A stretch of DNA of 64,000 bases, from assembly GCA_009773415.1 (NCBI GenBank), contig WSNO01000002.1, positions 1 to 64,000 of the forward strand, in the 5' to 3' direction. This stretch comes from Nitrospirota bacterium. GTDB lineage: Bacteria > Nitrospirota > Thermodesulfovibrionia > Thermodesulfovibrionales > Dissulfurispiraceae. The translations under genes were made by a program, and so were the position numbers. Shown piece by piece: positions 1 to 64,000 of the stretch. Positions within the stretch are counted from its first letter, which is position 1. Each line of letters opens with the position of its first letter. The notes below the pieces were generated by a model. It ran no database searches and was not told the origin of the DNA. It worked only from the letters and a program-made list of their open reading frames with translations.

Positions 1-105
1 TTTCTGTTTCTTGGTCGATACAGATTTGGAGATTGACACGATGGCTTCTCTTTTTCAAGTGCCTGCGACTCTTACACCACTCCCTTGGACTCTAACCGGA
101 AGTGA

Positions 106-321
106 GCTGAAGCGGAAAAAGACAACAAACTTGCGGCCTTTGAAGGAAAGCATAGCAGGAAAATCCTTCATGAAGGGGAATGGCGGGTTTCGATAATTGA
201 CGTTGTAGAGGTTCTGACGGACAGCAGCATCCCCAGGCGATATTGGAATAATCAGGAATTTGCCATTCTGACCAGCGAGATCATGCAGGGGGCTTTCGGC
301 GGCGTTTTATTTCACCTGTAA
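106..321 (+). pseudogene. Bro-N (phage antirepressor-like) domain fragment
   Basis: The frame that ends with TAA at 319-321 has no stop back to 106 and reads LAAFEGKHSRKILHEGEW, then DVVEVLTDSSIPRRYW. This pattern is typical of the Bro-N domain of phage antirepressors and related DNA-binding proteins. There is no usable start codon after the in-frame stop at 103-105. The family pattern fails right after the RRYW motif, where about 24 unrelated residues lead to the stop. I read it as a remnant truncated at both ends. It sits directly upstream of ruvA, where many bacteria carry ruvC. The 1-105 stretch before it shows nothing I recognise. Confidence 0.6.
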
Positions 322-323
322 GG

Positions 324-329
324 TATACT
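324..329 (+). promoter_or_regulatory. -10-like hexamer placing the ruvA start at +1
   Basis: TATACT lies six bases before the GTG start of ruvA and no Shine-Dalgarno sequence is visible. Transcription from it would begin at or next to the start codon. No good -35 box is seen. Confidence 0.4.
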
Positions 330-335
330 AATACG

Positions 336-911
336 GTGATTGCATCGCTCAGAGGCAAATTGCTTTCGAAGCGGCCGGACGGCCTGATTGTCGACGTGAA
401 TGGCGTCGGTTACAGCGTGCTTACTCCGCTTGCGACGCTTTCGTCGCTGCCGGACGAAGGCCGCGAGGTGTTTATCTTTACCTACACCCATGTGCGTGAA
501 GATATCCTTCAGCTCTACGGGTTCCTCTCGGAGGATGAGAAGCGGATTTTCCTGACGCTGATCGGCATCTCGGGCATCGGTCCGAGGATTGCGCTCAGCA
601 TTCTTTCAACAATCCGGCCTGAGCAGTTTCATGTGGCTGTGCAGAGCGAAGATGTCGATCTGCTCTGCCGCGTGCCGGGGCTGGGTAAGAAAACGGCGCA
701 TCGTATCATTCTCGAGCTTCGCGAGAAACTTCCCGCGCTGATGCACGAAAAACGCGACGTTCTTTACGACGACGCACTTTCCGCGCTGACAAATCTCGGC
801 TACAAGAAAAATATTGCGCAGGGTGCGCTTGAAAAAGCATACGCCAGGGGGCAGGGCGATCTTGAAGGTCTTTTGCGTGAGGCTCTGAAATATCTGACGG
901 TGGAAAAATGA
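336..911 (+). CDS. ruvA: Holliday junction branch migration protein RuvA
   Basis: RuvA binds the four-way Holliday junction as a tetramer and loads the RuvB motor for branch migration during recombinational repair. The 191-residue product has the usual family length. It starts MIASLRGKL with the N-terminal OB-fold. The two helix-hairpin-helix motifs are visible as [16 protein letters not shown] (about 75-90) and [16 protein letters not shown] (about 112-127). The C-terminal RuvB-binding helices follow ([14 protein letters not shown]). The GTG start agrees with the family N-terminus. The stop overlaps the ruvB start by four bases (ATGA), so the two are translationally coupled. ruvC is not adjacent. 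Confidence 0.97.
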
Positions 912-1936
912 GAGTGGATGATCGCGACATAACCGGCCAGCAAGTGCCGATTGCCACCCCCGAAGAGGTGACGTATGAACTCAGTCTTCGCCCGAGATCG
1001 CTCCGGGAGTTTATCGGGCAGGAGCGTATCAAGGAGAATGTCGCGATATTTATCGAGGCTGCCCTGCTGCGCAAGGAGCCGCTCGACCATGTGCTGTTTT
1101 TCGGGCCGCCCGGACTCGGAAAAACAACGCTCGCCACGATTATTGCCAATGAACTGAAGGTGAATATCAAGACGACTTCGGGGCCTGTGCTGGAGCGCCC
1201 CGGCGACCTCGCCGCAATCCTGACCAACCTGTCGGACAGTGACATCCTCTTTATCGATGAGATACACCGTTTGCCGCGCATAGTCGAAGAGGTGCTTTAT
1301 CCTGCAATGGAGGACTTCATGCTCGACATTATCATCGGGCAGGGGCCGAATGCCCGGACACTCAAGCTGAATCTCCCGCGATTTACCCTTGTCGGCGCCA
1401 CAACGCGCACCGGCATGCTTACCTCTCCGCTCCGCGACCGGTTTGGCGTTATCTGCCGCCTTGAGTTCTATACGAATTCGGAGTTGGGAGAGATTGTCAA
1501 GCGGTCGGCGGAACTGCTCAGCATTGCGACTGAAGAAGCTGCTGCCGAAGAAATTGCACGCCGTTCCCGGGGAACGCCCCGGATTGCGAACCGTCTCCTG
1601 AAACGTCTTCGCGACTTTGCGCAGGTGAAGGGTGACGGTGTCATTACCATCGAAATCGCACAGCAGGGCCTTGCTTCTCTTGACGTCGATCACATCGGTC
1701 TTGATGAGGTTGATCGCAAGCTGCTGCTGACCATTATCGAGAAATTCAACGGAGGGCCTGCGGGTGTCGAGGCCATAGCGGCGACGCTCCGTGAAGACAA
1801 AGAAACGATTGAAGACGTGTACGAGCCGTTTCTGCTGCAGGAGGGGCTTATAGAGCGCACCCCCCGGGGCAGGCTTGCGACTCGGCGCGCATACGAGCAT
1901 CTTGGAAGAACCGTGCCGCAAACGCTTTTTTCATAA
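908..1936 (+). CDS. ruvB: Holliday junction DNA helicase RuvB
   Basis: Hexameric AAA+ ATPase that pumps DNA through the RuvA-bound junction. The 342-residue protein has Walker [10 protein letters not shown] (about 66-74), Walker B with FIDEIHR (about 116-122), the sensor/arginine-finger region [18 protein letters not shown] and the C-terminal winged-helix domain ([10 protein letters not shown] onward, ending [15 protein letters not shown]). All key residues are present. It is coupled to ruvA by an ATGA overlap, and queH begins two bases after its stop. Confidence 0.98.
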
Positions 1937-1938
1937 TC

Positions 1939-2493
1939 ATGCGAGTGCTGATGCATATCTGCTGCGCAAACTGCGCTCTGTATCCCCTGTCGGTATTCGA
2001 TGACCGCGCAGTTTCTGTTACCGGCTTCTGGTGGAATCCGAACATTCATCCTTTTCTGGAGTACCGGAGCCGACTGGCGGCGGTTAAGCAGCTTGCCGCG
2101 CTTCGTCGTCTTTCTGTGGAATACGATGATACCTATGGTCTTGTCGAATTTCTCCGGCATGTTGCAGGGCGCGAAGAAGACCGCTGTTCTTACTGTTATC
2201 GCATACGACTTGAAGCGACCGCGCTGAGGGCCCGGGAGCTCGGGTTGGACGGTTTTACGACATCATTGCTGGTGAGCCCGTATCAGAAATTTGATACAAT
2301 ACAGGAAATGGGACGTGCGCTTCAGGAACGTCATGATATAGCTTTTCTGGATGAAGACTTCAGGCCAGGTTATCGCAAGGGTATGCAGATGTCGCGTGAA
2401 CTCGGGCTTTACCGGCAGAAGTACTGCGGATGTGTTTATTCAGAGATGCAGCGATATGAAGAGAGTCTGCAGGGTCAGGAACCCAGGGGGTAA
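1939..2493 (+). CDS. queH: Epoxyqueuosine reductase QueH (DUF208)
   Basis: QueH is the cobalamin-independent epoxyqueuosine reductase that performs the last step of queuosine formation in tRNA. The 184-residue protein starts MRVLMHICCANCALYPL, with the diagnostic early CC pair followed by a nearby Cys. It also carries DRCSYCYRIRLE in the middle and YCGCVYSE near the C-terminus; these cysteines bind the metal and cluster centres in the family. The pathway link is strengthened by queA 3 kb downstream. It belongs to the ruvAB transcription unit, two bases behind ruvB. Confidence 0.93.
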   Translation: MRVLMHICCANCALYPLSVFDDRAVSVTGFWWNPNIHPFLEYRSRLAAVKQLAALRRLSVEYDDTYGLVEFLRHVAGREEDRCSYCYRIRLEATALRARELGLDGFTTSLLVSPYQKFDTIQEMGRALQERHDIAFLDEDFRPGYRKGMQMSRELGLYRQKYCGCVYSEMQRYEESLQGQEPRG

Positions 2494-2557
2494 AGATTGC
2501 AAGGCATGAAACCGCTATTCCTGCCCCCAGCATCCTGAAATCTCTCTGCCTGAAAAG

Positions 2558-2773
2558 ATGGAACAGTTCGGCAAGACTCTTCTGATTCTTGGTCTCGTCC
2601 TTGCGGCGGTCGGCGGACTGCTCATGATTTCCGGAAAGCTGCCCTGGCTGGGAAAATTGCCGGGAGATCTCGTGATTGAGAGAAAGAATTTCACCATCTG
2701 GTTTCCGCTTGCGACGAGCATTGTGCTGAGTATGATTCTTTCGCTGATTTTGTGGTTTTTTGGAAGGAAATAA
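2558..2773 (+). CDS. DUF2905 small membrane protein
   Basis: A 71-residue protein with two hydrophobic segments (about 7-25 and 46-67) separated by GKLPWLGKLPGDLVIERKNFTIWFPL. The PGD(I/L)xIERxNxxxYxPL-like core is the hallmark of DUF2905. Members are short, widespread and uncharacterised, and often lie near ruvB/queuosine genes, as here. It ends directly at the boundary of the IscB omega-RNA scaffold, so its last codons may serve as the RNA guide. Confidence 0.85.
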   Translation: MEQFGKTLLILGLVLAAVGGLLMISGKLPWLGKLPGDLVIERKNFTIWFPLATSIVLSMILSLILWFFGRK

Positions 2774-2774
2774 C

Positions 2775-3018
2775 GTCAACCACTCGGGTTTAAAAACCCG
2801 AGCATGTCAGCTTAACGGCATGCTTTAGTTGACCAGGCTCAGTGTATTCACACTACGTTACCGGCGAATACATAGGCACCCTGGGATGCACGCCAGTCCC
2901 AGGCACTGCGGTGGATGGTTAAACAGGTGTAAGGGTTAAGCCAGTGCCATCCACATCAAACCGCCGGATAACATTGCCGAGGCACACATTACCCCAGAAA
3001 TGGGAGAGAAAGGTAACA
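2775..3018 (+). ncRNA. IscB omega-RNA (predicted scaffold)
   Basis: Dense RNA structure fills the space before iscB. An outer stem pairs 2775-2780 (GTCAAC) with 2828-2833 (GTTGAC) and encloses a perfect 9-bp hairpin (2783-2791 with 2794-2802) and a 5-bp stem (2802-2806 with 2819-2823). Next comes CCTGGGA (2880-2886) with TCCCAGG (2897-2903), then GTGGATGG (2911-2918) with CCATCCAC (2947-2954). GCACTG (2903-2908) with CAGTGC (2942-2947) crosses that stem, a possible pseudoknot. From memory, the ACCCTGGGA...CCAGTCCC...ACTGC core resembles that of characterised IscB omega-RNAs. The exact ends are inferred, with the 3' end near the iscB ribosome site. Confidence 0.8.
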
Positions 3019-4341
3019 ATGCAAAACGCTTTGGTCGTCAGCAGCACAAGGCAACAGCTTATGCCCTGCTCACCGGCACGGGCAAGGATACTGCTGCGGT
3101 CACACAAAGCTGCCGTCCTCAGACGTTATCCCTTCACCATTATACTCAAGGATCGTGCTGAAGGCGACACGCAGTCCGTCGAACTCAAGGTCGATCCCGG
3201 CAGCAAGGTCACAGGGATCGCGCTGGCAGCAGACTACGCAAAGCGTGGCAAGACCGTCGTCTTTGCCGCCGAAGTCCAGCACAGAGGGCAGGCTGTCAAA
3301 GACGCGCTGGACTCAAGACGCGCTATCCGCAGAGGCAGACGCACCCGCAAGACTCGGTATCGTGCCCCTCGGTTTGACAACCGCACCAGAGAGATCGGAT
3401 GGCTTCCGCCGTCGCTCATGTCACGGGTCTTTAACGTGACCACATGGGCGCTTCGGTTACAGAGGTTCGCTCCGCTATCAGGCATTGCCGTGGAAACAGT
3501 CAGGTTCGATACCCAACTGATGGTCAATCCGGACATCTCTGGAGTGGAGTATCAGCAGGGAACTCTGGCGGGATACGAGCTCAGGGAGTATTTGCTGCAG
3601 AAATGGAGCAGGACATGTGCTTACTGCAAGAAGCGGGACATCCCGCTCCAGGTTGAGCATATTGTACCGAGAAGTCGTGGTGGCTCGGATCGTGTCTCCA
3701 ATCTGACGTTAGCTTGTGAGCCTTGCAATCTGAAGAAGGGCAACATGACAGCGGCTGAGTTTGGGTTCCAGAATATCCAGAGACAAGCTCAGTCTCCGCT
3801 CAAAGATGCTGCGGCTGTCAATGCCACCCGCTACATGATTGGCGATATGCTCAGGATTCTGGGGTTGCCCATTGAATTCTGGTCAGGTGGACGTACAAAG
3901 TTCAATCGTGTGCAGCAGGGCTATGCGAAAGCTCACTGGATCGATGCGGCTTGCGTTGGGGAGTCGGGAGTATCTGTGTCGCTCAATCCGGACTCGCAAG
4001 TGCTTCAGGTCAAAGCGGCTGGGCAGGGTACACGGCAGATGTGCAGAATGGACAAGTTCGGGTTTCCGAGGACTTCGGCCAAGACTGAACGAGTGGTTAA
4101 GGGCTTCAGGACGGGAGATATCGTCAGGGCTATCGTGCCCTCTGGAAAGAAGGCGGGATTGCATTGCGGGAAGGTTGCTGTCAGGTCGTCCGGTAGCTTC
4201 AATGTCTCAACCCTGGCTGGTGTTATTCAAGGTATCAGTTACAAATACTGCTCTGTGCTTCACAGGGCTGATGGATATAGCTATCTGAAAGGAGAGGCAA
4301 TTCCTCTCGGCAATAAATTACCGGGTATCCTTGCCGCATAA
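3019..4341 (+). CDS. iscB: IscB RNA-guided nuclease (RuvC-HNH)
   Basis: IscB is the transposon-associated ancestor of Cas9, using an omega-RNA to cut DNA. From the ATG at 3019 (preceded by AGAAAGG) the 440-residue protein shows every family block. The N-terminal PLMP-type domain is QQLMPCSPARARILL. RuvC-I has D59 (KVDPGSK). An arginine-rich bridge helix spans about 100-122. RuvC-II has E159 (GIAVETVRFD). The HNH domain has zinc pairs C200/C203 and C233/C236 and catalytic E213-H214. RuvC-III has H306 and D309 (HWIDAA). All catalytic residues are intact. A longer in-frame reading from 2944 lies inside the omega-RNA and is rejected. No TnpA transposase is nearby. The stop lies 4 bases before the next gene. 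Confidence 0.95.
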   Translation: MQNALVVSSTRQQLMPCSPARARILLRSHKAAVLRRYPFTIILKDRAEGDTQSVELKVDPGSKVTGIALAADYAKRGKTVVFAAEVQHRGQAVKDALDSRRAIRRGRRTRKTRYRAPRFDNRTREIGWLPPSLMSRVFNVTTWALRLQRFAPLSGIAVETVRFDTQLMVNPDISGVEYQQGTLAGYELREYLLQKWSRTCAYCKKRDIPLQVEHIVPRSRGGSDRVSNLTLACEPCNLKKGNMTAAEFGFQNIQRQAQSPLKDAAAVNATRYMIGDMLRILGLPIEFWSGGRTKFNRVQQGYAKAHWIDAACVGESGVSVSLNPDSQVLQVKAAGQGTRQMCRMDKFGFPRTSAKTERVVKGFRTGDIVRAIVPSGKKAGLHCGKVAVRSSGSFNVSTLAGVIQGISYKYCSVLHRADGYSYLKGEAIPLGNKLPGILAA

Positions 4342-4345
4342 TCTC

Positions 4346-5353
4346 ATGAAAACAGTCGTTCACATTTTATGCAGCTTCCTCGTTGTTCTGCTCTGGTCTA
4401 ACGCAGCCTGTGCTGCGGATCAGATGGTCCGGGTGCTTCTGCTGAACAACGGCATTGCGACAAAGCCGCCGCAGAAAGGCGAGGAACTGGAACAGCTTGG
4501 CTCGGCAAAAGGGGACGTGCTGCTTGGCGGCCTGCGCTACTCCGGTGCGCTCGAAATATGGCGGGGGAAAAACGGCCTGTATGTCATTAACGAATTGCCG
4601 CTGGAAGAGTATGTGAAGGGAGTGGTTGCAGGAGAGGTCGGCAAATCGTGGGATGCTGATGCGCTGAAAGCCCAGGCGGTCGTGGCGCGGACATACACGG
4701 TGGCGCAGCGGAAGCCTGAGGGCGGCACCGGTAAAATGCGTTATGATCTCACGTCAACGGTTCTGGATCAGGTATACAAGGGAGGAGATATTCCCGAGTC
4801 GATCGCATCTGCGGTGGAAAGGACGCGCGGCGAAATCCTGACATATGACGGCAAACCCATTATTTCATTTTATCATTCGACCAGCGGCGGCATGACCGAG
4901 GACGCTGCCGAAGTGTTCGGCAAAAGCTATCCGTATCTTCGCCCCGTGGAGACGAACCCGGAACTCTCCCCTTTTTATATCTGGCAGAAGCAAATCCCGA
5001 TTCGTGAGCTGGAGAAAGCGTCCGGCGTGAAAGGGCTGAATGATATTTCTGTTGAGTCGCTTACGGTGTCCGGACGGGTGCGTCATCTTGCGTTTACAAA
5101 CGGGAAGCAGAGCGTGAGGGTTGTGGCAAAAGATCTCCGGAAAAATCTGGGGTGGGATCGACTGCCGAGCACGTTCATTACGGGGATTCTGCGCGACGGC
5201 GACGTTTTTGTCATGGAAGGCCGGGGATACGGCCACGGGGTCGGAATGTGCCAGTACAGTGCGCTTCAGATGGCCAAAGAGGGAAAGACCTACCGCGAAA
5301 TTCTTTCGTATTTCTATTCCGGAACAACGTTGCAGCAGTATGAAAACCGCTGA
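4346..5353 (+). CDS. SpoIID/LytB-domain peptidoglycan lytic enzyme
   Basis: The SpoIID family comprises lytic transglycosylases acting on glycan strands stripped of stem peptides. In non-sporulating Gram-negatives they act in the periplasm in envelope remodelling. The 335-residue protein begins with a signal peptide (MKTVVHILCSFLVVLLWSNA, then ACAA). The SpoIID core follows: LPLEEYVKGVVAGEVG (about 86-101), AQAVVARTYTVAQ, and the C-terminal GRGYGHGVGMCQYSA with the conserved GHGVGMxQ motif. I chose the ATG at 4346 because the signal peptide starts there; an in-frame TTG at 4331 is inside iscB. The last bases overlap the queA start. Confidence 0.9.
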   Translation: MKTVVHILCSFLVVLLWSNAACAADQMVRVLLLNNGIATKPPQKGEELEQLGSAKGDVLLGGLRYSGALEIWRGKNGLYVINELPLEEYVKGVVAGEVGKSWDADALKAQAVVARTYTVAQRKPEGGTGKMRYDLTSTVLDQVYKGGDIPESIASAVERTRGEILTYDGKPIISFYHSTSGGMTEDAAEVFGKSYPYLRPVETNPELSPFYIWQKQIPIRELEKASGVKGLNDISVESLTVSGRVRHLAFTNGKQSVRVVAKDLRKNLGWDRLPSTFITGILRDGDVFVMEGRGYGHGVGMCQYSALQMAKEGKTYREILSYFYSGTTLQQYENR

Positions 5354-6383
5354 TTTCGATTTTACGCTCCCTGAGCATCTGATTGCTCTGAGGCCGACGG
5401 CAGAACGTGACCAGTCGCGTCTGCTGGTTCTCCATCAGGATGGCTCATGCGAGCATAAGCAATTCCGCGACATTTCGGCATATTTCACCCCCGGGGATCT
5501 GCTTGTCGTTAACAACACGCGCGTGTTTCCTGCCCGGCTCCTCGCCAGTAAGCCATCGGGCGGCAGGCTGGACATTATTCTGGTGCGTCCGGCTGGTTCG
5601 ATGCTGGAGTGGGAAGTGCTTTTCCGGGGCCACTATACAGGACGTATCACGGTCAACGGAGCTCTGTTTGCCAACATAGCGGAAGTTCCATCCGCTGGTG
5701 GGGAAATGCGCAGAATTCTCCGATTTCATGAGCTGCGGGAGGATGAGGTTGACGGCGCGCTCTGGCAGCACGGCTCCATGCCGCTTCCGCCCTACATCCG
5801 CAGAGAGCCGGATGCTGTTGATAAAGAACGTTATCAGACTGTATATGCTCAGAATACCGGTTCGATAGCTGCGCCGACCGCAGGACTCCATTTTACGCCC
5901 GCGCTGCTTGCAGAGCTTCGTGAGCTTGGTGTCCGGATTGGAGAACTGACCCTGCATGTCGGCGTTGGAACGTTTCAGCCGGTGCGTGCGGAGGCGCCCG
6001 AAGATCATGCAATGGCTGCCGAGTCCTTTGCCATTGCTGACGCGCTGTTTGAAGACATCAGAAAGACAAAGGAGGCAGGGCATCGGGTCATTACGGTCGG
6101 TACGACCGCAACCCGTGCGCTTGAAGGAGTTGCAAGCGGTCGGTACACAAATGAAGAGGTGAAAAACGGTGTGGTATACGGCAGCACCGATATTTTTATT
6201 TACCCTGGATATGAATTCAGGATTGCTGACGCATTATTGACCAATTTCCATCTGCCCCGGTCCACGCCGCTCATGCTTGCTTCAGCCTTTCGGGGGTTCC
6301 CTGCCATACATAAGGCCTATTGTGAAGCTATAGCTTTAGGGTATAGATTTTTCTCGTATGGCGATGCTATGCTCATTTTATGA
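5340..6383 (+). CDS. queA: S-adenosylmethionine:tRNA ribosyltransferase-isomerase QueA
   Basis: QueA moves the ribosyl part of SAM onto 7-aminomethyl-7-deazaguanine in tRNA to give epoxyqueuosine, the substrate of QueH upstream. The 347-residue protein starts MKTADFDFTLPEHLIALRP, matching the family N-terminus (FDYxLPxxLIAxxP). It contains LLVVNNTRVFPARL, the GSIAAPTAGLHFT signature and NFHLPRSTPLMLASAF near the end. Longer readings upstream run inside spoIID and are not used. The start overlaps the preceding stop by 14 bases; the stop overlaps the next start (ATGA). Confidence 0.96.
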   Translation: MKTADFDFTLPEHLIALRPTAERDQSRLLVLHQDGSCEHKQFRDISAYFTPGDLLVVNNTRVFPARLLASKPSGGRLDIILVRPAGSMLEWEVLFRGHYTGRITVNGALFANIAEVPSAGGEMRRILRFHELREDEVDGALWQHGSMPLPPYIRREPDAVDKERYQTVYAQNTGSIAAPTAGLHFTPALLAELRELGVRIGELTLHVGVGTFQPVRAEAPEDHAMAAESFAIADALFEDIRKTKEAGHRVITVGTTATRALEGVASGRYTNEEVKNGVVYGSTDIFIYPGYEFRIADALLTNFHLPRSTPLMLASAFRGFPAIHKAYCEAIALGYRFFSYGDAMLIL

Positions 6384-7138
6384 AATTCCCGGGGTCCCAT
6401 AAGCCGTCGCTGATCATTCTCGGCAGGACTACTTTTGCGCTTATAGTGATTGGCGTCGCAGCGTTCAGCCTTGCTGTCGGCTATCTTGTCGGGTATCAGG
6501 TGACGCCGCTTTCATCGGGGGAACAGCCGGTGCTCGGCAAGCAGGATGCAAGGATAGTGGTTCCGCCCGATGAAAAAAGGGTGCTTGAGCCAACCTCTCC
6601 TTCAGCAGTGCCACAGCAGCAACAAGCGGCTCAGGCAGAAAAACAGCCGGCTCCGCTTGTGTCGATTAACTCATCGGCCCCTGAAGCAGCAGCCGCAAAA
6701 GAAGGGCAGCTCGCACAGCTTCAGGAGAAGCCCGTCGCAAAAGAGCCGGGAAAGCCGGACACGAAGGTCGCGGCAAATGCTCCGGCCGCTCTTGACCAGA
6801 AGCTGACCCTGCCCGCAGAGGACAAGAAGAACACAGCCGAAGCGCTCAAAGCATCCGAGCCTCAGAAAGCTTCTGCAACAAAGGCTTCGAAGAAGGCTGC
6901 TCCGGCAAACGGAGCATATGTCGTGGAGTTCGGCGCGTTTGCTGATGCCTCCAGGGCAGCTGCACTGAAGTCGGAGCTTTCAAAAAAAGGCATAAAGGCA
7001 TACATAGTTTCCAAAGACAAGAATACGCGCTACACACGGGTCCGGGCCGGTGGCTTCGCAACGCATGCCGAGGCTGCGAAATATGCCTCCGCAGCTGAGG
7101 CAAAAACCGGGGTTGCCGGTGTTGTAGCAAAACGATGA
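6380..7138 (+). CDS. Inner-membrane SPOR-domain protein
   Basis: A bitopic envelope protein of 252 residues. A short cytoplasmic N-terminus is followed by one membrane helix (about 17-38, FALIVIGVAAFSLAVGYLVG). A long low-complexity Ala/Pro/Lys/Gln linker (about 50-175) comes next, then a C-terminal SPOR domain (about 178-252, AYVVEFGAFADASRAAALKSEL ... YTRVRAGGFATHAEA). SPOR domains bind denuded glycans at the division septum. That fits the SpoIID-type enzyme two genes upstream, which acts on the same kind of glycan. Four-base overlap with queA. The exact biological role is unknown. Confidence 0.88.
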   Translation: MKFPGSHKPSLIILGRTTFALIVIGVAAFSLAVGYLVGYQVTPLSSGEQPVLGKQDARIVVPPDEKRVLEPTSPSAVPQQQQAAQAEKQPAPLVSINSSAPEAAAAKEGQLAQLQEKPVAKEPGKPDTKVAANAPAALDQKLTLPAEDKKNTAEALKASEPQKASATKASKKAAPANGAYVVEFGAFADASRAAALKSELSKKGIKAYIVSKDKNTRYTRVRAGGFATHAEAAKYASAAEAKTGVAGVVAKR

Positions 7139-7231
7139 ACATAGTTTCTGTCCTCGCATCAGACATCCCCTCCGGAGGCTCCTACGAAGACCGCAGAATT
7201 TGAACTTGATGAAGATCGCGAGTATCCTTTT

Positions 7232-8149
7232 TTGCACGGCGGACTCGACAAGACGCTCCGGATGGTCGAAAAATCGCTCAATGTCACCATCTCCGTGCGC
7301 GGCAACAAGCTGTTGCTTCAGGGGGAGGAAGCTCGGGTGGCTCAGGCGGACCGGCTGATTCAGGAGATTCGGGCAGTGAACCGGAGCGGCTATCTTTTGA
7401 AGCCTGAAGATGTCGCGTATGCGGTCAAATCGCTCGGCGAGGGCAGGGTCGTGTCGCTGACGGATCTCTTTTCCGGAAGCATTCCGGTTGCCGCAAAAAA
7501 GCGCTTTATCATCCCGAAAACTGAAACACAGCGCGAGTATATCGATGCAATCGGACACTATGACATAACCTTTGGTATCGGGCCCGCAGGCACCGGAAAG
7601 ACCTATCTTGCCATGGCAATGGCTATATCGGCATATCTTGCCAAACAGGTATCACGGATCGTGCTGGTGCGGCCTGCGGTTGAGGCAGGCGAAAAACTCG
7701 GCTTTCTGCCGGGCGATATCGCTGAAAAGGTGAGTCCCTACCTAAGGCCTTTATATGACGCGCTGTATGATATGATGGATATCGAGAAGGCATCAAAACT
7801 GATGGAACGCGGCAGTATCGAGATTGCGCCGCTTGCCTTCATGCGCGGCCGGACACTGAACGATTCGTTTATTATTCTCGACGAGGCTCAGAACACCACG
7901 TCCGAGCAGATGAAGATGTATCTGACGCGTCTGGGGTTCGGCTCCAAGACGGTCATTACGGGTGACATCACCCAGATTGATTTGCCCACGGGCCGATCGT
8001 CGGGACTTATCGAGGCTCTCCGTATTCTCAAGAATGTGGAGGACATCAGGGTTATTCATTTTACCCAAAATGATGTCGTTCGCCATCGTCTTGTGCAGGA
8101 GATTGTCGTGGCCTACGAACGGTATGAAAAACGTGCCGACGAAAACTAA
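7232..8149 (+). CDS. phoH: PhoH-like ATPase
   Basis: Cytoplasmic PhoH-family P-loop ATPase of uncertain role, linked to RNA metabolism by its usual ybeY neighbourhood. Walker A is GPAGTGKTYLAMA and Walker B is FIILDEAQNT; the RGRTLNDSFI and ITGDITQIDLP family motifs are present. An N-terminal KH-like region precedes them. TTG at 7232 is the first standard start. The reading frame is open further upstream, and GGAGG at 7174-7178 precedes an ACG at 7184 in a context reading (M)KTAEFELDEDREYPF. The true start may therefore be non-canonical. The stop overlaps the next gene. Confidence 0.92.
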   Translation: MHGGLDKTLRMVEKSLNVTISVRGNKLLLQGEEARVAQADRLIQEIRAVNRSGYLLKPEDVAYAVKSLGEGRVVSLTDLFSGSIPVAAKKRFIIPKTETQREYIDAIGHYDITFGIGPAGTGKTYLAMAMAISAYLAKQVSRIVLVRPAVEAGEKLGFLPGDIAEKVSPYLRPLYDALYDMMDIEKASKLMERGSIEIAPLAFMRGRTLNDSFIILDEAQNTTSEQMKMYLTRLGFGSKTVITGDITQIDLPTGRSSGLIEALRILKNVEDIRVIHFTQNDVVRHRLVQEIVVAYERYEKRADEN

Positions 8150-9710
8150 ATCCCAGCAGATTAACGAACTCAAGAAGAAGGTTGCGGAATATCCCGCTGC
8201 CCATCGGAGCGAGCTGAAAACCCTCGGCAAGCTGGCGGTGATCTCCTTTTTTGTTGCCCTGATTATTCATGACACGTCGATAGCCGGACATGCACAAAGC
8301 GGCCCTGCGCTTTTCTTCGGCAGCCTGCTGATTGCAATGATGATTCTCTTTATTTTCTTCAAGGATATCAAGCGGTATAAACCGCTTTTCTACAACGATC
8401 GGAAGATGATGTGGCTGCTCTCACTGCTGGTGATCGGCATCCTGCTTATCAGCCGCACATTTGAATTCCTGCTTTCGGGACTTCACCGCGGCTTCAGTTT
8501 GCCGATCGGCGATTCTTATATCTACGGGATTCCGCTTGCAGCGGGAGCAATGCTGATTACCCTTATTTTCGACTTTCACCTTGCCATCAGTTTTGCATTC
8601 GTCATGAGTCTGTTGTCGGGGGTATGGCTCGGCAATCCCTACTTTGCGGTTTATGCGTTTGTCGGCAGCCTCACCGCTGCCTTTGCGGTGCTGCGCTGCC
8701 GCAGGCGTTCGACGCTTATTCTTGCCGGACTGTATGTCTGTATCGCCAATGTTGTGACTGCGTCCATAATACTGCTTTTGCAGGGACTGCTTTTCACGGC
8801 TGTCGCGCCGTCAAGTATTTTATTTGCAATACTTGCCGGTGTCAGCGTTATCGCGCTCGTTTTATCGATGCTGCCGATTATTGAACACACGTTTGGCCTG
8901 CGGACCGATATCAGCCTGGTCGAGTTGCTTGACCATGACCAGCCGCTGCTCCGAACGCTTATGATTAACGCGCCGGGGACCTATCATCACAGTGTTCTGG
9001 TCGGCAATCTTGCAGAGGCGGCTGCAGAAGCAATCGGAGTTAACCCGCTGATGGCGCGGATAACGGCCTATTATCATGACATCGGAAAATTGAAAATGCC
9101 GGAATATTTTGTCGAAAATCAGGCCGGAGCAGTCAGCAAACATGAGAAGCTGACCCCGCACATGAGCAGCATTATTCTTGTCTCGCATGTGAAAGAGGGG
9201 GTGGAGCTGGCGAAGCAGAACAAACTGCCGAAGCCGGTGCTCGATATTATCCAGCAGCACCATGGCACCAGTCTTATGACGTATTTCTATCAGAAGGCTC
9301 TGGAGCAGGCGGATGGTCCTCCGCCGAATCATGAGGAGTACCGGTATCCGGGTCCGCGTCCACAGTCGCGGATTGCGGCGCTTGTGATGATGGCTGATGC
9401 AGTTGAAGCGGCAACCAGGTCGCTCAGCGAACCGACCCCCGCGCGGATAGAGGCGATGGTCGAGAAGATTATCAATAATATCTTTCTGGATGGGCAGATC
9501 GATGAGTGCGAACTGACCCTGCGGGACCTGTCGGCCATCAAGAACAGCTTTACCCATGTGCTGCTCAGTATTTTTCATAAGCGTATTAAATATCCGGAAG
9601 TCGATATGCGCCAGTTTGCCGGACGGCAGGAGAAGCCGTTGAGCGGGGGCGCCAGGGAAAATGGTGGCAGCGGTAAGGAATCGGCAAAGAGCGGTTCGGG
9701 TTCTCTCTGA
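8124..9710 (+). CDS. 7TM-HD family membrane phosphohydrolase (PgpH/YqfF-like, short form)
   Basis: Related to PgpH/YqfF, c-di-AMP phosphodiesterases with a membrane region and a cytoplasmic HD domain. From ATG 8124 the 528-residue protein has several transmembrane helices in its first half (about 35-280). An HD domain follows: HHSVLVGNLAEAAAEAIG, ITAYYHDIGKLKMPEYF, IIQQHHGTSL and MMADAVEAATRSL, so the metal-binding His/Asp residues are present. Classical YqfF is near 700 residues with a large extracellular HDED domain between the first helix and the 7TM block; it is not seen here. Substrate is inferred only. It overlaps phoH at its start and ybeY at its end. Confidence 0.85.
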   Translation: MKNVPTKTKSQQINELKKKVAEYPAAHRSELKTLGKLAVISFFVALIIHDTSIAGHAQSGPALFFGSLLIAMMILFIFFKDIKRYKPLFYNDRKMMWLLSLLVIGILLISRTFEFLLSGLHRGFSLPIGDSYIYGIPLAAGAMLITLIFDFHLAISFAFVMSLLSGVWLGNPYFAVYAFVGSLTAAFAVLRCRRRSTLILAGLYVCIANVVTASIILLLQGLLFTAVAPSSILFAILAGVSVIALVLSMLPIIEHTFGLRTDISLVELLDHDQPLLRTLMINAPGTYHHSVLVGNLAEAAAEAIGVNPLMARITAYYHDIGKLKMPEYFVENQAGAVSKHEKLTPHMSSIILVSHVKEGVELAKQNKLPKPVLDIIQQHHGTSLMTYFYQKALEQADGPPPNHEEYRYPGPRPQSRIAALVMMADAVEAATRSLSEPTPARIEAMVEKIINNIFLDGQIDECELTLRDLSAIKNSFTHVLLSIFHKRIKYPEVDMRQFAGRQEKPLSGGARENGGSGKESAKSGSGSL

Positions 9711-10176
9711 CGCGATCAGCAAATGCGTCGACACCGCACTGCGTGCCGCTCTTGCGAAGGCTGCTCCGCAGGTGCGTCTTGCCGTTGCGGACATACCGTT
9801 TGAAGTGAGTGTCATGCTTGTCAATGACAGGATAATGCGTGTGTTAAACCGCACCTATCGTGCAAAAGACACAACCACCGATGTGCTTTCATTCCCGCAG
9901 TTTGACGATATCCGCGCGCTTGTGCATGCGTGCGGCAGCTTCGGGTCTGAGCAGATTCCGCTGGGGGATATCGTCATCAGCATCCCTCAGGCGATCCGGC
10001 AGTCCGCTGAACAGAAAGTGCCGCTGTCTGATGAGCTTGCGCGGCTTCTTATCCATGGGGCGCTTCACCTGGTCGGGTACGATCATGAGCGCAGCAGTGC
10101 GGATGCGCGCGCCATGCAGTTGCTTGAAAATGCAATTCTGAGGAGAGTTGGGAAGGAACCGCTATGCTTGAACTGA
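9661..10176 (+). CDS. ybeY: Endoribonuclease YbeY
   Basis: YbeY is a zinc-dependent RNase needed for 16S rRNA 3' maturation and 70S quality control. The 171-residue protein carries TTDVLSFPQ and the metal site HGALHLVGYDHE (three histidines as HxxxHxxxxxH), the family signature. It overlaps the upstream HD-hydrolase gene by 50 bases and the downstream gene by 13, so the whole phoH block is co-transcribed. The ATG at 9661 or GTG at 9664 could serve as start; they differ by one residue. Confidence 0.95.
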   Translation: MVAAVRNRQRAVRVLSDAISKCVDTALRAALAKAAPQVRLAVADIPFEVSVMLVNDRIMRVLNRTYRAKDTTTDVLSFPQFDDIRALVHACGSFGSEQIPLGDIVISIPQAIRQSAEQKVPLSDELARLLIHGALHLVGYDHERSSADARAMQLLENAILRRVGKEPLCLN

Positions 10177-11648
10177 TTGTTTTTCTCTGCGGGGGCGTTG
10201 TCATGATTCTTGAACTGACGGGTTCGCGCATTCTTGCCCCGTATCTCGGCACTTCAATTGTCGTCTGGACCAGCCTTATCGGCATTATCCTCGCGAGTCT
10301 CAGCATCGGATACTGGTACGGCGGCAAACTTGCAGACCGCAATCCCAGCGACCGCTCGCTGTCCGCAATCATTCTGATTTCAGCGGTGCTGGTTGCGGCA
10401 ATTACTCTGCTGAAAGAGCCGGTGCTCGACTGGCTGCAGAGCACGGTTGCGAGCTTTTCCGTCAATGCAATCCTGGCGACGATTATTCTTTTTGCGCCGC
10501 CCAGCATAGCGCTCGGTATGGTCTCCCCCTATGCAGTCCGACTCCGCATGCAGGACCTCAGGACTTCCGGTTCGACCGTCGGCAGGCTCTACGCCATTTC
10601 TACCGTTGGAAGCATTGCCGGAACCTTTCTTGCCGGCTTTTACCTGATTGCCTATTTCGGCAGTACGAAGATTCTCCTCGTACTTGCCGGTGCTCTTTTG
10701 CTGACATCAGCGCTCGCCTGTGCACGCGGATTTATGGCTGTCCGGGCAGTTCTGCTTGTTTTTCTGGTGCTTATGTTTGTTGTTGCAGATGTCAATGAGC
10801 AGAGGCAGAAGCAGCAGGGAATATATTCGGTGGAGACCCGCTACAGTCATGTGAAGGTGTATCCGAGCGTTGATGAAACATCGGGGCGCCGGACACGTGC
10901 CATGGTAACCAATCCGAAAGAAACGCAATCTGCAATGTATCTGGACGATCCCGCGGATCTGGTGCTTCGGTATACGCGGTTTTATCGCTTGATCCACCAC
11001 TTCCGGCCTGACACGCAGACTGCGCTCATGATCGGTGGAGCAGGGTTCTCATACCCAAAAAATTACCTCGCCTCATTTTCACATGCGCGGCTTGATGTAG
11101 TTGAGATAGACCCCGACTTTACGCGCCTTGCCCGCGAACATTTCATGCTCCGGGAGGATGCGCGGTTGACGGTATATCACGAAGACGGCAGGACGTATTT
11201 GAACCGCACGACAGCAAAATACGACGCCATTTTCGGCGACGCATTCAGCTCGTTCTACTCTGTTCCATATCAGCTCACCACACTGGAAACCGTCAGACGC
11301 ATCTATCACGCTCTCAACGATAACGGAGTCGTGCTGATGAATATCATCTCTTCAATAGAGGGTGAAACCGGTCAATTCCTCCGGGCTCAGGTAGCAACAT
11401 TCAAGTCTGTTTTCCCGCAGGTGTACCTCTTTCCTGTCGGAAACCCTGAGGACGTCGAAGGGGTGCAGAACATCATGCTCGTTGCGCTCAAAAGCCCGGC
11501 ACCTCCGTCATTCCGGAACGAAAATCCTGAAATGAATCGGTATCTGTCGCATCTCTGGAAGAAGCCGGTTGCCGATGACATGCCGATTCTGACGGATGAC
11601 CATGCCCCGGTAGACGCCTATATGCTCAAAGTCATTCGTACTCTTTAG
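10164..11648 (+). CDS. Membrane-fused spermidine/spermine synthase-like protein
   Basis: A 494-residue fusion. The first ~205 residues hold six or more hydrophobic helices of the MFS-like type (LELIVFLCGGVVMILELTGSRILAP start). The rest is a spermidine-synthase-like Rossmann domain with MIGGAGFSYPKNYL (cofactor glycine loop), DVVEIDPDFTRLAREHF, DGRTYLNRTTAKYDAIFGDAF and a C-terminal DDHAPVDAYM. Fused proteins of this type are common in bacteria, but substrate and physiological role are generally unproven; polyamine synthesis should not be assumed. Confidence 0.85.
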   Translation: MLELIVFLCGGVVMILELTGSRILAPYLGTSIVVWTSLIGIILASLSIGYWYGGKLADRNPSDRSLSAIILISAVLVAAITLLKEPVLDWLQSTVASFSVNAILATIILFAPPSIALGMVSPYAVRLRMQDLRTSGSTVGRLYAISTVGSIAGTFLAGFYLIAYFGSTKILLVLAGALLLTSALACARGFMAVRAVLLVFLVLMFVVADVNEQRQKQQGIYSVETRYSHVKVYPSVDETSGRRTRAMVTNPKETQSAMYLDDPADLVLRYTRFYRLIHHFRPDTQTALMIGGAGFSYPKNYLASFSHARLDVVEIDPDFTRLAREHFMLREDARLTVYHEDGRTYLNRTTAKYDAIFGDAFSSFYSVPYQLTTLETVRRIYHALNDNGVVLMNIISSIEGETGQFLRAQVATFKSVFPQVYLFPVGNPEDVEGVQNIMLVALKSPAPPSFRNENPEMNRYLSHLWKKPVADDMPILTDDHAPVDAYMLKVIRTL

Positions 11649-11660
11649 CGCTGCGACTCC

Positions 11661-12368
11661 ATGCCCGAATCCTCTCTGAAACAATGGATTGAAAGTGTCC
11701 ATAACGCAATTGAGGGCGTTCTCCATGCTGCCCGAAGCGAACGTCATGTACAGTACCACCTTGTTACTGCATTCTGTGTCTTGCTGCTCAGCTATGTGCT
11801 CGGTCTTTCGCGGGACGACTTCATTGTTATTTCTATTATCGTTATTCTGGTGTTTCTGGCCGAGATGCTGAATACGGCGATTGAGCACGTTGTCGATCTG
11901 GTCTCTCCCGAGCAGCACGAAAAAGCCCGCATTGCAAAAGATGTCGCGGCAGGCGGCGTTCTGATCACCGCCTTTGGCGCAGCAGTGCTTGGCTATATTA
12001 TTCTTTATCCGTATCTTGCTGATGTATTCAAAAGCGGGATAACCGTTGCAAAGCATTCTCCTTCAGAGATCGCACTTATTTCGCTTATCACCATTCTCAT
12101 TTTGGTCATCATGCTGAAAGCCTGGTTCGGCACAGGGCATCCGCTCAGGGGGGGGATGCCGAGCGGTCATGCCGCGGTTTCCTTTTCGCTGTGGACGATG
12201 GTTACACTGATGACGGAGAACTTCACGGCATCCCTCTCCAGCTTTCTGCTTGCATTTCTTGTTGCACGCAGTCGAGTGGTCAGCGGAGTGCATTCGCCTA
12301 TTGAAGTGATTATCGGGGCATTGCTCGGCACGGGAGTTACGGCAGCGCTCTACCTGCTGTTTATCTGA
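11661..12368 (+). CDS. Diacylglycerol/undecaprenol kinase fused to PAP2 phosphatase
   Basis: Two integral membrane enzymes in one 235-residue chain. Residues ~1-125 form a DgkA-type kinase, with the signature EMLNTAIEHVVDLV followed by EKARIAKDVAAGGVL. Residues ~130-235 form a type-2 phosphatidic acid phosphatase, with KAWFGTGHPLRGG, PSGHAAVSFSLW and SRVVSGVHSPIEVIIGALLG, which give the PAP2 KxxxxxxRP-like, PSGH and SRxxxxxHxxxD-like motifs. The last shows H-SPIE instead of the common H-xxxD. In undecaprenol recycling these steps oppose each other. It follows the polyamine-synthase-like gene by 12 bases. Confidence 0.88.
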   Translation: MPESSLKQWIESVHNAIEGVLHAARSERHVQYHLVTAFCVLLLSYVLGLSRDDFIVISIIVILVFLAEMLNTAIEHVVDLVSPEQHEKARIAKDVAAGGVLITAFGAAVLGYIILYPYLADVFKSGITVAKHSPSEIALISLITILILVIMLKAWFGTGHPLRGGMPSGHAAVSFSLWTMVTLMTENFTASLSSFLLAFLVARSRVVSGVHSPIEVIIGALLGTGVTAALYLLFI

Positions 12369-12391
12369 TAGCGAACATGGGAGGCTGAACT

Positions 12392-12583
12392 GTGGATGGG
12401 ACAAGACGTTCGGATATTAAACCCGGCGTGAGAGTGGCAATGGTGCTGAAGAAAGATCAGCGGACAGGGACCCTTACTGAGGGGGTTGTTAAAGATATCC
12501 TTACAAAGGCGGCCACGCATCCGCATGGCATCAAGGTTCGGCTGCAGAGTGGTGAGATAGGGCGGGTGAAAACAATTTTATGA
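12392..12583 (+). CDS. ywbE: YwbE family small protein (DUF2196)
   Basis: A 63-residue basic protein starting from GTG. The pattern RSDIKPGVRVAMVLKKDQ, then TLTEGVVKDILTKAA and THPHGIKVRLQSGEIGRV, is the complete YwbE/DUF2196 family, full length. Function is unknown; the fold is predicted as a small KOW/SH3-like beta domain. GGGAGG upstream of the start gives a good ribosome site. It is the last gene of the plus-strand block and converges with mtgA. Confidence 0.88.
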   Translation: MDGTRRSDIKPGVRVAMVLKKDQRTGTLTEGVVKDILTKAATHPHGIKVRLQSGEIGRVKTIL

Positions 12584-12613
12584 GAGATCCCGGCTATGGC
12601 TCATAGTGGATCC

Positions 12614-13450
12614 TTACTGAGGAGGAGAGACAGTTTTTGCGTCAGAACCTTCGGCGGCAGGGGCTTTGATTGCAGGTGCCGGGAATTCGGCATCCGGCGA
12701 TTCTGTCTTATCCTCGCTAATCTCGTACAAATCCGGCGGTGCTATGCCACGACGCTGCATGACGCTGTAAATGATTTTTGAGCGGTTTTCCACATAGCGG
12801 GACTGTCCGAGCGGATTATATTTGCGAGGATTCGGCAACACTGATGCAAGGCGCGCTGCTTCGTACGGGCTGAGACCCGCAGCCGATTTCCCGTAATAAT
12901 GACGCGCTGCGGCTTCAATGCCAAAGATGCCTTCTCCCCACTCAGCCACATTCAGATAGAGTTCGAGAATGCGTTTTTTGCTCAGGGCATTCTCAATCCT
13001 CCATGTCAGAATGGCTTCCTTTGCTTTGCGAACAGGGTTTTTCGAAGGCGTCAGATAGAGGTTTTTTGCAAGCTGCTGGCTGATGGTACTGCCGCCGAAC
13101 TTGAACTTTCTTTCGGCAATGTCTTTTTCGATCGCCGTCTGCATTGCCTCAAAATCAAAGCCTTCATGCTGGTAGAACTTGTCGTCCTCCCCGATCAGAA
13201 CAGCCTTGACCAGATAGGGAGAAATGCGGTTCAGCGGCACCCAGTATTGTGTAATCTTTATTTTCTTTCCCTGCCCTGCCCATTCAGCCTCGCGATGCTC
13301 CATGAAGGCCGACTTTTTCGGGTTCTCCTTTGCCAGCTTTGCAACGCGCGGATGGACAAAATAGATCGCTACGCTGCCGACCATTGCGAGCAGGCACAGC
13401 ATGACGATTGTTCTCAGGCGAAAGAGTTTTCTTTTTTTCGTTCTGCGCAT
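12614..13450 (-). CDS. mtgA: Monofunctional biosynthetic peptidoglycan transglycosylase (GT51)
   Basis: Polymerises lipid II into glycan strands on the periplasmic face. The 278-residue protein has a basic N-terminus and one membrane anchor (about 13-31). The GT51 motifs are LIGEDDKFYQHEGFD (catalytic Glu), KFKFGGSTISQQLAKNLYL, RKAKEAILTWRIE and ILELYLNVAEWGEGIFGIEAAA. A C-terminal Pro/Ala/Glu tail of about 45 residues has no domain I recognise. A -10-like TACTAT (13457-13462) sits six bases upstream of the start with TTGCCC 18 bases further up; no ribosome site is seen, so the mRNA may be leaderless. Confidence 0.94.
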   Translation of the reverse strand: MRRTKKRKLFRLRTIVMLCLLAMVGSVAIYFVHPRVAKLAKENPKKSAFMEHREAEWAGQGKKIKITQYWVPLNRISPYLVKAVLIGEDDKFYQHEGFDFEAMQTAIEKDIAERKFKFGGSTISQQLAKNLYLTPSKNPVRKAKEAILTWRIENALSKKRILELYLNVAEWGEGIFGIEAAARHYYGKSAAGLSPYEAARLASVLPNPRKYNPLGQSRYVENRSKIIYSVMQRRGIAPPDLYEISEDKTESPDAEFPAPAIKAPAAEGSDAKTVSPPQ

Positions 13451-13527
13451 CCGGATATAGTAGTACAGGTGTTGCTGTCAGGGCAAAGCAGGAGCGTTCA
13501 GCCAAGCGGGTGAACGCTCCTTATCAG

Positions 13528-15339
13528 TCAAGCCTTTTCAGTACGCTTCGGTCTTTTGTTTGCCTCCAGCACCCGCTTTCGCAGGCGGACAGACTGCGGG
13601 GTGATTTCGACGAGTTCATCTTCTTTGATGAATTCAAGCGCCTGCTCAAGGTTCATGGGGCGCGGAGGGATGAGCTGCAGAGCATCATCTGCACCCGAGG
13701 CACGCATGTTTGTAAGCTTCTTTTCCTTGGTTACATTCACATCAAGATCGGCTTCACGCGAGTTCTCGCCGATAATCATACCTTCGTATACCGAGGTGTT
13801 CTCCTTGATGATGAGCACACCGCGCGGCTGGAGATGAAAGAGGGCATAAATAGTCGCAGTGCCCTGACGGTCGGCCACCAGTACGCCGGTCTGTCGCTTG
13901 GTAAGCGCACCATGCCATGGTTCATAGCCATCGAAGAGGTGATTCAGCAGTCCTGTGCCGCGCGTCTCGGTCAGGAACTGCGAACGGAAGCCGATGAGAC
14001 CGCGAGACGGAATGCGGAACTCCATGCGGACGCGGCCATGGCCGTTATTCTGCATTTTTTGCATACGGCCTTTGCGCATGCCGATCTGCTGGGTGACAAC
14101 GCCGACAAAATCATCCGGCACGTCAATGACCAGCAATTCCATAGGCTCATGAACCTTGCCATTGATCTCTTTTGTGATCGTCTCGGGCATCGAGACTGCA
14201 AGCTCGTACCCTTCCCGACGCATCATTTCAATCAGAATCGCAAGCTGCAGTTCGCCGCGCCCCATGACCTTGAATGCGTCGGTCTGGCTGAAATCTACCT
14301 GAATCGCCACGTTGTAAAGCAGTTCCTTTTCGAGACGCTCACGAAGGTTGCGCGATGTGACGTATTTGCCTTCCCGTCCCGCAAACGGGGAGGTGTTAAC
14401 TGAGAAGACCATTGAGATGGTCGGCTCATCGACCGTGATGCGCGGCAGCGGCTTCGGGTTCTCGGCATCGGCAATCGTATCACCGATATTGATGCCTTCA
14501 ATGCCCGCAATGGCGAGGATATCGCCGACAGAGATTGTGGTTGCAGGAATGCGTTCAAGGCCCTGGAATGTATAGAGCTGCGTGATTTTTGTCCTGACGG
14601 TGTCGCCGTTCTGCTTTACCACTGCGACGGTATCGCCGACATGAATTGTTCCGGAAAAGACGCGGCCGATTGCGAGGCGGCCGACGTAATCGTTGTAATC
14701 AATGTTGGTAACAAGAATCTGAAGTGTCCCCTCAGGGTTAGCGTCCGGCGCGGGAACATTATTCACCACGAGATCAAACAGCGGTTTCAGGTTTTCGCCC
14801 GGCTGACCGAGATCGAGCGTTGCGGTGCCTTTTTTTGCATTTGTGTATGCAATCGGAAAATCGAGCTGGTCGTCGGTGGCGTCGAGATCGATGAAGAGAT
14901 CATAAATCTCGTTCAATACTTCCTGAATGCGGGCATCAGGACGGTCGATCTTGTTGACAACCAGGATTGGCGGCAGGCCAAGGTCAAGCGCCTTTTTCAG
15001 GACGAAGCGGGTTTGCGGAAGCGGGCCTTCCGATGCGTCGACGAGCAGCAATACTCCATCAACCATTTTCAGGATGCGCTCAACCTCGCCGCCGAAGTCG
15101 GCGTGGCCGGGGGTGTCGACAATATTGATCTTGATGCCGTCATAGTCGACCGCAGTGTTCTTGGCGAGAATGGTAATGCCGCGCTCGCGCTCAAGGTCAT
15201 TACTGTCCATAACGCGTTCCTGTATTTTCTCATTGGAACGAAAAATACCAGCCTGCTTCAACATGGCATCGACAAGCGTCGTCTTGCCGTGGTCAACATG
15301 CGCGATAATGGCGATGTTGCGTAAGTCTGTGCGTTTCAT
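13528..15339 (-). CDS. typA: Ribosome-associated GTPase TypA/BipA
   Basis: Translational GTPase with a role in ribosome assembly and stress. The 603-residue length matches the family. G1 is [15 protein letters not shown] (about 14-28), G2 is RERGITI, G3 is [14 protein letters not shown] and G4 is [11 protein letters not shown]-like domains II-V and the C-terminal TypA-specific domain follow ([33 protein letters not shown]). A strong GAAGGAG site precedes the ATG. It appears monocistronic, with inverted AT-rich repeats in its upstream spacer. Confidence 0.98.
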
Positions 15340-15357
15340 AACTACTCCTTCGATAAA

Positions 15358-15428
15358 AAAGTCAAAAGTTTAAACTTACAAGTCAAAACATTGAAGGCAA
15401 ATCCCCGAACGTTTTGAGCTTTGACTTT
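15358..15428. repeat. Imperfect inverted repeat in typA-pilD spacer
   Basis: AAAGTCAAAAG near 15358-15368 recurs inverted as CTTTGACTTTT near 15418-15428. With its AT-rich flanks it could pair in RNA, but there is no clear terminator T-run. It lies between two minus-strand genes, downstream of pilD and upstream of typA. Confidence 0.35.
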
Positions 15429-15444
15429 TGCGATGTACGTTTGT

Positions 15445-16245
15445 TTACGTTCCGAGATACCACCGGAGAATCGGTGCGCCGAAAAAGAGCGAGATGAGAG
15501 AGCCGAGTGCGAGATACGGACCGAACGGTATTTTTGTTTTTCTTCCGGCTTTGCTGGCCGCCATCAGGGCGATGCCGACGAGAGCCCCGGTGAGGCTGCC
15601 GATAAACGTCGTAAGCAGCACACCCTTCCAGCCGAGGAATGCGCCCACCATGCCCATCATTTTGATGTCGCCGCCGCCCATGCCGCCCCTGCTGAGCAAC
15701 GCAATGAGATAGAAAAGGCCGAAGCCGAGCGCAAGACCGATGAGCGAATTGCTGATGCCGACAATTTCAAATGCAGCGCCTCCTCCAGTAGTCCTGAACG
15801 TCAGAAACGGATCGGGCAGCAAAAAAGACGCTGCAAAAAGACCCAGCGGCATTCCGGGAAGGGTAATGACATCGGGAATTATCTGGAAGTCGATGTCGAT
15901 ACATATGATAACGATCATCGCCGAGACGAACAGCCAGAGCAGCGGCAGGTGCCAGCCTGGACCAAAGTGCATGAACGTATAAAAATAAAGGGCTGCGTTT
16001 GCTGCCTCGACCAGGGGATACCGGAGGGATATCGGGCTTTCGCAGGCTCGACACTTTCCGCGCAGGAGAATGAAATAACTGATGAGCGGAATATTGTCCC
16101 ACGGTCTTATGCGGCTACCGCAGCCGGGACATGCAGAGGGCGGAGATACTATAGACTGTTCACGAGGAATCCGGTGAATGCAGACGTTCAGAAACGAACC
16201 GACGAGGAGGCCGAAAACAATGATGATGACTTCAGGCATGATCAT
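15445..16245 (-). CDS. pilD: Type IV prepilin peptidase / N-methyltransferase
   Basis: Inner-membrane aspartic protease that cleaves and methylates type IV pilins and pseudopilins. The 266-residue protein has the N-terminal LLVGSFLNVCIHRIPRE block. The two zinc CxxC pairs are CPGCGSRIRPWDNIPLISY and GKCRACESPIS. The catalytic aspartates lie in CIDIDFQIIPDVIT and GGGDIKMMG. About seven membrane segments are evident. The start overlaps the upstream small gene by four bases (ATGA). No pilin genes occur in the window. Confidence 0.95.
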   Translation of the reverse strand: MIMPEVIIIVFGLLVGSFLNVCIHRIPREQSIVSPPSACPGCGSRIRPWDNIPLISYFILLRGKCRACESPISLRYPLVEAANAALYFYTFMHFGPGWHLPLLWLFVSAMIVIICIDIDFQIIPDVITLPGMPLGLFAASFLLPDPFLTFRTTGGGAAFEIVGISNSLIGLALGFGLFYLIALLSRGGMGGGDIKMMGMVGAFLGWKGVLLTTFIGSLTGALVGIALMAASKAGRKTKIPFGPYLALGSLISLFFGAPILRWYLGT

Positions 16246-16553
16246 GCAACTATCTTGCTGTTGCCGGAGGTTTTCCTGATGGTGGCCTGGATCTCCGGTT
16301 CAAGCTGCTCAATCTCGCGCAGCGCCGCCGCAACATCCTTGTTCGCAAACCCTTGTTTGTCTTTGCCGCGCACGGCATAGACTTCCTCGCCAACCTGTCT
16401 GAGCAGTTCATTTTTCGGGCGCTTGACTTCCCCGGCCCGGCAGGGGAGATTGAACACAGAAAGCTCCACCTGCTCGCGCTCTGCAAAAAGCTGTGCAACC
16501 CGGTGAGTCTTTTCCAGACCCGTATCATAGTCCCGTTTGATTTTGCCGATCAT
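16242..16553 (-). CDS. Small conserved-looking hypothetical protein between recG and pilD
   Basis: I do not recognise this 103-residue soluble, charged protein. It starts MIGKIKRDYDTGLEKTHRVA and ends in a predicted helical region rich in Glu and Lys (AAALREIEQLEPEIQATI). A single Cys lies in FNLPCRAGEVKRPKN. An AGAAAGA stretch precedes the ATG. It starts 13 bases after the recG stop and overlaps pilD by four, so it is expressed as part of that operon. A longer reading from 16661 runs inside recG and is rejected. Confidence 0.65.
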   Translation of the reverse strand: MIGKIKRDYDTGLEKTHRVAQLFAEREQVELSVFNLPCRAGEVKRPKNELLRQVGEEVYAVRGKDKQGFANKDVAAALREIEQLEPEIQATIRKTSGNSKIVA

Positions 16554-16566
16554 TCTTTCTGGTCCG

Positions 16567-18684
16567 TCATGCTGTCGTAAAAAGCTCGATTCGCTTGCCC
16601 CAGAATCGCTCGGTCGCGCCGCGAAGCCGCGGAGCAGTTGCAAGACCGGCATCCTGCTCAAGAAGGGTGAAGGCTTCCTTTCTCGTAAGTTCTACTATTT
16701 TAGCATCTCTTGCGATATTTGCTATTTTCAGATCGGGCAGACCGGACTGCCGGGTTCCGAAAAACTCTCCTGGTCCCCGAAGCGCAAGGTCTTCTTCAGC
16801 GATGCGGAATCCGTCGGTCGTTTCCACCATGACGCTCAGCCGCTGCCGGGCATCGTCGCCGTGACCGTAGGCAAGCAGGATGCAATGCGACTGATCGCTG
16901 CCTCTGCCGACGCGTCCGCGCAGCTGATGGAGCTGGGCAAATCCGAACCGCTCGGCATGAACAATAATCATAAGCGCCGCATTCGGCACATCAACGCCCA
17001 CTTCGATGACAGTCGTGCAGGCAAGGATATCGATACGGCGCATCGTGAAGTCTCGCATCACGGCATCGCGCTCAGCCGGTTTCAGGCGACCATGAATGAG
17101 GTTGACCTTGTGTTTCGGAAACTTCTCCCGAAGCAGTTCGGCTCCTGTCTGGACGTCTTTGAGGCTTGTCTTTTCCGACTCCTCGATGATGGGGTATACA
17201 ACATACACCTGGTTGCCATTTCGCAATGCCGATTCTATGTCCTGATAAATCCGGTCTTTCTGCTTTTCCCCGAGCAGTTTTGTAATAACAGGACTTCGGT
17301 TTGGCGGCAGTTCGTCGATGACTGAATAGTCGAGATCGCCATACAGCGTCAGTGCAAGGGTTCGGGGAATCGGCGTTGCAGTCATGACAAGCGTATCGGG
17401 CATGCGGCCTTTTTTCCGGAGCTGTGCACGCTGCATGACACCGAAACGATGCTGTTCGTCGATGACGATGAGCCCGAGACGATGAAAAACAACTCCTTCC
17501 TGAATCAGGGCGTGGGTTCCCACTATCAGGTCGACGGTTCCTGCTGCGATATCGTCCAGGAAGCGGTTTTTTGTGCTGCTTGTCTGCAGGGCAACCCTCA
17601 GACCAAGCGGCTCAACAAGCTTGTGAATGTTCAGATAGTGCTGCTCGGCAAGAATTTCGGTCGGGGCCATGAGAGCGGCCTGATATCCGGCTTCAACAGC
17701 GTCGAGCATGGAAATCAATGCGACAAGTGTTTTGCCGGAGCCGACATCGCCCTGAACGAGACGATGCATCGGAGCAGATGCCTGCATATCGTTTCGTATC
17801 TCGCTGATGACCCGGCGCTGTGCGGCAGTCAGCGTGAAGGGGAGCGATTGTTCAAGTCTGCCGGCGAGTTTGCCGGAAGCATTCAGCGTAATGCCGTGTT
17901 CTGTCAACTGGCGCCTCCTGAGCGTTGCAACACCGAGCTGGAACATGAGCAGCTCTTCAAAGGAGAGTCGCTGATGATATGGAGTTATTCCGCGATTCAA
18001 ATCATCAATTGAAGCTGAATCGGGGGGGAAGTGCACGGCCATGAGGGCATCACGGCGCGCGGGAAACTGATAACGATCGAGCATGTTCTGAGGTAGCATC
18101 TCTTGAATCATCTGAGAGCATGCACCTGCGGCAGCAAACATCATCGCCCGCATCTGTCTCTGGCTCAGCCCTTCGGTCAGCCGGTAGACAGGAACAATAC
18201 GCCCGGTATGTATCTGGTCCGTGCCGCTCTCGGGGGGCTCATTTTTTCCAGTGCCGATGATTTCGTATTCCGGATTCATGATCTCAAGACCGGCGCCGTA
18301 GAAGTCACGTTTTACGGTGCCATACAAAACGACTGTCTGCCCGCTTTTAAACACCCGCTGGAGAAATGCCTGGTTGAACCATTTGCCCTTGAGCACACCG
18401 GTTCCATCAGCAATGACGACCTGAAATATTTTCAAACGAGGGTTTTTCCGGCTCGGGCTTATGACCTCAGCAGCAATGACTTTCCCGATGACCGCCTGCG
18501 TTGTTTCAGGCAGCAATTTGACGATATTCGCCATTGAGCGGCGATCTTCATACCGGACAGGAAGAAAAAAGAGCGCATCTTCAAGCGTGCTGATGTCAAG
18601 TCGTGCGAGCAGGGCCGCCTTGTGCGGGCCGACACCCTTGAGGTACTGAATCGGCGATGCGAGGTTCTGCGCGATAGTGTTCAT
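16567..18684 (-). CDS. recG: ATP-dependent DNA helicase RecG
   Basis: Branched-DNA helicase that remodels stalled forks and R-loops. The 705-residue protein has an N-terminal wedge/OB region (YLKGVGPHKAALLARL, then FLPVRYEDRR), Walker A GDVGSGKTLVAL, motif II VIDEQHRFGV, motif III TATPIPRTLALT and motifs IV-VI (TVIEVGVDVPNA; HQLRGRVGRG). The C-terminal TRG-like tail is present (GEFFGTRQSGLPDLKIANI). It probably forms an operon with nusA upstream and pilD downstream; spacing from nusA is 54 bases. Confidence 0.98.
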   Translation of the reverse strand: MNTIAQNLASPIQYLKGVGPHKAALLARLDISTLEDALFFLPVRYEDRRSMANIVKLLPETTQAVIGKVIAAEVISPSRKNPRLKIFQVVIADGTGVLKGKWFNQAFLQRVFKSGQTVVLYGTVKRDFYGAGLEIMNPEYEIIGTGKNEPPESGTDQIHTGRIVPVYRLTEGLSQRQMRAMMFAAAGACSQMIQEMLPQNMLDRYQFPARRDALMAVHFPPDSASIDDLNRGITPYHQRLSFEELLMFQLGVATLRRRQLTEHGITLNASGKLAGRLEQSLPFTLTAAQRRVISEIRNDMQASAPMHRLVQGDVGSGKTLVALISMLDAVEAGYQAALMAPTEILAEQHYLNIHKLVEPLGLRVALQTSSTKNRFLDDIAAGTVDLIVGTHALIQEGVVFHRLGLIVIDEQHRFGVMQRAQLRKKGRMPDTLVMTATPIPRTLALTLYGDLDYSVIDELPPNRSPVITKLLGEKQKDRIYQDIESALRNGNQVYVVYPIIEESEKTSLKDVQTGAELLREKFPKHKVNLIHGRLKPAERDAVMRDFTMRRIDILACTTVIEVGVDVPNAALMIIVHAERFGFAQLHQLRGRVGRGSDQSHCILLAYGHGDDARQRLSVMVETTDGFRIAEEDLALRGPGEFFGTRQSGLPDLKIANIARDAKIVELTRKEAFTLLEQDAGLATAPRLRGATERFWGKRIELFTTA

Positions 18685-18738
18685 AGAGGGACCGGGCCGA
18701 CCTTCCCGACCGACCCGTCTACCAGCGGAACAGCAATG

Positions 18739-19866
18739 CTATTTTGTCTCCTCATTCTCTGCTTCTGAGGCGGCCGCCTCAGCTTCCCTGCGAAGCGTCT
18801 CATCGAGGGCTTTGTCGGTCTCCTCGAGTTTGATCTTCGAGTATTCAGTCTCGCTTAGGATATCAATTTCCCACCCGGTCAGTTTTGCGGCCAGCTTGAT
18901 ATTCTGCCCTTGCTTTCCGATGGCGAGTGAAAGCTGGGAATCCGCAGCAATAACCATGGCGGTCTTGTCGAGATTTTCCGCTTCGTTGATGCCGACACGA
19001 TCCACGGTTGCCGGCGTGAGTGCCCTTGCAATGAGAATGCGCGGATCATCATTCCAGTGGATGATGTCGATTCGCTCGCCCCTCAGCTCCCTGACGATTG
19101 ACTGCACACGTGTGCCTTTCATGCCGACACATGCCCCAACCGGATCGATGACCGGGTCATTCGAGAGAACGGCAATCTTGGTGCGCTCTCCCGGTTTGCG
19201 GGCAATCCCTCTGATAACCACGATGCCGTCATGAATTTCCGGCACTTCCATCTTGAAAAGACCGGCAACAAAGTTCGGTTCTGTCCGTGAAAGGATGAGA
19301 ACCGGGCCTTTCGATGTCTGACGCACCTCGACAAGGTATGCTTTGACGATATCGCCGCGCTTCAGAGTTTCGCTCGGGAGCGTGTCGCGCTGCTGCAGGA
19401 CGGCTTCGGTCTTGCCGAGCCCGACAAAATAGAGATTTTTCTCTTTTCTCAGAATCGTCCCGCTGACGATTGAGCCAATTTTATCCTTATATTCATCAAA
19501 AATAATGTCACGCTCAGCTTCGCGAACTTTTTGGAAGAGCACCTGCTTTGCGGTCTGTGCGGCAATGCGTCCGAAGTCCTGCAACTGGAGCGGAAAATCA
19601 ACAGTATCTCCAAGGACTCTGCCTGGGAAGTCGGCGTGAGTAACTTCGAGGTCACGATCCGAGACGCTTTCAACTATGGTCTTCGTCTCATAAAGTTCGA
19701 TCGAGCAGTTCTTCGGGTCGATCGTCAGGTGTATATTCTCCCGGTTTGCAAACTTCTTCCTGGCCGCCGACAAGAGGGCGCTTTCGAGCACTTTTACCAG
19801 CGCATCGCGCGAAATGCCCTTTTCCCTGCTTATCTGGTCTATGACGAAACACAATTCTTTCGACAT
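18739..19866 (-). CDS. nusA: Transcription termination/antitermination factor NusA
   Basis: NusA binds RNA polymerase and nascent RNA to control pausing, termination and antitermination. From MSKELCFVIDQISREKG the 375-residue protein has the N-terminal polymerase-binding domain, an S1 domain (IGSIVSGTILRKEKNLYFVGLG), KH1/KH2 with VGACVGMKGTRVQSIVREL and AIGKQGQNIKLAAKLTGWEIDI, and a short acidic C-terminus (Glu/Ala-rich). It lacks the extra C-terminal repeats of E. coli NusA. It lies 15 bases behind rimP, the conserved rimP-nusA order; infB, the usual third gene, lies 13 kb away on the other strand. Confidence 0.97.
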   Translation of the reverse strand: MSKELCFVIDQISREKGISRDALVKVLESALLSAARKKFANRENIHLTIDPKNCSIELYETKTIVESVSDRDLEVTHADFPGRVLGDTVDFPLQLQDFGRIAAQTAKQVLFQKVREAERDIIFDEYKDKIGSIVSGTILRKEKNLYFVGLGKTEAVLQQRDTLPSETLKRGDIVKAYLVEVRQTSKGPVLILSRTEPNFVAGLFKMEVPEIHDGIVVIRGIARKPGERTKIAVLSNDPVIDPVGACVGMKGTRVQSIVRELRGERIDIIHWNDDPRILIARALTPATVDRVGINEAENLDKTAMVIAADSQLSLAIGKQGQNIKLAAKLTGWEIDILSETEYSKIKLEETDKALDETLRREAEAAASEAENEETK

Positions 19867-19881
19867 ATGCACCTCTCCGTT

Positions 19882-20397
19882 CTATTCGATTTCGAGTCGT
19901 GCTTTTGTTATTTTTACAAGCGGAATAAAAATATCTTCAGCCTCTTCCCCGCGCACCGATCCGGCTCGCTTGGGTGACCTGGTCGGTTTCCCGCTGGCTC
20001 GCTGTTCAGGCATGATGCGAACCCATCCCTCGCCGACATCTGTAATTCTGCCGACAAAAAAAGTTTGATTGGCGATCTGCTCCGACGTAACAATACGAGC
20101 CAGCTTGCCCACGCTCTTCTCAAAATCACGCTGTGTCGCCAGTGGACGGTCAAGACCGGGAGAGCCGACTTCAATCATGTATGCGCCGGGGATCGGATCT
20201 TCTACATCAAGCAGAGCTTCCAGTGCGCGGCTCATTTTTTCGCAGTCTGAAATGGTGACGCCGCCATCCTTATCTATCACAATGCGCACAAGCGAACGTC
20301 TGCCACGGCCGATGAAATCGGCGCTGACCAGTTCAAGCTGCAGATCGTCCGCTGCCTGAGCTGCCAGCTCGCGTACTCGTTCATGTGCGGTTATCAT
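19882..20397 (-). CDS. rimP: Ribosome maturation factor RimP
   Basis: RimP assists 30S subunit assembly. From MITAHERVRELAAQAADDL the 171-residue product shows the family blocks LVRIVIDKDGGVTISDCEKMSRALEALLD and YMIEVGSPGLDRPL. A basic insertion (about 138-155, RASGKPTRSPKRAGSVRGEE) lies in the C-terminal SH3-like domain, which ends IPLVKITKARLEIE. I chose the ATG at 20397 because it matches the family N-terminus and has AAGGAG upstream. An in-frame upstream extension covers the palindromic leader and is unlikely to be translated. Confidence 0.94.
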   Translation of the reverse strand: MITAHERVRELAAQAADDLQLELVSADFIGRGRRSLVRIVIDKDGGVTISDCEKMSRALEALLDVEDPIPGAYMIEVGSPGLDRPLATQRDFEKSVGKLARIVTSEQIANQTFFVGRITDVGEGWVRIMPEQRASGKPTRSPKRAGSVRGEEAEDIFIPLVKITKARLEIE

Positions 20398-20433
20398 GGT
20401 GTTTTTGTTCTCCTTAAATTCCTCTCTAAAACA

Positions 20434-20457
20434 AAAGAGTGGGAATTCCCACTCTTT
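20434..20457 (-). promoter_or_regulatory. Perfect 24-bp palindrome in the rimP leader
   Basis: Two 12-base arms meet with no extra loop (centre GGGAATTCCC). On the minus strand the hairpin is followed by TTTTGTTTT, so it resembles an intrinsic terminator or attenuator about 37 bases upstream of rimP. GAGTGGG/CCCACTC hairpins of this type are common in rimP leaders, as I remember them. Confidence 0.55.
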
Positions 20458-20511
20458 CAAAAGGTACTGCTCGCAAGTAATTGGAATGATTTCTTAATAT
20501 TACCAGTGCAT

Positions 20512-20560
20512 CAAAAAAAAAGCAACACCATGAAGGAGTTTGGCTCCTCCATGGTGTTGC
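20512..20560 (-). terminator. Rho-independent terminator of the lipoprotein gene
   Basis: Arms 20522-20538 and 20544-20560 form a 17-bp stem with one mismatch and a five-base loop. Read on the minus strand it ends in a run of eight T. It directly follows the lipoprotein stop codon. Confidence 0.88.
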
Positions 20561-20567
20561 AAGAAAA

Positions 20568-20783
20568 CTACTTCTTCGGAGCGTCTGCCGGTTTCGGAGC
20601 GTCTGCCGGTTTCGGAGCCTCAGGAGCCTTCGGAGCGTCTGCCGGTTTCGGAGCCTCAGGAGCCTTCGGGGCTTCTGCCGGTTTCGGAGCCTCAGGAGCC
20701 TTCGGAGCAGGCTTCTGTTCGCAACCGATCGTGAATGCTACGAGGAGCATGAGCGAAAGTACGAGTGCAAGTGCCTTCTTCAT
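20568..20783 (-). CDS. Small Ala/Pro/Lys-repeat lipoprotein
   Basis: From MKKALALVLSLMLLVAFTIG the 71-residue precursor has a lipoprotein signal ending in lipobox FTIG-C (Cys21). The mature part is almost entirely tandem copies of units such as APEAPKPADAPK, with Ala, Pro, Lys, Glu and Asp only. Such a chain is probably an extended spacer anchored in a membrane, possibly periplasm-spanning or wall-binding. An AAGGAGGT site precedes the ATG; an in-frame ATG four codons upstream overlaps that site and is unlikely. It is monocistronic with its own terminator. Function unknown. Confidence 0.78.
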   Translation of the reverse strand: MKKALALVLSLMLLVAFTIGCEQKPAPKAPEAPKPAEAPKAPEAPKPADAPKAPEAPKPADAPKPADAPKK

Positions 20784-20840
20784 TCTGTAAGTCACCTCCT
20801 TCCAAATATGGGAATGCCAAAGATTGGGGCAATGTTAGCA

Positions 20841-21110
20841 TTAATTATTAACATAGGCGCCCAGCGTTGTCAAGCATTTTGGCGGCGTTTCTCTTGGCTG
20901 CTTGCGCCGCTCAAACGACATGCACGTTATTATAACAAAAACAACCGAACAAATCGCAAGTGCGGCAAGGTGCAGCGCCATGAGGAGAATCATATGTCAG
21001 GGGATGCTGCTCCAAGAACGCCAGGTATAGAATGGCAATAGCCTGCATGAGAGACAGAACCAGCCCGGCAAAAGGAAATACCAGCAAGATAATCAGTGCC
21101 TGAAGTGTAG
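20841..21110 (-). pseudogene. Decayed membrane-protein (permease-like) remnant
   Basis: On the minus strand one frame reads LQALIILLVFPFAGLVLSLM continuing through AIAILYLAFLEQHPL. A second frame takes over near 21003 and reads MILLMALHLAALAICSVVFV, then MSFERRKQPRETPP, to a TAA at 20841-20843. The two hydrophobic stretches look like the end of one membrane protein broken by a frameshift. It lies downstream of an ABC ATPase remnant on the same strand, so it may be the tail of the cognate permease, but the family is not recognisable. Confidence 0.4.
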
Positions 21111-21147
21111 AGTCCTCGGGGCCGCTCAGTGACGTCGTAATAAGCGT

Positions 21148-21290
21148 TCAGAGAACATTCACTGTCGTTGTTTTGCCTGCTCCGTTTGGAACGAGGAAGC
21201 CGAAAAGAGTATCGGCTCAATCGCAAAAAAACCCCCGTCTGCGATGGCTGTTCTTCCAAACTGCTTGACAAGATTAGTAACAATTATCAT
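21148..21290 (-). pseudogene. ABC transporter ATPase N-terminal remnant
   Basis: From an ATG at 21290 the minus strand reads MIIVTNLVKQFGRTAIADGG, the usual start of an ABC-type ATPase. After a frameshift it reads LFGFLVPNGAGKTTTVNVL and stops at TGA (21148-21150). The Walker A motif NGAGKTTT is intact but the rest of the protein (Q-loop, signature, Walker B) is missing. At least one frameshift plus a large 3' deletion make this a clear pseudogene. Confidence 0.7.
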
Positions 21291-21406
21291 GGACACTTAT
21301 GGTTATAATATTGAGGAACAATAGAAATAAGCCGCACATGCTTCTTGACGGATATCTATTCCGATCGTAAAGATTAAATGAGATGATTGTTATAGGGGGG
21401 GATGCC

Positions 21407-21949
21407 ATGAAGAAGTTGACGCGCTATTTTTTTGAGGGGTTGCTATTTCTTGTTCCCCTTGTTGTGACGCTGTATGTTCTCTGGGTCGTGTTCAAGAAGA
21501 TTGACGGTCTTTTCCAGTTCAGCCTGCCGGGGCTCGGACTCCTCGTGACGCTGGCAACCATTACGACCGTTGGATTTATTGCATCGAATTTCTTCACCCG
21601 ATGGATTATTCTGATTGTAGATAATCTTTTCCGCCGCGTTCCTCTGGTGAAGATGATCTATTCAGCCCTGAAGGATTTGGTGGCCGCTTTTGTCGGGGAC
21701 AAGAAGAGCTTTCAGCAGCCGGTCATGATCGAATTGATGCCGGGAAGTAATGTGCTTGTTCTCGGCTTCATTACACAGGAATCGCTCCAGCAGTTCGGCA
21801 TGACCGACAGCGTTGCCGTCTATCTTCCGCAGTCATACAATTTTGCAGGGAATCTTATTATTGTGCCGAAGAATCAGGTCACTCCGCTCACTGTCGACAG
21901 CGGACAGGTGATGGCTTTTATTGTTTCTGGCGGCATTACGGCGAAATAA
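21407..21949 (+). CDS. DUF502 family inner-membrane protein
   Basis: From MKKLTRYFFEGLLFLVPLVV the 180-residue protein has two N-terminal membrane helices (about 9-32 and 45-65). The family motif NLFRRVPLVKMIYSALKDLV follows, then a soluble beta-rich domain (VLVLGFITQE ... VAVYLPQSYNFAGNLIIVPKNQV ... IVSGGI). This is full-length DUF502, whose function is not established. The ATG at 21407 has a G-rich ribosome site; an ATG 24 bases upstream is possible. It stands alone between decayed genes and a gene-poor stretch. Confidence 0.88.
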   Translation: MKKLTRYFFEGLLFLVPLVVTLYVLWVVFKKIDGLFQFSLPGLGLLVTLATITTVGFIASNFFTRWIILIVDNLFRRVPLVKMIYSALKDLVAAFVGDKKSFQQPVMIELMPGSNVLVLGFITQESLQQFGMTDSVAVYLPQSYNFAGNLIIVPKNQVTPLTVDSGQVMAFIVSGGITAK

Positions 21950-22549
21950 TCGATCCGGAAAAAGCATTGCAATAAATTGTTGCACCAATCTTTATTTAGC
22001 TTTTTGCGCACAGTTCTTTCTGAGTGCAAGAAGACTGACGCATGATGGCTCTAATAAAAGAAAGCTGAAATATCAGGCTATTAATAATTTTTATGGGGTC
22101 TTTTAAAATACTTTTCCTCTGCCGCGCAGGAGCAATAAAATGATGCTTTCCCCGCTGATTAGTTCCTTGTTTTTTTTGAAAGCAACGTGCTTAAATATCT
22201 TCGAACTGGGCGCGTTCTGTCAGGATGTTCCTGATCGAATCGCTGCATCGTCAGTCTGCTTGTTCGGCATTTATCATGCCGAAGTATATGCGTGAAGAGT
22301 CTCGATATATTTATTTCTGTTCGTAGTCGAACACAGGCTTGCTGCAATTCATTTATTATTGCTGTATGAAAACGGGCGAAATCCTGAGAAAAGGAGGCGA
22401 ATCGAGAAAACGCAAGAGAGTTGCGGAACGAGGCGCTGCTCTGCATGACATCCTCAAAATAGGGACTCGGGGAAGGAGTCCGAACAGGGAAAAGCCCCGG
22501 AGCATTGAACGCCTCAGTATATTTCTAAATTCTGAGAGGAGACACGGGT
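21950..22549. other. Gene-poor 600-bp region upstream of hoxE
   Basis: I find no convincing gene. The sequence is AT-rich to about 22200. Two small hairpins occur, 22263-22270 with 22276-22283 (TTCGGCAT/ATGCCGAA) and TGTTCG/CGAACA near 22318-22333. It presumably holds the hydrogenase operon promoter; a GAGAGGAG ribosome site lies just before hoxE. No confident promoter box was identified. Confidence 0.5.
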
Positions 22550-23083
22550 ATGGAAACCAAGACGACAGAGTCCTCGCAAGAACTTTCGCAGAGCGCTGCG
22601 AAAGAAGCACCAGTAGCGGCTGAGGACGGACGCTGGAAACAGGTCAACAGGACAATGCGCCTGAATGGCCATTCTCAGCATGCGCTCATCGAGACACTGC
22701 ACACAGTTCAGGAGACATTCGGGTATCTCGAGATGGATGCCCTCAAGTATGTTGCCGAAAAACTCAGACTTCCGCTCAGCCTGGTCTATGGCGTCGCCAC
22801 CTTCTACCATTTCTTCAGTCTCAAGCCGGCCGGCGAGCATACCTGCGTTGTCTGCATGGGCACTGCATGTTACATTGCAGGCGTTCCGGCGATACTGGAC
22901 GGTATCAAAGAGAAATACGGAGTGACTCCCGGCGAGACGACGGCGGACGGCAAGATATCGCTGCTCGTCGCGAGATGCATCGGTTCCTGCGGTTTGGCGC
23001 CGGCGGCTGTGTTTGACGGAGATGTTGCCGGAAAACTGAAGCCTGATGCTGTCTTCGAAAAACTAGGGAGGTGGGTTGCGTAA
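22550..23083 (+). CDS. hoxE: NAD-linked hydrogenase diaphorase subunit HoxE (NuoE-like)
   Basis: A thioredoxin-fold [2Fe-2S] subunit of the bidirectional hydrogenase, homologous to NuoE. The 177-residue protein has a polar N-terminal ~30 residues, then the conserved HALIETLHTVQETFGYL and VYGVATFYHFFSLKP. Cluster ligands are in VCMGTACYIAG and ARCIGSCGLAPA, the expected two Cys pairs. It is first in a five-gene operon; the hoxF start overlaps its stop codon by one base. Confidence 0.95.
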   Translation: METKTTESSQELSQSAAKEAPVAAEDGRWKQVNRTMRLNGHSQHALIETLHTVQETFGYLEMDALKYVAEKLRLPLSLVYGVATFYHFFSLKPAGEHTCVVCMGTACYIAGVPAILDGIKEKYGVTPGETTADGKISLLVARCIGSCGLAPAAVFDGDVAGKLKPDAVFEKLGRWVA

Positions 23084-24735
23084 TGAATCTCGAGGATATT
23101 CTAGAAATAGCCAAGGTTGAAAAGGAAAAGGCGTCGCAGTTCAAGCACAGCATTCTTGTCTGCGTTGCCGCGGGGTGCGTATCGTGTCAGAGCCTTCAAG
23201 TGAAGGACGCTCTTGTCAGAGAGGTGAAAAGCAGAGGGCTTGAGGCGGAAATTCAGGTCAAAGGTGTCGGTTGCCTCGGTCTCTGTGCGGTCGCCCCGCT
23301 TATGGTTATTGAGCCTGGGGGCGTGATGTATCAGGGGGTCAAACCTGAAGATGCGAAGGATATTGTTGACGCTATCGGAAATATACCGGTCAAGCGTCTT
23401 GAGTGCGACAGTCAGTCGCCGTTCTTTAAACGCCAGGAGAAAATAGTTCTTGAGAATTGCGGCGTGATTGATCCTGAGCGGATTGAAGAGTATATTGCTG
23501 TCGGTGGATATCAAGGTCTTTTCAAGTCTCTCCGTGCCGGGACCCCGAACAAGGTGACAGAGGAAATTACCAAGAGCGGCCTGCGCGGTCGCGGCGGCGG
23601 TGGTTTCCCGACCGGTTTGAAGTGGCAGGCTGTCGCCAAGGCTGAAAATGCAACAAAGTACGTTATCTGTAATGCGGATGAAGGAGATCCCGGTGCATTT
23701 ATGGACAGAAGTGTGCTGGAGAGCGACCCGCATCGCGTTATTGAAGGAATGGTCATTGCCGGATACGCGGTTGGCGCACAGATTGGCTACGTCTATATTC
23801 GCGCCGAGTATCCGCTTGCCATCAAACGTTTAAAAATAGCAATTCAGCAGGCAGAACGAAACGGCATGCTTGGAAACCAGATTTTCGGCACACCGTTCAG
23901 CTTCTCAATCAAGATCAGGCTCGGCGCCGGTGCATTCGTCTGCGGCGAGGAGACTGCATTGATTGCTTCCATCGAAGGCCGCCGCGGCATGCCGCGTCCT
24001 CGTCCTCCGTTTCCGGCAGAGTATGGTCTCTGGGGATATCCGACGCTCATCAACAATGTCGAAACATTTGCCAATATAGCGCCTATAATTGTGAAGGGCG
24101 GCGACTGGTTTGCAGGCATCGGCACCGAGAAAAGCAAGGGCACCAAAGTTTTTGCACTCGCAGGTCGCATCAACAACTGCGGGCTTATTGAAGTCCCGAT
24201 GGGGACGAAGCTTCGTGATATCGTTTTTGATATCGGCGGAGGCATTCCGGACGGCAAGAAGTTCAAAGCCGTTCAGACCGGCGGCCCTTCAGGCGGCTGT
24301 ATCCCAGAACAGCACTTGGATATGTCGGTCGACTATGAATCGCTTGCCGCTGTCGGCTCGATTATGGGGTCGGGCGGTATGATTGTGATGGATGAAACTT
24401 CCTGCATGGTCGATGTCGCCAAGTTCTTTATCGAGTTTATGATGAGTGAATCGTGCGGAAAGTGTGTCCCGTGCCGTGTCGGCACAGCGCAGATCTATAC
24501 CATCCTGTGCAAGATTACCGAAGGAAACGGCGAGGTCGCTCATATTGAGCAGCTTGAAGAGCTCGGCGATCTTGTTAAGAATGCCAGCCTGTGCGGTCTC
24601 GGCATGACCGCGCCAAATCCGGCTTTGAGCACGCTGAAGTATTTCCGCAATGAATACATGGAGCATATCCATAATAAAACTTGCTCGGCCGGCGTGTGTC
24701 GCATGAATAAACACAAGGAGGTAAAACACGCATGA
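23083..24735 (+). CDS. hoxF: NAD-linked hydrogenase diaphorase subunit HoxF (NuoF-like)
   Basis: Binds FMN and NAD(H) and passes electrons between NAD and the hydrogenase core. From MNLEDILEIAKVEKEK the 550-residue protein has an N-terminal thioredoxin-like [2Fe-2S] domain with VAAGCVSCQS and KGVGCLGLCAVAP. The NuoF core follows: GLRGRGGGGFPTGLKW (NADH site), CNADEGDPGAFMDRS (FMN site) and FVCGEETALIASIEG. The N3-type [4Fe-4S] site is ESCGKCVPCRVGT with a distal Cys in ASLCGLG. A GGAGGTGG site precedes the start; an upstream in-frame GTG at 23071 is possible but overlaps hoxE more. Confidence 0.96.
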   Translation: MNLEDILEIAKVEKEKASQFKHSILVCVAAGCVSCQSLQVKDALVREVKSRGLEAEIQVKGVGCLGLCAVAPLMVIEPGGVMYQGVKPEDAKDIVDAIGNIPVKRLECDSQSPFFKRQEKIVLENCGVIDPERIEEYIAVGGYQGLFKSLRAGTPNKVTEEITKSGLRGRGGGGFPTGLKWQAVAKAENATKYVICNADEGDPGAFMDRSVLESDPHRVIEGMVIAGYAVGAQIGYVYIRAEYPLAIKRLKIAIQQAERNGMLGNQIFGTPFSFSIKIRLGAGAFVCGEETALIASIEGRRGMPRPRPPFPAEYGLWGYPTLINNVETFANIAPIIVKGGDWFAGIGTEKSKGTKVFALAGRINNCGLIEVPMGTKLRDIVFDIGGGIPDGKKFKAVQTGGPSGGCIPEQHLDMSVDYESLAAVGSIMGSGGMIVMDETSCMVDVAKFFIEFMMSESCGKCVPCRVGTAQIYTILCKITEGNGEVAHIEQLEELGDLVKNASLCGLGMTAPNPALSTLKYFRNEYMEHIHNKTCSAGVCRMNKHKEVKHA

Positions 24736-25481
24736 GTCTCTATAAAAAAACCGCAGTCGAACGCGATCTGAACCCGACCAAGGTTCTTACATTCAAGATT
24801 GACGGCAAGGATGTGACCGCGCGCGAAGACGAAACGATTCTCAGCGTGGCTCGGGAGAACGGAATCAACATTCCCACGCTCTGCCACCTCTCCGGGCTGT
24901 CGGAGCGGGGCGCGTGCCGTATCTGCATAGTCGAGGTGAAGGGCATGCCGCGCCTGCTGCCGTCGTGCGCTACCTATCCGCGTCAGGATTGGGAAGTCAC
25001 CACAAATTCCGAGCGGGTGCGCAACTACCGGCATAAAATTATAGAGCTGCTCTTTAGCGAGCGGAATCATGTCTGCTCTGTTTGTGTGTCCAATGGACAC
25101 TGCGAGCTGCAGGACCTTGCACTTGAGCTCGGCGTTACCCATGTTCATTATGAATACCGGTTCCCCCGCCAGAAAATTGATGCAACGAATTCGAGATTCT
25201 CGATTGACCATAACCGTTGCGTTCTGTGTACGCGCTGCATCCGTGTGTGTGACGAGATCGAAGGAGCGCATACGAAAGATCTGATGGGTCGTGGAATCAC
25301 ATCATATGTCACTTCAGACCTGAACGAACCGTGGGGCGACTCGCAGACCTGCACCGGCTGCGGAAAGTGTGTTCATGTATGTCCGACGGGCGCTCTTTCC
25401 GAGAAGGGCAAATCTGTTGCTGAAATGGTCAAGCGCAGGCAGTTTCTGCCATACCTTCAGCTTATGCGCGGGAGGGAATAA
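24732..25481 (+). CDS. hoxU: NAD-linked hydrogenase subunit HoxU (NuoG-like)
   Basis: Iron-sulfur wire subunit linking HoxF to the HoxY/H core. The 249-residue length is typical of HoxU. An N-terminal [2Fe-2S] ferredoxin domain has LCHLSGLSERGACRICIVEV and a distal Cys in LLPSCAT. A His-Cys [4Fe-4S] site follows (NHVCSVCVSNGHCELQDL). Two further cysteine groups are NRCVLCTRCIRVCDE and QTCTGCGKCVHVCPTGAL, as in bacterial ferredoxins. Four-base overlap with hoxF; hoxY starts three bases after its stop. Confidence 0.95.
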   Translation: MSLYKKTAVERDLNPTKVLTFKIDGKDVTAREDETILSVARENGINIPTLCHLSGLSERGACRICIVEVKGMPRLLPSCATYPRQDWEVTTNSERVRNYRHKIIELLFSERNHVCSVCVSNGHCELQDLALELGVTHVHYEYRFPRQKIDATNSRFSIDHNRCVLCTRCIRVCDEIEGAHTKDLMGRGITSYVTSDLNEPWGDSQTCTGCGKCVHVCPTGALSEKGKSVAEMVKRRQFLPYLQLMRGRE

Positions 25482-25483
25482 TC

Positions 25484-26080
25484 ATGGCGGATCCGAAGAA
25501 AAGCCCCAAGACTACGTCGGCCCCGGAGGCCAAGGGAGGAAGCGCAGTGAATAAAGTAAGAATTGCTACCGCGTGGTTCGATGCCTGCGCCGGCTGTCAT
25601 ATGTCGGTGCTTGACATCGATGAACGCATCCTTGCCATTGTAGACAAAATTGACATAGTGTATGGTCCGCTTGTTGATGCACATGAATTCCCTGAGAACG
25701 TAGATGTTGCGATTATCGAGGGCGCAATCAGCACTGACGAGGATGAACACAAGATTAAGGAGATACGATCCAAATCCAAGTTCCTTATCGCCCTTGGAGA
25801 TTGCGCTGTAACGGCGAATGTCCCTGGTATGCGGAATCAGTTTACGGTGAAAGAGATTCTTGACCGGGGATATATTGAAAATGCTACTGCTCAGCAGCAG
25901 CATCCTTACAAAGACATCCCGAAGCTCCTGACTCGCGCGCGACCGCTCCACGAATTTGTGAGTGTTGATTTGTTCGTGCCCGGATGCCCGCCGCCTGCAG
26001 ATGGAATCTTTTTCGTTCTTGCGGAACTGCTTGCAGGCCGGATACCGGATCTTACGGGGAAATCGCGTTTTGGGTTATAA
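25484..26080 (+). CDS. hoxY: [NiFe] hydrogenase small subunit HoxY
   Basis: Small subunit with the proximal [4Fe-4S] cluster that accepts electrons from the NiFe site in HoxH. The 198-residue protein has a low-complexity start (~20 residues), then TAWFDACAGCHMSVLDID with the CxxC pair, ALGDCAVTANVPGMRN with the third Cys and FVPGCPPPADGIFFVLAEL with the fourth. This matches group 3 small subunits that carry only the proximal cluster. There is no Tat signal, so a cytoplasmic enzyme is expected. Confidence 0.95.
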   Translation: MADPKKSPKTTSAPEAKGGSAVNKVRIATAWFDACAGCHMSVLDIDERILAIVDKIDIVYGPLVDAHEFPENVDVAIIEGAISTDEDEHKIKEIRSKSKFLIALGDCAVTANVPGMRNQFTVKEILDRGYIENATAQQQHPYKDIPKLLTRARPLHEFVSVDLFVPGCPPPADGIFFVLAELLAGRIPDLTGKSRFGL

Positions 26081-26113
26081 TCAAGTTAGATCGTAAAAAG
26101 GAGGTACACAAGG

Positions 26114-27538
26114 ATGTCACAGCAAATCGTTCTTGAGCCGGTCAGTCGTATCGAAGGGCATGGCAAAATTACCATACAGTTGGACGACGACGGCAAGGTA
26201 ACAGATGCAAAGCTGCATGTTACGCAGTTTCGAGGGTTTGAGAAGTTTACGGAGGGGAGGCCATATTATGAAATGCCCTCTCTTGTTGAGCGGATCTGCG
26301 GTATCTGTCCGATCAGCCATTCTCTAAGTTCCGGCAAGGCGTGTGACGAGCTCCTCGGCGTCAGAGTTCCGGAAACGGCGATAAAACTCCGCAAGATTTA
26401 CAATTGCGGCGAATACATTCAGTCGCATGCGCTCAGCTTTTTCCACTTGTCTGCGCCGGATCTGCTTCTCGGCATGGACTCCGACCCTGCGAAAAGAAAC
26501 ATTCTTGGTCTGATCGAAGCAAATCCGGCTGTAGCAGTTGACGGGGTTAAGCTGCGGAAAATCGGGCAGGAAATTATCCGTCTCATGTCGGGCAAGCGCA
26601 TTCATCCGTCGTGGGTAGTGCCTGGCGGCGTGAATGATGCTCTCACGGCAGATCGCCGCGACCAGATGCTGGCGATGCTGCCGGAGGCCTTTGATATTAC
26701 CAAGCGGACGCTTGAGATGTTCAAGAAGTCGCTGGACAACTATCGCGATGAGATTAGGACATTCTCTAATTTCCCGTCGATGTTTCTAGGATTGGTTTCT
26801 CCGCAGGGAAATCTCGAGCATGTATACGGCAAGCTCCGCTTTATCGATGCGAAGGGAAACATCGTAGTCGACCAGATTGAAGCCGCAGACTACCAGACTT
26901 ACATCGGGGAGGCAACCGAAGATTTTTCATTTATGAAGTCGCCGTATTACAAGCCTGCCGGGTATCCGGACGGTATGTACCGCTGCGGTCCCGCTGCGCG
27001 TCTGAACGTCTGCAACGGCACCGGCATGCCGCTCGCCGATGAAGAATGGGCGGAGTTCCGCAGTCTGGAGCGGGGACCGGTTCTCAGCTCGTTTTACAAT
27101 CACTATGCACGCCTGATCGAGATCCTCTATTCGATTGAGCTTGCGGAGAAGCTCCTGCGGGATCCTGACATTACAAAAACAAATGTTCGTGCGATTGCAA
27201 ACCCGAACGAAGGGGTCGGCGTGGGAATCGTTGAGGCGCCGCGCGGCACCTTGTTCCATCATTACAAGATAGACGACAATGGCCTTATGACCTGGGCCAA
27301 TATGATTGTTGCCACAGGCAATAACAACCTTGCTATTAACAAGGGAATACTTCAGGTTGCAAAACGGTTTGTCGACGGCAAAAACCTGAAGGAGGGTGCG
27401 CTGAACCGCTGCGAAGCGATAGTTCGTGCCTTTGATCCCTGCCTGAGCTGTGCGACCCATGCGCTTGGGCAGATGCCGCTTATTGTTGAGCTTGTTGACG
27501 CTGACGGCAAAGTTGTGCATGAGGTGAAGAGAGGCTAA
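26114..27538 (+). CDS. hoxH: [NiFe] hydrogenase large subunit HoxH
   Basis: Catalytic subunit carrying the NiFe(CN)2CO site for reversible H2 oxidation. The 474-residue protein starts QIVLEPVSRIEGHGKI. The first nickel motif is RICGICPISHSLSSGKA (RxCGxCxxxH). The second is FDPCLSCATHALGQMPLIV near the C-terminus (DPCxxCxxH), followed by about 25 residues that a maturation protease would be expected to remove or trim. The full HoxEFUYH set indicates a group 3d NAD-linked hydrogenase. AAGGAGGT lies upstream of the start; a strong terminator follows the stop. Confidence 0.96.
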   Translation: MSQQIVLEPVSRIEGHGKITIQLDDDGKVTDAKLHVTQFRGFEKFTEGRPYYEMPSLVERICGICPISHSLSSGKACDELLGVRVPETAIKLRKIYNCGEYIQSHALSFFHLSAPDLLLGMDSDPAKRNILGLIEANPAVAVDGVKLRKIGQEIIRLMSGKRIHPSWVVPGGVNDALTADRRDQMLAMLPEAFDITKRTLEMFKKSLDNYRDEIRTFSNFPSMFLGLVSPQGNLEHVYGKLRFIDAKGNIVVDQIEAADYQTYIGEATEDFSFMKSPYYKPAGYPDGMYRCGPAARLNVCNGTGMPLADEEWAEFRSLERGPVLSSFYNHYARLIEILYSIELAEKLLRDPDITKTNVRAIANPNEGVGVGIVEAPRGTLFHHYKIDDNGLMTWANMIVATGNNNLAINKGILQVAKRFVDGKNLKEGALNRCEAIVRAFDPCLSCATHALGQMPLIVELVDADGKVVHEVKRG

Positions 27539-27563
27539 CAGCGGCTAACAGCCTGTTTTCGCG

Positions 27564-27597
27564 AAAGCCCCCGATCTTTAATCAGATTGGGGGCTTT
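27564..27597 (+). terminator. Terminator of the hox operon
   Basis: AAAGCCCCCGATCT (27564-27577) pairs with AGATTGGGGGCTTT (27584-27597), one G-U pair, followed by more T. It lies 26 bases after the hoxH stop. Confidence 0.92.
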
Positions 27598-27600
27598 TTG

Positions 27601-27844
27601 ATTACATTATTCTATTGGCCTAACTAGGATGCAAGCAAAGCCTTCTTCTGCCCGCGCATGTGACAAAGAACTCATTGGCCTGCTAAGAAAATGCAAGGGA
27701 ATCGAGGCGACAACGATCAAGAACGAATTGAGAAATCCCATTCTGGTTACGCTTACGACCGCAATTAAAAATGATTCCGTTAAGCATCAATCGATCATTC
27801 CTACTGATAATCGACAACAGCCTTCTATCGATCATCGGCGGCCG
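27601..27844. other. Intergenic stretch with no supported gene
   Basis: Between the hox terminator and the convergent TRIC gene I see only AT-rich sequence with a weak 80-codon open frame (27629-27871). It lacks a ribosome site and resembles no family I know. Confidence 0.5.
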
Positions 27845-28534
27845 TTATTTTGGAGGGGACGTTTGCTCTGAAATCTTCGGCGCTTTTTTTGCCGCCTTGC
27901 GAATTTGTGTCAGCTCCGAAGGAGATGCCGGCAGACGCTTCACCTTCGGCAGTGAGATGCCGTAACGCATGGCGATGAGCCGCAGCCCGAGCGTAACAAT
28001 TATGGCGCAGGCAAGCCGCGCATCAGGGCTCCACTGGAGCGGGCGAAGCAAAACAAAGCATCCTCCGCCGATTAGGGCGGCTGTCGCATAGAAGTCGCTC
28101 GTGAGAATTGCCGGAATTTCCTTGACCAAGAGGTCCCGGATGACACCTCCGCCGCATGCCGTCATGGCAGCCATTATCATGACGGTAAAGACGCCGGCGC
28201 CGCTCAGTTCAGCCTGAGCTGCTCCGATTGCAGTGAACACGCCAAGTCCTACAGCATCTGCGAGCATCACGAAGTCCCAGCGAACGGCAATCTTTGGTGC
28301 CGCGATAAAGACAATCAGCGCACCGACCAGACAGATGAGCAGGTATGTTTCATTGTGCAGTGCGTTCGGCGGCAAAGAGCCGAGAAGAATATCCCGAATA
28401 ATGCCTCCACCGATACCGGTTGCAACGGCCAAAACGATGACGCCAAGGAGGTCCAGCTCATATTTGACTGCCCGGAATGCGCCTGATATTGCAAAGGCAA
28501 ACGTGCCAACAAGGTCAAGGACATGAATAAGCAC
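27845..28534 (-). CDS. TRIC-family cation channel / YadS-like membrane protein (UPF0126)
   Basis: A 229-residue membrane protein with two similar three-helix halves, each with a glycine-rich turn. The first has FAFAISGAFRAVKYELDLLG and GIGGGIIRDILLG; the second has GVFTAIGAAQAELSG and ACGGGVIRDLLVKEIPAIL. The GGGxIRDxL pair is the UPF0126/TRIC signature; prokaryotic members form trimeric K+-permeable channels. The start is GTG at 28534, with AAGGAGG at 28541-28547 and the family-like start VLIHVLDLVGT. A basic, Pro-rich C-terminal tail (KRLPASPSELTQ...) extends past the last helix. Confidence 0.87.
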   Translation of the reverse strand: MLIHVLDLVGTFAFAISGAFRAVKYELDLLGVIVLAVATGIGGGIIRDILLGSLPPNALHNETYLLICLVGALIVFIAAPKIAVRWDFVMLADAVGLGVFTAIGAAQAELSGAGVFTVMIMAAMTACGGGVIRDLLVKEIPAILTSDFYATAALIGGGCFVLLRPLQWSPDARLACAIIVTLGLRLIAMRYGISLPKVKRLPASPSELTQIRKAAKKAPKISEQTSPPK

Positions 28535-28685
28535 TGGCAACCTCCTTGAGAGGGATCGGCCTGCCGGAAAGCACGCTGTCCTGACAAAAAATTTCAGCGC
28601 CTGGCGCAATAAAGGCTGTGTATCCGTCCCGGCGAAATTCAGCTGTTCCGTCAGGCGCATAGGGCATACGGGATTCACTCATCAT
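28515..28685 (-). CDS. Candidate small protein overlapping the TRIC gene start
   Basis: A 56-codon open frame starting ATG-ATG at 28685 with a well-placed GAAAGAGG ribosome site. It encodes a polar peptide beginning MMSESRMPYAPDGTAEFRRD with two cysteines and ends 20 bases inside the TRIC gene, allowing coupling. I recognise no family. The ribosome site and overlap argue for a real gene; the short length argues for caution. Confidence 0.4.
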   Translation of the reverse strand: MMSESRMPYAPDGTAEFRRDGYTAFIAPGAEIFCQDSVLSGRPIPLKEVASAYSCP

Positions 28686-28783
28686 GGCCTCTTTCAGTAC
28701 ATCTGATAAGCATACGCTTTCCCTCTTGATGCAGTTCTTTGAAGAAATTATACAGGAGAATGCGCCGTGGAACGATCGAAAAG

Positions 28784-29263
28784 TCAGATATTCCCGGGAA
28801 GTCTGCCCTGCTCCTCAATAGAACGAATCAATGTCCTGGCCAGGTCGGCTGCCGGGGCAACGAGTGCCGCAACCTGCGGCGAGAGGTGTGAGCCGTGGTC
28901 AAACAGGTTGCTGCCGACCGAAATGATGACGCCGTGCGGACGTTTCCCGAAAATCGCATGGGTGCACGCAAGGAGCGTTCCCGGCGTCATATGGTGCGAA
29001 AAGGTAAGCGGCACCTTACTGTCAGCTTCAATTCGCTTGCAGACCTGTTCCCCGACATTTTCGCTGAGATGAATGTCCAGAAAAATGACGAAATTGGTTT
29101 CGGAAAGCTCTTCAGACATTTCCGGTCCCAGCTGATGGCGTTCAAGAACGGTTACATGGTCACCAAGCTCTTCCTGCAGCAAACGCGCAGCGACATAAAC
29201 GCCGAACCCGTCGTCCCCTCGCAGTGGGTTGCCGTACCCGATGATGAGGATTTTATTTTTCAT
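28784..29263 (-). CDS. Hydrogenase maturation protease (HoxW/HycI family)
   Basis: Endopeptidase that removes the C-terminal extension of the NiFe large subunit after metal insertion. The 159-residue protein starts ILIIGYGNPLRGDDGFGVYV, the family GNxLxxDDGxG signature with the first metal-binding acidic residue. FVIFLDIHLSENVGEQ supplies the second Asp and FSHHMTPGTLLACTHAIFG supplies the His-containing block. Proximity to hoxH makes HoxH the probable substrate. No hypABCDEF genes occur in the window. A -10-like TACAAT lies eight bases before the start. Confidence 0.9.
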   Translation of the reverse strand: MKNKILIIGYGNPLRGDDGFGVYVAARLLQEELGDHVTVLERHQLGPEMSEELSETNFVIFLDIHLSENVGEQVCKRIEADSKVPLTFSHHMTPGTLLACTHAIFGKRPHGVIISVGSNLFDHGSHLSPQVAALVAPAADLARTLIRSIEEQGRLPGNI

Positions 29264-29399
29264 AAAAACTTATTGTATCTTTTTTATTTATTTATTGCAT
29301 ATCTTATGCCGGGAGAGGCTTTGAAATTGACAAAGGCGGAACCGAATCCGTAAACTAATAACTTGATTATCAAGCAATATTTCGCCAGAGGAGGCTCCC

Positions 29400-30647
29400 T
29401 TGTTAAAGTCACTTGAGGAAATTTCAGCTACAAAAAAACGCCTTACCATAGAGATTCCGGCAGATGTTATCGAAACGGAGATTCAGAAAGGGATGGCTGA
29501 AGCTCGTCAGCAGGCACATATTCCGGGTTTTCGTCCGGGCAAAGTTCCTGCAGGCATGATAGAGAAAAAATACGGCAAGAGCATTGAAAACGATGCTCTT
29601 GAGAAGCTTGTTCCGGAATATTACGCTCAGGCTCTTAAGGAAGCGGATCTCACCCCGGTTGCACGCCCTGAAATGCAATCCGAGCTGATGCTTATTCGTC
29701 AGTCTCCCATTACCATGACGCTGACGGTTGAAGTTCGCCCAAAGATTGAGCCCCTTTCTTATGAGGGCATTACGGTGAAAGAGGCACCCTTTGCGGTGAG
29801 CGATGAAGACGTTGACAGCGTTTTAAAAAACGTCGCCGAGGAGAAGGGAAGTTATGAGCCGATTGAGGAAGCCATTCAGGCCGGCGATCTTCTTACGGTC
29901 GACTATACAGTCGAAGGCGAAGAAACTTCGGGGAAAGATACGCTGATCAAGGTCGGCGTCGGACCTTACCCCCCTGCATTCTTTGATGCTTTCATCGGCA
30001 AGAAGAAGGGCGATGTGTTTGAGATCGAGGTAGAGTTCCCCGAGACAACGCCGAGCTCGTTCGCCGGAAAAACGCCGAAGTTCATCGCCACAGTCAAGGA
30101 GACGAAACGGAAGAGCGTTCTCCCCATTGATGACGAGTTTGCGAAAGATATTGGATTTGAGACCCTGCAGGCGATGAAAGACAAGGTGAAAGAGAATCTT
30201 GAAGCTGAAAAGAGGTTTGAAGTCGAGCGCCTGCAACAGATGGAGCTCCTCGAAAAACTCGTTTCCGCGCATGAGTTCGAGGTGCCGGAAGTGCTGCTGA
30301 AAGGCGAACTTGATCGGATGTTTGAAGATGCCAGGACGCGCGGTTCCTTTGAAGGAACTGCTGAAGAGTTCGAGGCGGCGAATCGCGAGAGGGCAATCAA
30401 GTCAGTGAGAGCAAACATTCTTATCGAGACAATCGGCGAGAAAGAAAAGGTTGATGTGAGTGAAGATGATCTCAAATCCGCTGTCATGGGCTTTGCGGCG
30501 CGTTTTAACGTATCGCCTGAAAATGTGATTAAGTACTATACCTCGCGTGATGGTTCACTTGCAGGACTCAGAAACGGCATTTTTGAAAAGAAGACGCTGA
30601 AAATGCTTCTCGAAAAAGCTGTAATCGAAAAAGGAGCGCACGCATGA
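29400..30647 (+). CDS. tig: Trigger factor
   Basis: Ribosome-bound chaperone with peptidyl-prolyl isomerase activity acting on nascent chains. The 415-residue protein starts from TTG after GAGGAGG. The ribosome-binding signature is [19 protein letters not shown] (about 41-59). A PPIase FKBP-like domain spans about 150-240 ([13 protein letters not shown] ... [11 protein letters not shown]). The helical C-terminal chaperone domain follows. It is first of tig-clpP-clpX, a conserved order, and overlaps clpP by four bases. Confidence 0.97.
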
Positions 30648-31258
30648 GCATTGTTCCTATCGTTATTGAGCAGACCGGGCGGACAGAGCGGGTATACGAC
30701 ATTTATTCCCGTCTGCTGAAGGACCGGATCATCTTTCTTGGCACCGCTGTTGACGACCATGTCGCAAATGTCGTCATCGCCCAGCTGCTTTTCCTCCAGA
30801 CTGAGGACCCGGACAAAGATATTCACATATATGTCAACTCTCCCGGCGGCTCTGTGACTGCCGGACTGGCGATATACGACACCATGCAGTATGTGAAGCC
30901 TGACATTGCGACATATTGCATCGGGCAGGCCGCCAGCATGGGCGCGTTGCTGCTTGCCGCCGGGGCAAAAGGGAAGCGCTTTTCACTTCCGAACTCCCGC
31001 GTCATGATTCATCAGCCGATTGGTGGGTTTTACGGTCAGGCTACCGATATCGAAATCCACGCACGTGAAATTCTCAAGATGAAAGAAAACCTGAATGTCA
31101 TTCTGGCAAAACATACCGGTCAGCCGATTGAAAAGATTCAGATCGATACGGAGCGGGACTACTTTATGTCTGGAGTTGATGCGAAGGCATACGGAGTTGT
31201 AGATGAAGTAATCGCATCCGCTCATGCGGATAAAAAGGACAGTAACGTTCCGGCCTGA
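30644..31258 (+). CDS. clpP: ATP-dependent Clp protease proteolytic subunit
   Basis: Serine protease subunit forming the ClpP tetradecamer. The 204-residue protein shows [32 protein letters not shown], the active Ser in [15 protein letters not shown], His in [11 protein letters not shown] and Asp in TERDYFMSG, giving the complete Ser-His-Asp triad. It is coupled to tig by an overlap. A 9-bp perfect hairpin (31245-31253 with 31260-31268) spans the stop codon before clpX but has no T-run. Confidence 0.98.
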
Positions 31259-31287
31259 TCCGGAACGTAATATTCGCTGGAGGGTGC

Positions 31288-32535
31288 ATGGCGAGGAAGA
31301 ATGATGAACAGGCGCTGCGCTGCTCCTTTTGCGGCAAGGCGCAGGATGAAGTGAAAAAGCTTATTGCAGGGCCTATGGTGTATATTTGTGATGAGTGCGT
31401 CGGCCTTTGTAATGAGATCATCGACGAAGATGCGCAGCAGTCCGTGAAGGGCGCAGGGAAAAAACTGCCTGCGCCGGTGGAAATCAGGAAGTTGCTTGAC
31501 GACTACGTCATCGGGCAGGAGCAGGCCAAAAAAGTACTGGCTGTTGCTGTTCATAATCATTACAAGCGTATTTACAAGGGACTCAAGTCCGATGTGGAGC
31601 TTCAGAAGAGCAACATCCTGCTCATAGGACCGACCGGCACGGGAAAAACCCTTTTTGCCCAGACGCTTGCAAAGATGCTGGACGTGCCGTTTGCGATGTC
31701 TGACGCGACGACACTTACCGAGGCAGGTTACGTCGGCGAGGATGTGGAGAATGTTCTGCTGAAGCTGTTGCAGGCTGCCGACTTTAATGCGGAGCGGGCG
31801 CAGGTTGGTATCATCTATATCGATGAGGTCGACAAGATTAGCCGCAAGGCCGACAGTCCGTCAATTACCCGTGATGTATCAGGAGAGGGTGTGCAGCAGG
31901 CGCTGCTGAAGATTATCGAAGGAACGGTTGCGAACATTCCGCCGCAGGGCGGGCGGAAACATCCTCAGCAGGAGTATATCCAGCTCGATACGACTAACAT
32001 CCTTTTTATCTGCGGCGGGGCGTTTGTGGGGCTCGAAAAAATCATCGAGAAGCGCATCGGCAAGCGAAACATCGGCTTCGGCGTGGACATGATCGCTCCG
32101 AAGGAAAAGAAGAAGCCGCGAGCAAACATCCTGAGCAATGTTGAACCGGAAGACCTTATGAAGTATGGCCTGATTCCTGAGTTCATCGGGCGCCTGCCTG
32201 TGGTCGCTACGCTCGATGAGCTTGATGAGGCTGCGCTTGTCAGAATTCTGACCGAGCCAAAGAATGCGCTGGTTAAACAGTTCCAGAAGCTCTTCTCGCT
32301 CGACAATGTAAAGCTCAAATTTGCTGACGGCGCGTTGAAGCTGATTGCAAAAAAGGCGCTTGAGCGCAAGGCCGGTGCTCGTGGACTCCGGTCCATTCTG
32401 GAAGATGTCATGCTTGATGTGATGTATGAGTTGCCTTCGCAGGAGAATGTGAGTGAATGTTTTATCAGCGAGGATGCGGTCGAAAAACGTGAAAAACCGT
32501 TGATAGTCTATAAACCGAAGGCTGAATCAGCATAA
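31288..32535 (+). CDS. clpX: ATP-dependent Clp protease ATP-binding subunit ClpX
   Basis: AAA+ unfoldase that feeds substrates to ClpP. The 415-residue protein has the N-terminal zinc-binding domain ([13 protein letters not shown] ... [10 protein letters not shown]; four Cys), Walker [13 protein letters not shown], Walker [11 protein letters not shown], pore-loop GYVGED, a ClpP-binding IGF loop (KRNIGFG) and arginine sensors ([27 protein letters not shown]). It is the last gene of the tig operon and converges with the dciA-like gene. Confidence 0.98.
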
Positions 32536-32578
32536 GGGCGGGATTCAGAAGAACTTTCCCTGGCTTTGACGTTCATGA

Positions 32579-33022
32579 TTATTTTTTTATCCGGCGGGAG
32601 ATCGATTTTAGCGCTGCCCGCCGGATTTCATTTTGCAGGGCTTCATCATCAACAGATCGCACGGTCTCCTCAACCCAAGCGAGATCGTCTGCACTTAATT
32701 CGCGGCGTTTTGGCGTTTCAGCGTCTTTCTTTTCAGAGCGCACTCGCGGCAGTGCCCCCTTGCGAAGCACGAGATCTGTGACACCAAACGGCTGGAGCTT
32801 TGCAAGGAGTTCGCGCTTCAGGAACTGAAGTTGATGCAGCCATGCCGGTGAATCGACATGCATGGTCAGGCGCTTGCCCGACAACTCTACCGGAAAGACA
32901 TGCAGCGATAGCGGTTCTGAGAAAAGAGTGCTCCATCGACGCTGCATGAAATCGAGCCGGATTCTATCTTCGAGGCCGAGTTGGCTGATAAGCGAAGATA
33001 GAACCGACCCAGCTTTTCTCAT
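32579..33022 (-). CDS. DUF721/DciA-like protein
   Basis: DUF721 includes DciA, the ancestral loader or operator of the replicative helicase. The 147-residue protein has the N-terminal family domain: LISQLGLEDRIRLDFMQRRW, WSTLFSEPLSLHVFPVELSG, RLTMHVDSPAWLHQLQFL, ELLAKLQPFGVTDLVLR. A charged C-terminal tail of about 50 residues follows. It lies directly behind rpmB on the minus strand (15 bases). Role in helicase loading is inferred from the family only. Confidence 0.82.
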   Translation of the reverse strand: MRKAGSVLSSLISQLGLEDRIRLDFMQRRWSTLFSEPLSLHVFPVELSGKRLTMHVDSPAWLHQLQFLKRELLAKLQPFGVTDLVLRKGALPRVRSEKKDAETPKRRELSADDLAWVEETVRSVDDEALQNEIRRAALKSISRRIKK

Positions 33023-33037
33023 GTATTGGGAAACCGA

Positions 33038-33226
33038 TTAGATGGCCTTGGTGACCTTGTTGGAACGGATACACCGAGTACAAACATTGGCACGCTTTGT
33101 GCCGCCGTTACTCATAATGCGAATGCGCTGGATGTTTGGAAGAATAACCCTTTTTGATTTGTTGTTTGCGTGGCTGACATTATTGCCGACCGTCTTTTTC
33201 TTGCCACATACCTGACACGACGCCAT
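33038..33226 (-). CDS. rpmB: 50S ribosomal protein L28
   Basis: Large-subunit protein of 62 residues. It begins [26 protein letters not shown]-like, with the family SHANN motif, and ends [16 protein letters not shown]. Both CxxC pairs are present, so this is a zinc-binding (C+) form. GAAAGGGGG precedes the start. The 130-base gap to infB on the other strand must hold divergent promoters. Confidence 0.96.
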
Positions 33227-33370
33227 ACTTCAACCCCCTTTCCTACGTCTGAATTGCACCAAAATAGACATTTATGATAACATTTTAGTTACGTTGTTAC
33301 AAGTATCAGAAGCAGCACGATGTTTCATTGCTTGTGATGCCTATCTTTTGAGACGGTGGAGGACGATAGA

Positions 33371-35923
33371 TTGAAGACAGCAGAAGGCATTAAGAGCACG
33401 GACTTGGCGAAAGAACTTGGGGTGAAATCGACCGAGGTCGTTACCGCTGTCGGCATACTACGGGGAACCGAATTCAAGAAAGGCACCACGATCGTCAAAC
33501 TGACTGATTCGGAAGCTGAAAAGGTTAGATCCCGGCTCAAGCCTGCAGCACCGGTCCGGGAACAACAAAAATTGGCTGAACAACTGCCGGCGCCGCCCGC
33601 CCCTAAGGTTGAGCCGCCGGTTGAAAAGAAAAGAGAGCCTGCATCTGCTCCGGTGGTTGCTCCGCAGGAACAGATGCAACGTCAACCGGTGCAGCAGCAG
33701 CGCCCGCAGCATGTGACCGGTCGTCCGGGACAGCCGCCGCATACTGCGCGAAGGGACGCCCCGCGCTATCAGCAGGGCGGCCAGCAGGGCGGCCAGCAGC
33801 GTCAGCAGCAGCCGCAGCAGAGACAGCAGGGAACTCCGGCACAGAAGCCGCCGATCACAACATCCAAGCCGTTTACGCTCCCGGCCGTGCCGCCGGCAAT
33901 TGCGCCTCCGGTCGTCCCGCGTACGGTCATTGTCGCCGATGATGTCGAACTTATTGATCGCTTCAAGAAAGAAGCTGAGGGAGACAAGGTTGAGAAGATA
34001 AAGGTCAAACCCCAGATGCAGCGTGCGTTTCAGGCTATCCGGAAAGTTGAGCCGAAGAAATGGGGGGATGCCAAAGGGGGAGGCCAGAAAAGGCCATTCC
34101 GTCAGGGCGATTCCAGGTTCCGACGTCATGAGCAGTCACAGTCGCAGCAGCAGATGACGACCGCGCCACGCAAGAAGTCGATCAAGATTGAAGAGGGAGC
34201 CTCAATTAAGGAATTTGCTGAGCTCATCGGCGCTAAGATCCCCGATGTGATCAAGCAGTTCATGGGCCTTGGGTTCATGCCGACCATCAACACCCCTGTC
34301 GATATGGATGCAGCGATGATAGTTGCGGAATATTTTGGGGTGAAGATTGAATCCGTCACTGCAGAACATCTTGACGTTGTTGAGGATGTCCGGGAGGATG
34401 CTTCCCTGCTTGTGCATCGTCCGCCGGTGGTGACTATTATGGGTCATGTCGACCACGGAAAGACGTCGCTGCTTGACGCTATCCGATCCACCAAGGTTAC
34501 GGAGGGCGAAGCTGGCGGCATTACACAACACATTGGCGCATACAAGGTTTCGTTGCAGGGAAAGGATATTACGTTCCTGGATACTCCGGGTCACGAGGCC
34601 TTTACCTCGCTGCGCGCGCGTGGTGCGAAGGTGACTGATATTGTAGTTCTCGTTGTCGCTGCTGATGACGGCGTCATGCCGCAGACCATTGAAGCAATTG
34701 ACCATGCAAAAGCGGCAGGAGTGCCAATTGTAGTCGCAGTCAACAAGATAGATAAAGAGAATGCTAACCCGACAAAGGTGAAGAACGAACTGGCCGAACA
34801 CGGCATCGTCTCGGAAGAGTGGGGCGGTACGAACGTTTATGTTGAAGTTTCTGCCAAGAAGCGGATCGGCATTGAGCAGCTGCTTGAGATGATTCTGCTG
34901 CAGGCGGAAGTGATGGAAATCAAGGCAAACCCGAACAAACCCGCCCGCGGTTACATAATCGAAGCGAAGCTCGACAAGGGCAGAGGTCCGGTGGCGACCA
35001 TACTGATTCAGTCGGGAACGCTCAAGGGAACGGATGCTTTTGTTGCGGGAACCGCGTCCGGAAAGGTTCGTGCATTAATCAGCGACACCGGGAAGAAACT
35101 GCATGAGGCCGGCCCTGCTGTTCCGGTTGAAGTTCTCGGCTTTTCGGAAGTGCCGACCGCAGGTGATGTCTTTACCGTCGTTGAGGATGAGAAAAAAGCC
35201 CGCCAGGTGGCTATGGCACGTCTTGCTAAACAGCGTGCTGCAGAGATTGTTCGGCGCCACAAGCTTACGCTCGATGAACTCTACGCCAAGATAAAGGAAG
35301 GCGAAATCCGCGATCTGAACATCATTATCAAAGGTGACGTCCAGGGCTCAATTGAAGCCATGAAGAAATCGTTTGAAGAGGTAACCCATGCCGAAGTGAA
35401 GGTTCGGGTTATTCATGCGGCTGTCGGCGGTATCAATGAATCGGACGTCATGCTGGCAACCGCATCAAACGCCATTATTATCGGATTTAATGTGCGGCCG
35501 GAACTGAAGGCTGCCCATCTCGCAGAGAAAGAGGGCATCGACATCCGCCTCTACAGTATCATTTACGAGGCGATTAATGACGTGAAAAAGGCTCTTGAAG
35601 GCATGCTCAAGCCGACGCTCAAGGAGAAGGTGCTGGGCCGTGCAGAGGTTCGCCAGACCTATACTGTTTCCCGTATCGGCACCATTGCCGGCTGCTATGT
35701 GCTTGATGGCATGGTTTCCCGCAGCTGCGAAGGCATTCGCATCATCCGAAACAACATCGTTGCCTATGAAGGCAAAATCGGTTCGCTCAAGCGCTTCAAG
35801 GACGATGTGAAGGAAGTGCAGACCGGCTATGAATGCGGAATTACGATTGAGAATTTCAATGATCTGAAGATCGGCGACATTATCGAAAACTTCATCATTG
35901 AAAAAATCGCGACCAAGCTCTAA
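33371..35923 (+). CDS. infB: Translation initiation factor IF-2
   Basis: GTPase that places initiator tRNA on the 30S subunit. From TTG at 33371 (GGTGGAGGA upstream) the 850-residue protein has an N-terminal IF2N domain ([16 protein letters not shown]), a long Pro/Gln-rich linker (about 60-220) with [16 protein letters not shown]-type repeats, a second IF2N, G1 [15 protein letters not shown]3 [15 protein letters not shown] and G4 [10 protein letters not shown], then domains II-IV ending [21 protein letters not shown] at 33356 is an alternative start, but it overlaps the ribosome site. Confidence 0.97.
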
Positions 35924-35964
35924 GGGTCGGTTGACAATCGCAATCGAGCAGAGAGAGGAGTCGC

Positions 35965-36327
35965 ATGCATCCCTATAAACGGTCCGCCCGGCTGAACATC
36001 CTCATGCGCGAAGAGATTGCAGACATTGTCATGCGCCGTATCAAGGATCCGCGTCTGGGTTTTGTTACGGTAACCGATGTAGCGTTGACGGATGATCTGA
36101 AGCTTGCTCGTGTATATATAAGCGTATTGAAGCCTGAAGAGCAGAAAAGCGCACTCGAGATTCTGGATGGTTCAAAGTCGATGATACGATCAGAAATCGC
36201 AAAGCGCGTTCGCATGAAGTTCATTCCTGCTCTTGAGTTTCGGATTGATGAGTCGATTGAAGAGGGTTTCAGGATTGACAAGCTCCTGAGCGAAATAAAG
36301 ACGAACCCCCCAGAACCGACAGAGTAA
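35965..36327 (+). CDS. rbfA: 30S ribosome-binding factor RbfA
   Basis: Cold-adaptation and 16S 5'-end maturation factor. The 120-residue KH-type protein has RSARLNILMREEIADIVMRR, DPRLGFVTVTDVALTDDLKLARVYISVL and RKxRVRMKFIPALEF-like SEIAKRVRMKFIPALEFRID. GAGAGAGGAG precedes the ATG. It stands in the conserved infB-rbfA-nrnA order; its stop shares one base with the nrnA start (TAATG). Confidence 0.96.
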   Translation: MHPYKRSARLNILMREEIADIVMRRIKDPRLGFVTVTDVALTDDLKLARVYISVLKPEEQKSALEILDGSKSMIRSEIAKRVRMKFIPALEFRIDESIEEGFRIDKLLSEIKTNPPEPTE

Positions 36328-37310
36328 TGCAGCCGCCGACTGAGCTTGTTGAATTTCTGAATCGCGAGGATAGGTTCCTTATCGCGACACATATGAATCC
36401 TGACGGCGATGCCATCGGCTCTGCGCTTGCGCTGGCACTTGCTCTTGAGTCGCTCGGCAAGAGTGTTGCAGTCTTGGATCAGGACCCGGTACCTGAACAG
36501 TATCGATTCCTCCCTGAATCATCCCGGTTTTGTACGTTTTCTTCTTTGGCGGAGACCGGGGTATCGATTGAATCATGCAACAATCTTATCCTCGTTGACT
36601 GCAATGACCTGTCGCGCGTCACTCCCGACAGAGAACTGGCTGCGCGCTTCGGCTTCAGAAATGCTCTTGTCATAGACCATCATGCAACACGTTCATCCTT
36701 CGGCACCGTGAAATGGATCGATCCGTCGGCGGCAGCAACGGGGCTGCTTGTGCTTGCTGTGATTGATGCGCTCGGTGTCAGCGTGAGCGGCTCCATGGCG
36801 ACGAATCTGTATGCCGCGCTTGTTGTTGATACAGGAAACTTCCGCTTCGAGAATACGGATCCTTCCGTTCTGCGTGCAGCAGCCCGTCTTGCGGAGGCGG
36901 GAGCTCATCCCACGGCGATATGCAGAGCACTCTATGAGTCGTGGTCGCTTGCGCGTCTGGCGCTGTTCGGCAGGTTCTTGAACACTCTGGAAATGAACGG
37001 ACGGGTGGCGATGACAGTTGTGACGCTGCAAATGCTTCAGGAAACCGGCGCGCGTCCCGAAGATACGGAAACCTTTGTCGAGTTCCTCAAGATAGTCAAT
37101 GAAGCTGACGTTACCATACTTGTGAGGGAGCTTGAAAAGAATTATTACAAGCTGAGCCTTCGGTCAAAAGGCGTCATTAACGTTGCTGTCGTTGCAGAGG
37201 CATTCGGCGGCGGCGGTCACGCAAACGCTGCCGGTTTTTGCACGCGGGGTGATAGTGCAGAAGTCAAGGCGCGGATTCTTAAGAAGCTTCATGAGCAGCA
37301 GAAAGGCTGA
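36327..37310 (+). CDS. nrnA: DHH-family phosphoesterase NrnA (oligoribonuclease / pAp phosphatase)
   Basis: NrnA degrades nano-RNAs and often 3'-phosphoadenosine 5'-phosphate. The 327-residue protein has the DHH motifs: IATHMNPDGDAIGSALAL (DxD), ILVDCNDLSR, ALVIDHHATRSSFG (DHH) and VVDTGNFRFENTD. The DHHA1 C-terminal domain has FGGGGHANAAGF. All metal ligands are present. Together with infB and rbfA it forms a translation/RNA turnover unit. Confidence 0.95.
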   Translation: MQPPTELVEFLNREDRFLIATHMNPDGDAIGSALALALALESLGKSVAVLDQDPVPEQYRFLPESSRFCTFSSLAETGVSIESCNNLILVDCNDLSRVTPDRELAARFGFRNALVIDHHATRSSFGTVKWIDPSAAATGLLVLAVIDALGVSVSGSMATNLYAALVVDTGNFRFENTDPSVLRAAARLAEAGAHPTAICRALYESWSLARLALFGRFLNTLEMNGRVAMTVVTLQMLQETGARPEDTETFVEFLKIVNEADVTILVRELEKNYYKLSLRSKGVINVAVVAEAFGGGGHANAAGFCTRGDSAEVKARILKKLHEQQKG

Positions 37311-37332
37311 ACAGGCTCAGGACACGGGCACA

Positions 37333-37620
37333 TCATGCTTTCTGACCAGCGCGCGATAATTTCTTCAGCAAGCTCTCCTCATGTGTGATCAGAAGGACTC
37401 CCATGCGTCCGATATAATCAACATCAGCTTTGCCGTTAACTGCAGCCGAACATTGTCGACCACCTGTCCCGCATTCATTTCAACAACAACCATCCGCTGT
37501 CCTTTGACAACCAGTTCAGACAGCTGCTTTTGCGGGAAGGGATAGATCGTCTGCTGCCGGAAGAGCCCCACGCGCCTGCCCAGCTTTCTCAGGTGACCGA
37601 AAAGGTATCTTGCCACGTGT
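37333..37620 (-). pseudogene. C-terminal remnant of a 2-oxoacid:ferredoxin oxidoreductase alpha subunit
   Basis: The minus strand reads HLRKLGRRVGLFRQQTIYPF, then KGQRMVVVEMNAGQVVDNVR. This is the conserved end of KorA/VorB-type alpha subunits (VGLFRPxTxxPFP ... VVEMNxGQ). A single-base frameshift near 37433 then moves to a second frame reading NGKADVDYIGRMGVLLITHE and ending at TGA 37333-37335. The N-terminal three-quarters of the gene is missing and mutL begins at once on the other strand. I judge it a decayed 3' end. Confidence 0.72.
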
Positions 37621-37622
37621 GG

Positions 37623-37628
37623 TAAAAT
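37623..37628 (+). promoter_or_regulatory. -10-like hexamer directly upstream of mutL
   Basis: TAAAAT followed by six bases and the mutL ATG; no ribosome site is seen. Suggests a leaderless or near-leaderless transcript. No clear -35. Confidence 0.4.
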
Positions 37629-37634
37629 GAATTC

Positions 37635-39374
37635 ATGTCGCAGATTGCTGTCCTTCCTGTACATCTCCAGAATAAAATTGCCGCAGGTGAGGTGATTGAG
37701 CGTCCTGCTTCTGTGGTCAAGGAATTGATTGAGAACGCCATTGATGCCGGAAGCACTGCTATCGCAGTCGATGTTGAAAAGGCAGGGCGGAAGCTGATTC
37801 GGGTGTCGGACAACGGGACCGGAATGGACCGCGCTGATGCGGAGCGTGCGTTCGATCGGTATGCAACCAGCAAGATATCGAACGAGGCAGACCTCTTTTC
37901 ACTCCATACCCTCGGGTTTCGAGGCGAGGGGCTCGCGGCGATTGCGGCCGTAACACGCATTTCGCTGGTTACAGCACGTCAGAATACGACCGGAACCGCA
38001 CTTTCCATTGCCGGCGGAAGTGTTGAAGATATTCGTGACTGTGCGGCTGCCGGGACTTCCCTTGAGGTTCGGGATCTGTTCTACAATACACCGGCGCGGC
38101 GCAAGTTTCTCAAGTCCGATGCAACAGAAAATTATCATATCACCGATACCGTGACGCGTGCGGCGCTCGCGCATCCCTCGATTCGCTTCACCCTTCGGGC
38201 TGACGGCGGGGAAATCATGCTTGCTCCTTCAGCGGCCTCATACCGCGAACGCATCATGCAGATCTTCGGCAAGGAATTCGTTGACGGACTGCTTGAGACG
38301 ACAGCCGAATCAGCAGGCCTGCATGCGCATCTCTTCATCAGCGCGGTGTCGATGGTACGGACTACGCGGACAAATCAGTATATTTTTGTGAATAACCGTC
38401 CAGTGAAAGACCCGACCATTCAACAGGCGATATACAGGGCTTATGAGGAAGTGCTTTCCCGCGATCAGCATCCGGTCTATTTTGTTTTTTTCACGGTTGA
38501 CGCTGCACGCGTGGATTGCAATGTGCATCCGACAAAGCGCGAAGTGCGTTTTCAGGATACGTCTTTGGTATTCCGTCTCATTGCCGATGCTGCCCGGCGA
38601 GTGCTTCTTGCGGATGCGATCAGGCATCCGCTCGGCCCCGGGCATTCTTCCGAATCAGCACTACACTACCACATTGGAGTGAAGGCACCCATGCCGACGG
38701 AACAGTATCCGCCTCCGTTTTTGCAGCCGGACCAGCGCGACATGGTAGCTGAGGCATCTCCTGAGTATACGCCGGACAGGTTGCCGTTTATATATCTTGG
38801 CGATACGTTTGTTGCTTTTTCAGATAAAGCGGAGCTGATTGTCATGGACTATCATGCCGCGCATGAGCGGGTGAACTATGAACGGTTTCTCGATGCGGTG
38901 CAGATGCCTGCACATCGGCTGCTCTTTCCGCAGCAAGTTCAACTGCAGAGGCATGAGTGTTCAGCTCTTTTGGAAAACAAGGCTCTGTTGCATGCGTGGG
39001 GGATTGAGATCGACGATTTTGGCGACAGGAGCATTATTGTCCGAAGCGTGCCGGACCTGCTGCAAGGGACTGACCTCGCCTCACTCCTGCATGATGTTGC
39101 CGGAGCCCTGCTTTTGCAAAGTGAAGAACCGGTTGCCGCAGAGGATGGAGTCTCAGCGCTGCCTGAGCCGCTTGCCCGCAAGAAGCGTTCTCTGGCAGCA
39201 CAGCTGGCATGCCATGCCTCAGTGCGCGGCAGGGAAGCTCCTGACGCTTACAGGCTGGCACAGCTGATACGTTCACTGGCGCTCACGCGCGATGCGGCCA
39301 GATGTCCGCACGGACGACCGACGCAGATTCGCATGACAATGGAAACGCTGAGGAAGATGTTCAGGAAGATTTGA
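37635..39374 (+). CDS. mutL: DNA mismatch repair protein MutL
   Basis: GHKL ATPase and endonuclease of mismatch repair. The 579-residue protein has the N-terminal motifs KIAAGEVIERPASVVKELIE, VSDNGTGMDRADAERAF, the TLGFRGEGLAAIAAV lid and YNTPARRKFL. The C-terminal domain has MDYHAAHERVNYERF, matching the DQHAxxExxxxE endonuclease motif except Tyr for Gln. ACHASVRG and CPHGRPTQI supply the other metal-site elements, so it should be nicking-competent. Its 3' end overlaps the convergent murA by 14 bases. mutS is not in the window. Confidence 0.97.
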   Translation: MSQIAVLPVHLQNKIAAGEVIERPASVVKELIENAIDAGSTAIAVDVEKAGRKLIRVSDNGTGMDRADAERAFDRYATSKISNEADLFSLHTLGFRGEGLAAIAAVTRISLVTARQNTTGTALSIAGGSVEDIRDCAAAGTSLEVRDLFYNTPARRKFLKSDATENYHITDTVTRAALAHPSIRFTLRADGGEIMLAPSAASYRERIMQIFGKEFVDGLLETTAESAGLHAHLFISAVSMVRTTRTNQYIFVNNRPVKDPTIQQAIYRAYEEVLSRDQHPVYFVFFTVDAARVDCNVHPTKREVRFQDTSLVFRLIADAARRVLLADAIRHPLGPGHSSESALHYHIGVKAPMPTEQYPPPFLQPDQRDMVAEASPEYTPDRLPFIYLGDTFVAFSDKAELIVMDYHAAHERVNYERFLDAVQMPAHRLLFPQQVQLQRHECSALLENKALLHAWGIEIDDFGDRSIIVRSVPDLLQGTDLASLLHDVAGALLLQSEEPVAAEDGVSALPEPLARKKRSLAAQLACHASVRGREAPDAYRLAQLIRSLALTRDAARCPHGRPTQIRMTMETLRKMFRKI

Positions 39375-40620
39375 TGCGCTCAACCTGAGCGCCGATGCCG
39401 CGGAGTTTTTCATCCATATGATCGTAGCCCCGGTCGAGATGGTAGATGCGATGGATGATGCTTTCTCCTCTTGCACAGAGCGCGGCAACGACCAGAGATG
39501 CCGATGCCCTGAGGTCAGTCGCCATAATCGGCGCGCCTTTCAGTTTTTCGGTTCCCCGTATGGTCGCAATCCCGCCTTCAATGCTGATGTCTGCGCCCAT
39601 TCTCTTCAGCTCTGCAACGTGCATGTAACGGTTTTCGAAGATGGTCTCCTTGACAACGCTTGTGCCGAGGGCAACGGTCATCATGGCCATGAACTGCGCC
39701 TGCATGTCAGTCGGAAATCCTGGGTAGGGGGTGGTTTTGATGTCTCTGGCGGTCAGGCGGCGCGGACCGACTACGCGAAGACCCTTTTTTGTTTCATGAA
39801 ACGCAACCCCCGCATCCTTGAACTTCATAATGACAGAGTCGAGGTGGTCGGGACGGCACCCCTTTAACGTCACATCACCGGCGCATGCAGCTGCAATAGC
39901 CATGAACGTACCAGTCTCGATTCTGTCGGGGATGACAGCATATGCGGCAATCGGCCTGAGTTCGTCAACCCCTTGAATTTCGATAGTACTTTCCCCTGCG
40001 CCATAGATTTTTGCGCCCATGGCAGCAAGGCAGTCCGCGAGGTCGACAATTTCTGGCTCACGAGCGGCGTTTTCAAGAACGGTTGTGCCTTTTGCAAGGC
40101 AGGCGGCCATCATCAGATTCTCGGTGCCGGTTACCGTAGGCATGTCAAAGCAGATGGTTGCACCTTTCAGGCGGCTTGCCCTGGCATGGACATACCCTGA
40201 CTCCAGCGTAATCCTGGCACCCATTTTTTCAAGGCCCATAAGATGAAGGTTGATTGGCCGGGCGCCGATAGCGCAGCCTCCCGGCAACGAAACCGATGCA
40301 TTGCCGAAGCGCGCAACGAGCGGACCGAGCACCAGCACGGCCGCGCGCATTGTCTTGACAAGATCATACGGAGCCTCATGTTTTTTTATCCGGCTGGTTT
40401 CCAGGGTAACGGCGCCCTGGTCATAGTGATACTCAGCGCCCATGTAGCTGAGCAGTTTACCCATGGTGGCAATATCGCGGAGGTTCGGGATTCGCTTCAG
40501 AGAGTGAGCGCCGCCGGTCAGGAGCGCGGCGGCCATGACCGGAAGCGCGGCATTCTTCGCCCCGCTGATCTCGACATCGCCCTTAAGTGGGCGTCCACCC
40601 TTGATTTTGAGGCTGTCCAC
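39361..40620 (-). CDS. murA: UDP-N-acetylglucosamine 1-carboxyvinyltransferase MurA
   Basis: Catalyses the first committed step of peptidoglycan synthesis, adding enolpyruvate from PEP to UDP-GlcNAc. The 419-residue protein starts [20 protein letters not shown] (GTG start) with the substrate-binding SGAKNAALP. The fosfomycin-target loop [14 protein letters not shown] contains the reactive Cys, so fosfomycin sensitivity is expected at this target. Other family blocks are [16 protein letters not shown] and [22 protein letters not shown] (40627-40632) six bases before the start may be a -10 box, divergent with rel. Confidence 0.97.
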
Positions 40621-40649
40621 TCCTGTATCTTAACATATTTGAAAAAGGG

Positions 40650-40655
40650 TATAAT
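40650..40655 (+). promoter_or_regulatory. Perfect TATAAT five bases upstream of rel
   Basis: A consensus -10 hexamer ends five bases before the rel ATG, with no Shine-Dalgarno sequence. Transcription should begin at or within one or two bases of the start codon, giving a leaderless mRNA. The -35 is weak. Confidence 0.55.
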
Positions 40656-40660
40656 CGAGC

Positions 40661-42775
40661 ATGGTTACCATAGAAGGCGTGCTGGACAAGGTTCGCGCGT
40701 ATAATCCGACCGCACATTTTGATGTCGTCAAGAAGGCATATGTCTTCTCGCGGGATGCGCACTGCAGCCAGATCCGGAAGGAAGGATCGCCCTATATTCA
40801 TCATCCGCTTGCCGTTGCGGACACCCTCGCCGACATGAAACTGGACAGTTCGACCATCGCAGCGGGACTGCTCCATGACACGATAGAAGATACCGGTATT
40901 GCAACCGCCGACATCAGGGAGATGTTCGGCACTGAGATAGCTTTCCTTGTGGACGCGGTTACCAAGCTGAGCAAGGTCGAGTTCAAGACGAGAGAAGAGG
41001 TTCAAGCAGAGAACTTCCGTAAGATGCTGCTCGCGATGTCCAAAGATGTGCGCGTCATCCTCATAAAGTTTGCTGACCGTCTGCACAACATGCGGACGCT
41101 TGAGCACCTGTCGCCTGAGAAGCAGCGGAGAATCGCCCAGGAAACGCTGGATATCTATGCCCCGCTTTCCAACCGTCTCGGTATCGGATGGCTGCGCATA
41201 GAGTTTGAGGATCTTTCGTTTAAAGTGCTGATGCCTGATCTGTATGCGGAGCTTGTCGAAAAGGTTGCAAAGCGGCGCGAAGACAATGAGGCGTATATCA
41301 ACGAAATCATCCAGCTCTTTTACGATCGCTTCCGCAAGGCAGGCATCCCGGCAAAAATCAAGGGGCGCATAAAGCATTACTACAGCATCTACCAGAAGAT
41401 AATCCGTCAGGAAGTGCCGTTTGAGCAGGTGCATGACGTCATAGGTATCCGCATTATCACCGACTCGGTCGGTCACTGCTACGATATTCTCGGCATTATT
41501 CACTCGCTCTGGCCGCTCGTTCCGGGTCGCTTTAAGGACTTTATCAGTCTTCCAAAATCCAATATGTACCAGTCTCTGCATACAACGGTCATGGGACCTT
41601 CCGGGGAGCGGATTGAGTTCCAGATCCGCACAAAGGAAATGGATGATATCTCTGAAGATGGGATAGCCGCTCACTGGCGATACAAGGAGAAAGACAGCGC
41701 GGACAAGAAGAAAGAGCAGCAGATCAAATGGCTCCGTGACCTCGTCAAGGACATTTCCGATGCCAAAGAGTTTCTCGAGGCGGTGAAAGGCGAGGTTGTT
41801 CCCGATACGGTGTATGTTTTTACCCCTGCGGGCGACATAAAGGAACTCCCTCTTGATTCCACTCCGGTTGACTTCGCATACAGCATCCACTCCGCTGTCG
41901 GCGACAAGTGCATTGGAGCGAAGGTTAACGGCCGAATGGTGCCGTTGAGGCACAAGCTTACCAGCGGTGACGTTGTCGAGATTGTCACGTCACCAACCCA
42001 GACACCGAGCAAGGACTGGTTGAAGTTTGTCGTTACCCAGCGTGCCAAGAGCAGAATTAAACAGTGGACGCGGGCGGAGGAACGCAAAAAAGGCATCGAA
42101 CTCGGCACGAAGCTGCTGGAAGACGAGATTCGTCGTCATAACCTGCCGATGGCTGTTCTAAAATCGGAGAAAATGGACGAGATACTGAAGTCACATACGC
42201 TTCAGACCCTTGAAGATATTCAGGTGCTAATCGGATACGGAAAAATATCGGCGCATCAGGTTGTCAACAGATTCATGCCGGAAAGACCGCAGGAAGAACA
42301 GACGCTGCCGAAAACGGTCAAGCATCGAGAATCAAAAAGCAGCGTTATCCGGATAACCGGAATTGATAATGTCATGTACCGCCTTGGCAAATGCTGTTTG
42401 CCGATCCCGGGGGACAATGTTATCGGCTTCATCACGAAAGGCAAGGGGGTCACGATTCACCGGCGCGACTGTCCGAACATTGAAATCTCTGGCGGACCGA
42501 ATGTGCGCCATATCGAGGTCGAGTGGGCGCCGCAAGGAGACGCGATCTCCACGGCGCGCGTCTACATTGAAAGTCTCGACAGGCCGGGAATGCTCGCGAA
42601 TCTGAGCGCCTTTATTTCCGCGCAGGACGTCAACATCTCGTCGGTAAAGGCGAATTCCACACATGACAAGCGGGCTTTTCTTGAACTTTCGCTTGAGGTT
42701 AAGAGCCGCGATCAGCTGGTCACCATCATGAACAAGATACGCCAGATGGACGGGGTGCTTCGCGTCAGGCGCTAA
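40661..42775 (+). CDS. rel: (p)ppGpp synthetase/hydrolase RelA/SpoT family
   Basis: Bifunctional alarmone enzyme of the stringent response. The 704-residue protein has an N-terminal HD hydrolase domain (SPYIHHPLAVADTLADM, LLHDTIEDTG, FADRLHNMRTL) and a synthetase domain (YHDVIGIRIIT-like HDVIGIRIITDSV, YQSLHTTVMG, FQIRTKEMDDISEDGIAAHW). TGS (VFTPAGDIKELPLDSTPVDF), a zinc-finger/CC region (YRLGKCCLPIPGD, IHRRDCPNI) and a C-terminal ACT domain follow. The hydrolase HD and synthetase motifs are intact, so both activities are expected. It is divergent from murA across 40 bp. Confidence 0.97.
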   Translation: MVTIEGVLDKVRAYNPTAHFDVVKKAYVFSRDAHCSQIRKEGSPYIHHPLAVADTLADMKLDSSTIAAGLLHDTIEDTGIATADIREMFGTEIAFLVDAVTKLSKVEFKTREEVQAENFRKMLLAMSKDVRVILIKFADRLHNMRTLEHLSPEKQRRIAQETLDIYAPLSNRLGIGWLRIEFEDLSFKVLMPDLYAELVEKVAKRREDNEAYINEIIQLFYDRFRKAGIPAKIKGRIKHYYSIYQKIIRQEVPFEQVHDVIGIRIITDSVGHCYDILGIIHSLWPLVPGRFKDFISLPKSNMYQSLHTTVMGPSGERIEFQIRTKEMDDISEDGIAAHWRYKEKDSADKKKEQQIKWLRDLVKDISDAKEFLEAVKGEVVPDTVYVFTPAGDIKELPLDSTPVDFAYSIHSAVGDKCIGAKVNGRMVPLRHKLTSGDVVEIVTSPTQTPSKDWLKFVVTQRAKSRIKQWTRAEERKKGIELGTKLLEDEIRRHNLPMAVLKSEKMDEILKSHTLQTLEDIQVLIGYGKISAHQVVNRFMPERPQEEQTLPKTVKHRESKSSVIRITGIDNVMYRLGKCCLPIPGDNVIGFITKGKGVTIHRRDCPNIEISGGPNVRHIEVEWAPQGDAISTARVYIESLDRPGMLANLSAFISAQDVNISSVKANSTHDKRAFLELSLEVKSRDQLVTIMNKIRQMDGVLRVRR

Positions 42776-42889
42776 CGAAATCGCGGTTTTGCGGATATTT
42801 TTTCTTGACAAAGAGCAGCTGTATTGGTATTGTTTATATCAAATCGTTCAAATACGCCATTTCCAAGTATAGAAAGGGGGGAAGCAGGA

Positions 42890-43162
42890 ATGACAAAAGC
42901 AGAGTTGATTGACAAAGTCGCAGCAAACACAGGGCTTACCAAGGCTGACGCCGGCAAGGCTCTCGATGCTACGATCGATGCGGTAAGAATCGCCCTCAAA
43001 AAGAGCCAGAAGGTTACACTCGTCGGCTTCGGTACGTTCTCCGTTTCGAAGCGCAAAGCCAGAAAAGGACGCAATCCGAGAACTGGCCAGGAGATCAAGA
43101 TCCCGGCATGCAAGGTTCCGAAGTTCACCGCAGGCAAGACCCTGAAAGACGCCGTAAAATAA
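42890..43162 (+). CDS. hup: DNA-binding protein HU
   Basis: Nucleoid-associated histone-like protein. From [20 protein letters not shown] the 90-residue protein carries the helical dimer core and the beta-arm signature [20 protein letters not shown] with GQEIKIPA, ending [12 protein letters not shown]. Length and motifs match HU rather than IHF. A GGGGGGAAGCAGG ribosome site decides the start. A strong terminator follows. Confidence 0.96.
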
Positions 43163-43186
43163 GTCCATTCTTTTGCAAATGCGTAC

Positions 43187-43225
43187 AAGGAGGCCACCGG
43201 TTGGTGCCTCCTTGTATTTTTTTGA
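43187..43225 (+). terminator. Terminator of the HU gene
   Basis: ACAAGGAGGCCACC pairs with GGTGCCTCCTTGT across a short loop, followed by ATTTTTTT. It starts about 25 bases after the stop. Confidence 0.92.
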
Positions 43226-43308
43226 ATTGCATTTTCTGTTCGCACTTGGCTATAGTGAGCAGAGATAAAGATGCTCCGGCGGATGTGGCCGTCATGCGAG
43301 GAGGAACC

Positions 43309-43725
43309 ATGAAAAAAATTATCTCAGTGCTGTTGTTAGTGGCGCTGTCTGCGCTTTCATTCGGATGCACTCAGTACCACGCTCAGGGAGCGGGTGCGGG
43401 CGGGGCTATCGGCGGCGTCTCCGGAGCTCTTCTGGATCGTAAGAATCCGTGGCGCGGCGGCGTTATCGGCGCTGCTCTTGGGGGTGTTTTCGGAGCGACA
43501 ATCACCGACATTTCGACGCGCGCTTCGCAGGAATCTATGGCATCGAACCGGCCGGTTGAATACCGCACTTCGGACGGCCGCGGAGTTTACCGTGCAGACC
43601 CGTTGCCGTCGGACGAGCAGACACGTTGCAAGAAAGTTCGCGAGCGGGTGTGGGAGAATGATCGTCTTATCAAGGACCAGGTGCGTGAAGTGTGTGAAGG
43701 CGAGCGCTACGAAAGACGCTACTAG
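43309..43725 (+). CDS. Glycine-zipper lipoprotein
   Basis: A 138-residue secreted protein. The signal sequence MKKIISVLLLVALSALSFG ends at lipobox SFG-C (Cys20). The mature protein opens with a glycine-zipper segment (AGAGGAIGGVSGALLD, then GGVIGAALGGVFGA) like YMGG/Rick_17kDa surface antigens, which insert in or line the outer membrane. A charged tail with a Cys pair (RCKKVRERVWEN ... REVCEG) follows. GAGGAGGA precedes the ATG. Monocistronic, between two terminators. Function unknown. Confidence 0.82.
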   Translation: MKKIISVLLLVALSALSFGCTQYHAQGAGAGGAIGGVSGALLDRKNPWRGGVIGAALGGVFGATITDISTRASQESMASNRPVEYRTSDGRGVYRADPLPSDEQTRCKKVRERVWENDRLIKDQVREVCEGERYERRY

Positions 43726-43751
43726 CCGCTGCCATCCTTTATTTGAGCTAA

Positions 43752-43792
43752 ACCGGCAGGGATCGGATGCGTTTCCGGTCCCTGCTTTTTTT
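43752..43792 (+). terminator. Terminator after the glycine-zipper lipoprotein
   Basis: GGCAGGGATCGG pairs with CCGGTCCCTGC (one wobble or mismatch), followed by TTTTTTT. It ends about 15 bases before the flavoprotein start. Confidence 0.88.
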
Positions 43793-43807
43793 GACAGGAA
43801 GTGAGCA

Positions 43808-44704
43808 ATGACACCAGAAAAAACATATGACTGCATTATTGTCGGCGCCAGTCCGGGAGGCCTTCAGGCTGCCATTTACCTTGCCAGGTACAACCGGAAG
43901 GTCCTGATTGTCGATCGGGGCGGCGGAAGAACATTCATCGCCCGGCGTATCGAGAATTTTCTGACGCAGACGTCGATTTCGGGCAAGGAACTCATAGAGA
44001 GGGGGATTGCGCAGGCTCGTTCTTTCAATGCCGAAGTGATTCGTGGCACTGTTACGAATGTTTCAAAAACAGCCAGTCTTTTTTCCGCTGAAACTGCGGC
44101 GGCGACCTATGCTGCTCCGTTTGTGATCGCTGCATCCGGCGGCCGGGAGAACCTTCCGCAGATCGAAAATCTCGGACCATTTTTCGGAACCGGTTTTTTT
44201 ACCTGTGTTGATTGCGACGGCTACCATGCAACCGGGAAAAAGCTTCTTGTGATTGGCGATACGGACAGCACGGTCCGTTTAGCGTTCGCCGTATCCCAGA
44301 TGTATACCCGGGACGTTACCCTGCTGTTGTACTCATGGGAGCCACCGGAAGCGTACAAGGATGAGTTTGCTGATGCGGGAATCCGCCTTGTCATCGGCCG
44401 CCCGCGACGCGTCGTCGGCAGCAAACAGGTCGAAGCACTCGAAATGGAGGACGGCAGCATCATTCCCTGCGAACGGATTCTCTCTGATTTCGGATTTACG
44501 CATAACGATGAATATCTCCGTTCCCTGAATCTCCGCAAGGATGGGCGGGGCAGAAGCTTTATCGTCAACCATTACTTCGAGTCGTCTCTCAGCGGACTCT
44601 TTATTGTCGGACCGCTCAATACCGGGCAGGATCAGGCAATTATCGCCGCAGGCGAAGGAGCGGTTGCCGCTATCGAAATTAACCACCGGCTGCTGGAACT
44701 CTGA
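43808..44704 (+). CDS. Thioredoxin-reductase-like FAD/NAD(P) oxidoreductase
   Basis: A 298-residue flavoprotein. The FAD-binding motif is CIIVGASPGGLQAAIYLARY, and a redox-active pair FFTCVDCDGYHATGKK sits where thioredoxin reductase has CAxC. An NAD(P) site follows (LLVIGDTDSTVRLAFAV), with Asp-Thr in place of the common Gly-x-Ser, and the C-terminal FAD motif is GLFIVGPLNTGQDQAIIAAGEGAVAA. Electron donor and partner are not evident and no thioredoxin gene is adjacent. AGGAAG precedes the start. Confidence 0.82.
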   Translation: MTPEKTYDCIIVGASPGGLQAAIYLARYNRKVLIVDRGGGRTFIARRIENFLTQTSISGKELIERGIAQARSFNAEVIRGTVTNVSKTASLFSAETAAATYAAPFVIAASGGRENLPQIENLGPFFGTGFFTCVDCDGYHATGKKLLVIGDTDSTVRLAFAVSQMYTRDVTLLLYSWEPPEAYKDEFADAGIRLVIGRPRRVVGSKQVEALEMEDGSIIPCERILSDFGFTHNDEYLRSLNLRKDGRGRSFIVNHYFESSLSGLFIVGPLNTGQDQAIIAAGEGAVAAIEINHRLLEL

Positions 44705-44714
44705 AGGAGGCTTT

Positions 44715-45350
44715 ATGGAGAAGAAGAAACGTGTTGCAGAGATGGTGAGGCGCCTGAAAAGACTTTATCCGGATCCGCACAGCTGCCTTCTTCACTCGAA
44801 TCCGTTTGAGCTGCTGGTAGCGACAATCCTTTCGGCTCAGACAACCGATGCTCATGTAAATAAAGTAACGGCAAGATTGTTCCGGAAATACCGGTCGGTT
44901 GCAGACTATGCGAGCACCCCGTTGCCGCAGCTGCAGAATGATCTGAATTCGGTTAATTTCTATAATACCAAGGCAAAAAATATTCAGAACACTGCAAAGC
45001 TTATTCTGGCAGAGTTCGGCGGCATGGTGCCTCAGAACATGGAAGATCTGGTGCGCCTTCCGGGGGTTGCCAGAAAAACCGCAAATATCGTCCTGTATGA
45101 TGCCTTCGGCAAGTGCGAGGGGATTGCCGTTGATACCCACGTCAAGCGCCTTGTAAACCGGCTCGGCCTGACTACATTTGGCGATCCGGTGAAGATTGAG
45201 CGCGACCTTATGGCGGTTGTCGCAAAGAAAGACTGGGGACGCTTTGCCCATATGCTGGTGCTGCACGGCCGGGCGGTCTGTCCTGCGAGAAAGCCGAGGC
45301 ACGATGCGTGTGCGATCAGAGACCTCTGCCCATCTTCGGAGAGTTGGTAG
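44715..45350 (+). CDS. nth: Endonuclease III (DNA glycosylase/AP lyase) with altered Fe-S motif
   Basis: Removes oxidised pyrimidines and nicks AP sites. From MEKKKRVAEMVRRLKRLYPD (AAGGAGG upstream) the 211-residue protein has LLVATILSAQTTDAHVNKV, the helix-hairpin-helix LVRLPGVARKTANIVL with the catalytic Lys, and VDTHVKRLVNRLGL with the catalytic Asp. The C-terminal cluster motif is normally C-x6-C-x2-C-x5-C; here it reads CPARKPRHDACAIRDLC, with His at the second Cys position. The cluster may be His-ligated or absent. It follows the flavoprotein by 10 bases. Confidence 0.95.
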   Translation: MEKKKRVAEMVRRLKRLYPDPHSCLLHSNPFELLVATILSAQTTDAHVNKVTARLFRKYRSVADYASTPLPQLQNDLNSVNFYNTKAKNIQNTAKLILAEFGGMVPQNMEDLVRLPGVARKTANIVLYDAFGKCEGIAVDTHVKRLVNRLGLTTFGDPVKIERDLMAVVAKKDWGRFAHMLVLHGRAVCPARKPRHDACAIRDLCPSSESW

Positions 45351-45530
45351 AATTGTTATTCACAAAGGGTTCTCATGAGGTATCCGGCAATAGTTGCCGG
45401 GTACATACGTCCTGTATGCATGTGCCTCGTCGCCGAATAAAACCGCTTAACCCCTTGTTCTGCCGCGCCGCGTCGGATTTTGTGCGCTGCTAATCACAAA
45501 TCAGGATTACAAGCAATTAACCCACAATTA

Positions 45531-47324
45531 TCAATGGGCTTCAGCCCAGTTTTGCCCCCACCCCATATCGACCTTCAGCGGCACCGCAAGTTTCATGGCA
45601 CCTTCCATCTCATGCCGGACAATTTTTTGCAGGATATCGAGCTCATCCTCCTGCACCTCAAAAAGCAGTTCGTCATGTATCTGCAACACCATCTTTGTCC
45701 TGAGCTTTTCCGTCTTCAGCATCGTGTGAATCCGGATCATCGCAATCTTGATGAGGTCGGCCGCTGTCCCCTGCAGCGGTGTGTTGGTAGCAATGCGCTC
45801 GGCTGCCTGGCGGACATTGATGTTTGAACTTCCGATATCCGGAATGTGCCGCTTTCGCCCAAGCAGGGTGGACACATATCCCTGTCGGCGGGCGGTTTCG
45901 ATTGTCTTCTCGATATACGCCTTTACCCCGGGATGGGTTGCGAAGTAGTGATGAATAAACTCCGCCGCCTCTTTCGGCGCAATGCTCAGAGCCTCCGAAA
46001 GACCGTATGCGCTCATGCCGTAAATCACTCCGAAATTAATCGTCTTTGCAAAGCGGCGTTCATCTGCCGAGACTTCATCAACCGGTTTCTGAAAAAGCTC
46101 TGAAGCTGTCCGGGCATGCACATCGATAGTATGCCGAAAAGCATGGAGAAGACCTTCGTCCCCGCTCATATGCGCGAGTATGCGGAGTTCTATCTGCGAG
46201 TAGTCGGCAGAGAGCAGGACATGCCCCTCTTCCGCGATAAACGCCCCGCGTATCCTTGTCCCCCAGTCGGTGCGCACCGGGATGTTCTGGAGGTTCGGCT
46301 CGCTGCTGCTCAGTCGTCCGGTCGCAGTGACCGTTTGATTGAAAGAGGTGTGAATGCGCTTTGTTCCAGGGTCTGCCAGCAGCGGCAGGGTATCGATATA
46401 AGTCGTTTTCAGCTTATGCAGGGTCCGGTAGCCCAGGATATGGGCCGGCAGTTCATGCTGATGCGCAAGATCTTCCAGCACATCGACGCTGGTTGAAAAC
46501 CCGGTTTTCGTCTTTTTTCCCGGCTTCAGCCCGAGGTCTTCAAACAACACTTTGGCGAGCTGCTTCGGCGAGTTGATGTTGAATTCCTGTCCCGCCACGC
46601 GGTATATGGCCGCCTGCAGATTATCGAGTTCTCGCTCCAGTTCTTTTGACAGCCCGTGCAAGAGCGGGAGATCAATCTTCACTCCGGCTGATTCAATGTC
46701 TGCCAGTACTCTGATGAGCGGCATTTCAATGTCAAAATAGAGCTGCGAAAGCCCCTCCTGCTCGAGCATGGGGAAGAGAATCCCTTTTAATTCGAGCGCA
46801 AGAGCGGCATCCTCAGCCGCATACGGCACCGCCTCCGCTAGCGGAACATCGGCAAAGGACGCTCGTTTTCCGAGCACCTCAAGAAACGGTCGCTTGCGAT
46901 GCTGCAGATATTCGAGACCGACTTCTTCAAGGCTGTGATTCGGCTTGTTCGGATTCAGCAGATACGAGGCAACCATCGTGTCATACAGCAGCCCGGAGAC
47001 CTCTATCCCTTCACGCCGGAGCATCATGGTGTCAAATTTCAGGTTATGCCCGATCTTTGCAACAGCAGCATCTTCGAGCACGCCGCGCAGCAGCAGAAAA
47101 GCTTCGGGAAGGTTCGGCCCCTCGGAGTGTCGCACCGGCACGTAGTACGCCTTCCCGTGCTCACGGCAGAGCGAGATGCCGACAATCTGGTCACGCAGCG
47201 GATTGCTGCCGGTTGCTTCAACATCGAACGCAAGTTCTTTCAGTGAGTGAGAAGAAGACACGCTTTGCGGAGCGCACCTTTTTTGCGGCTCCGGCTGCTG
47301 GTCGAAGAGCGATGCCTGTTTCAT
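45531..47324 (-). CDS. polA: DNA polymerase I, proofreading and polymerase domains (separate gene)
   Basis: The Klenow-like portion of Pol I as its own 597-residue gene. The 3'-5' exonuclease motifs are intact: FDVEATGSNPL (DxE), IGHNLKFDTMML and YAAEDAALAL. Polymerase motifs are intact: TATGRLSSSEPNLQNIP, motif A ADYSQIELRILAHMSG, motif B RRFAKTINFGVIYGMSA and motif C LQIHDELLFEV. About 30 extra residues precede the exonuclease fold, beginning MKQASLFDQQPEP, where QASLF resembles a beta-clamp-binding pentapeptide. The start overlaps the stop of the 5' nuclease gene by four bases (ATGA). See findings for the split. Confidence 0.95.
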   Translation of the reverse strand: MKQASLFDQQPEPQKRCAPQSVSSSHSLKELAFDVEATGSNPLRDQIVGISLCREHGKAYYVPVRHSEGPNLPEAFLLLRGVLEDAAVAKIGHNLKFDTMMLRREGIEVSGLLYDTMVASYLLNPNKPNHSLEEVGLEYLQHRKRPFLEVLGKRASFADVPLAEAVPYAAEDAALALELKGILFPMLEQEGLSQLYFDIEMPLIRVLADIESAGVKIDLPLLHGLSKELERELDNLQAAIYRVAGQEFNINSPKQLAKVLFEDLGLKPGKKTKTGFSTSVDVLEDLAHQHELPAHILGYRTLHKLKTTYIDTLPLLADPGTKRIHTSFNQTVTATGRLSSSEPNLQNIPVRTDWGTRIRGAFIAEEGHVLLSADYSQIELRILAHMSGDEGLLHAFRHTIDVHARTASELFQKPVDEVSADERRFAKTINFGVIYGMSAYGLSEALSIAPKEAAEFIHHYFATHPGVKAYIEKTIETARRQGYVSTLLGRKRHIPDIGSSNINVRQAAERIATNTPLQGTAADLIKIAMIRIHTMLKTEKLRTKMVLQIHDELLFEVQEDELDILQKIVRHEMEGAMKLAVPLKVDMGWGQNWAEAH

Positions 47325-48244
47325 GCCTGCATTCCGATAAAATCAAGCAAGGCATGTCTGTCGGTTATCGCCTCATAGTGAGCACGAGGTTTATGCCCTG
47401 CTGCGGGAACCTGCTTCAGGAGGCTCCTGAACTCAAACTCGGCAAACAGTTCAAGCAGGGCCGGCCAGTCCGGCTGCTGAATCGCTAAAGAGCCGGGATC
47501 AGCTGAAACCGGAACATCAGCATTGATGGTCGCAAGGGTTCGGCTCATATGCACGGAATCAATCTGTTCCTGAATCATCACAGCGATGCGGGGCGTCGCA
47601 TGGCGGTTTGGATCGGCAAGCAGCACCTCAAGACTTCCCGCTTTCTGAATCAGTTCCTTTGCGGTCTTTTCGCCGATTCCTTTCACTCCCGGAATATTGT
47701 CGGCGGCATCTCCCATTAATGCCATCACTTCAGGCACTCTTGCCGGCGGGACACCGAAACGCTCCACGACACCCGCCGTATCAATGACGAGATCCTTCAT
47801 CGGATCGTAAATCCTGATCCGATCATTCACCGCCTGCATCATGTCTTTGTCACCGGTCAGGATGAACACATTTGCCTTTTGCGCAGCACACTGGCGCGCC
47901 AGCGTGGCGATAATATCATCGGCTTCATATCCCGGCATCTCAAATGTCGGAATGCGCAAAGCGGCGATAACTTCTTTTATCCGGGGGATCTGACGTATCA
48001 GATCGCCAGGAGTTTCGGGGCGGTGCGCCTTGTACAGTTCATACATCTGATGGCGGCCGGTGGGCTCTTTGGAATCAAACGCGATTGCAAGCGCATCAGG
48101 CTTTTTCTCCTTCAATATCTTCATGAGCATGGTCGTGAAGCCGTAAATCGCATTTGTCGGAAAGCCTTTGGAATTTGTCAGAGATTTGATTGCGTGATAA
48201 GCGCGGTAGAAAAAGGAATTGCCGTCGACGAGATATACGTTCAT
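47321..48244 (-). CDS. polA: DNA polymerase I, 5'-3' exonuclease domain (separate gene)
   Basis: Flap/5' nuclease part of Pol I as a 307-residue protein. It starts MNVYLVDGNSFFYRAYHAIK (YLVDGNxxxYRAxHA). Metal-site blocks are present: AIAFDSKEPTGRHQMY, MPGYEADDIIATLA and FILTGDKDMMQAV. The helix-hairpin-helix NIPGVKGIGEKTAKELI completes the fold. It ends HYEAITDRHALLDFIGMQA, where the YEAITDRHALLDFI stretch normally begins the 3'-5' exonuclease domain in intact Pol I. So the stop falls just inside that next domain. A consensus -10 TATAAT (48250-48255) sits five bases before the ATG. Confidence 0.93.
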   Translation of the reverse strand: MNVYLVDGNSFFYRAYHAIKSLTNSKGFPTNAIYGFTTMLMKILKEKKPDALAIAFDSKEPTGRHQMYELYKAHRPETPGDLIRQIPRIKEVIAALRIPTFEMPGYEADDIIATLARQCAAQKANVFILTGDKDMMQAVNDRIRIYDPMKDLVIDTAGVVERFGVPPARVPEVMALMGDAADNIPGVKGIGEKTAKELIQKAGSLEVLLADPNRHATPRIAVMIQEQIDSVHMSRTLATINADVPVSADPGSLAIQQPDWPALLELFAEFEFRSLLKQVPAAGHKPRAHYEAITDRHALLDFIGMQA

Positions 48245-48249
48245 GGGAA

Positions 48250-48255
48250 ATTATA
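48250..48255 (-). promoter_or_regulatory. Perfect TATAAT five bases upstream of the Pol I 5' nuclease gene
   Basis: Same spacing as at rel. No Shine-Dalgarno sequence is seen, so a leaderless transcript is likely. Confidence 0.5.
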
Positions 48256-48370
48256 CCCCAAGCGGGAGGTTACGATGATGAATATATCGGCCTGTCCGCA
48301 CAGTTCATTAGCATGCTTGCCTTCGGGTTAGCAGTTCAGAAGGTTTTTCGGGACGAGCGCTCGCAAAAAT

Positions 48371-49363
48371 TCACGAATTTTCTCTGTTTCTTTCGAAGAA
48401 AAGAGCGGCGCGATCTCGCACCGCATCGACGGTTGGGCTGCTTTGGACACGCATTGCAAGACGATGGCCAAATTTATAATTTTTCGCAAAATAGTGGGTG
48501 AACTCTTTCAACCTGCCGAGCCGTCGTTCGGGAGGAAAAAACTCGCTGAGCAGATCGACAAACTTGCAGTACATCGCCGGTAGCGACACAGCCGACCTTG
48601 CAAGCGAGGAACCGTATATGTCCCGGGCAATGTCGGCAAACAGCCAGGGTTTTATAACCGCACCCCGACCGAGCATCAACCCGTCGGCGCCCGAGACGTG
48701 AAGACAGTTTTCGGCGTCCTGAACAGTGAAAATCCCTCCGTTAACGATGACCGGAACCCTCATCCATTCCTTAACTTTGGCAATCCACTCCCATCGCGGC
48801 TTCCTGGCAAATGATTCATTTTTGAGGCGGGCATGAACCGAGAGCATGTCGATGCCCTCATCCTGGAGCATGGTGCAAAAGGACTTTAATTTTGCCTCAT
48901 CAAGTTCAGCGCCGAGACGGATTTTTACGGTCAGGGGCAGCGTGGTGCGATGCCGCGCCTCTGCCACTATGGATCGGGCAGTGTCCGGCTGCTCCATCAG
49001 CCTGAAGCCTGCGCCTAACTTGCCGACAGCGGGGGCCGGGCAGCCCATGTTCAGATCAATAGCATCGGCCTGAAGCTTATGGAGCGCATCAACGGCGGGA
49101 GCCAGTTCCCTGACATTGGAAGTCAGAAGCTGGTAGGAAAGCGGTTTTTCTGCTTCAGTTCTGATCAGCCACGGGGAAATTCGTGGGTTTTCCGCAGGCA
49201 GGTTTTTTGCCGGAAGCATTTCCGTCGCTCATAGACCTACCCCTCCAAAACCCGCCATGATCTGCCGGAGCGCGCTGTGAGTAAGGCCGGCCATCGGCGC
49301 AAGAAACAAAGGCGGATTGATCCGGAGGTGTCTGATTTGTATGTCCTTTGTCAGTGGTTTCAT
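48371..49363 (-). pseudogene. dus: tRNA-dihydrouridine synthase interrupted by an in-frame TGA
   Basis: Flavoenzyme family that reduces uridine in tRNA. From ATG 49363 (AAGGA upstream) the frame reads PPLFLAPMAGLTHSALRQIM and AGFGGVGL, then TGA (49229-49231), then ATEMLPAKNLPAENP with no frame change. It continues through the family motifs AIDLNMGCPAPAVGKLGAG (catalytic Cys), PLTVKIRLG, LSVHARLKNESF and VNGGIFTVQDAENCL. Total length is 330 codons, normal for Dus. Only one base separates it from an intact gene. A restart at ATG 49219 would lose the FMN-binding PMAG motif. Confidence 0.88.
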
Positions 49364-49724
49364 TTTGTCTGAATCCTTATCAAAATGCGTGTAAAAAGGA
49401 ATCAGGCGCCTTTTTTTGCGCCAAATGTAAAAACGATAATTCGAAATTTCCTGCTTCCCATGTTCGGAAAGGAGCAGCTGCTTTGCCCACGATCTCTATC
49501 AGGCTGCTGAAAAAGTCCCTCTTCGGCTCAGCAGTGTCAATTTCTGATATGGATTGCCCCGAGTTATTCGATTCTTGAGCCTCTGAGGGAGCGTTTTTAG
49601 CAGTGCATTTTGCACCAAGAGTTTTTCAGTACCCTGCTAAGGCATTCCGGATGAAAGCGGCTAAGCCCCGGCTGCCTATGAAAGATAACTCTATAAAGGA
49701 CTGCTTGCCGCTGAATTATGCGGG
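49364..49724. other. Gene-free 360-bp region containing a MITE-like element
   Basis: No supported gene. It contains the inverted repeat described at 49500-49636. Near the trpD end, CTGCTTGCCG and CGGCAAGCAG (about 49690-49740) form a hairpin downstream of trpD, but with only a weak T-run. Confidence 0.5.
49500..49636. repeat. MITE-like or IS-remnant inverted repeat
   Basis: CAGGCTGCTGAAAAAGTC (49500-49517) recurs inverted at 49619-49636 as a reverse complement reading CAGGGTACTGAAAAACTC, 15 of 18 matching. The 137-bp unit holds no open frame. Ends with CTGAAAAA cores are typical of several IS families, so this is probably a non-autonomous element or a deleted IS. Confidence 0.5.
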
Positions 49725-50753
49725 TTAGTCGGCAAGCAGGGCGCCGCCGGCGTTGGTAAACGCCTTAATTTGCTCCAGCTTTCTCATCGCCTTGCCGGAA
49801 TCGACAGCTTCAGCCGCCCGGGCTATTCCGGTTGTAAAGTCTGCTGCAACTCCGGCAACAATGAGCGCTGCCGCGGCATTCAGAAGCACCATGTCGCGCT
49901 TTGGCCCTTTTTCGCCCCGTAAAATGCTTAGCGTTATTGCGGCGTTGACGTCTTTCCCGGCGCCGAGGATTGCATCGCGTTCAGCTCTGGCAAAGCCGTA
50001 CCCCTCGGGCGAGATATACAACGTTTCGACAATGCCGTGCTCTGTCTGAGAGATGCGCGTGACGTCACAGACGGTGATTTCGTCGAGACCGTCCGCCCCG
50101 TGCACAACCATTGCGCGCTCAATGCCGAGGTTGACGAGCACCTGTGCAATCGGTTCGGTAAGCTTTTCCGCAAATACGCCGACGACCTGGCGGCGGGTGC
50201 CGGCAGGATTGGTCAGCGGACCAAGGATGTTGAAGACCGTTCGAATCGCGATGTCGCGGCGCGGACCGACGGCGAACTTCATAGCAGGATGAAAGAGCGG
50301 CGCAAAGAGAAAGCCGAATCCGGTCTCTGCAAGGCAGCGTTCAATGTGAGCGGGAGGAAGGTTAATCTTCACCCCGAGGGCTTCGAGCACATCAGCAGCA
50401 CCCGATTTGCTCGAGACTGAACGGTTGCCGTGCTTTGCAACGGGAACGCCAGCCGCCGCGACCACCAGTGCGGACGTGGTAGAAACATTGAACGTTCCGG
50501 CCATGTCGCCGCCGGTTCCGACGATGTCGACGGCTCCTGCGGGAGCCTGAATATGCACTGCCTTGGCACGCATGATTTTGGCCGCGCCGGTAATTTCCTC
50601 AACCGTCTCACCCTTGATTCTGAGGGCGGTCAGGAATGCCGCTATCTGGGCGTCGGTGGCAGCGCCTTCCATGATTTCGAGCATGCATTCGGCCATCTCA
50701 GCCTCAGAGAGATGGATGTTCTGCACGAGAAGGCTGATAGCTTCCCTGATCAC
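49725..50753 (-). CDS. trpD: Anthranilate phosphoribosyltransferase
   Basis: Second step of tryptophan synthesis, joining anthranilate and PRPP. The 342-residue protein has [37 protein letters not shown] (the PRPP glycine loop and KHGNR motif, about 80-116), [38 protein letters not shown] and [17 protein letters not shown]. All family motifs are intact. It overlaps trpG by four bases, last of trpE-trpG-trpD. Confidence 0.96.
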
Positions 50754-51337
50754 CTCGGCTGCTCCAGTGCAATGAAGTTGCGGAGCAGATCCTTGCCGGC
50801 CACGGTAAGCACGGATTCGGGATGGAACTGCACCCCTTCAACGGCAAAGCGCCGGTGGCGGACGCCCATGATGACGTCCGGCATGCCGGGAACCTTTGTC
50901 CATGCCGTCACTTCGAGGCAGTCGGGAAGGGTTTTGGGCCTGATGACCAGCGAGTGGTAACGCGTTGCCTCAAACGGGTTCGGTAGCCCCCGGTAAATGG
51001 TCTTGCCGTCGTGCTCGACAAGAGAAACCTTGCCGTGCATGAGATACGGAGCGCGAATGACGTCGCCGCCGAACGCAGCGCCGATCGACTGATGGCCGAG
51101 ACATACGCCGAGGATTGGAATTTTCCCGCTGAAATGAAGGATAGTCTCTATCGAGACGCCCGCTTCGTTCGGCGTGCAGGGGCCGGGCGATATGACAATG
51201 CGTTCGGGGGCAAGCTGCTCAATCCCGGCAACCGTTATCTTGTCGTTCCGGAAGACCTGCACGTCTTCGCCCAGCTCGCCCAGATACTGGACCAAATTAT
51301 AGGTAAAAGAATCGTAATTATCAATCATCAAAAGCAT
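50750..51337 (-). CDS. trpG: Anthranilate synthase glutamine amidotransferase component
   Basis: Releases ammonia from glutamine for TrpE; the same subunit type may serve PabB for folate. The 195-residue class I GATase begins [20 protein letters not shown]. It has the oxyanion [11 protein letters not shown], nucleophile Cys in [12 protein letters not shown], and the His-x-Glu pair in [10 protein letters not shown]. It starts two bases after trpE and overlaps trpD, consistent with tight coupling. Confidence 0.96.
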
Positions 51338-51339
51338 GG

Positions 51340-52878
51340 TTATCTCTTCTTCTTTTCGACGAAATCGATGGCGGTCATCATGGCCATCGCCTTGTTCACG
51401 GACTCCCAGTATTCGCTTTCGGGGACCGAGTCTGCCACGATGCCGGCGCCGGTCTGAAAATAGACCTTGCCGTCTTTAATGACGAGCGTTCTGATCGCGA
51501 TGCAGGTGTCCATGTTGCCAGAGTATCCGAAGTATCCGACCGCGCCGGCGTAAATGCCGCGCTTTGTCGGCTCGAGTTCCTCGATAATCTCCATGGCCCG
51601 GATTTTCGGGGCTCCGGCCACGGTGCCGGCAGGAAAAGCGGCACGGAAAACGTCGAACGCATTCAGTCCGTCGCGCAGCTGCCCCTCGACATTCGATACC
51701 ATGTGCATGACGTGGCTGTACCGCTCGGTGATCATGAAATCGGTAACCCTGACCGTGCCGGTCTTCGCAACACGGCCGACATCGTTTCTGCCGAGGTCGA
51801 TGAGCATGAGATGTTCGGCCCGCTCCTTGGGGTCCGCAAGCATATCCGCTTCGAGAGCCTTGTCTTCTTCCTCGGTCTTGCCGCGCTTGCGCGTTCCGGC
51901 GATAGGGCGCACCGTGACATTGCCGTCTTCGAGCCGCACCAGAATTTCTGGCGACGACCCGACGATGTGGGCATCGCCGATATCGAAATAAAACATATAG
52001 GGTGACGGGTTAATCACCCGAAGCGCACGGTAAATCGTGAGCGGATGAGCTGTGCAGGGGCGGGAGAAGCGCTGAGCCACGACAAGCTGAAACACGTCTC
52101 CCGCGTAAATATATTCTTTTGATTTTTCCACGGCCGCCTTGAAATCTTCCTTCCTGAAGCTCGACGAAAATGAGGCCGCTTCAGGCCGCGCCGGAACTTC
52201 GGTGCCCTGCGGCATTTCTATGGGCGCTTTCATGGTGCAGGTTTTCTGCAGCACGGCGACAATTCTGTCGATCTTTTCTCCGGCCTCGCGGTAGAGCGCC
52301 GCAAGGTCTTTTTTTCTCTGCGAAGGGAAAAGCGGCTTGCCCCGGAAGAGAATATCGCCTCCGGTATGCACGTTGGCCAGTATCGAAAGCGTCTGCTTCA
52401 GGTTGTCGAAAATCAGCATCGTATCGAACATCATGAGCAGAACGTCCGGAACGTCGAGCCCCGGCTTTTTGCGATACGGAATCTTCTCGAATGAGCGGAC
52501 TACGTCATACGCGAGATAGCCGGCGAATCCTCCGGAAAAGCGGGGCAGACCGGGCGTCTCGTACTGCCTGAACTGGCCGAGGATATCTTCCACGACCGTG
52601 AGAGGATCGTCAGCGACCACTGTCGCTGTGCGTCTGCCGTGGCTCAGGGTCAGCCGCTTGCCGCTTCCCCTGACAGTGAGCGACGGATCAATGCAGATGA
52701 AAGAGTATCGCGCCCATTTTTCCCCGCCGACAACGCTTTCGAGCAGGAAAACCGGTTTTTTCTTCAGTTTCAGCACGGCGCCGACCGGAGTTTCCGTGTC
52801 GCACAGGATGTTTTTATAGACAGGGACAATATTCGCCTGCGCGGCGCGGGCCTTGAACTCACTGAACGTTATATTCAT
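51340..52878 (-). CDS. trpE: Anthranilate synthase component I
   Basis: Makes anthranilate from chorismate. From [20 protein letters not shown] the 512-residue protein has the tryptophan feedback motif [17 protein letters not shown] in the N-terminal domain. The catalytic half has [54 protein letters not shown] and [19 protein letters not shown] with the metal-binding [23 protein letters not shown] (52885-52890) lies six bases before the ATG with TTGCGA 18 bases further up. The transcript may be leaderless, and no attenuator leader is visible. Confidence 0.96.
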
Positions 52879-52920
52879 CGGGCTATTGTACTGGATGCCC
52901 CTCTTTTTTCGCAATGCGCG

Positions 52921-52950
52921 TTGACACCGATTCAGTGAGTGTGTTAGAGT
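52921..52950 (+). promoter_or_regulatory. Promoter for the tRNA genes
   Basis: TTGACA (52921-52926) and TAGAGT (52945-52950) are 18 bases apart, about 78 bases before tRNA-Gly. It is back-to-back with the trpE promoter. Confidence 0.5.
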
Positions 52951-53027
52951 CTAAAACTTCGTTGCGCCGGGTGCGTCGGCAACGCATCAGGCTCTCTGGT
53001 CCGATTCGGACGAACTGTTTCGGGAGT

Positions 53028-53103
53028 GCGGGTGTAGCTCAGCTGGTAGAGCACAACCTTGCCAAGGTTGGGGTCGCGGGTTCGAATCCCGTCGCCCGCT
53101 CCA
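53028..53103 (+). tRNA. tRNA-Gly (GCC)
   Basis: Acceptor arm GCGGGTG (53028-53034) pairs with CGCCCGC (53093-53099), with one U-G pair. The D-arm has AGCTCAGCTGGTAGAGC, the anticodon loop TTGCCAA reads GCC, and the T-loop has GGTTCGAATCC. The discriminator is T, and CCA is encoded at 53101-53103. Confidence 0.97.
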
Positions 53104-53220
53104 TTACTATCAAGCAAGAAGTGAGAAGTCAGAAGCAGAAAGTCAACAAAAGGACAAAAGAAAAGCTCTTTCTTTCGCTTTGCACTTCTTGCCTCTCGTT
53201 TCTCGCTTTCTTTATCAAAT

Positions 53221-53295
53221 GGCGACGTACCCAAGTGGCAAGGGGGAGGTCTGCAAAACCTTTATTCAGCGGTTCGAATCCGCTCGTCGCCTCCA
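53221..53295 (+). tRNA. tRNA-Cys (GCA)
   Basis: Acceptor arm GGCGACG pairs with CGTCGCC. The anticodon loop CTGCAAA reads GCA, and the T-arm has GCGGTTCGAATCCGC. The discriminator is T and CCA is encoded. It lies 117 bases after tRNA-Gly; the spacer is purine-rich and holds no other feature I can support. Confidence 0.97.
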
Positions 53296-53443
53296 CTTTT
53301 CCTTTCTGATTCCTCTTGACACGCCCGCGGATTTTTCGATAACGTAAAAGCAGTTAAAGAAGTGCCTGTAAAGGGGAGTAGCTGAACAGCGGTTATCGTC
53401 AGTACGGCCTGCCCGGCCCGGTGCCGCTCGGTTAGCAGCGCTA

Positions 53444-53496
53444 ACAAGCAAGACCTTTACCATGATGCCTTGTATCGTGGTAAAGGTCTTGCTTGT
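53444..53496 (+). promoter_or_regulatory. Long perfect hairpin in the htpX leader
   Basis: ACAAGCAAGACCTTTACCA (53444-53462) and its exact reverse complement (53478-53496) form 19 bp. The next six bases on each side also pair in RNA with one U-G, leaving a loop of about three bases. The structure ends 22 bases before the htpX ATG, just 5' of its AAAGGAGG site. Confidence 0.8.
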
Positions 53497-53518
53497 AAGA
53501 CCAAAGGAGGAGAGTTCG

Positions 53519-54367
53519 ATGAATACCATGAAGACCCTGATGCTCATGGGCCTGCTGTCGGTGATGTTGGTGTTTGCCGGAGGAATGCTCGGCGGCAAGA
53601 GCGGAATGACCATAGCGCTCATTATGGCCTTCGGTATCAACTTTTTTTCGTACTGGTTCAGCGACAGGATTGTGCTGAAGATGTACAGAGCCCAGCCGAT
53701 TACTGAGTCTGAAGCACCGGAGTTGTATGGCATGGTGCGGCGTCTTGCGCAGCGCGCGCAGCTTCCGATGCCGAAAGTCGCGATCATCAACGAAGACCAG
53801 CCGAATGCGTTTGCGACCGGCCGGAATCCGGAGCACGGCACCGTTGCCGTGACGACCGGACTTATGCGGATTCTTTCCCGCGAGGAACTTGAGGGCGTTC
53901 TTGCCCACGAACTTGCGCATATCAGGAACCGCGACATTCTGGTCGGCACCATAGCGGCAGCAATTGCCGGAGCAATAAGCTACCTGGCACAAATGGCGCA
54001 GTTTGCCATGATCTTCGGCGGTGGCAGGCAGGACGATGACGAGGGCGGAAGCCCGATCGGCATGATTGTCATGATGATTGTTGGCCCGATTGCGGCCATG
54101 CTTGTGCAGATGGCCATCTCCCGCTCCCGTGAGTATGGAGCAGACGCTACCGGCGCGGAGATTTGCGGCAATCCGATCTATCTTGCGAACGCTTTGCACA
54201 AACTGCAGATGGCATCGCAGCAGGTTCACATGCAGGCAAACCCCGCAACGGCGCACATGTTTATCGTCAACCCCCTGAGCGGCGGAGCCTTGATGAAGAT
54301 GTTCAGCACGCATCCTCCGATGGAAGAGCGCATCGCCCGTCTGAAGGCAATGCGCGCGGGAAGATAA
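53519..54367 (+). CDS. htpX: Membrane zinc metalloprotease HtpX (M48B)
   Basis: Inner-membrane protease that removes misfolded membrane proteins, partly overlapping FtsH. From [20 protein letters not shown] the 282-residue protein has two N-terminal membrane helices, [20 protein letters not shown], the zinc motif [15 protein letters not shown] (HExxH, about 137-141), two further membrane segments and the downstream [15 protein letters not shown] with the third zinc-binding Glu. AAAGGAGGAGAG precedes the ATG. ftsH follows, separated by a terminator. Confidence 0.96.
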
Positions 54368-54378
54368 AAATGCGGAGC

Positions 54379-54475
54379 CGCCGGCGCTTCCTTTTCCTGG
54401 CAGGCGCCGGCTGATTCTCAGGGCTGCGGACAACATACCCCAATAAGCCCGCATCTGCCGCGATGCGGGTCTTTT
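54379..54475 (+). terminator. Hairpins and terminator after htpX
   Basis: GCCGGCGC (54379-54386) pairs with GCGCCGGC (54403-54410). A second stem, CCCGCATC (54448-54455) with GATGCGGG (54462-54469), is followed by TCTTTTC and looks like the functional terminator. Confidence 0.7.
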
Positions 54476-54544
54476 CATTCCCATTTTTTTATTTGCTACA
54501 ATTGAAGCTAGGAGTTCTTTCCTGCGAATGACGAGGAGGTTTCC

Positions 54545-56395
54545 ATGATGGAGAAAAAGGTTGGCTTTTCACTTGGTTACTTTCTGATTGCGTTTCTTGC
54601 GCTGCTTATCATTCAGAACTACTTTCTGTCCCGCACCGTTGCCCAGCTCAGCTACTCCGAGTTCAAGGTGCTGGTGAAGGAGCGGCTGATAAACGATCTC
54701 GAGATCCGCCAGGACACGATAGAGGGGAAGTTTGTCAAGGGCGCAATCGAGAGGATTACAGCTCTCAGGGGTGCGGATTCCAAAGAAAAAAGGATCACTC
54801 CCGAGATGACAACCTTTTATGTTGTCCGCATGGAGGACGGGGATCTTGTCAGGGAGCTCACGGCTGAAGGAATACGGTTCAATGCCCTCCAAGAGGCGAC
54901 ATGGCTCAGGGCGCTTCTTTCATGGGTGGTGCCGGTTGTCCTGTTCGTGGGGCTCTGGTTTTTTCTCATGAAGCGCATGGGGGCAGCGGGCGGAGGGCTC
55001 ATGGCGGTCGGCAAGAGCAAAGCCAAAATATACGTTGAAGGGGAGACAAAGGTAACGTTTGACGATGTTGCCGGCGTGGAAGAGGCGGAGGACGAGCTGA
55101 AAGAGGTTATCGAATTTCTCCGGAATCCGCAGAAGTTCCAGTCGCTCGGAGGCAAAATCCCGAAAGGGATACTGCTGGTCGGCCCCCCCGGCACGGGAAA
55201 GACGATGCTTGCCCGCGCGGTCGCCGGAGAGGCAAAAGTTGCCTTTCTGAGCATCAGCGGATCGGACTTCGTAGAGATGTTCGTCGGAGTCGGAGCTGCC
55301 CGTGTGCGGGATCTTTTCGCTCAGGCGGAGAAAATGGCGCCCTGCATTATCTTTATCGATGAGATAGACGCTCTCGGCAGGGCCAGAGGTATCAGCCCGG
55401 TGGCGGGAATGGACGAAAAGGAACAGACCCTCACCCAGTTGCTGACCGAAATGGACGGATTCGACACCAAGAAAGGCGTCATCATCATGGCGGCGACGAA
55501 CCGGCCGGAAATCCTCGATCCCGCTCTGCTCAGGCCGGGCCGGTTCGACCGGCATGTTGTTGTGGATCGCCCTGATCTTAAGGGGCGCGAGGAAATCTTC
55601 CGCGTCCATGCAAAGAAAGTGAAGATTTCCGATGATGTCGACATGAAAGTCCTCGCCTCGATGACCCCCGGAATGGCCGGGGCGGATATTGCAAATGTGG
55701 TCAATGAGGCCGCCCTTCTTGCGGTTCGCAAGAGTAAGAATGATGTGGCCATGAAGGAGTTCGAGGAGGCCATAGAACGCGTTGTCGCCGGGCTCGAAAA
55801 ACGAACCCGCGTCATCAGCCCTAAGGAAAGGGAACGGGTTGCATTTCATGAGATGGGGCATGCCATCGTCGCCAGCATGCTTTCGGGAACCGACCCGGTC
55901 CGCCGTGTTTCGATCATTCCCCGCGGCATTGCTGCGCTCGGCTATACCCTTCAGCTGCCGACGGAGGATCGTTTTCTGCTTACCAGGTCCGAGATGCTTG
56001 ATCGCATGACGGTTCTGCTTGGCGGCAAGGCTGCCGAGGAGCTGGTTTTCGGAGAAGCTTCCACCGGCGCAAAGAATGATCTTGAGCGTGCAACTGATAT
56101 GGCTACCGCAATGGTGAAGTCATACGGGATGAGCGAGAGGCTCGGACCGGTATCGTACGACAGGGCGCGGCCGAGGTTTCTTGATGTGCAACTGGGGGGC
56201 CAACCGAAAGAGTACAGTGAATATACGGCCAAAGAAATTGATGACGAAGTGCACGGGATATTGCGGGCGGCGTTGCAGAGATCGTCCGGCATTCTGGGCG
56301 CTCACAAAGAGCAGCTTGAAAGGATATCCCGCATTTTGCTTGAGCGCGAAGTTATAGACGGCGATGAACTGAAAAGTTTGCTCGACAGACCATGA
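54545..56395 (+). CDS. ftsH: ATP-dependent zinc metalloprotease FtsH
   Basis: Membrane-bound hexameric AAA+ protease for membrane and regulatory proteins. The 616-residue protein has two membrane helices (about 9-27 and 118-139) flanking a periplasmic domain. Walker A is [15 protein letters not shown], Walker B is [13 protein letters not shown], and the second region of homology has [20 protein letters not shown]. The zinc site is [12 protein letters not shown], followed by the third-ligand region [23 protein letters not shown] precedes a tandem ATG-ATG. TACAAT about 45 bases upstream may be its -10 box. Confidence 0.98.
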
Positions 56396-56498
56396 ACCGG
56401 AATACGGTGCCGGCGGCTTCGCGCTGTTTCGATTGCCGCCCCGCCTGTGGTATTATTTAAATTCACTTGTTAATATTATGCAATTTATGGAGGCATGT

Positions 56499-57377
56499 AT
56501 GACAAACGTTCTTCTTCAGACAAATTTTCAGGATCTCAAGCTTGCGCGCCGCGGCAAGGTCCGCGATGTGTATGAGGTGGGGGATAATCTTCTGATTGTC
56601 ACGACGGACCGGGTATCCGCGTTCGATGTCGTGCTTCCGAGCGGCATCCCGGGCAAGGGCAAGGTCCTTACCGGCATTTCGCTTTACTGGTTTGACCGGG
56701 TAGCCGATATTATCGACAACCATGTTGTCGCCACAAACGTGGACGACTATCCTGAAGTTCTGAGGAAATACCGTTCAGAACTTGAGGGAAGAAGCATGCT
56801 GGTAAAAAAAGCGAAACCGCTGCCGATTGAGTGCATCGTGCGCGGATACCTCTCGGGATCCGGCTGGAAAGAGTATCAGAAAAGCCGAACGGTATGCAGC
56901 ATTCCGCTCCCCGACGGGCTGGTGGCGTCGTCACGTCTTGATCAGCCGCTCTTTACCCCGAGCACCAAGGCGGAAGAGGGGCACGATATCAACATCAGCT
57001 TCGCCGAGACCGAAAAAATTGTAGGCGCGGATGTCGCGGCAAAGGTGCGCGATACGGCCCTTGCGGTCTATTCCAAGGCGCGTGCGCTGGCTGAGCAAAA
57101 AGGGATTATCATCGCCGATACGAAGATGGAGATGGGTTTTTTCGACGGCAGCCTCATTCTCATCGACGAACTGCTGACCCCCGATTCTTCCCGCTTCTGG
57201 TCGATAAAGGACTACGCTCCCGGTAAAAGCCAGGACAGCTATGACAAACAAATCGTTCGCGACTATCTGCTGACGCTCGACTGGAACCAGCAGTATCCGG
57301 GACCGGAACTGCCGGAGGAGATTGTCCGGAAAACCGCTGCCCGCTACGAAGAAATCCTCGGTATCCTGACGAAGTAG
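56499..57377 (+). CDS. purC: Phosphoribosylaminoimidazole-succinocarboxamide synthase
   Basis: Purine pathway enzyme joining CAIR and aspartate (SAICAR synthase). From [20 protein letters not shown] the 292-residue protein has [65 protein letters not shown] and ADTKMEMGF with [14 protein letters not shown]. This is the longer, yeast-like SAICAR synthase type. GGAGGCATG decides the start. It stands apart from other pur genes; mazG begins two bases after its stop. Confidence 0.96.
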
Positions 57378-57379
57378 GC

Positions 57380-58183
57380 ATGGAGCAGTTTCAGCGCCTG
57401 ATCGACATTATGGCAAAGCTCCGCGCTCCCGGCGGCTGTCCGTGGGACCGCGAGCAGACGCACGAATCCATAAAGCCGTATCTCATAGAGGAAACCTATG
57501 AACTGGTCGATGCGATCGACAACAAGGATGACGCCGGCATGCGCGAAGAGCTCGGCGACCTGCTCCTTCAGGTGGTTTTCCATGCTGATATGGCCCGGGA
57601 GCGCGGGGCGTTCGACATCGGCGATGTTGCTGATGCGATCAGCGCAAAGATGATATCGCGCCACCCGCATGTATTTTCAGGCGCGAAGTTCGATACTCCT
57701 GAAGCGGTGCTCCAGCAGTGGACCGACCGAAAGAAGGAAGAGGGCAAGTTTCGGGAATCGGCTCTGGACGGCGTGCCGGGACACTTGCCGTCGCTTCTGC
57801 GCGCGCATCGCCTGCAGTCGCGGGCGGCCAGGGTCGGATTCGACTGGAAAGAGGTTGACGACGTCATGAAGAAGCTCGACGAAGAGCTTCGCGAGTTTCG
57901 CCAGGCCATGGAGCGGAAGGACAAGGCCGCCATTGAGGAGGAACTCGGGGATGTCTTTTTCTCTCTGGTGAACATATCGCGCTTTCTTCGGGTGAATGCC
58001 GAAGAAGCGCTCCGCAAGACCATCGGCAAATTCGTGACGCGCTTTCGGTTTATCGAGCGCAGGGCTGCGGCCTCCGGCCGGCAGCTTGCCGACATGACGC
58101 TTGAGGATATGGACGCGCTCTGGGACGAGGCAAAGGCGGCAGAAGAGATGAAATCAGAAGAAAGAAAAGAAGTGGTACAATGA
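57380..58183 (+). CDS. mazG: Nucleoside triphosphate pyrophosphohydrolase MazG
   Basis: House-cleaning enzyme that hydrolyses NTPs, and can lower ppGpp levels in E. coli. The 267-residue protein has tandem MazG domains. The first is LRAPGGCPWDREQTHESIKPYLIEETYELVDAI with EELGDLLLQVVFHADMA. The second is WKEVDDVMKKLDEELREFRQAM with EEELGDVFFSLVNISRFL. Both ExxE...ExxD metal-site motifs are intact. The intervening ISRHPHVF motif is present. Likely co-transcribed with purC. Confidence 0.96.
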   Translation: MEQFQRLIDIMAKLRAPGGCPWDREQTHESIKPYLIEETYELVDAIDNKDDAGMREELGDLLLQVVFHADMARERGAFDIGDVADAISAKMISRHPHVFSGAKFDTPEAVLQQWTDRKKEEGKFRESALDGVPGHLPSLLRAHRLQSRAARVGFDWKEVDDVMKKLDEELREFRQAMERKDKAAIEEELGDVFFSLVNISRFLRVNAEEALRKTIGKFVTRFRFIERRAAASGRQLADMTLEDMDALWDEAKAAEEMKSEERKEVVQ

Positions 58184-58215
58184 GTTCGGCATATACTTTT
58201 TGATATGGAGCTGAC

Positions 58216-59469
58216 ATGAGCAAGATTCTGCTGATAGATGACGACAGAATCGTAACGGAGCTGGTTGCGCTTTCCCTGACGAAAAAACTTGGAGCGGTGT
58301 GCGAAGCAGCGCACTCGTTTCAGGAGGGCAAGGTTTTGCTCGGGGAGAATCCGCAGGATTATGATCTGGCAATTGTTGACTGCAATCTACCGGATGCCGC
58401 TGAGGGCGAAATGATCGATTACGCACTGTCGTGCGGCGTGCCGACACTTGTCCTTGCCGCAACGTATGATGACGCTCTCCGCAAACGGCTTCTTGAAAAA
58501 AGAATCGTGGACTATGTCGTCAAGCGAGACATCAAGGAGCTCAATCACATTGAAAGCGCCGTGCGCCGGCTCCTGCAGAACCGGCAGACAAAAGCTCTTG
58601 TGGTGGATGACTCGGCCGCCTGCCGGGAATCTATGGCTCAACTGCTGAGAAACCAGCTGCTGATGGTATTCGAGGCTTCCAACGGTCAGGACGCCCTGCG
58701 TGTTCTTGATCAGAATCCTGATATCCTGCTGGTGATAACGGACCATGCTATGCCGAAGATGGACGGTCTTGAGCTGCTGACGCAGATCCGGAAGCATTAC
58801 CGGAAGGACAGTCTGGCCGTCATCATTGCATCGGACACAAGCGGCGCTTCGGTCATTCCGCGGTTTCTGAAGGCAGGCGCAAACGACTATCTTCTCAAGC
58901 CATACGGCACGGAAGAGTTTATCTGCCGTATCAATGCAACACTCGAGAACATCCGGATGATTCAGGCGCTGAAGGATCAGTCCAGTATCGATCCGCTGAC
59001 CGGACTGTGCAACCGCCGATTCCTCTTTGAAGCCGGAGGAGCATTCTATGCTGTGGCGCGCCGCAGCGGGCTGTCGCTGTGCGTGATTATGCTCGATCTT
59101 GACCACTTCAGGCACATCAATGACGCTTATGGGCACGAAGCTGGCGACCAGATGCTGAAGCTTGTCGCCGATATCATTCGGAGGTACTTCCGCCGCAAGA
59201 CAGATATTGTCGCCCGCATCGGAGGAGAAGAGTTCTGTGTTGTCCAGTCGTGTGAAAGCACGGGGAATCTCCATTCTTTTGTGGATGGGCTCCGGGCGGC
59301 GATTGCCGAGGCAAAACTGTCATACAGCCACTATGAGCTGTCCATAACGGTTTCAATCGGCGTTGCGGCAGGCAGCTTCGGGTCATTTGAAGAGATGGTC
59401 AAAGCGGCAGATTCCCTGCTTTCCCAGGCCAAAACACGTGGCCGCAATCAGGTCGTCTTTGCTTCATAA
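58216..59469 (+). CDS. REC-REC-GGDEF response regulator (diguanylate cyclase)
   Basis: Two receiver domains drive a C-terminal cyclase making c-di-GMP. The 417-residue protein has REC1 (ILLIDDDRIV; phospho-acceptor in AIVDCNLPD; Lys in DYVVKRD), REC2 (ALVVDDSAACRE; acceptor in LVITDHAMPKMDG; Lys in LLKPYG) and GGDEF (SIDPLTGLCNRRFLFEAGG; signature RIGGEEF). An RKTD five residues before GGEEF matches the product-inhibition I-site RxxD. All acceptor and catalytic residues are present. No histidine kinase is in the window. GGAG precedes the ATG. Confidence 0.93.
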   Translation: MSKILLIDDDRIVTELVALSLTKKLGAVCEAAHSFQEGKVLLGENPQDYDLAIVDCNLPDAAEGEMIDYALSCGVPTLVLAATYDDALRKRLLEKRIVDYVVKRDIKELNHIESAVRRLLQNRQTKALVVDDSAACRESMAQLLRNQLLMVFEASNGQDALRVLDQNPDILLVITDHAMPKMDGLELLTQIRKHYRKDSLAVIIASDTSGASVIPRFLKAGANDYLLKPYGTEEFICRINATLENIRMIQALKDQSSIDPLTGLCNRRFLFEAGGAFYAVARRSGLSLCVIMLDLDHFRHINDAYGHEAGDQMLKLVADIIRRYFRRKTDIVARIGGEEFCVVQSCESTGNLHSFVDGLRAAIAEAKLSYSHYELSITVSIGVAAGSFGSFEEMVKAADSLLSQAKTRGRNQVVFAS

Positions 59470-59493
59470 TCCGGCGCGTTACCTGTCGATTTG

Positions 59494-60420
59494 ATGAGAC
59501 TTCCCGACTGGATCAAACAGGAAACCCGGCGAAGCAGATCGGAACAGGATCGTTTCGGGCGTGCTGCCCGTTCCGTTCATTCCCGCCGACTGCATACGGT
59601 CTGCGAGGAAGCACGCTGCCCGAATCAGTCCTCCTGTTTTGCGAGACCGACCGCCGCATTTCTCATTCTCGGAGATGCCTGTACCCGAAACTGCGGATTT
59701 TGTTCGGTGCAGCACCGCGAGCCGCAGGCGCCTGACATGCGGGAGCCTGAAAGCGTTGCTGAAGCGGCGGCAGAGATGCAGCTCCGGTATGTTGTCATCA
59801 CGTCGGTGACGCGGGACGATCTTCCTGACGGCGGGGCTTCGCACTTTGCTGCAACGATATGCGCTGTCCGGCAACGTCTTCCCGAAGCCCGTATCGAAGT
59901 TCTCGTTCCGGATTTCCGGGGACAGGAGGGCGCCCTCCACATAGTGCTGGATGCTCTGCCTGATGTGCTGAATCACAACACAGAGACGGTTCCGCGCCTG
60001 TATCCGGCAGTTCGTCCGCAGGCGGAATATGAGCGCTCGCTTGTTTTATTGCGAAGGGCGAAAGACCGGTGCCCTGATGTCCGGACAAAATCCGGACTGA
60101 TGGTGGGCATGGGAGAACAGTACAGCGAAGTGCTGTCGGTGCTCAGGGATCTGCGTGCCGCCGGCTGCGATTCGGTTACGATAGGTCAGTATTTGAGACC
60201 TACAAAAAAGCATCTCCCTGTTGTAGAATACATAAGCCCTGACGTCTTTGAGCAGTTAAGGAGCGAGGCGCTCGGAATTGGTTTTCTCTCTGTTTCATCA
60301 GCCCCGCTCGCAAGGAGTTCGATGAATGCGGAAGAACTTTTCCGGAATGCAGAATACAGGAGCCGGAATTCAGAAGGCGCGCAGCAAGAAACGGACAATC
60401 CGGTTTTTTTGATGCAGTGA
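59494..60420 (+). CDS. lipA: Lipoyl synthase
   Basis: Radical SAM enzyme inserting two sulfurs into octanoyl groups on lipoyl domains. The 308-residue protein has the auxiliary cluster CEEARCPNQSSC (CX4CX5C), the radical SAM cluster DACTRNCGFCSVQ, TSVTRDDLPDGGASHF, NHNTETVPRLYPAVRP and the C-terminal RSSMNAEEL, whose Arg-Ser-Ser supplies the auxiliary Ser ligand. A TTG immediately before ATG 59494 could also start translation. The last ~35 residues are polar and not conserved. No lipB is nearby. Confidence 0.96.
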   Translation: MRLPDWIKQETRRSRSEQDRFGRAARSVHSRRLHTVCEEARCPNQSSCFARPTAAFLILGDACTRNCGFCSVQHREPQAPDMREPESVAEAAAEMQLRYVVITSVTRDDLPDGGASHFAATICAVRQRLPEARIEVLVPDFRGQEGALHIVLDALPDVLNHNTETVPRLYPAVRPQAEYERSLVLLRRAKDRCPDVRTKSGLMVGMGEQYSEVLSVLRDLRAAGCDSVTIGQYLRPTKKHLPVVEYISPDVFEQLRSEALGIGFLSVSSAPLARSSMNAEELFRNAEYRSRNSEGAQQETDNPVFLMQ

Positions 60421-60453
60421 TTTCTGACGTCTGACTTTCATACAGGAGGAGCA

Positions 60454-61629
60454 ATGTTCGAGTTCAACAGGATCAAGCGTCTGCCGCCCTATGTGTTTGC
60501 TATTGTCAACCACCTGAAAATGGAGTCGCGCCGGAAGGGCGACGACATTATCGACCTCGGCATGGGAAATCCGGATCTTCCGGCTCCGAAGCATATCGTC
60601 GACAAGCTCTGCGAAGCTGCCCATAACCCGAAGAATCATCGCTATTCCGCCTCCAAGGGCATTACACAGTTGCGATGCGCCATCTCTGAATGGTACAAGC
60701 GGCGCTTCGACGTCGACATTGACCCCGAAACGGAAGCATGCACGACTATCGGCTCCAAAGAGGGTCTGTCGCACCTGACGCTGGCGATTATCCAGCCCGG
60801 AGACGTTGTCATTACGCCGGCGCCTGCCTATCCGATTCACCCGTATGCAGTCATCATTGCGGGCGGCGAGGTTCAGCAGGTACCGATTGGGCCGGGCATC
60901 GACTACTTTGCGGAGATGGAAAAGACGATACGGAAAAGCTGGCCGAAGCCGAAGATGCTCATCATTAATTTCCCGCACAATCCGACGACGCAGTGTCTTG
61001 ACGGGCTCGACTTTTTCAGGAAGGTGGTCGATTTCGCAAAAGAGAACAAGATTATCGTTATTCACGACTTCGCCTATGCCGACCTGGTCTATGACGACTA
61101 CAAGGCGCCAAGCTTTCTGCAGGTGCCCGGAGCAAAGGACGTCGGCGTCGAGTTCTTCTCGATGACGAAGAGTTATTCAATGGCGGGTTGGCGCGTCGGC
61201 TTCTGCTGCGGCAACAAGGAAATAGTCGGCGCGCTCATCAAGATCAAAAGCTATCTCGACTACGGCATGTTTCAGCCGATTCAGATTGCAAGCATTGTAG
61301 CACTGCGCGGTCCGCAGGATTGCGTTGAAGATATGCGCCGAATCTACGAGTCCCGCCGGAACGTTCTGATTAAAGCTCTGCATGGCGCCGGCTGGAACGT
61401 CGAACCGCCGAGAGGGACGATGTTTGTCTGGGCGCAGATCCCGGAGCAGTTCCGCTCAATGGGTTCGCTGGACTTCTGCAAGTATCTGATTAACGAGGCG
61501 AAGGTTGCCGTATCGCCGGGCATCGGCTTCGGCGAGGGCGGAGACCAGTTTGTCCGTTTTGCGCTGGTTGAGAACGAACACCGCATACGCCAGGCGGCAA
61601 AGGGAATCAAGAAGGCAATCAACAAATAG
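60454..61629 (+). CDS. alaC: Class I aminotransferase, AlaC-like
   Basis: PLP enzyme of 391 residues, most like alanine-synthesising AlaC/YfdZ. Motifs are [65 protein letters not shown] and the PLP lysine in [19 protein letters not shown]; the C-terminal Arg is in [26 protein letters not shown] precedes the ATG. It is 16 bases before hom, a frequent pairing in Nitrospirota/Deltaproteobacteria-like genomes as I recall. Exact amino donor and acceptor are inferred. Confidence 0.9.
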
Positions 61630-61645
61630 ACGGGAGTAATGTGTT

Positions 61646-62950
61646 ATGGCAAGAAACAGAGTGAACGTCGGCATCATCGGCTTCGGCACCGTCGGCAGCG
61701 GCACGGCACGAATCCTGCTTGAAAACGCGGAAATAATCAGCAAGCGCGCCGGATTTAACGTTGTTCTGAAGAAGATCGCTGACCGCGATATTGTCCGCGA
61801 CCGCGGCTTTACGGTGCCTGACGGGATTCTGACGACCAGTGCGGATGAACTGCTGAATGATCCTGATATCGATGTGGTTGTCGAGCTTGTCGGCGGTATT
61901 CATCCGGCCAAGGACTTCATGCTCCAGGCTATCGCCAACGGCAAGCATGTGGTAACTGCCAATAAGGCGCTCATTGCCACTGAAGGTGCGGAAATCTTTG
62001 CTGCAGCCGATGAAAAGGGCGTTGAAGTCGGTTTTGAGGCTGCGGTGGCGGGCGGCATCCCGATTATCAAGGTGCTGCGCGAAGGACTCATTGCGAACAA
62101 CATGGTCGCAATTTACGGCATCATCAACGGCACGTCCAACTATATTCTCACAAAAATGACCTCTGAGAAAGCCGATTTCGGCGCTGTGCTCAAAGAGGCG
62201 CAGCGGCTTGGATATGCCGAGGCGGATCCGACGTTCGATATCGAGGGCATCGATTCCGCGCACAAGCTGACCATCATCGCTTCTCTTGCCTACGGGATTC
62301 CGCTCTCATTTGAGCAGGTGTACAAGGAAGGCATTACGAGAGTCACTGCCGAGGATATTGATTTTGCCTCTGAACTCGGGTATAAGATTAAGCTCCTTGC
62401 AATTACAAAGGCAGTGAACGGCCAGGTTGAGGTGCGCGTGCATCCTACCATGGTGCCGAACGACTATCTGATCTCAAAAATTGACGGCGTCTTCAATGCC
62501 ATTTACGTCGAGGGCGATGCGGTCGGTTCAACGCTTTATTATGGACGTGGAGCCGGCGACATGCCGACCGGCAGCGCGGTTGTTGCAGATATCGTCGATA
62601 TCGGGCGCACCATTATTTCCGGGGGCGTCCGGCGTGCTTCGGGCATTTCGGGGGCCGGAAACACCTATGTAATCCGCGCAATGGGCGATATCGAAAGCAA
62701 GTACTATTTCCGTTTCTCGGCGCTCGACAAGCCGGGAACGCTTTCGAAAATTTCGGGCATTCTCGGCAAGTACAACATCAGCATCGCCTCGGTGATTCAG
62801 AAGGGCAGGAGCGCGAGCAGTTCGGTGCCTCTGGTCGTGCTGACGCACTCGGCACGGGAAAAAGATGTGGCGAGCGCAATAGCCGAAATCGACGAACTGC
62901 CGGTTGTTGTGCAGAAGACGCTTGTCATCCGGGTCGAAGGGAAGGAGTAA
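61646..62950 (+). CDS. hom: Homoserine dehydrogenase
   Basis: Reduces aspartate semialdehyde to homoserine for threonine and methionine synthesis. The 434-residue protein has NAD-binding VGIIGFGTVGSGTARILL, VVELVGGIHPAKDF, VVTANKALIATEGAE, the dehydrogenase signature NGTSNYILTKM, ADPTFDIEGIDSAHKLTIIAS and a C-terminal ACT domain (about 350-430, FRFSALDKPGTLSKISGILGK), the usual site for threonine feedback. GGGAG precedes the ATG. Confidence 0.97.
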   Translation: MARNRVNVGIIGFGTVGSGTARILLENAEIISKRAGFNVVLKKIADRDIVRDRGFTVPDGILTTSADELLNDPDIDVVVELVGGIHPAKDFMLQAIANGKHVVTANKALIATEGAEIFAAADEKGVEVGFEAAVAGGIPIIKVLREGLIANNMVAIYGIINGTSNYILTKMTSEKADFGAVLKEAQRLGYAEADPTFDIEGIDSAHKLTIIASLAYGIPLSFEQVYKEGITRVTAEDIDFASELGYKIKLLAITKAVNGQVEVRVHPTMVPNDYLISKIDGVFNAIYVEGDAVGSTLYYGRGAGDMPTGSAVVADIVDIGRTIISGGVRRASGISGAGNTYVIRAMGDIESKYYFRFSALDKPGTLSKISGILGKYNISIASVIQKGRSASSSVPLVVLTHSAREKDVASAIAEIDELPVVVQKTLVIRVEGKE

Positions 62951-62952
62951 TC

Positions 62953-63054
62953 ATGCATTTTGAGCACGGATGGAAGAATATAAAAAAGGACATAAAAGCC
63001 CGCCTTGCCCTGTCGGACCGAATTCTTGATTTTCGTTATGCACTTTACATCTGA
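62953..63054 (+). CDS. Candidate 33-residue peptide between hom and the ThiF-like gene
   Basis: ATG at 62953 follows GAAGGAG with good spacing, two bases after the hom stop. It encodes a basic peptide beginning MHFEHGWKNIKKDIKARLAL, and ends 17 bases inside the next gene. It may be a real small protein or simply a coupling leader. No family recognised; it is not a ThiS-like carrier, as there is no C-terminal Gly-Gly. Confidence 0.3.
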   Translation: MHFEHGWKNIKKDIKARLALSDRILDFRYALYI

Positions 63055-63802
63055 ACAGCTTCAGCGCTATAACCGCCATATAATACTTCCGGAAGTCGGG
63101 CAGGAAGGTCAGGAGAAGCTTGCCCGATCGAGTGTTTTTATTGTCGGAGCAGGCGGACTTGGCAGCCCGCTCGGTTTCTATCTTGCCGCAGCCGGTGTCG
63201 GCGTGCTCGGCATCATTGATCATGACGTCGTGGAGTTGAGCAATCTTCAGCGTCAGATTGCTCACAGCACACAGACAGTGGGCATGCCGAAAGTTCAGTC
63301 GGCGAGGGCGACATTTGAAAGGCTGAATCCGGACGTTGCCATCAATGTTTTTCATGAACGTCTGACAGACCAAACGATACTTGAGCGTATCAGGCCTTAT
63401 GATGTCGTCGTTGACTGCAGCGATAACTTTGTGACGAGATTTCTTGTCAATGACGCCTGCGTGCTGACGCAAAAGCCGCTTGTGAGCGGCGCAATCCTCA
63501 GGTTTGAAGGGCAGGTCACGACGATTCTGCCGGGCAAAGGGCACTGCTACCGGTGTCTGTTTGAAGATCTGCCGCCTGAGGAGATCAGATATTCGCTCCA
63601 GTTGTCCGGATTGCTGGGCGCGTTGCCGGGGACTATCGGCGCGCTGCAGGCCATGGAAGTTCTGAAGTGCCTGCTCGGCATCGGAAAGCTGCTGACAAAC
63701 CGGCTGCTTATCTATGACGCGCTGAAATCTGAGTTCCGGACGGTCAAGGTGTCGAGAAATCAGTCCTGCCCTGTGTGCAGAGACATCCATTCCCCGTCCT
63801 GA
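63038..63802 (+). CDS. E1-like adenylyltransferase (ThiF/MoeB/HesA family)
   Basis: Activates the C-terminal glycine of a small sulfur-carrier protein with ATP. From MHFTSEQLQRYNRHIILPEV the 254-residue protein has the nucleotide motif SVFIVGAGGLGSPLGFYLAA, DHDVVELSNLQRQIAHS, VVDCSDNFVTRFLVNDACV and zinc pairs HCYRCLFED and CPVCRD. It lacks a C-terminal rhodanese domain. Position between hom and a JAMM peptidase favours a sulfur-assimilation role over molybdopterin synthesis. Start chosen by the family N-terminus; an in-frame ATG at 63005 is less likely. Confidence 0.93.
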   Translation: MHFTSEQLQRYNRHIILPEVGQEGQEKLARSSVFIVGAGGLGSPLGFYLAAAGVGVLGIIDHDVVELSNLQRQIAHSTQTVGMPKVQSARATFERLNPDVAINVFHERLTDQTILERIRPYDVVVDCSDNFVTRFLVNDACVLTQKPLVSGAILRFEGQVTTILPGKGHCYRCLFEDLPPEEIRYSLQLSGLLGALPGTIGALQAMEVLKCLLGIGKLLTNRLLIYDALKSEFRTVKVSRNQSCPVCRDIHSPS

Positions 63803-63826
63803 AACAGAACGCCGTAAGCGCGCGGC

Positions 63827-64000
63827 ATGAAACCTGTGAAAGTCGTCATTCCGCATGCTTTTTTTGAGCAGATGATTGCGCATTGCCGGTCATGTCTTCC
63901 GAATGAAGCGTGCGGCATCCTTGCCGGCACGGATACGACCGTTACCCATATTTTCCCCGTGAAGAATGCCGAGGCATCACCGTCCCGCTATCTGATGGAC
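63827..64000 (+). CDS. JAMM/MPN-domain metallopeptidase (partial, runs off the window)
   Basis: The first 58 codons read MKPVKVVIPHAFFEQMIAHC, then LPNEACGILAG with the conserved Glu of the JAMM fold (E-x-CGxLxG), and FPVKNAEASPSRYLMD. This matches the N-terminus of M67 JAB/MPN peptidases such as Mec/HcyD-type enzymes, which release amino acids from sulfur-carrier proteins. The HxHxxxxxxxxD zinc motif would lie beyond the end. It follows the E1-like gene by 24 bases. Confidence 0.85.
   Translation, partial: MKPVKVVIPHAFFEQMIAHCRSCLPNEACGILAGTDTTVTHIFPVKNAEASPSRYLMD

Follow-up and report, generated by a model that had tools for sequence, protein, structure and literature searches.

In the yybP-ykoY riboswitches of L. 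lactis and X. oryzae, Mn2+ stabilizes the P1.1 helix and the terminator is prevented (PMC11087558, PMC6754395), and a docking adenosine in loop L1 is known from crystal structures (PMC6754395). A review suspects that some yybP variants have changed metal specificity, which would account for targets at odds with Mn2+ sensing (PMC7266159). In B. subtilis, YqgP–FtsH membrane proteolysis protects against Mn2+ stress (PMC7231995), and the TerC proteins MeeF and MeeY are reported to co-purify with HtpX and FtsH (PMC10246235). Here, we describe a hairpin immediately upstream of the membrane protease gene htpX in the window, the 64-kb stretch of DNA analyzed in this study. The htpX mRNA very probably carries at its 5′ end a Mn2+-responsive yybP-ykoY riboswitch, of which this hairpin is the OFF-state arm.

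A sequence-only reading of the window had called attention to a perfect 19-bp inverted repeat, predicted to extend in RNA to a stem of about 25 bp with a tiny loop and to end 22 bases before the htpX ATG. The perfect arms are present at 53444–53462 and 53478–53496, the hairpin ends 22 nt before the ATG (53519), and RNA folding gives a 25-bp stem closed by 3 nt; this stem contains two wobble pairs, U-G and G-U, rather than the single U-G pair reported. An equally good fold was found in none of 200 shuffles of the region (z = −6.9). When perfect inverted repeats were sought in the window (arms ≥14, loop ≤20), the one in this hairpin was the only instance, and arms reached a maximum of 9–10 in five base-shuffled copies of the window. 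The identification of the downstream gene as htpX was upheld by Pfam (Table 1).

Comparison of the htpX leaders of relatives, the nearest named of which are Nitrospirae/Thermodesulfovibrionales metagenome genomes, revealed a longer conserved leader, of which the hairpin is just the final portion. Upstream of the hairpin, these leaders conserve AAAGGGGAGUAGC ... CGUCAGCACGG ... GCCCGGU ... GUUAG..CUAAC AAGCAAGACCUUUACC, followed by the hairpin with its 3′ arm GGUAAAGG(UC) and, in relatives, a T run. Orthologous leaders keep the hairpin at the same position. The earlier reading was correct in treating this hairpin as a regulatory part of the htpX leader; the decisive element, a riboswitch aptamer, had been missed and lies directly upstream, outside the coordinates considered. 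We took the conserved blocks to resemble the yybP-ykoY aptamer. Across P1, P3 (with a 7-nt L3 bulge) and P4, 96.4% of cells are paired and double changes occur in 17 of 30 pairs. This covariation score was matched by none of 500 shuffles and dropped clearly when the partners were slid, and RNAalifold recovered the P1, P3 and P4 helices unprompted. L1 (GGGGAGUAGC) is invariant (28/28 leaders) and the L3 adenosine, which goes with the C-A core of this loop, is kept in 27 of the 28; in the window this residue is A53401, which in the alignment to E. coli alx occupies the place of the Mn2+-contacting adenosine (PMC6754395).

Table 1. Features of the htpX leader and the downstream gene in the window.
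Feature	Position	Strand	Details and basis
Probable promoter	53316-53343	+	TTGACA 53316-53321, 16-nt spacer, GATAAC 53338-53343; sequence
yybP-ykoY-type aptamer	53366-53462	+	Covariance model R1 (training set includes this leader), 82.7 bits, E 1.6e-19
P1.1 5′ strand GUAAAGG	53368-53374	+	Predicted ON-state partner 53454-53460
L1/P1.2 region GGAGUAGC	53375-53382	+	Invariant in aligned leaders; docking adenosine position per PMC6754395
P3 stem-loop	53387-53428	+	Covariation, alignment to E. coli alx, PMC6754395
Predicted metal-site loop L3, UCAGUAC	53399-53405	+	In P3; 7-nt bulge
P4 stem-loop GUUAG..CUAAC	53431-53445	+	Covariation
Shared switching strand GCAAGACCUUUACCA	53448-53462	+	P1 3′ side or hairpin 5′ side
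Putative OFF-state expression platform (terminator-type hairpin)	53444-53496	+	25 bp, loop CUU; fold, relatives
Anti-P1 strand GUAAAGG	53480-53486	+	Alternative pairing analysis
Degenerate U-tract UCUUGCUUGU	53487-53496	+	Relatives have U4-U7
Shine-Dalgarno AAGGAGG	53504-53510	+	Sequence
htpX, peptidase M48 membrane protease	53519-54367	+	Pfam PF01435, E 1.5e-38

A covariance model (R1) was trained on 17 htpX leaders alone, the window leader among them; independent support comes from its matches in E. coli and from the target genes described below. R1 matches the E. coli alx leader directly before alx (43.8 bits, E 4e-10) and the mntP leader directly before mntP (21.7 bits, E 9e-4), which shows, at the level of sequence and modeled structure, homology to the yybP-ykoY aptamer. 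The Rfam model RF00080 (gathering cut-off, 45 bits) gave no match on the window leader at gathering or permissive thresholds, and Rfam scans of the window yielded nothing beyond tRNAs and spurious hits to miRNAs or sRNAs. This silence carries little weight, because the known E. coli riboswitches also miss the cut-off (in the same test, mntP scored 41.6 bits and alx did not reach E 0.01). Below the cut-off, RF00080 picked up htpX leaders from G097 (25.8 bits) and two Clostridia (L094 and L095; 28.7 and 30.2 bits). Within the window’s own genome, the best RF00080 match is a second locus that R1 also picks. Most Mn2+ riboswitches of this lineage go undetected by RF00080.

The window leader lacks helix P2, with only ~4 nt between GUAGC and P3, and its aptamer is predicted to form a three-way rather than a four-way junction. 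Most of the htpX leaders have no P2; mntP has one, as do the leaders of htpX in a single related clade (G097, G169 and G171; CCC-UGAU-GGG or similar). Since P2 varies within orthologous leaders and is also absent in the E. coli alx fold, we did not treat it as class-defining. Of the features that mark the class, we found L1, the L3 adenosine, P1/P3/P4, competition between P1 and the terminator, and a metal-transport gene context; an RF00080 score above the cut-off and a strict four-way junction with P2 were not found. Among the other htpX leaders, L043 (as also L195) carries a large palindromic repeat in the terminator loop (GTAACGAGTGACAAG...), and the L3 of L043 is off consensus (TTCCCGCACC); this leader perhaps combines an inserted repeat with a decaying switch.

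The hairpin and the aptamer share one strand with two possible partners. For GCAAGACCUUUACC, the partner is GUAAAGG at the 5′ end of the aptamer in P1 (ON) and GGUAAAGGUCUUGC in the hairpin (OFF), and CCUUUAC at 53454–53460 is complementary to both GUAAAGG copies (53368–53374 and 53480–53486). Both pairings are shown by comparison: across 37 orthologous htpX leaders, P1 pairs are kept at 96.5% and anti-P1 pairs at 99.6%. The triple at the variable position reads G-C-G in 21 of these leaders and A-T-A in 4, and all three strands change together at this position between the window and its sister genome. Folding of the growing transcript predicts P1 up to ~53478 and the hairpin in place of P1 by 53484. 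A version of the switch that acts by sequestering the Shine–Dalgarno sequence was rejected, as this sequence lies outside any strong stem in the folds of both states.

Based on these comparisons, we propose a mechanism in which Mn2+ is inferred to be the ligand and to turn the switch ON. The aptamer would form during transcription of the leader, and Mn2+ bound between L1 and L3 would lock P1 (GUAAAGG/CCUUUAC) and block the start of the hairpin, so that RNA polymerase continues into htpX. When Mn2+ is lacking, the arm GGUAAAGGUCUUGC would capture the shared strand from P1 to yield the 25-bp hairpin, which would block htpX expression, in relatives by acting as an intrinsic terminator. In the window, where GC breaks the U-tract, we expect termination that is less efficient or takes longer, more leakage in the OFF state, or a block that depends in part on pausing, Rho or RNase. 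Transcription probably starts from the promoter listed in Table 1, which went unscored by a strict consensus scan; the sister genome has the same two hexamers, and several relatives show a TTGACA..TATAAC pair. An ftsH-like gene (54545–56395) lies on the same strand ~180 bp 3′ of htpX, and the riboswitch might reach this gene as well.

In nearly all relatives, the hairpin is, as read from its sequence, a normal intrinsic terminator: all of the other scored leaders carry a hairpin followed by a T-tract, with tail scores (T) of 3.8–5.3. The window leader is the single scored one without a T-tract (T at most 3.1). Where it has the degenerate U-tract, which reads TCTTGCTTGT at 53487–53496, relatives have UCUUUUUU or, as in the sister genome, U7. 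The GC in the window breaks the U-tract and extends complementarity to the GC of the aptamer, and the long, near-perfect stem arises because the U-tract is absorbed into the terminator stem via this GC. Owing to the poor terminator tail, termination in the window genome is uncertain; the broken U-tract may mean that the switch leaks, that the platform has changed, that the switch has partly decayed, or that the assembly is wrong here. The strongest competing explanation, unlikely but to be taken seriously, is that the riboswitch is decaying in the window genome, with the U-tract lost, no termination, and htpX effectively constitutive. The exceptional lack of a T-tract fits this explanation, as does a consensus scan that found no terminator-like site. 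However, the aptamer and both pairings are intact; where the stem has C-G for the sister’s U-A, all three strands have changed to match; and weak terminator scores persist at two stem ends (d 4.9 and 9.0).

TerC, GDT1/UPF0016 and P-type ATPases are usual targets of the yybP-ykoY class. R1 has 86 matches among 199 related genomes, 66 of which carry the motif; in 31 of these 66 it controls htpX directly. The downstream genes, taken as the longest ORF, are htpX (32 places, 31 genomes), P-type cation ATPase (22), beta-carbonic anhydrase (9), TerC (6), and GDT1/UPF0016, SPFH and UPF0182 (3 each); at 4 places there is no ORF before the contig end. A smaller gene comes first at some loci, namely a Zn-ribbon protein gene before the ATPase and GDT1 before TerC. 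The latter arrangement occurs at the second riboswitch of the window’s own genome (L152, G000:C26:50076-50170, minus strand), which precedes GDT1/UPF0016 and then TerC and has an intact T8 terminator; its L3, ACAUCCU, belongs to the other subtype, the one seen in E. coli mntP. Judged by these gene assignments, the R1 set is that of Mn2+ riboswitch targets plus htpX.

Several gene arrangements recur. The order riboswitch, small Zn-ribbon (TFIIB-type) gene, P-type cation ATPase gene is found at L171, L172, L155 and L178, and an SPFH/Band 7 protein gene lies directly 3′ of the riboswitch at L190 and L186. Beta-carbonic anhydrase (loci including L177, L205, L206, L208 and L209) is an unexpected target of a Mn2+ riboswitch; in several genomes, its riboswitch lies ~6 kb from an htpX gene with a riboswitch of its own. 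In the Paradesulfitobacterium class (Desulfitobacteriia), 40 of 82 genomes have motif matches. The first ORF is TerC-family-like at 11 of 13 inspected loci, which include one from another lineage (G201) and were called by eye from the sequence, without Pfam. HtpX directly follows the motif in G199, G200 and G243, and a TerC-like ORF and then htpX follow in G238, G225 and G275, with the same spacing in G239. At L219, L220 and L242, the riboswitch, a TerC-like ORF and htpX form an apparent single operon.

This gene set also bears on the identity of the metal. It is improbable that the htpX leaders are a yybP-ykoY branch that responds to some other metal or ratio of metals (e.g., Zn2+ or Fe2+/Mn2+), which would couple HtpX proteolysis, SPFH, TerC and carbonic anhydrase in one mismetalation regulon. 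Quite improbable, too, is a variant that senses another divalent ion, such as Zn2+, by the same switching mechanism. Such a variant would accord with the changed metal specificities suspected in the class (PMC7266159) and with the zinc association of htpX, carbonic anhydrase and Zn-ribbon genes, Zn2+ being the expected cofactor of HtpX and FtsH. However, the metal-site adenosine and the L3 sequence UCAnnAC match the Mn2+ riboswitch of E. coli alx, and R1 also picks the leaders of TerC, GDT1 and P-type ATPase genes, which point to Mn2+ as the ligand.

The earlier proposal of an RNA thermosensor or an RNase III-controlled stress-protease leader, to which a long stem before a heat-shock protease gene would be suited, is highly improbable. 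RNA thermometers of the ROSE or fourU type need the Shine–Dalgarno sequence in a marginally stable stem; here it lies outside the hairpin (53504–53510 versus 53444–53496), and the stem, at about −40 kcal/mol, is far too stable to melt at physiological temperature. Moreover, the relatives carry terminators and an aptamer. The other earlier suggestion, a palindromic mobile or repeat element, has a negligible chance of being correct despite the near-perfect palindrome, as several genome copies would be expected, a search of the 2.46-Mb genome found a single one (the other match being the palindrome’s own reverse strand), and orthologous hairpins occupy the same position. Elsewhere in the window, a long imperfect inverted repeat, purine-rich and then pyrimidine-rich, lies between tRNA-Gly and tRNA-Cys genes (53115–53212); it is single-copy, with a weak z of −2.0.

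Our literature search found no paper tying a yybP-ykoY riboswitch to htpX, carbonic anhydrase or Nitrospir*, although an earlier mention in the two founding papers of 2015 is possible. The aptamer class and its mechanism are already known; the htpX target and the invisibility of the lineage to Rfam appear to be unreported. With the htpX leaders, the targets of the Mn2+ class would come to include a protease for membrane-protein quality control, in two distant groups and sometimes within a TerC operon. This repeated pairing suggests an increase in membrane quality control at high manganese in some bacteria, and a Mn2+-ON htpX switch would fit such a response to manganese excess, in which HtpX presumably takes part. 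It agrees with the co-purification of TerC proteins with HtpX and FtsH in B. subtilis and leads to the testable claim that manganese excess is partly a membrane-protein problem.

The htpX leaders share with riboswitches of the L. lactis type the conserved blocks GGGGAGUAGC / CGUCA..AC / CGG / AGCAAGACC, L1 and L3, the position in the 5′ UTR, and a P1 strand that is also part of a downstream terminator hairpin. They differ in that they control htpX, mostly lack P2, and lie below or outside RF00080 detection; the window platform differs further in its broken U-tract and longer stem. E. coli alx resembles them in its R1 match, its L3 of the UCAnnAC type, and the absence of P2 in the model alignment and fold; unlike the window leader, it controls a gene for a TerC-family Mn2+ exporter and not htpX. 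In B. subtilis, the riboswitch regulates meeY, and the portion of the source cited here mentions none on htpX; the physical link between TerC and HtpX that it describes nonetheless parallels the riboswitch–TerC–htpX operons of Desulfitobacteriia (PMC10246235).
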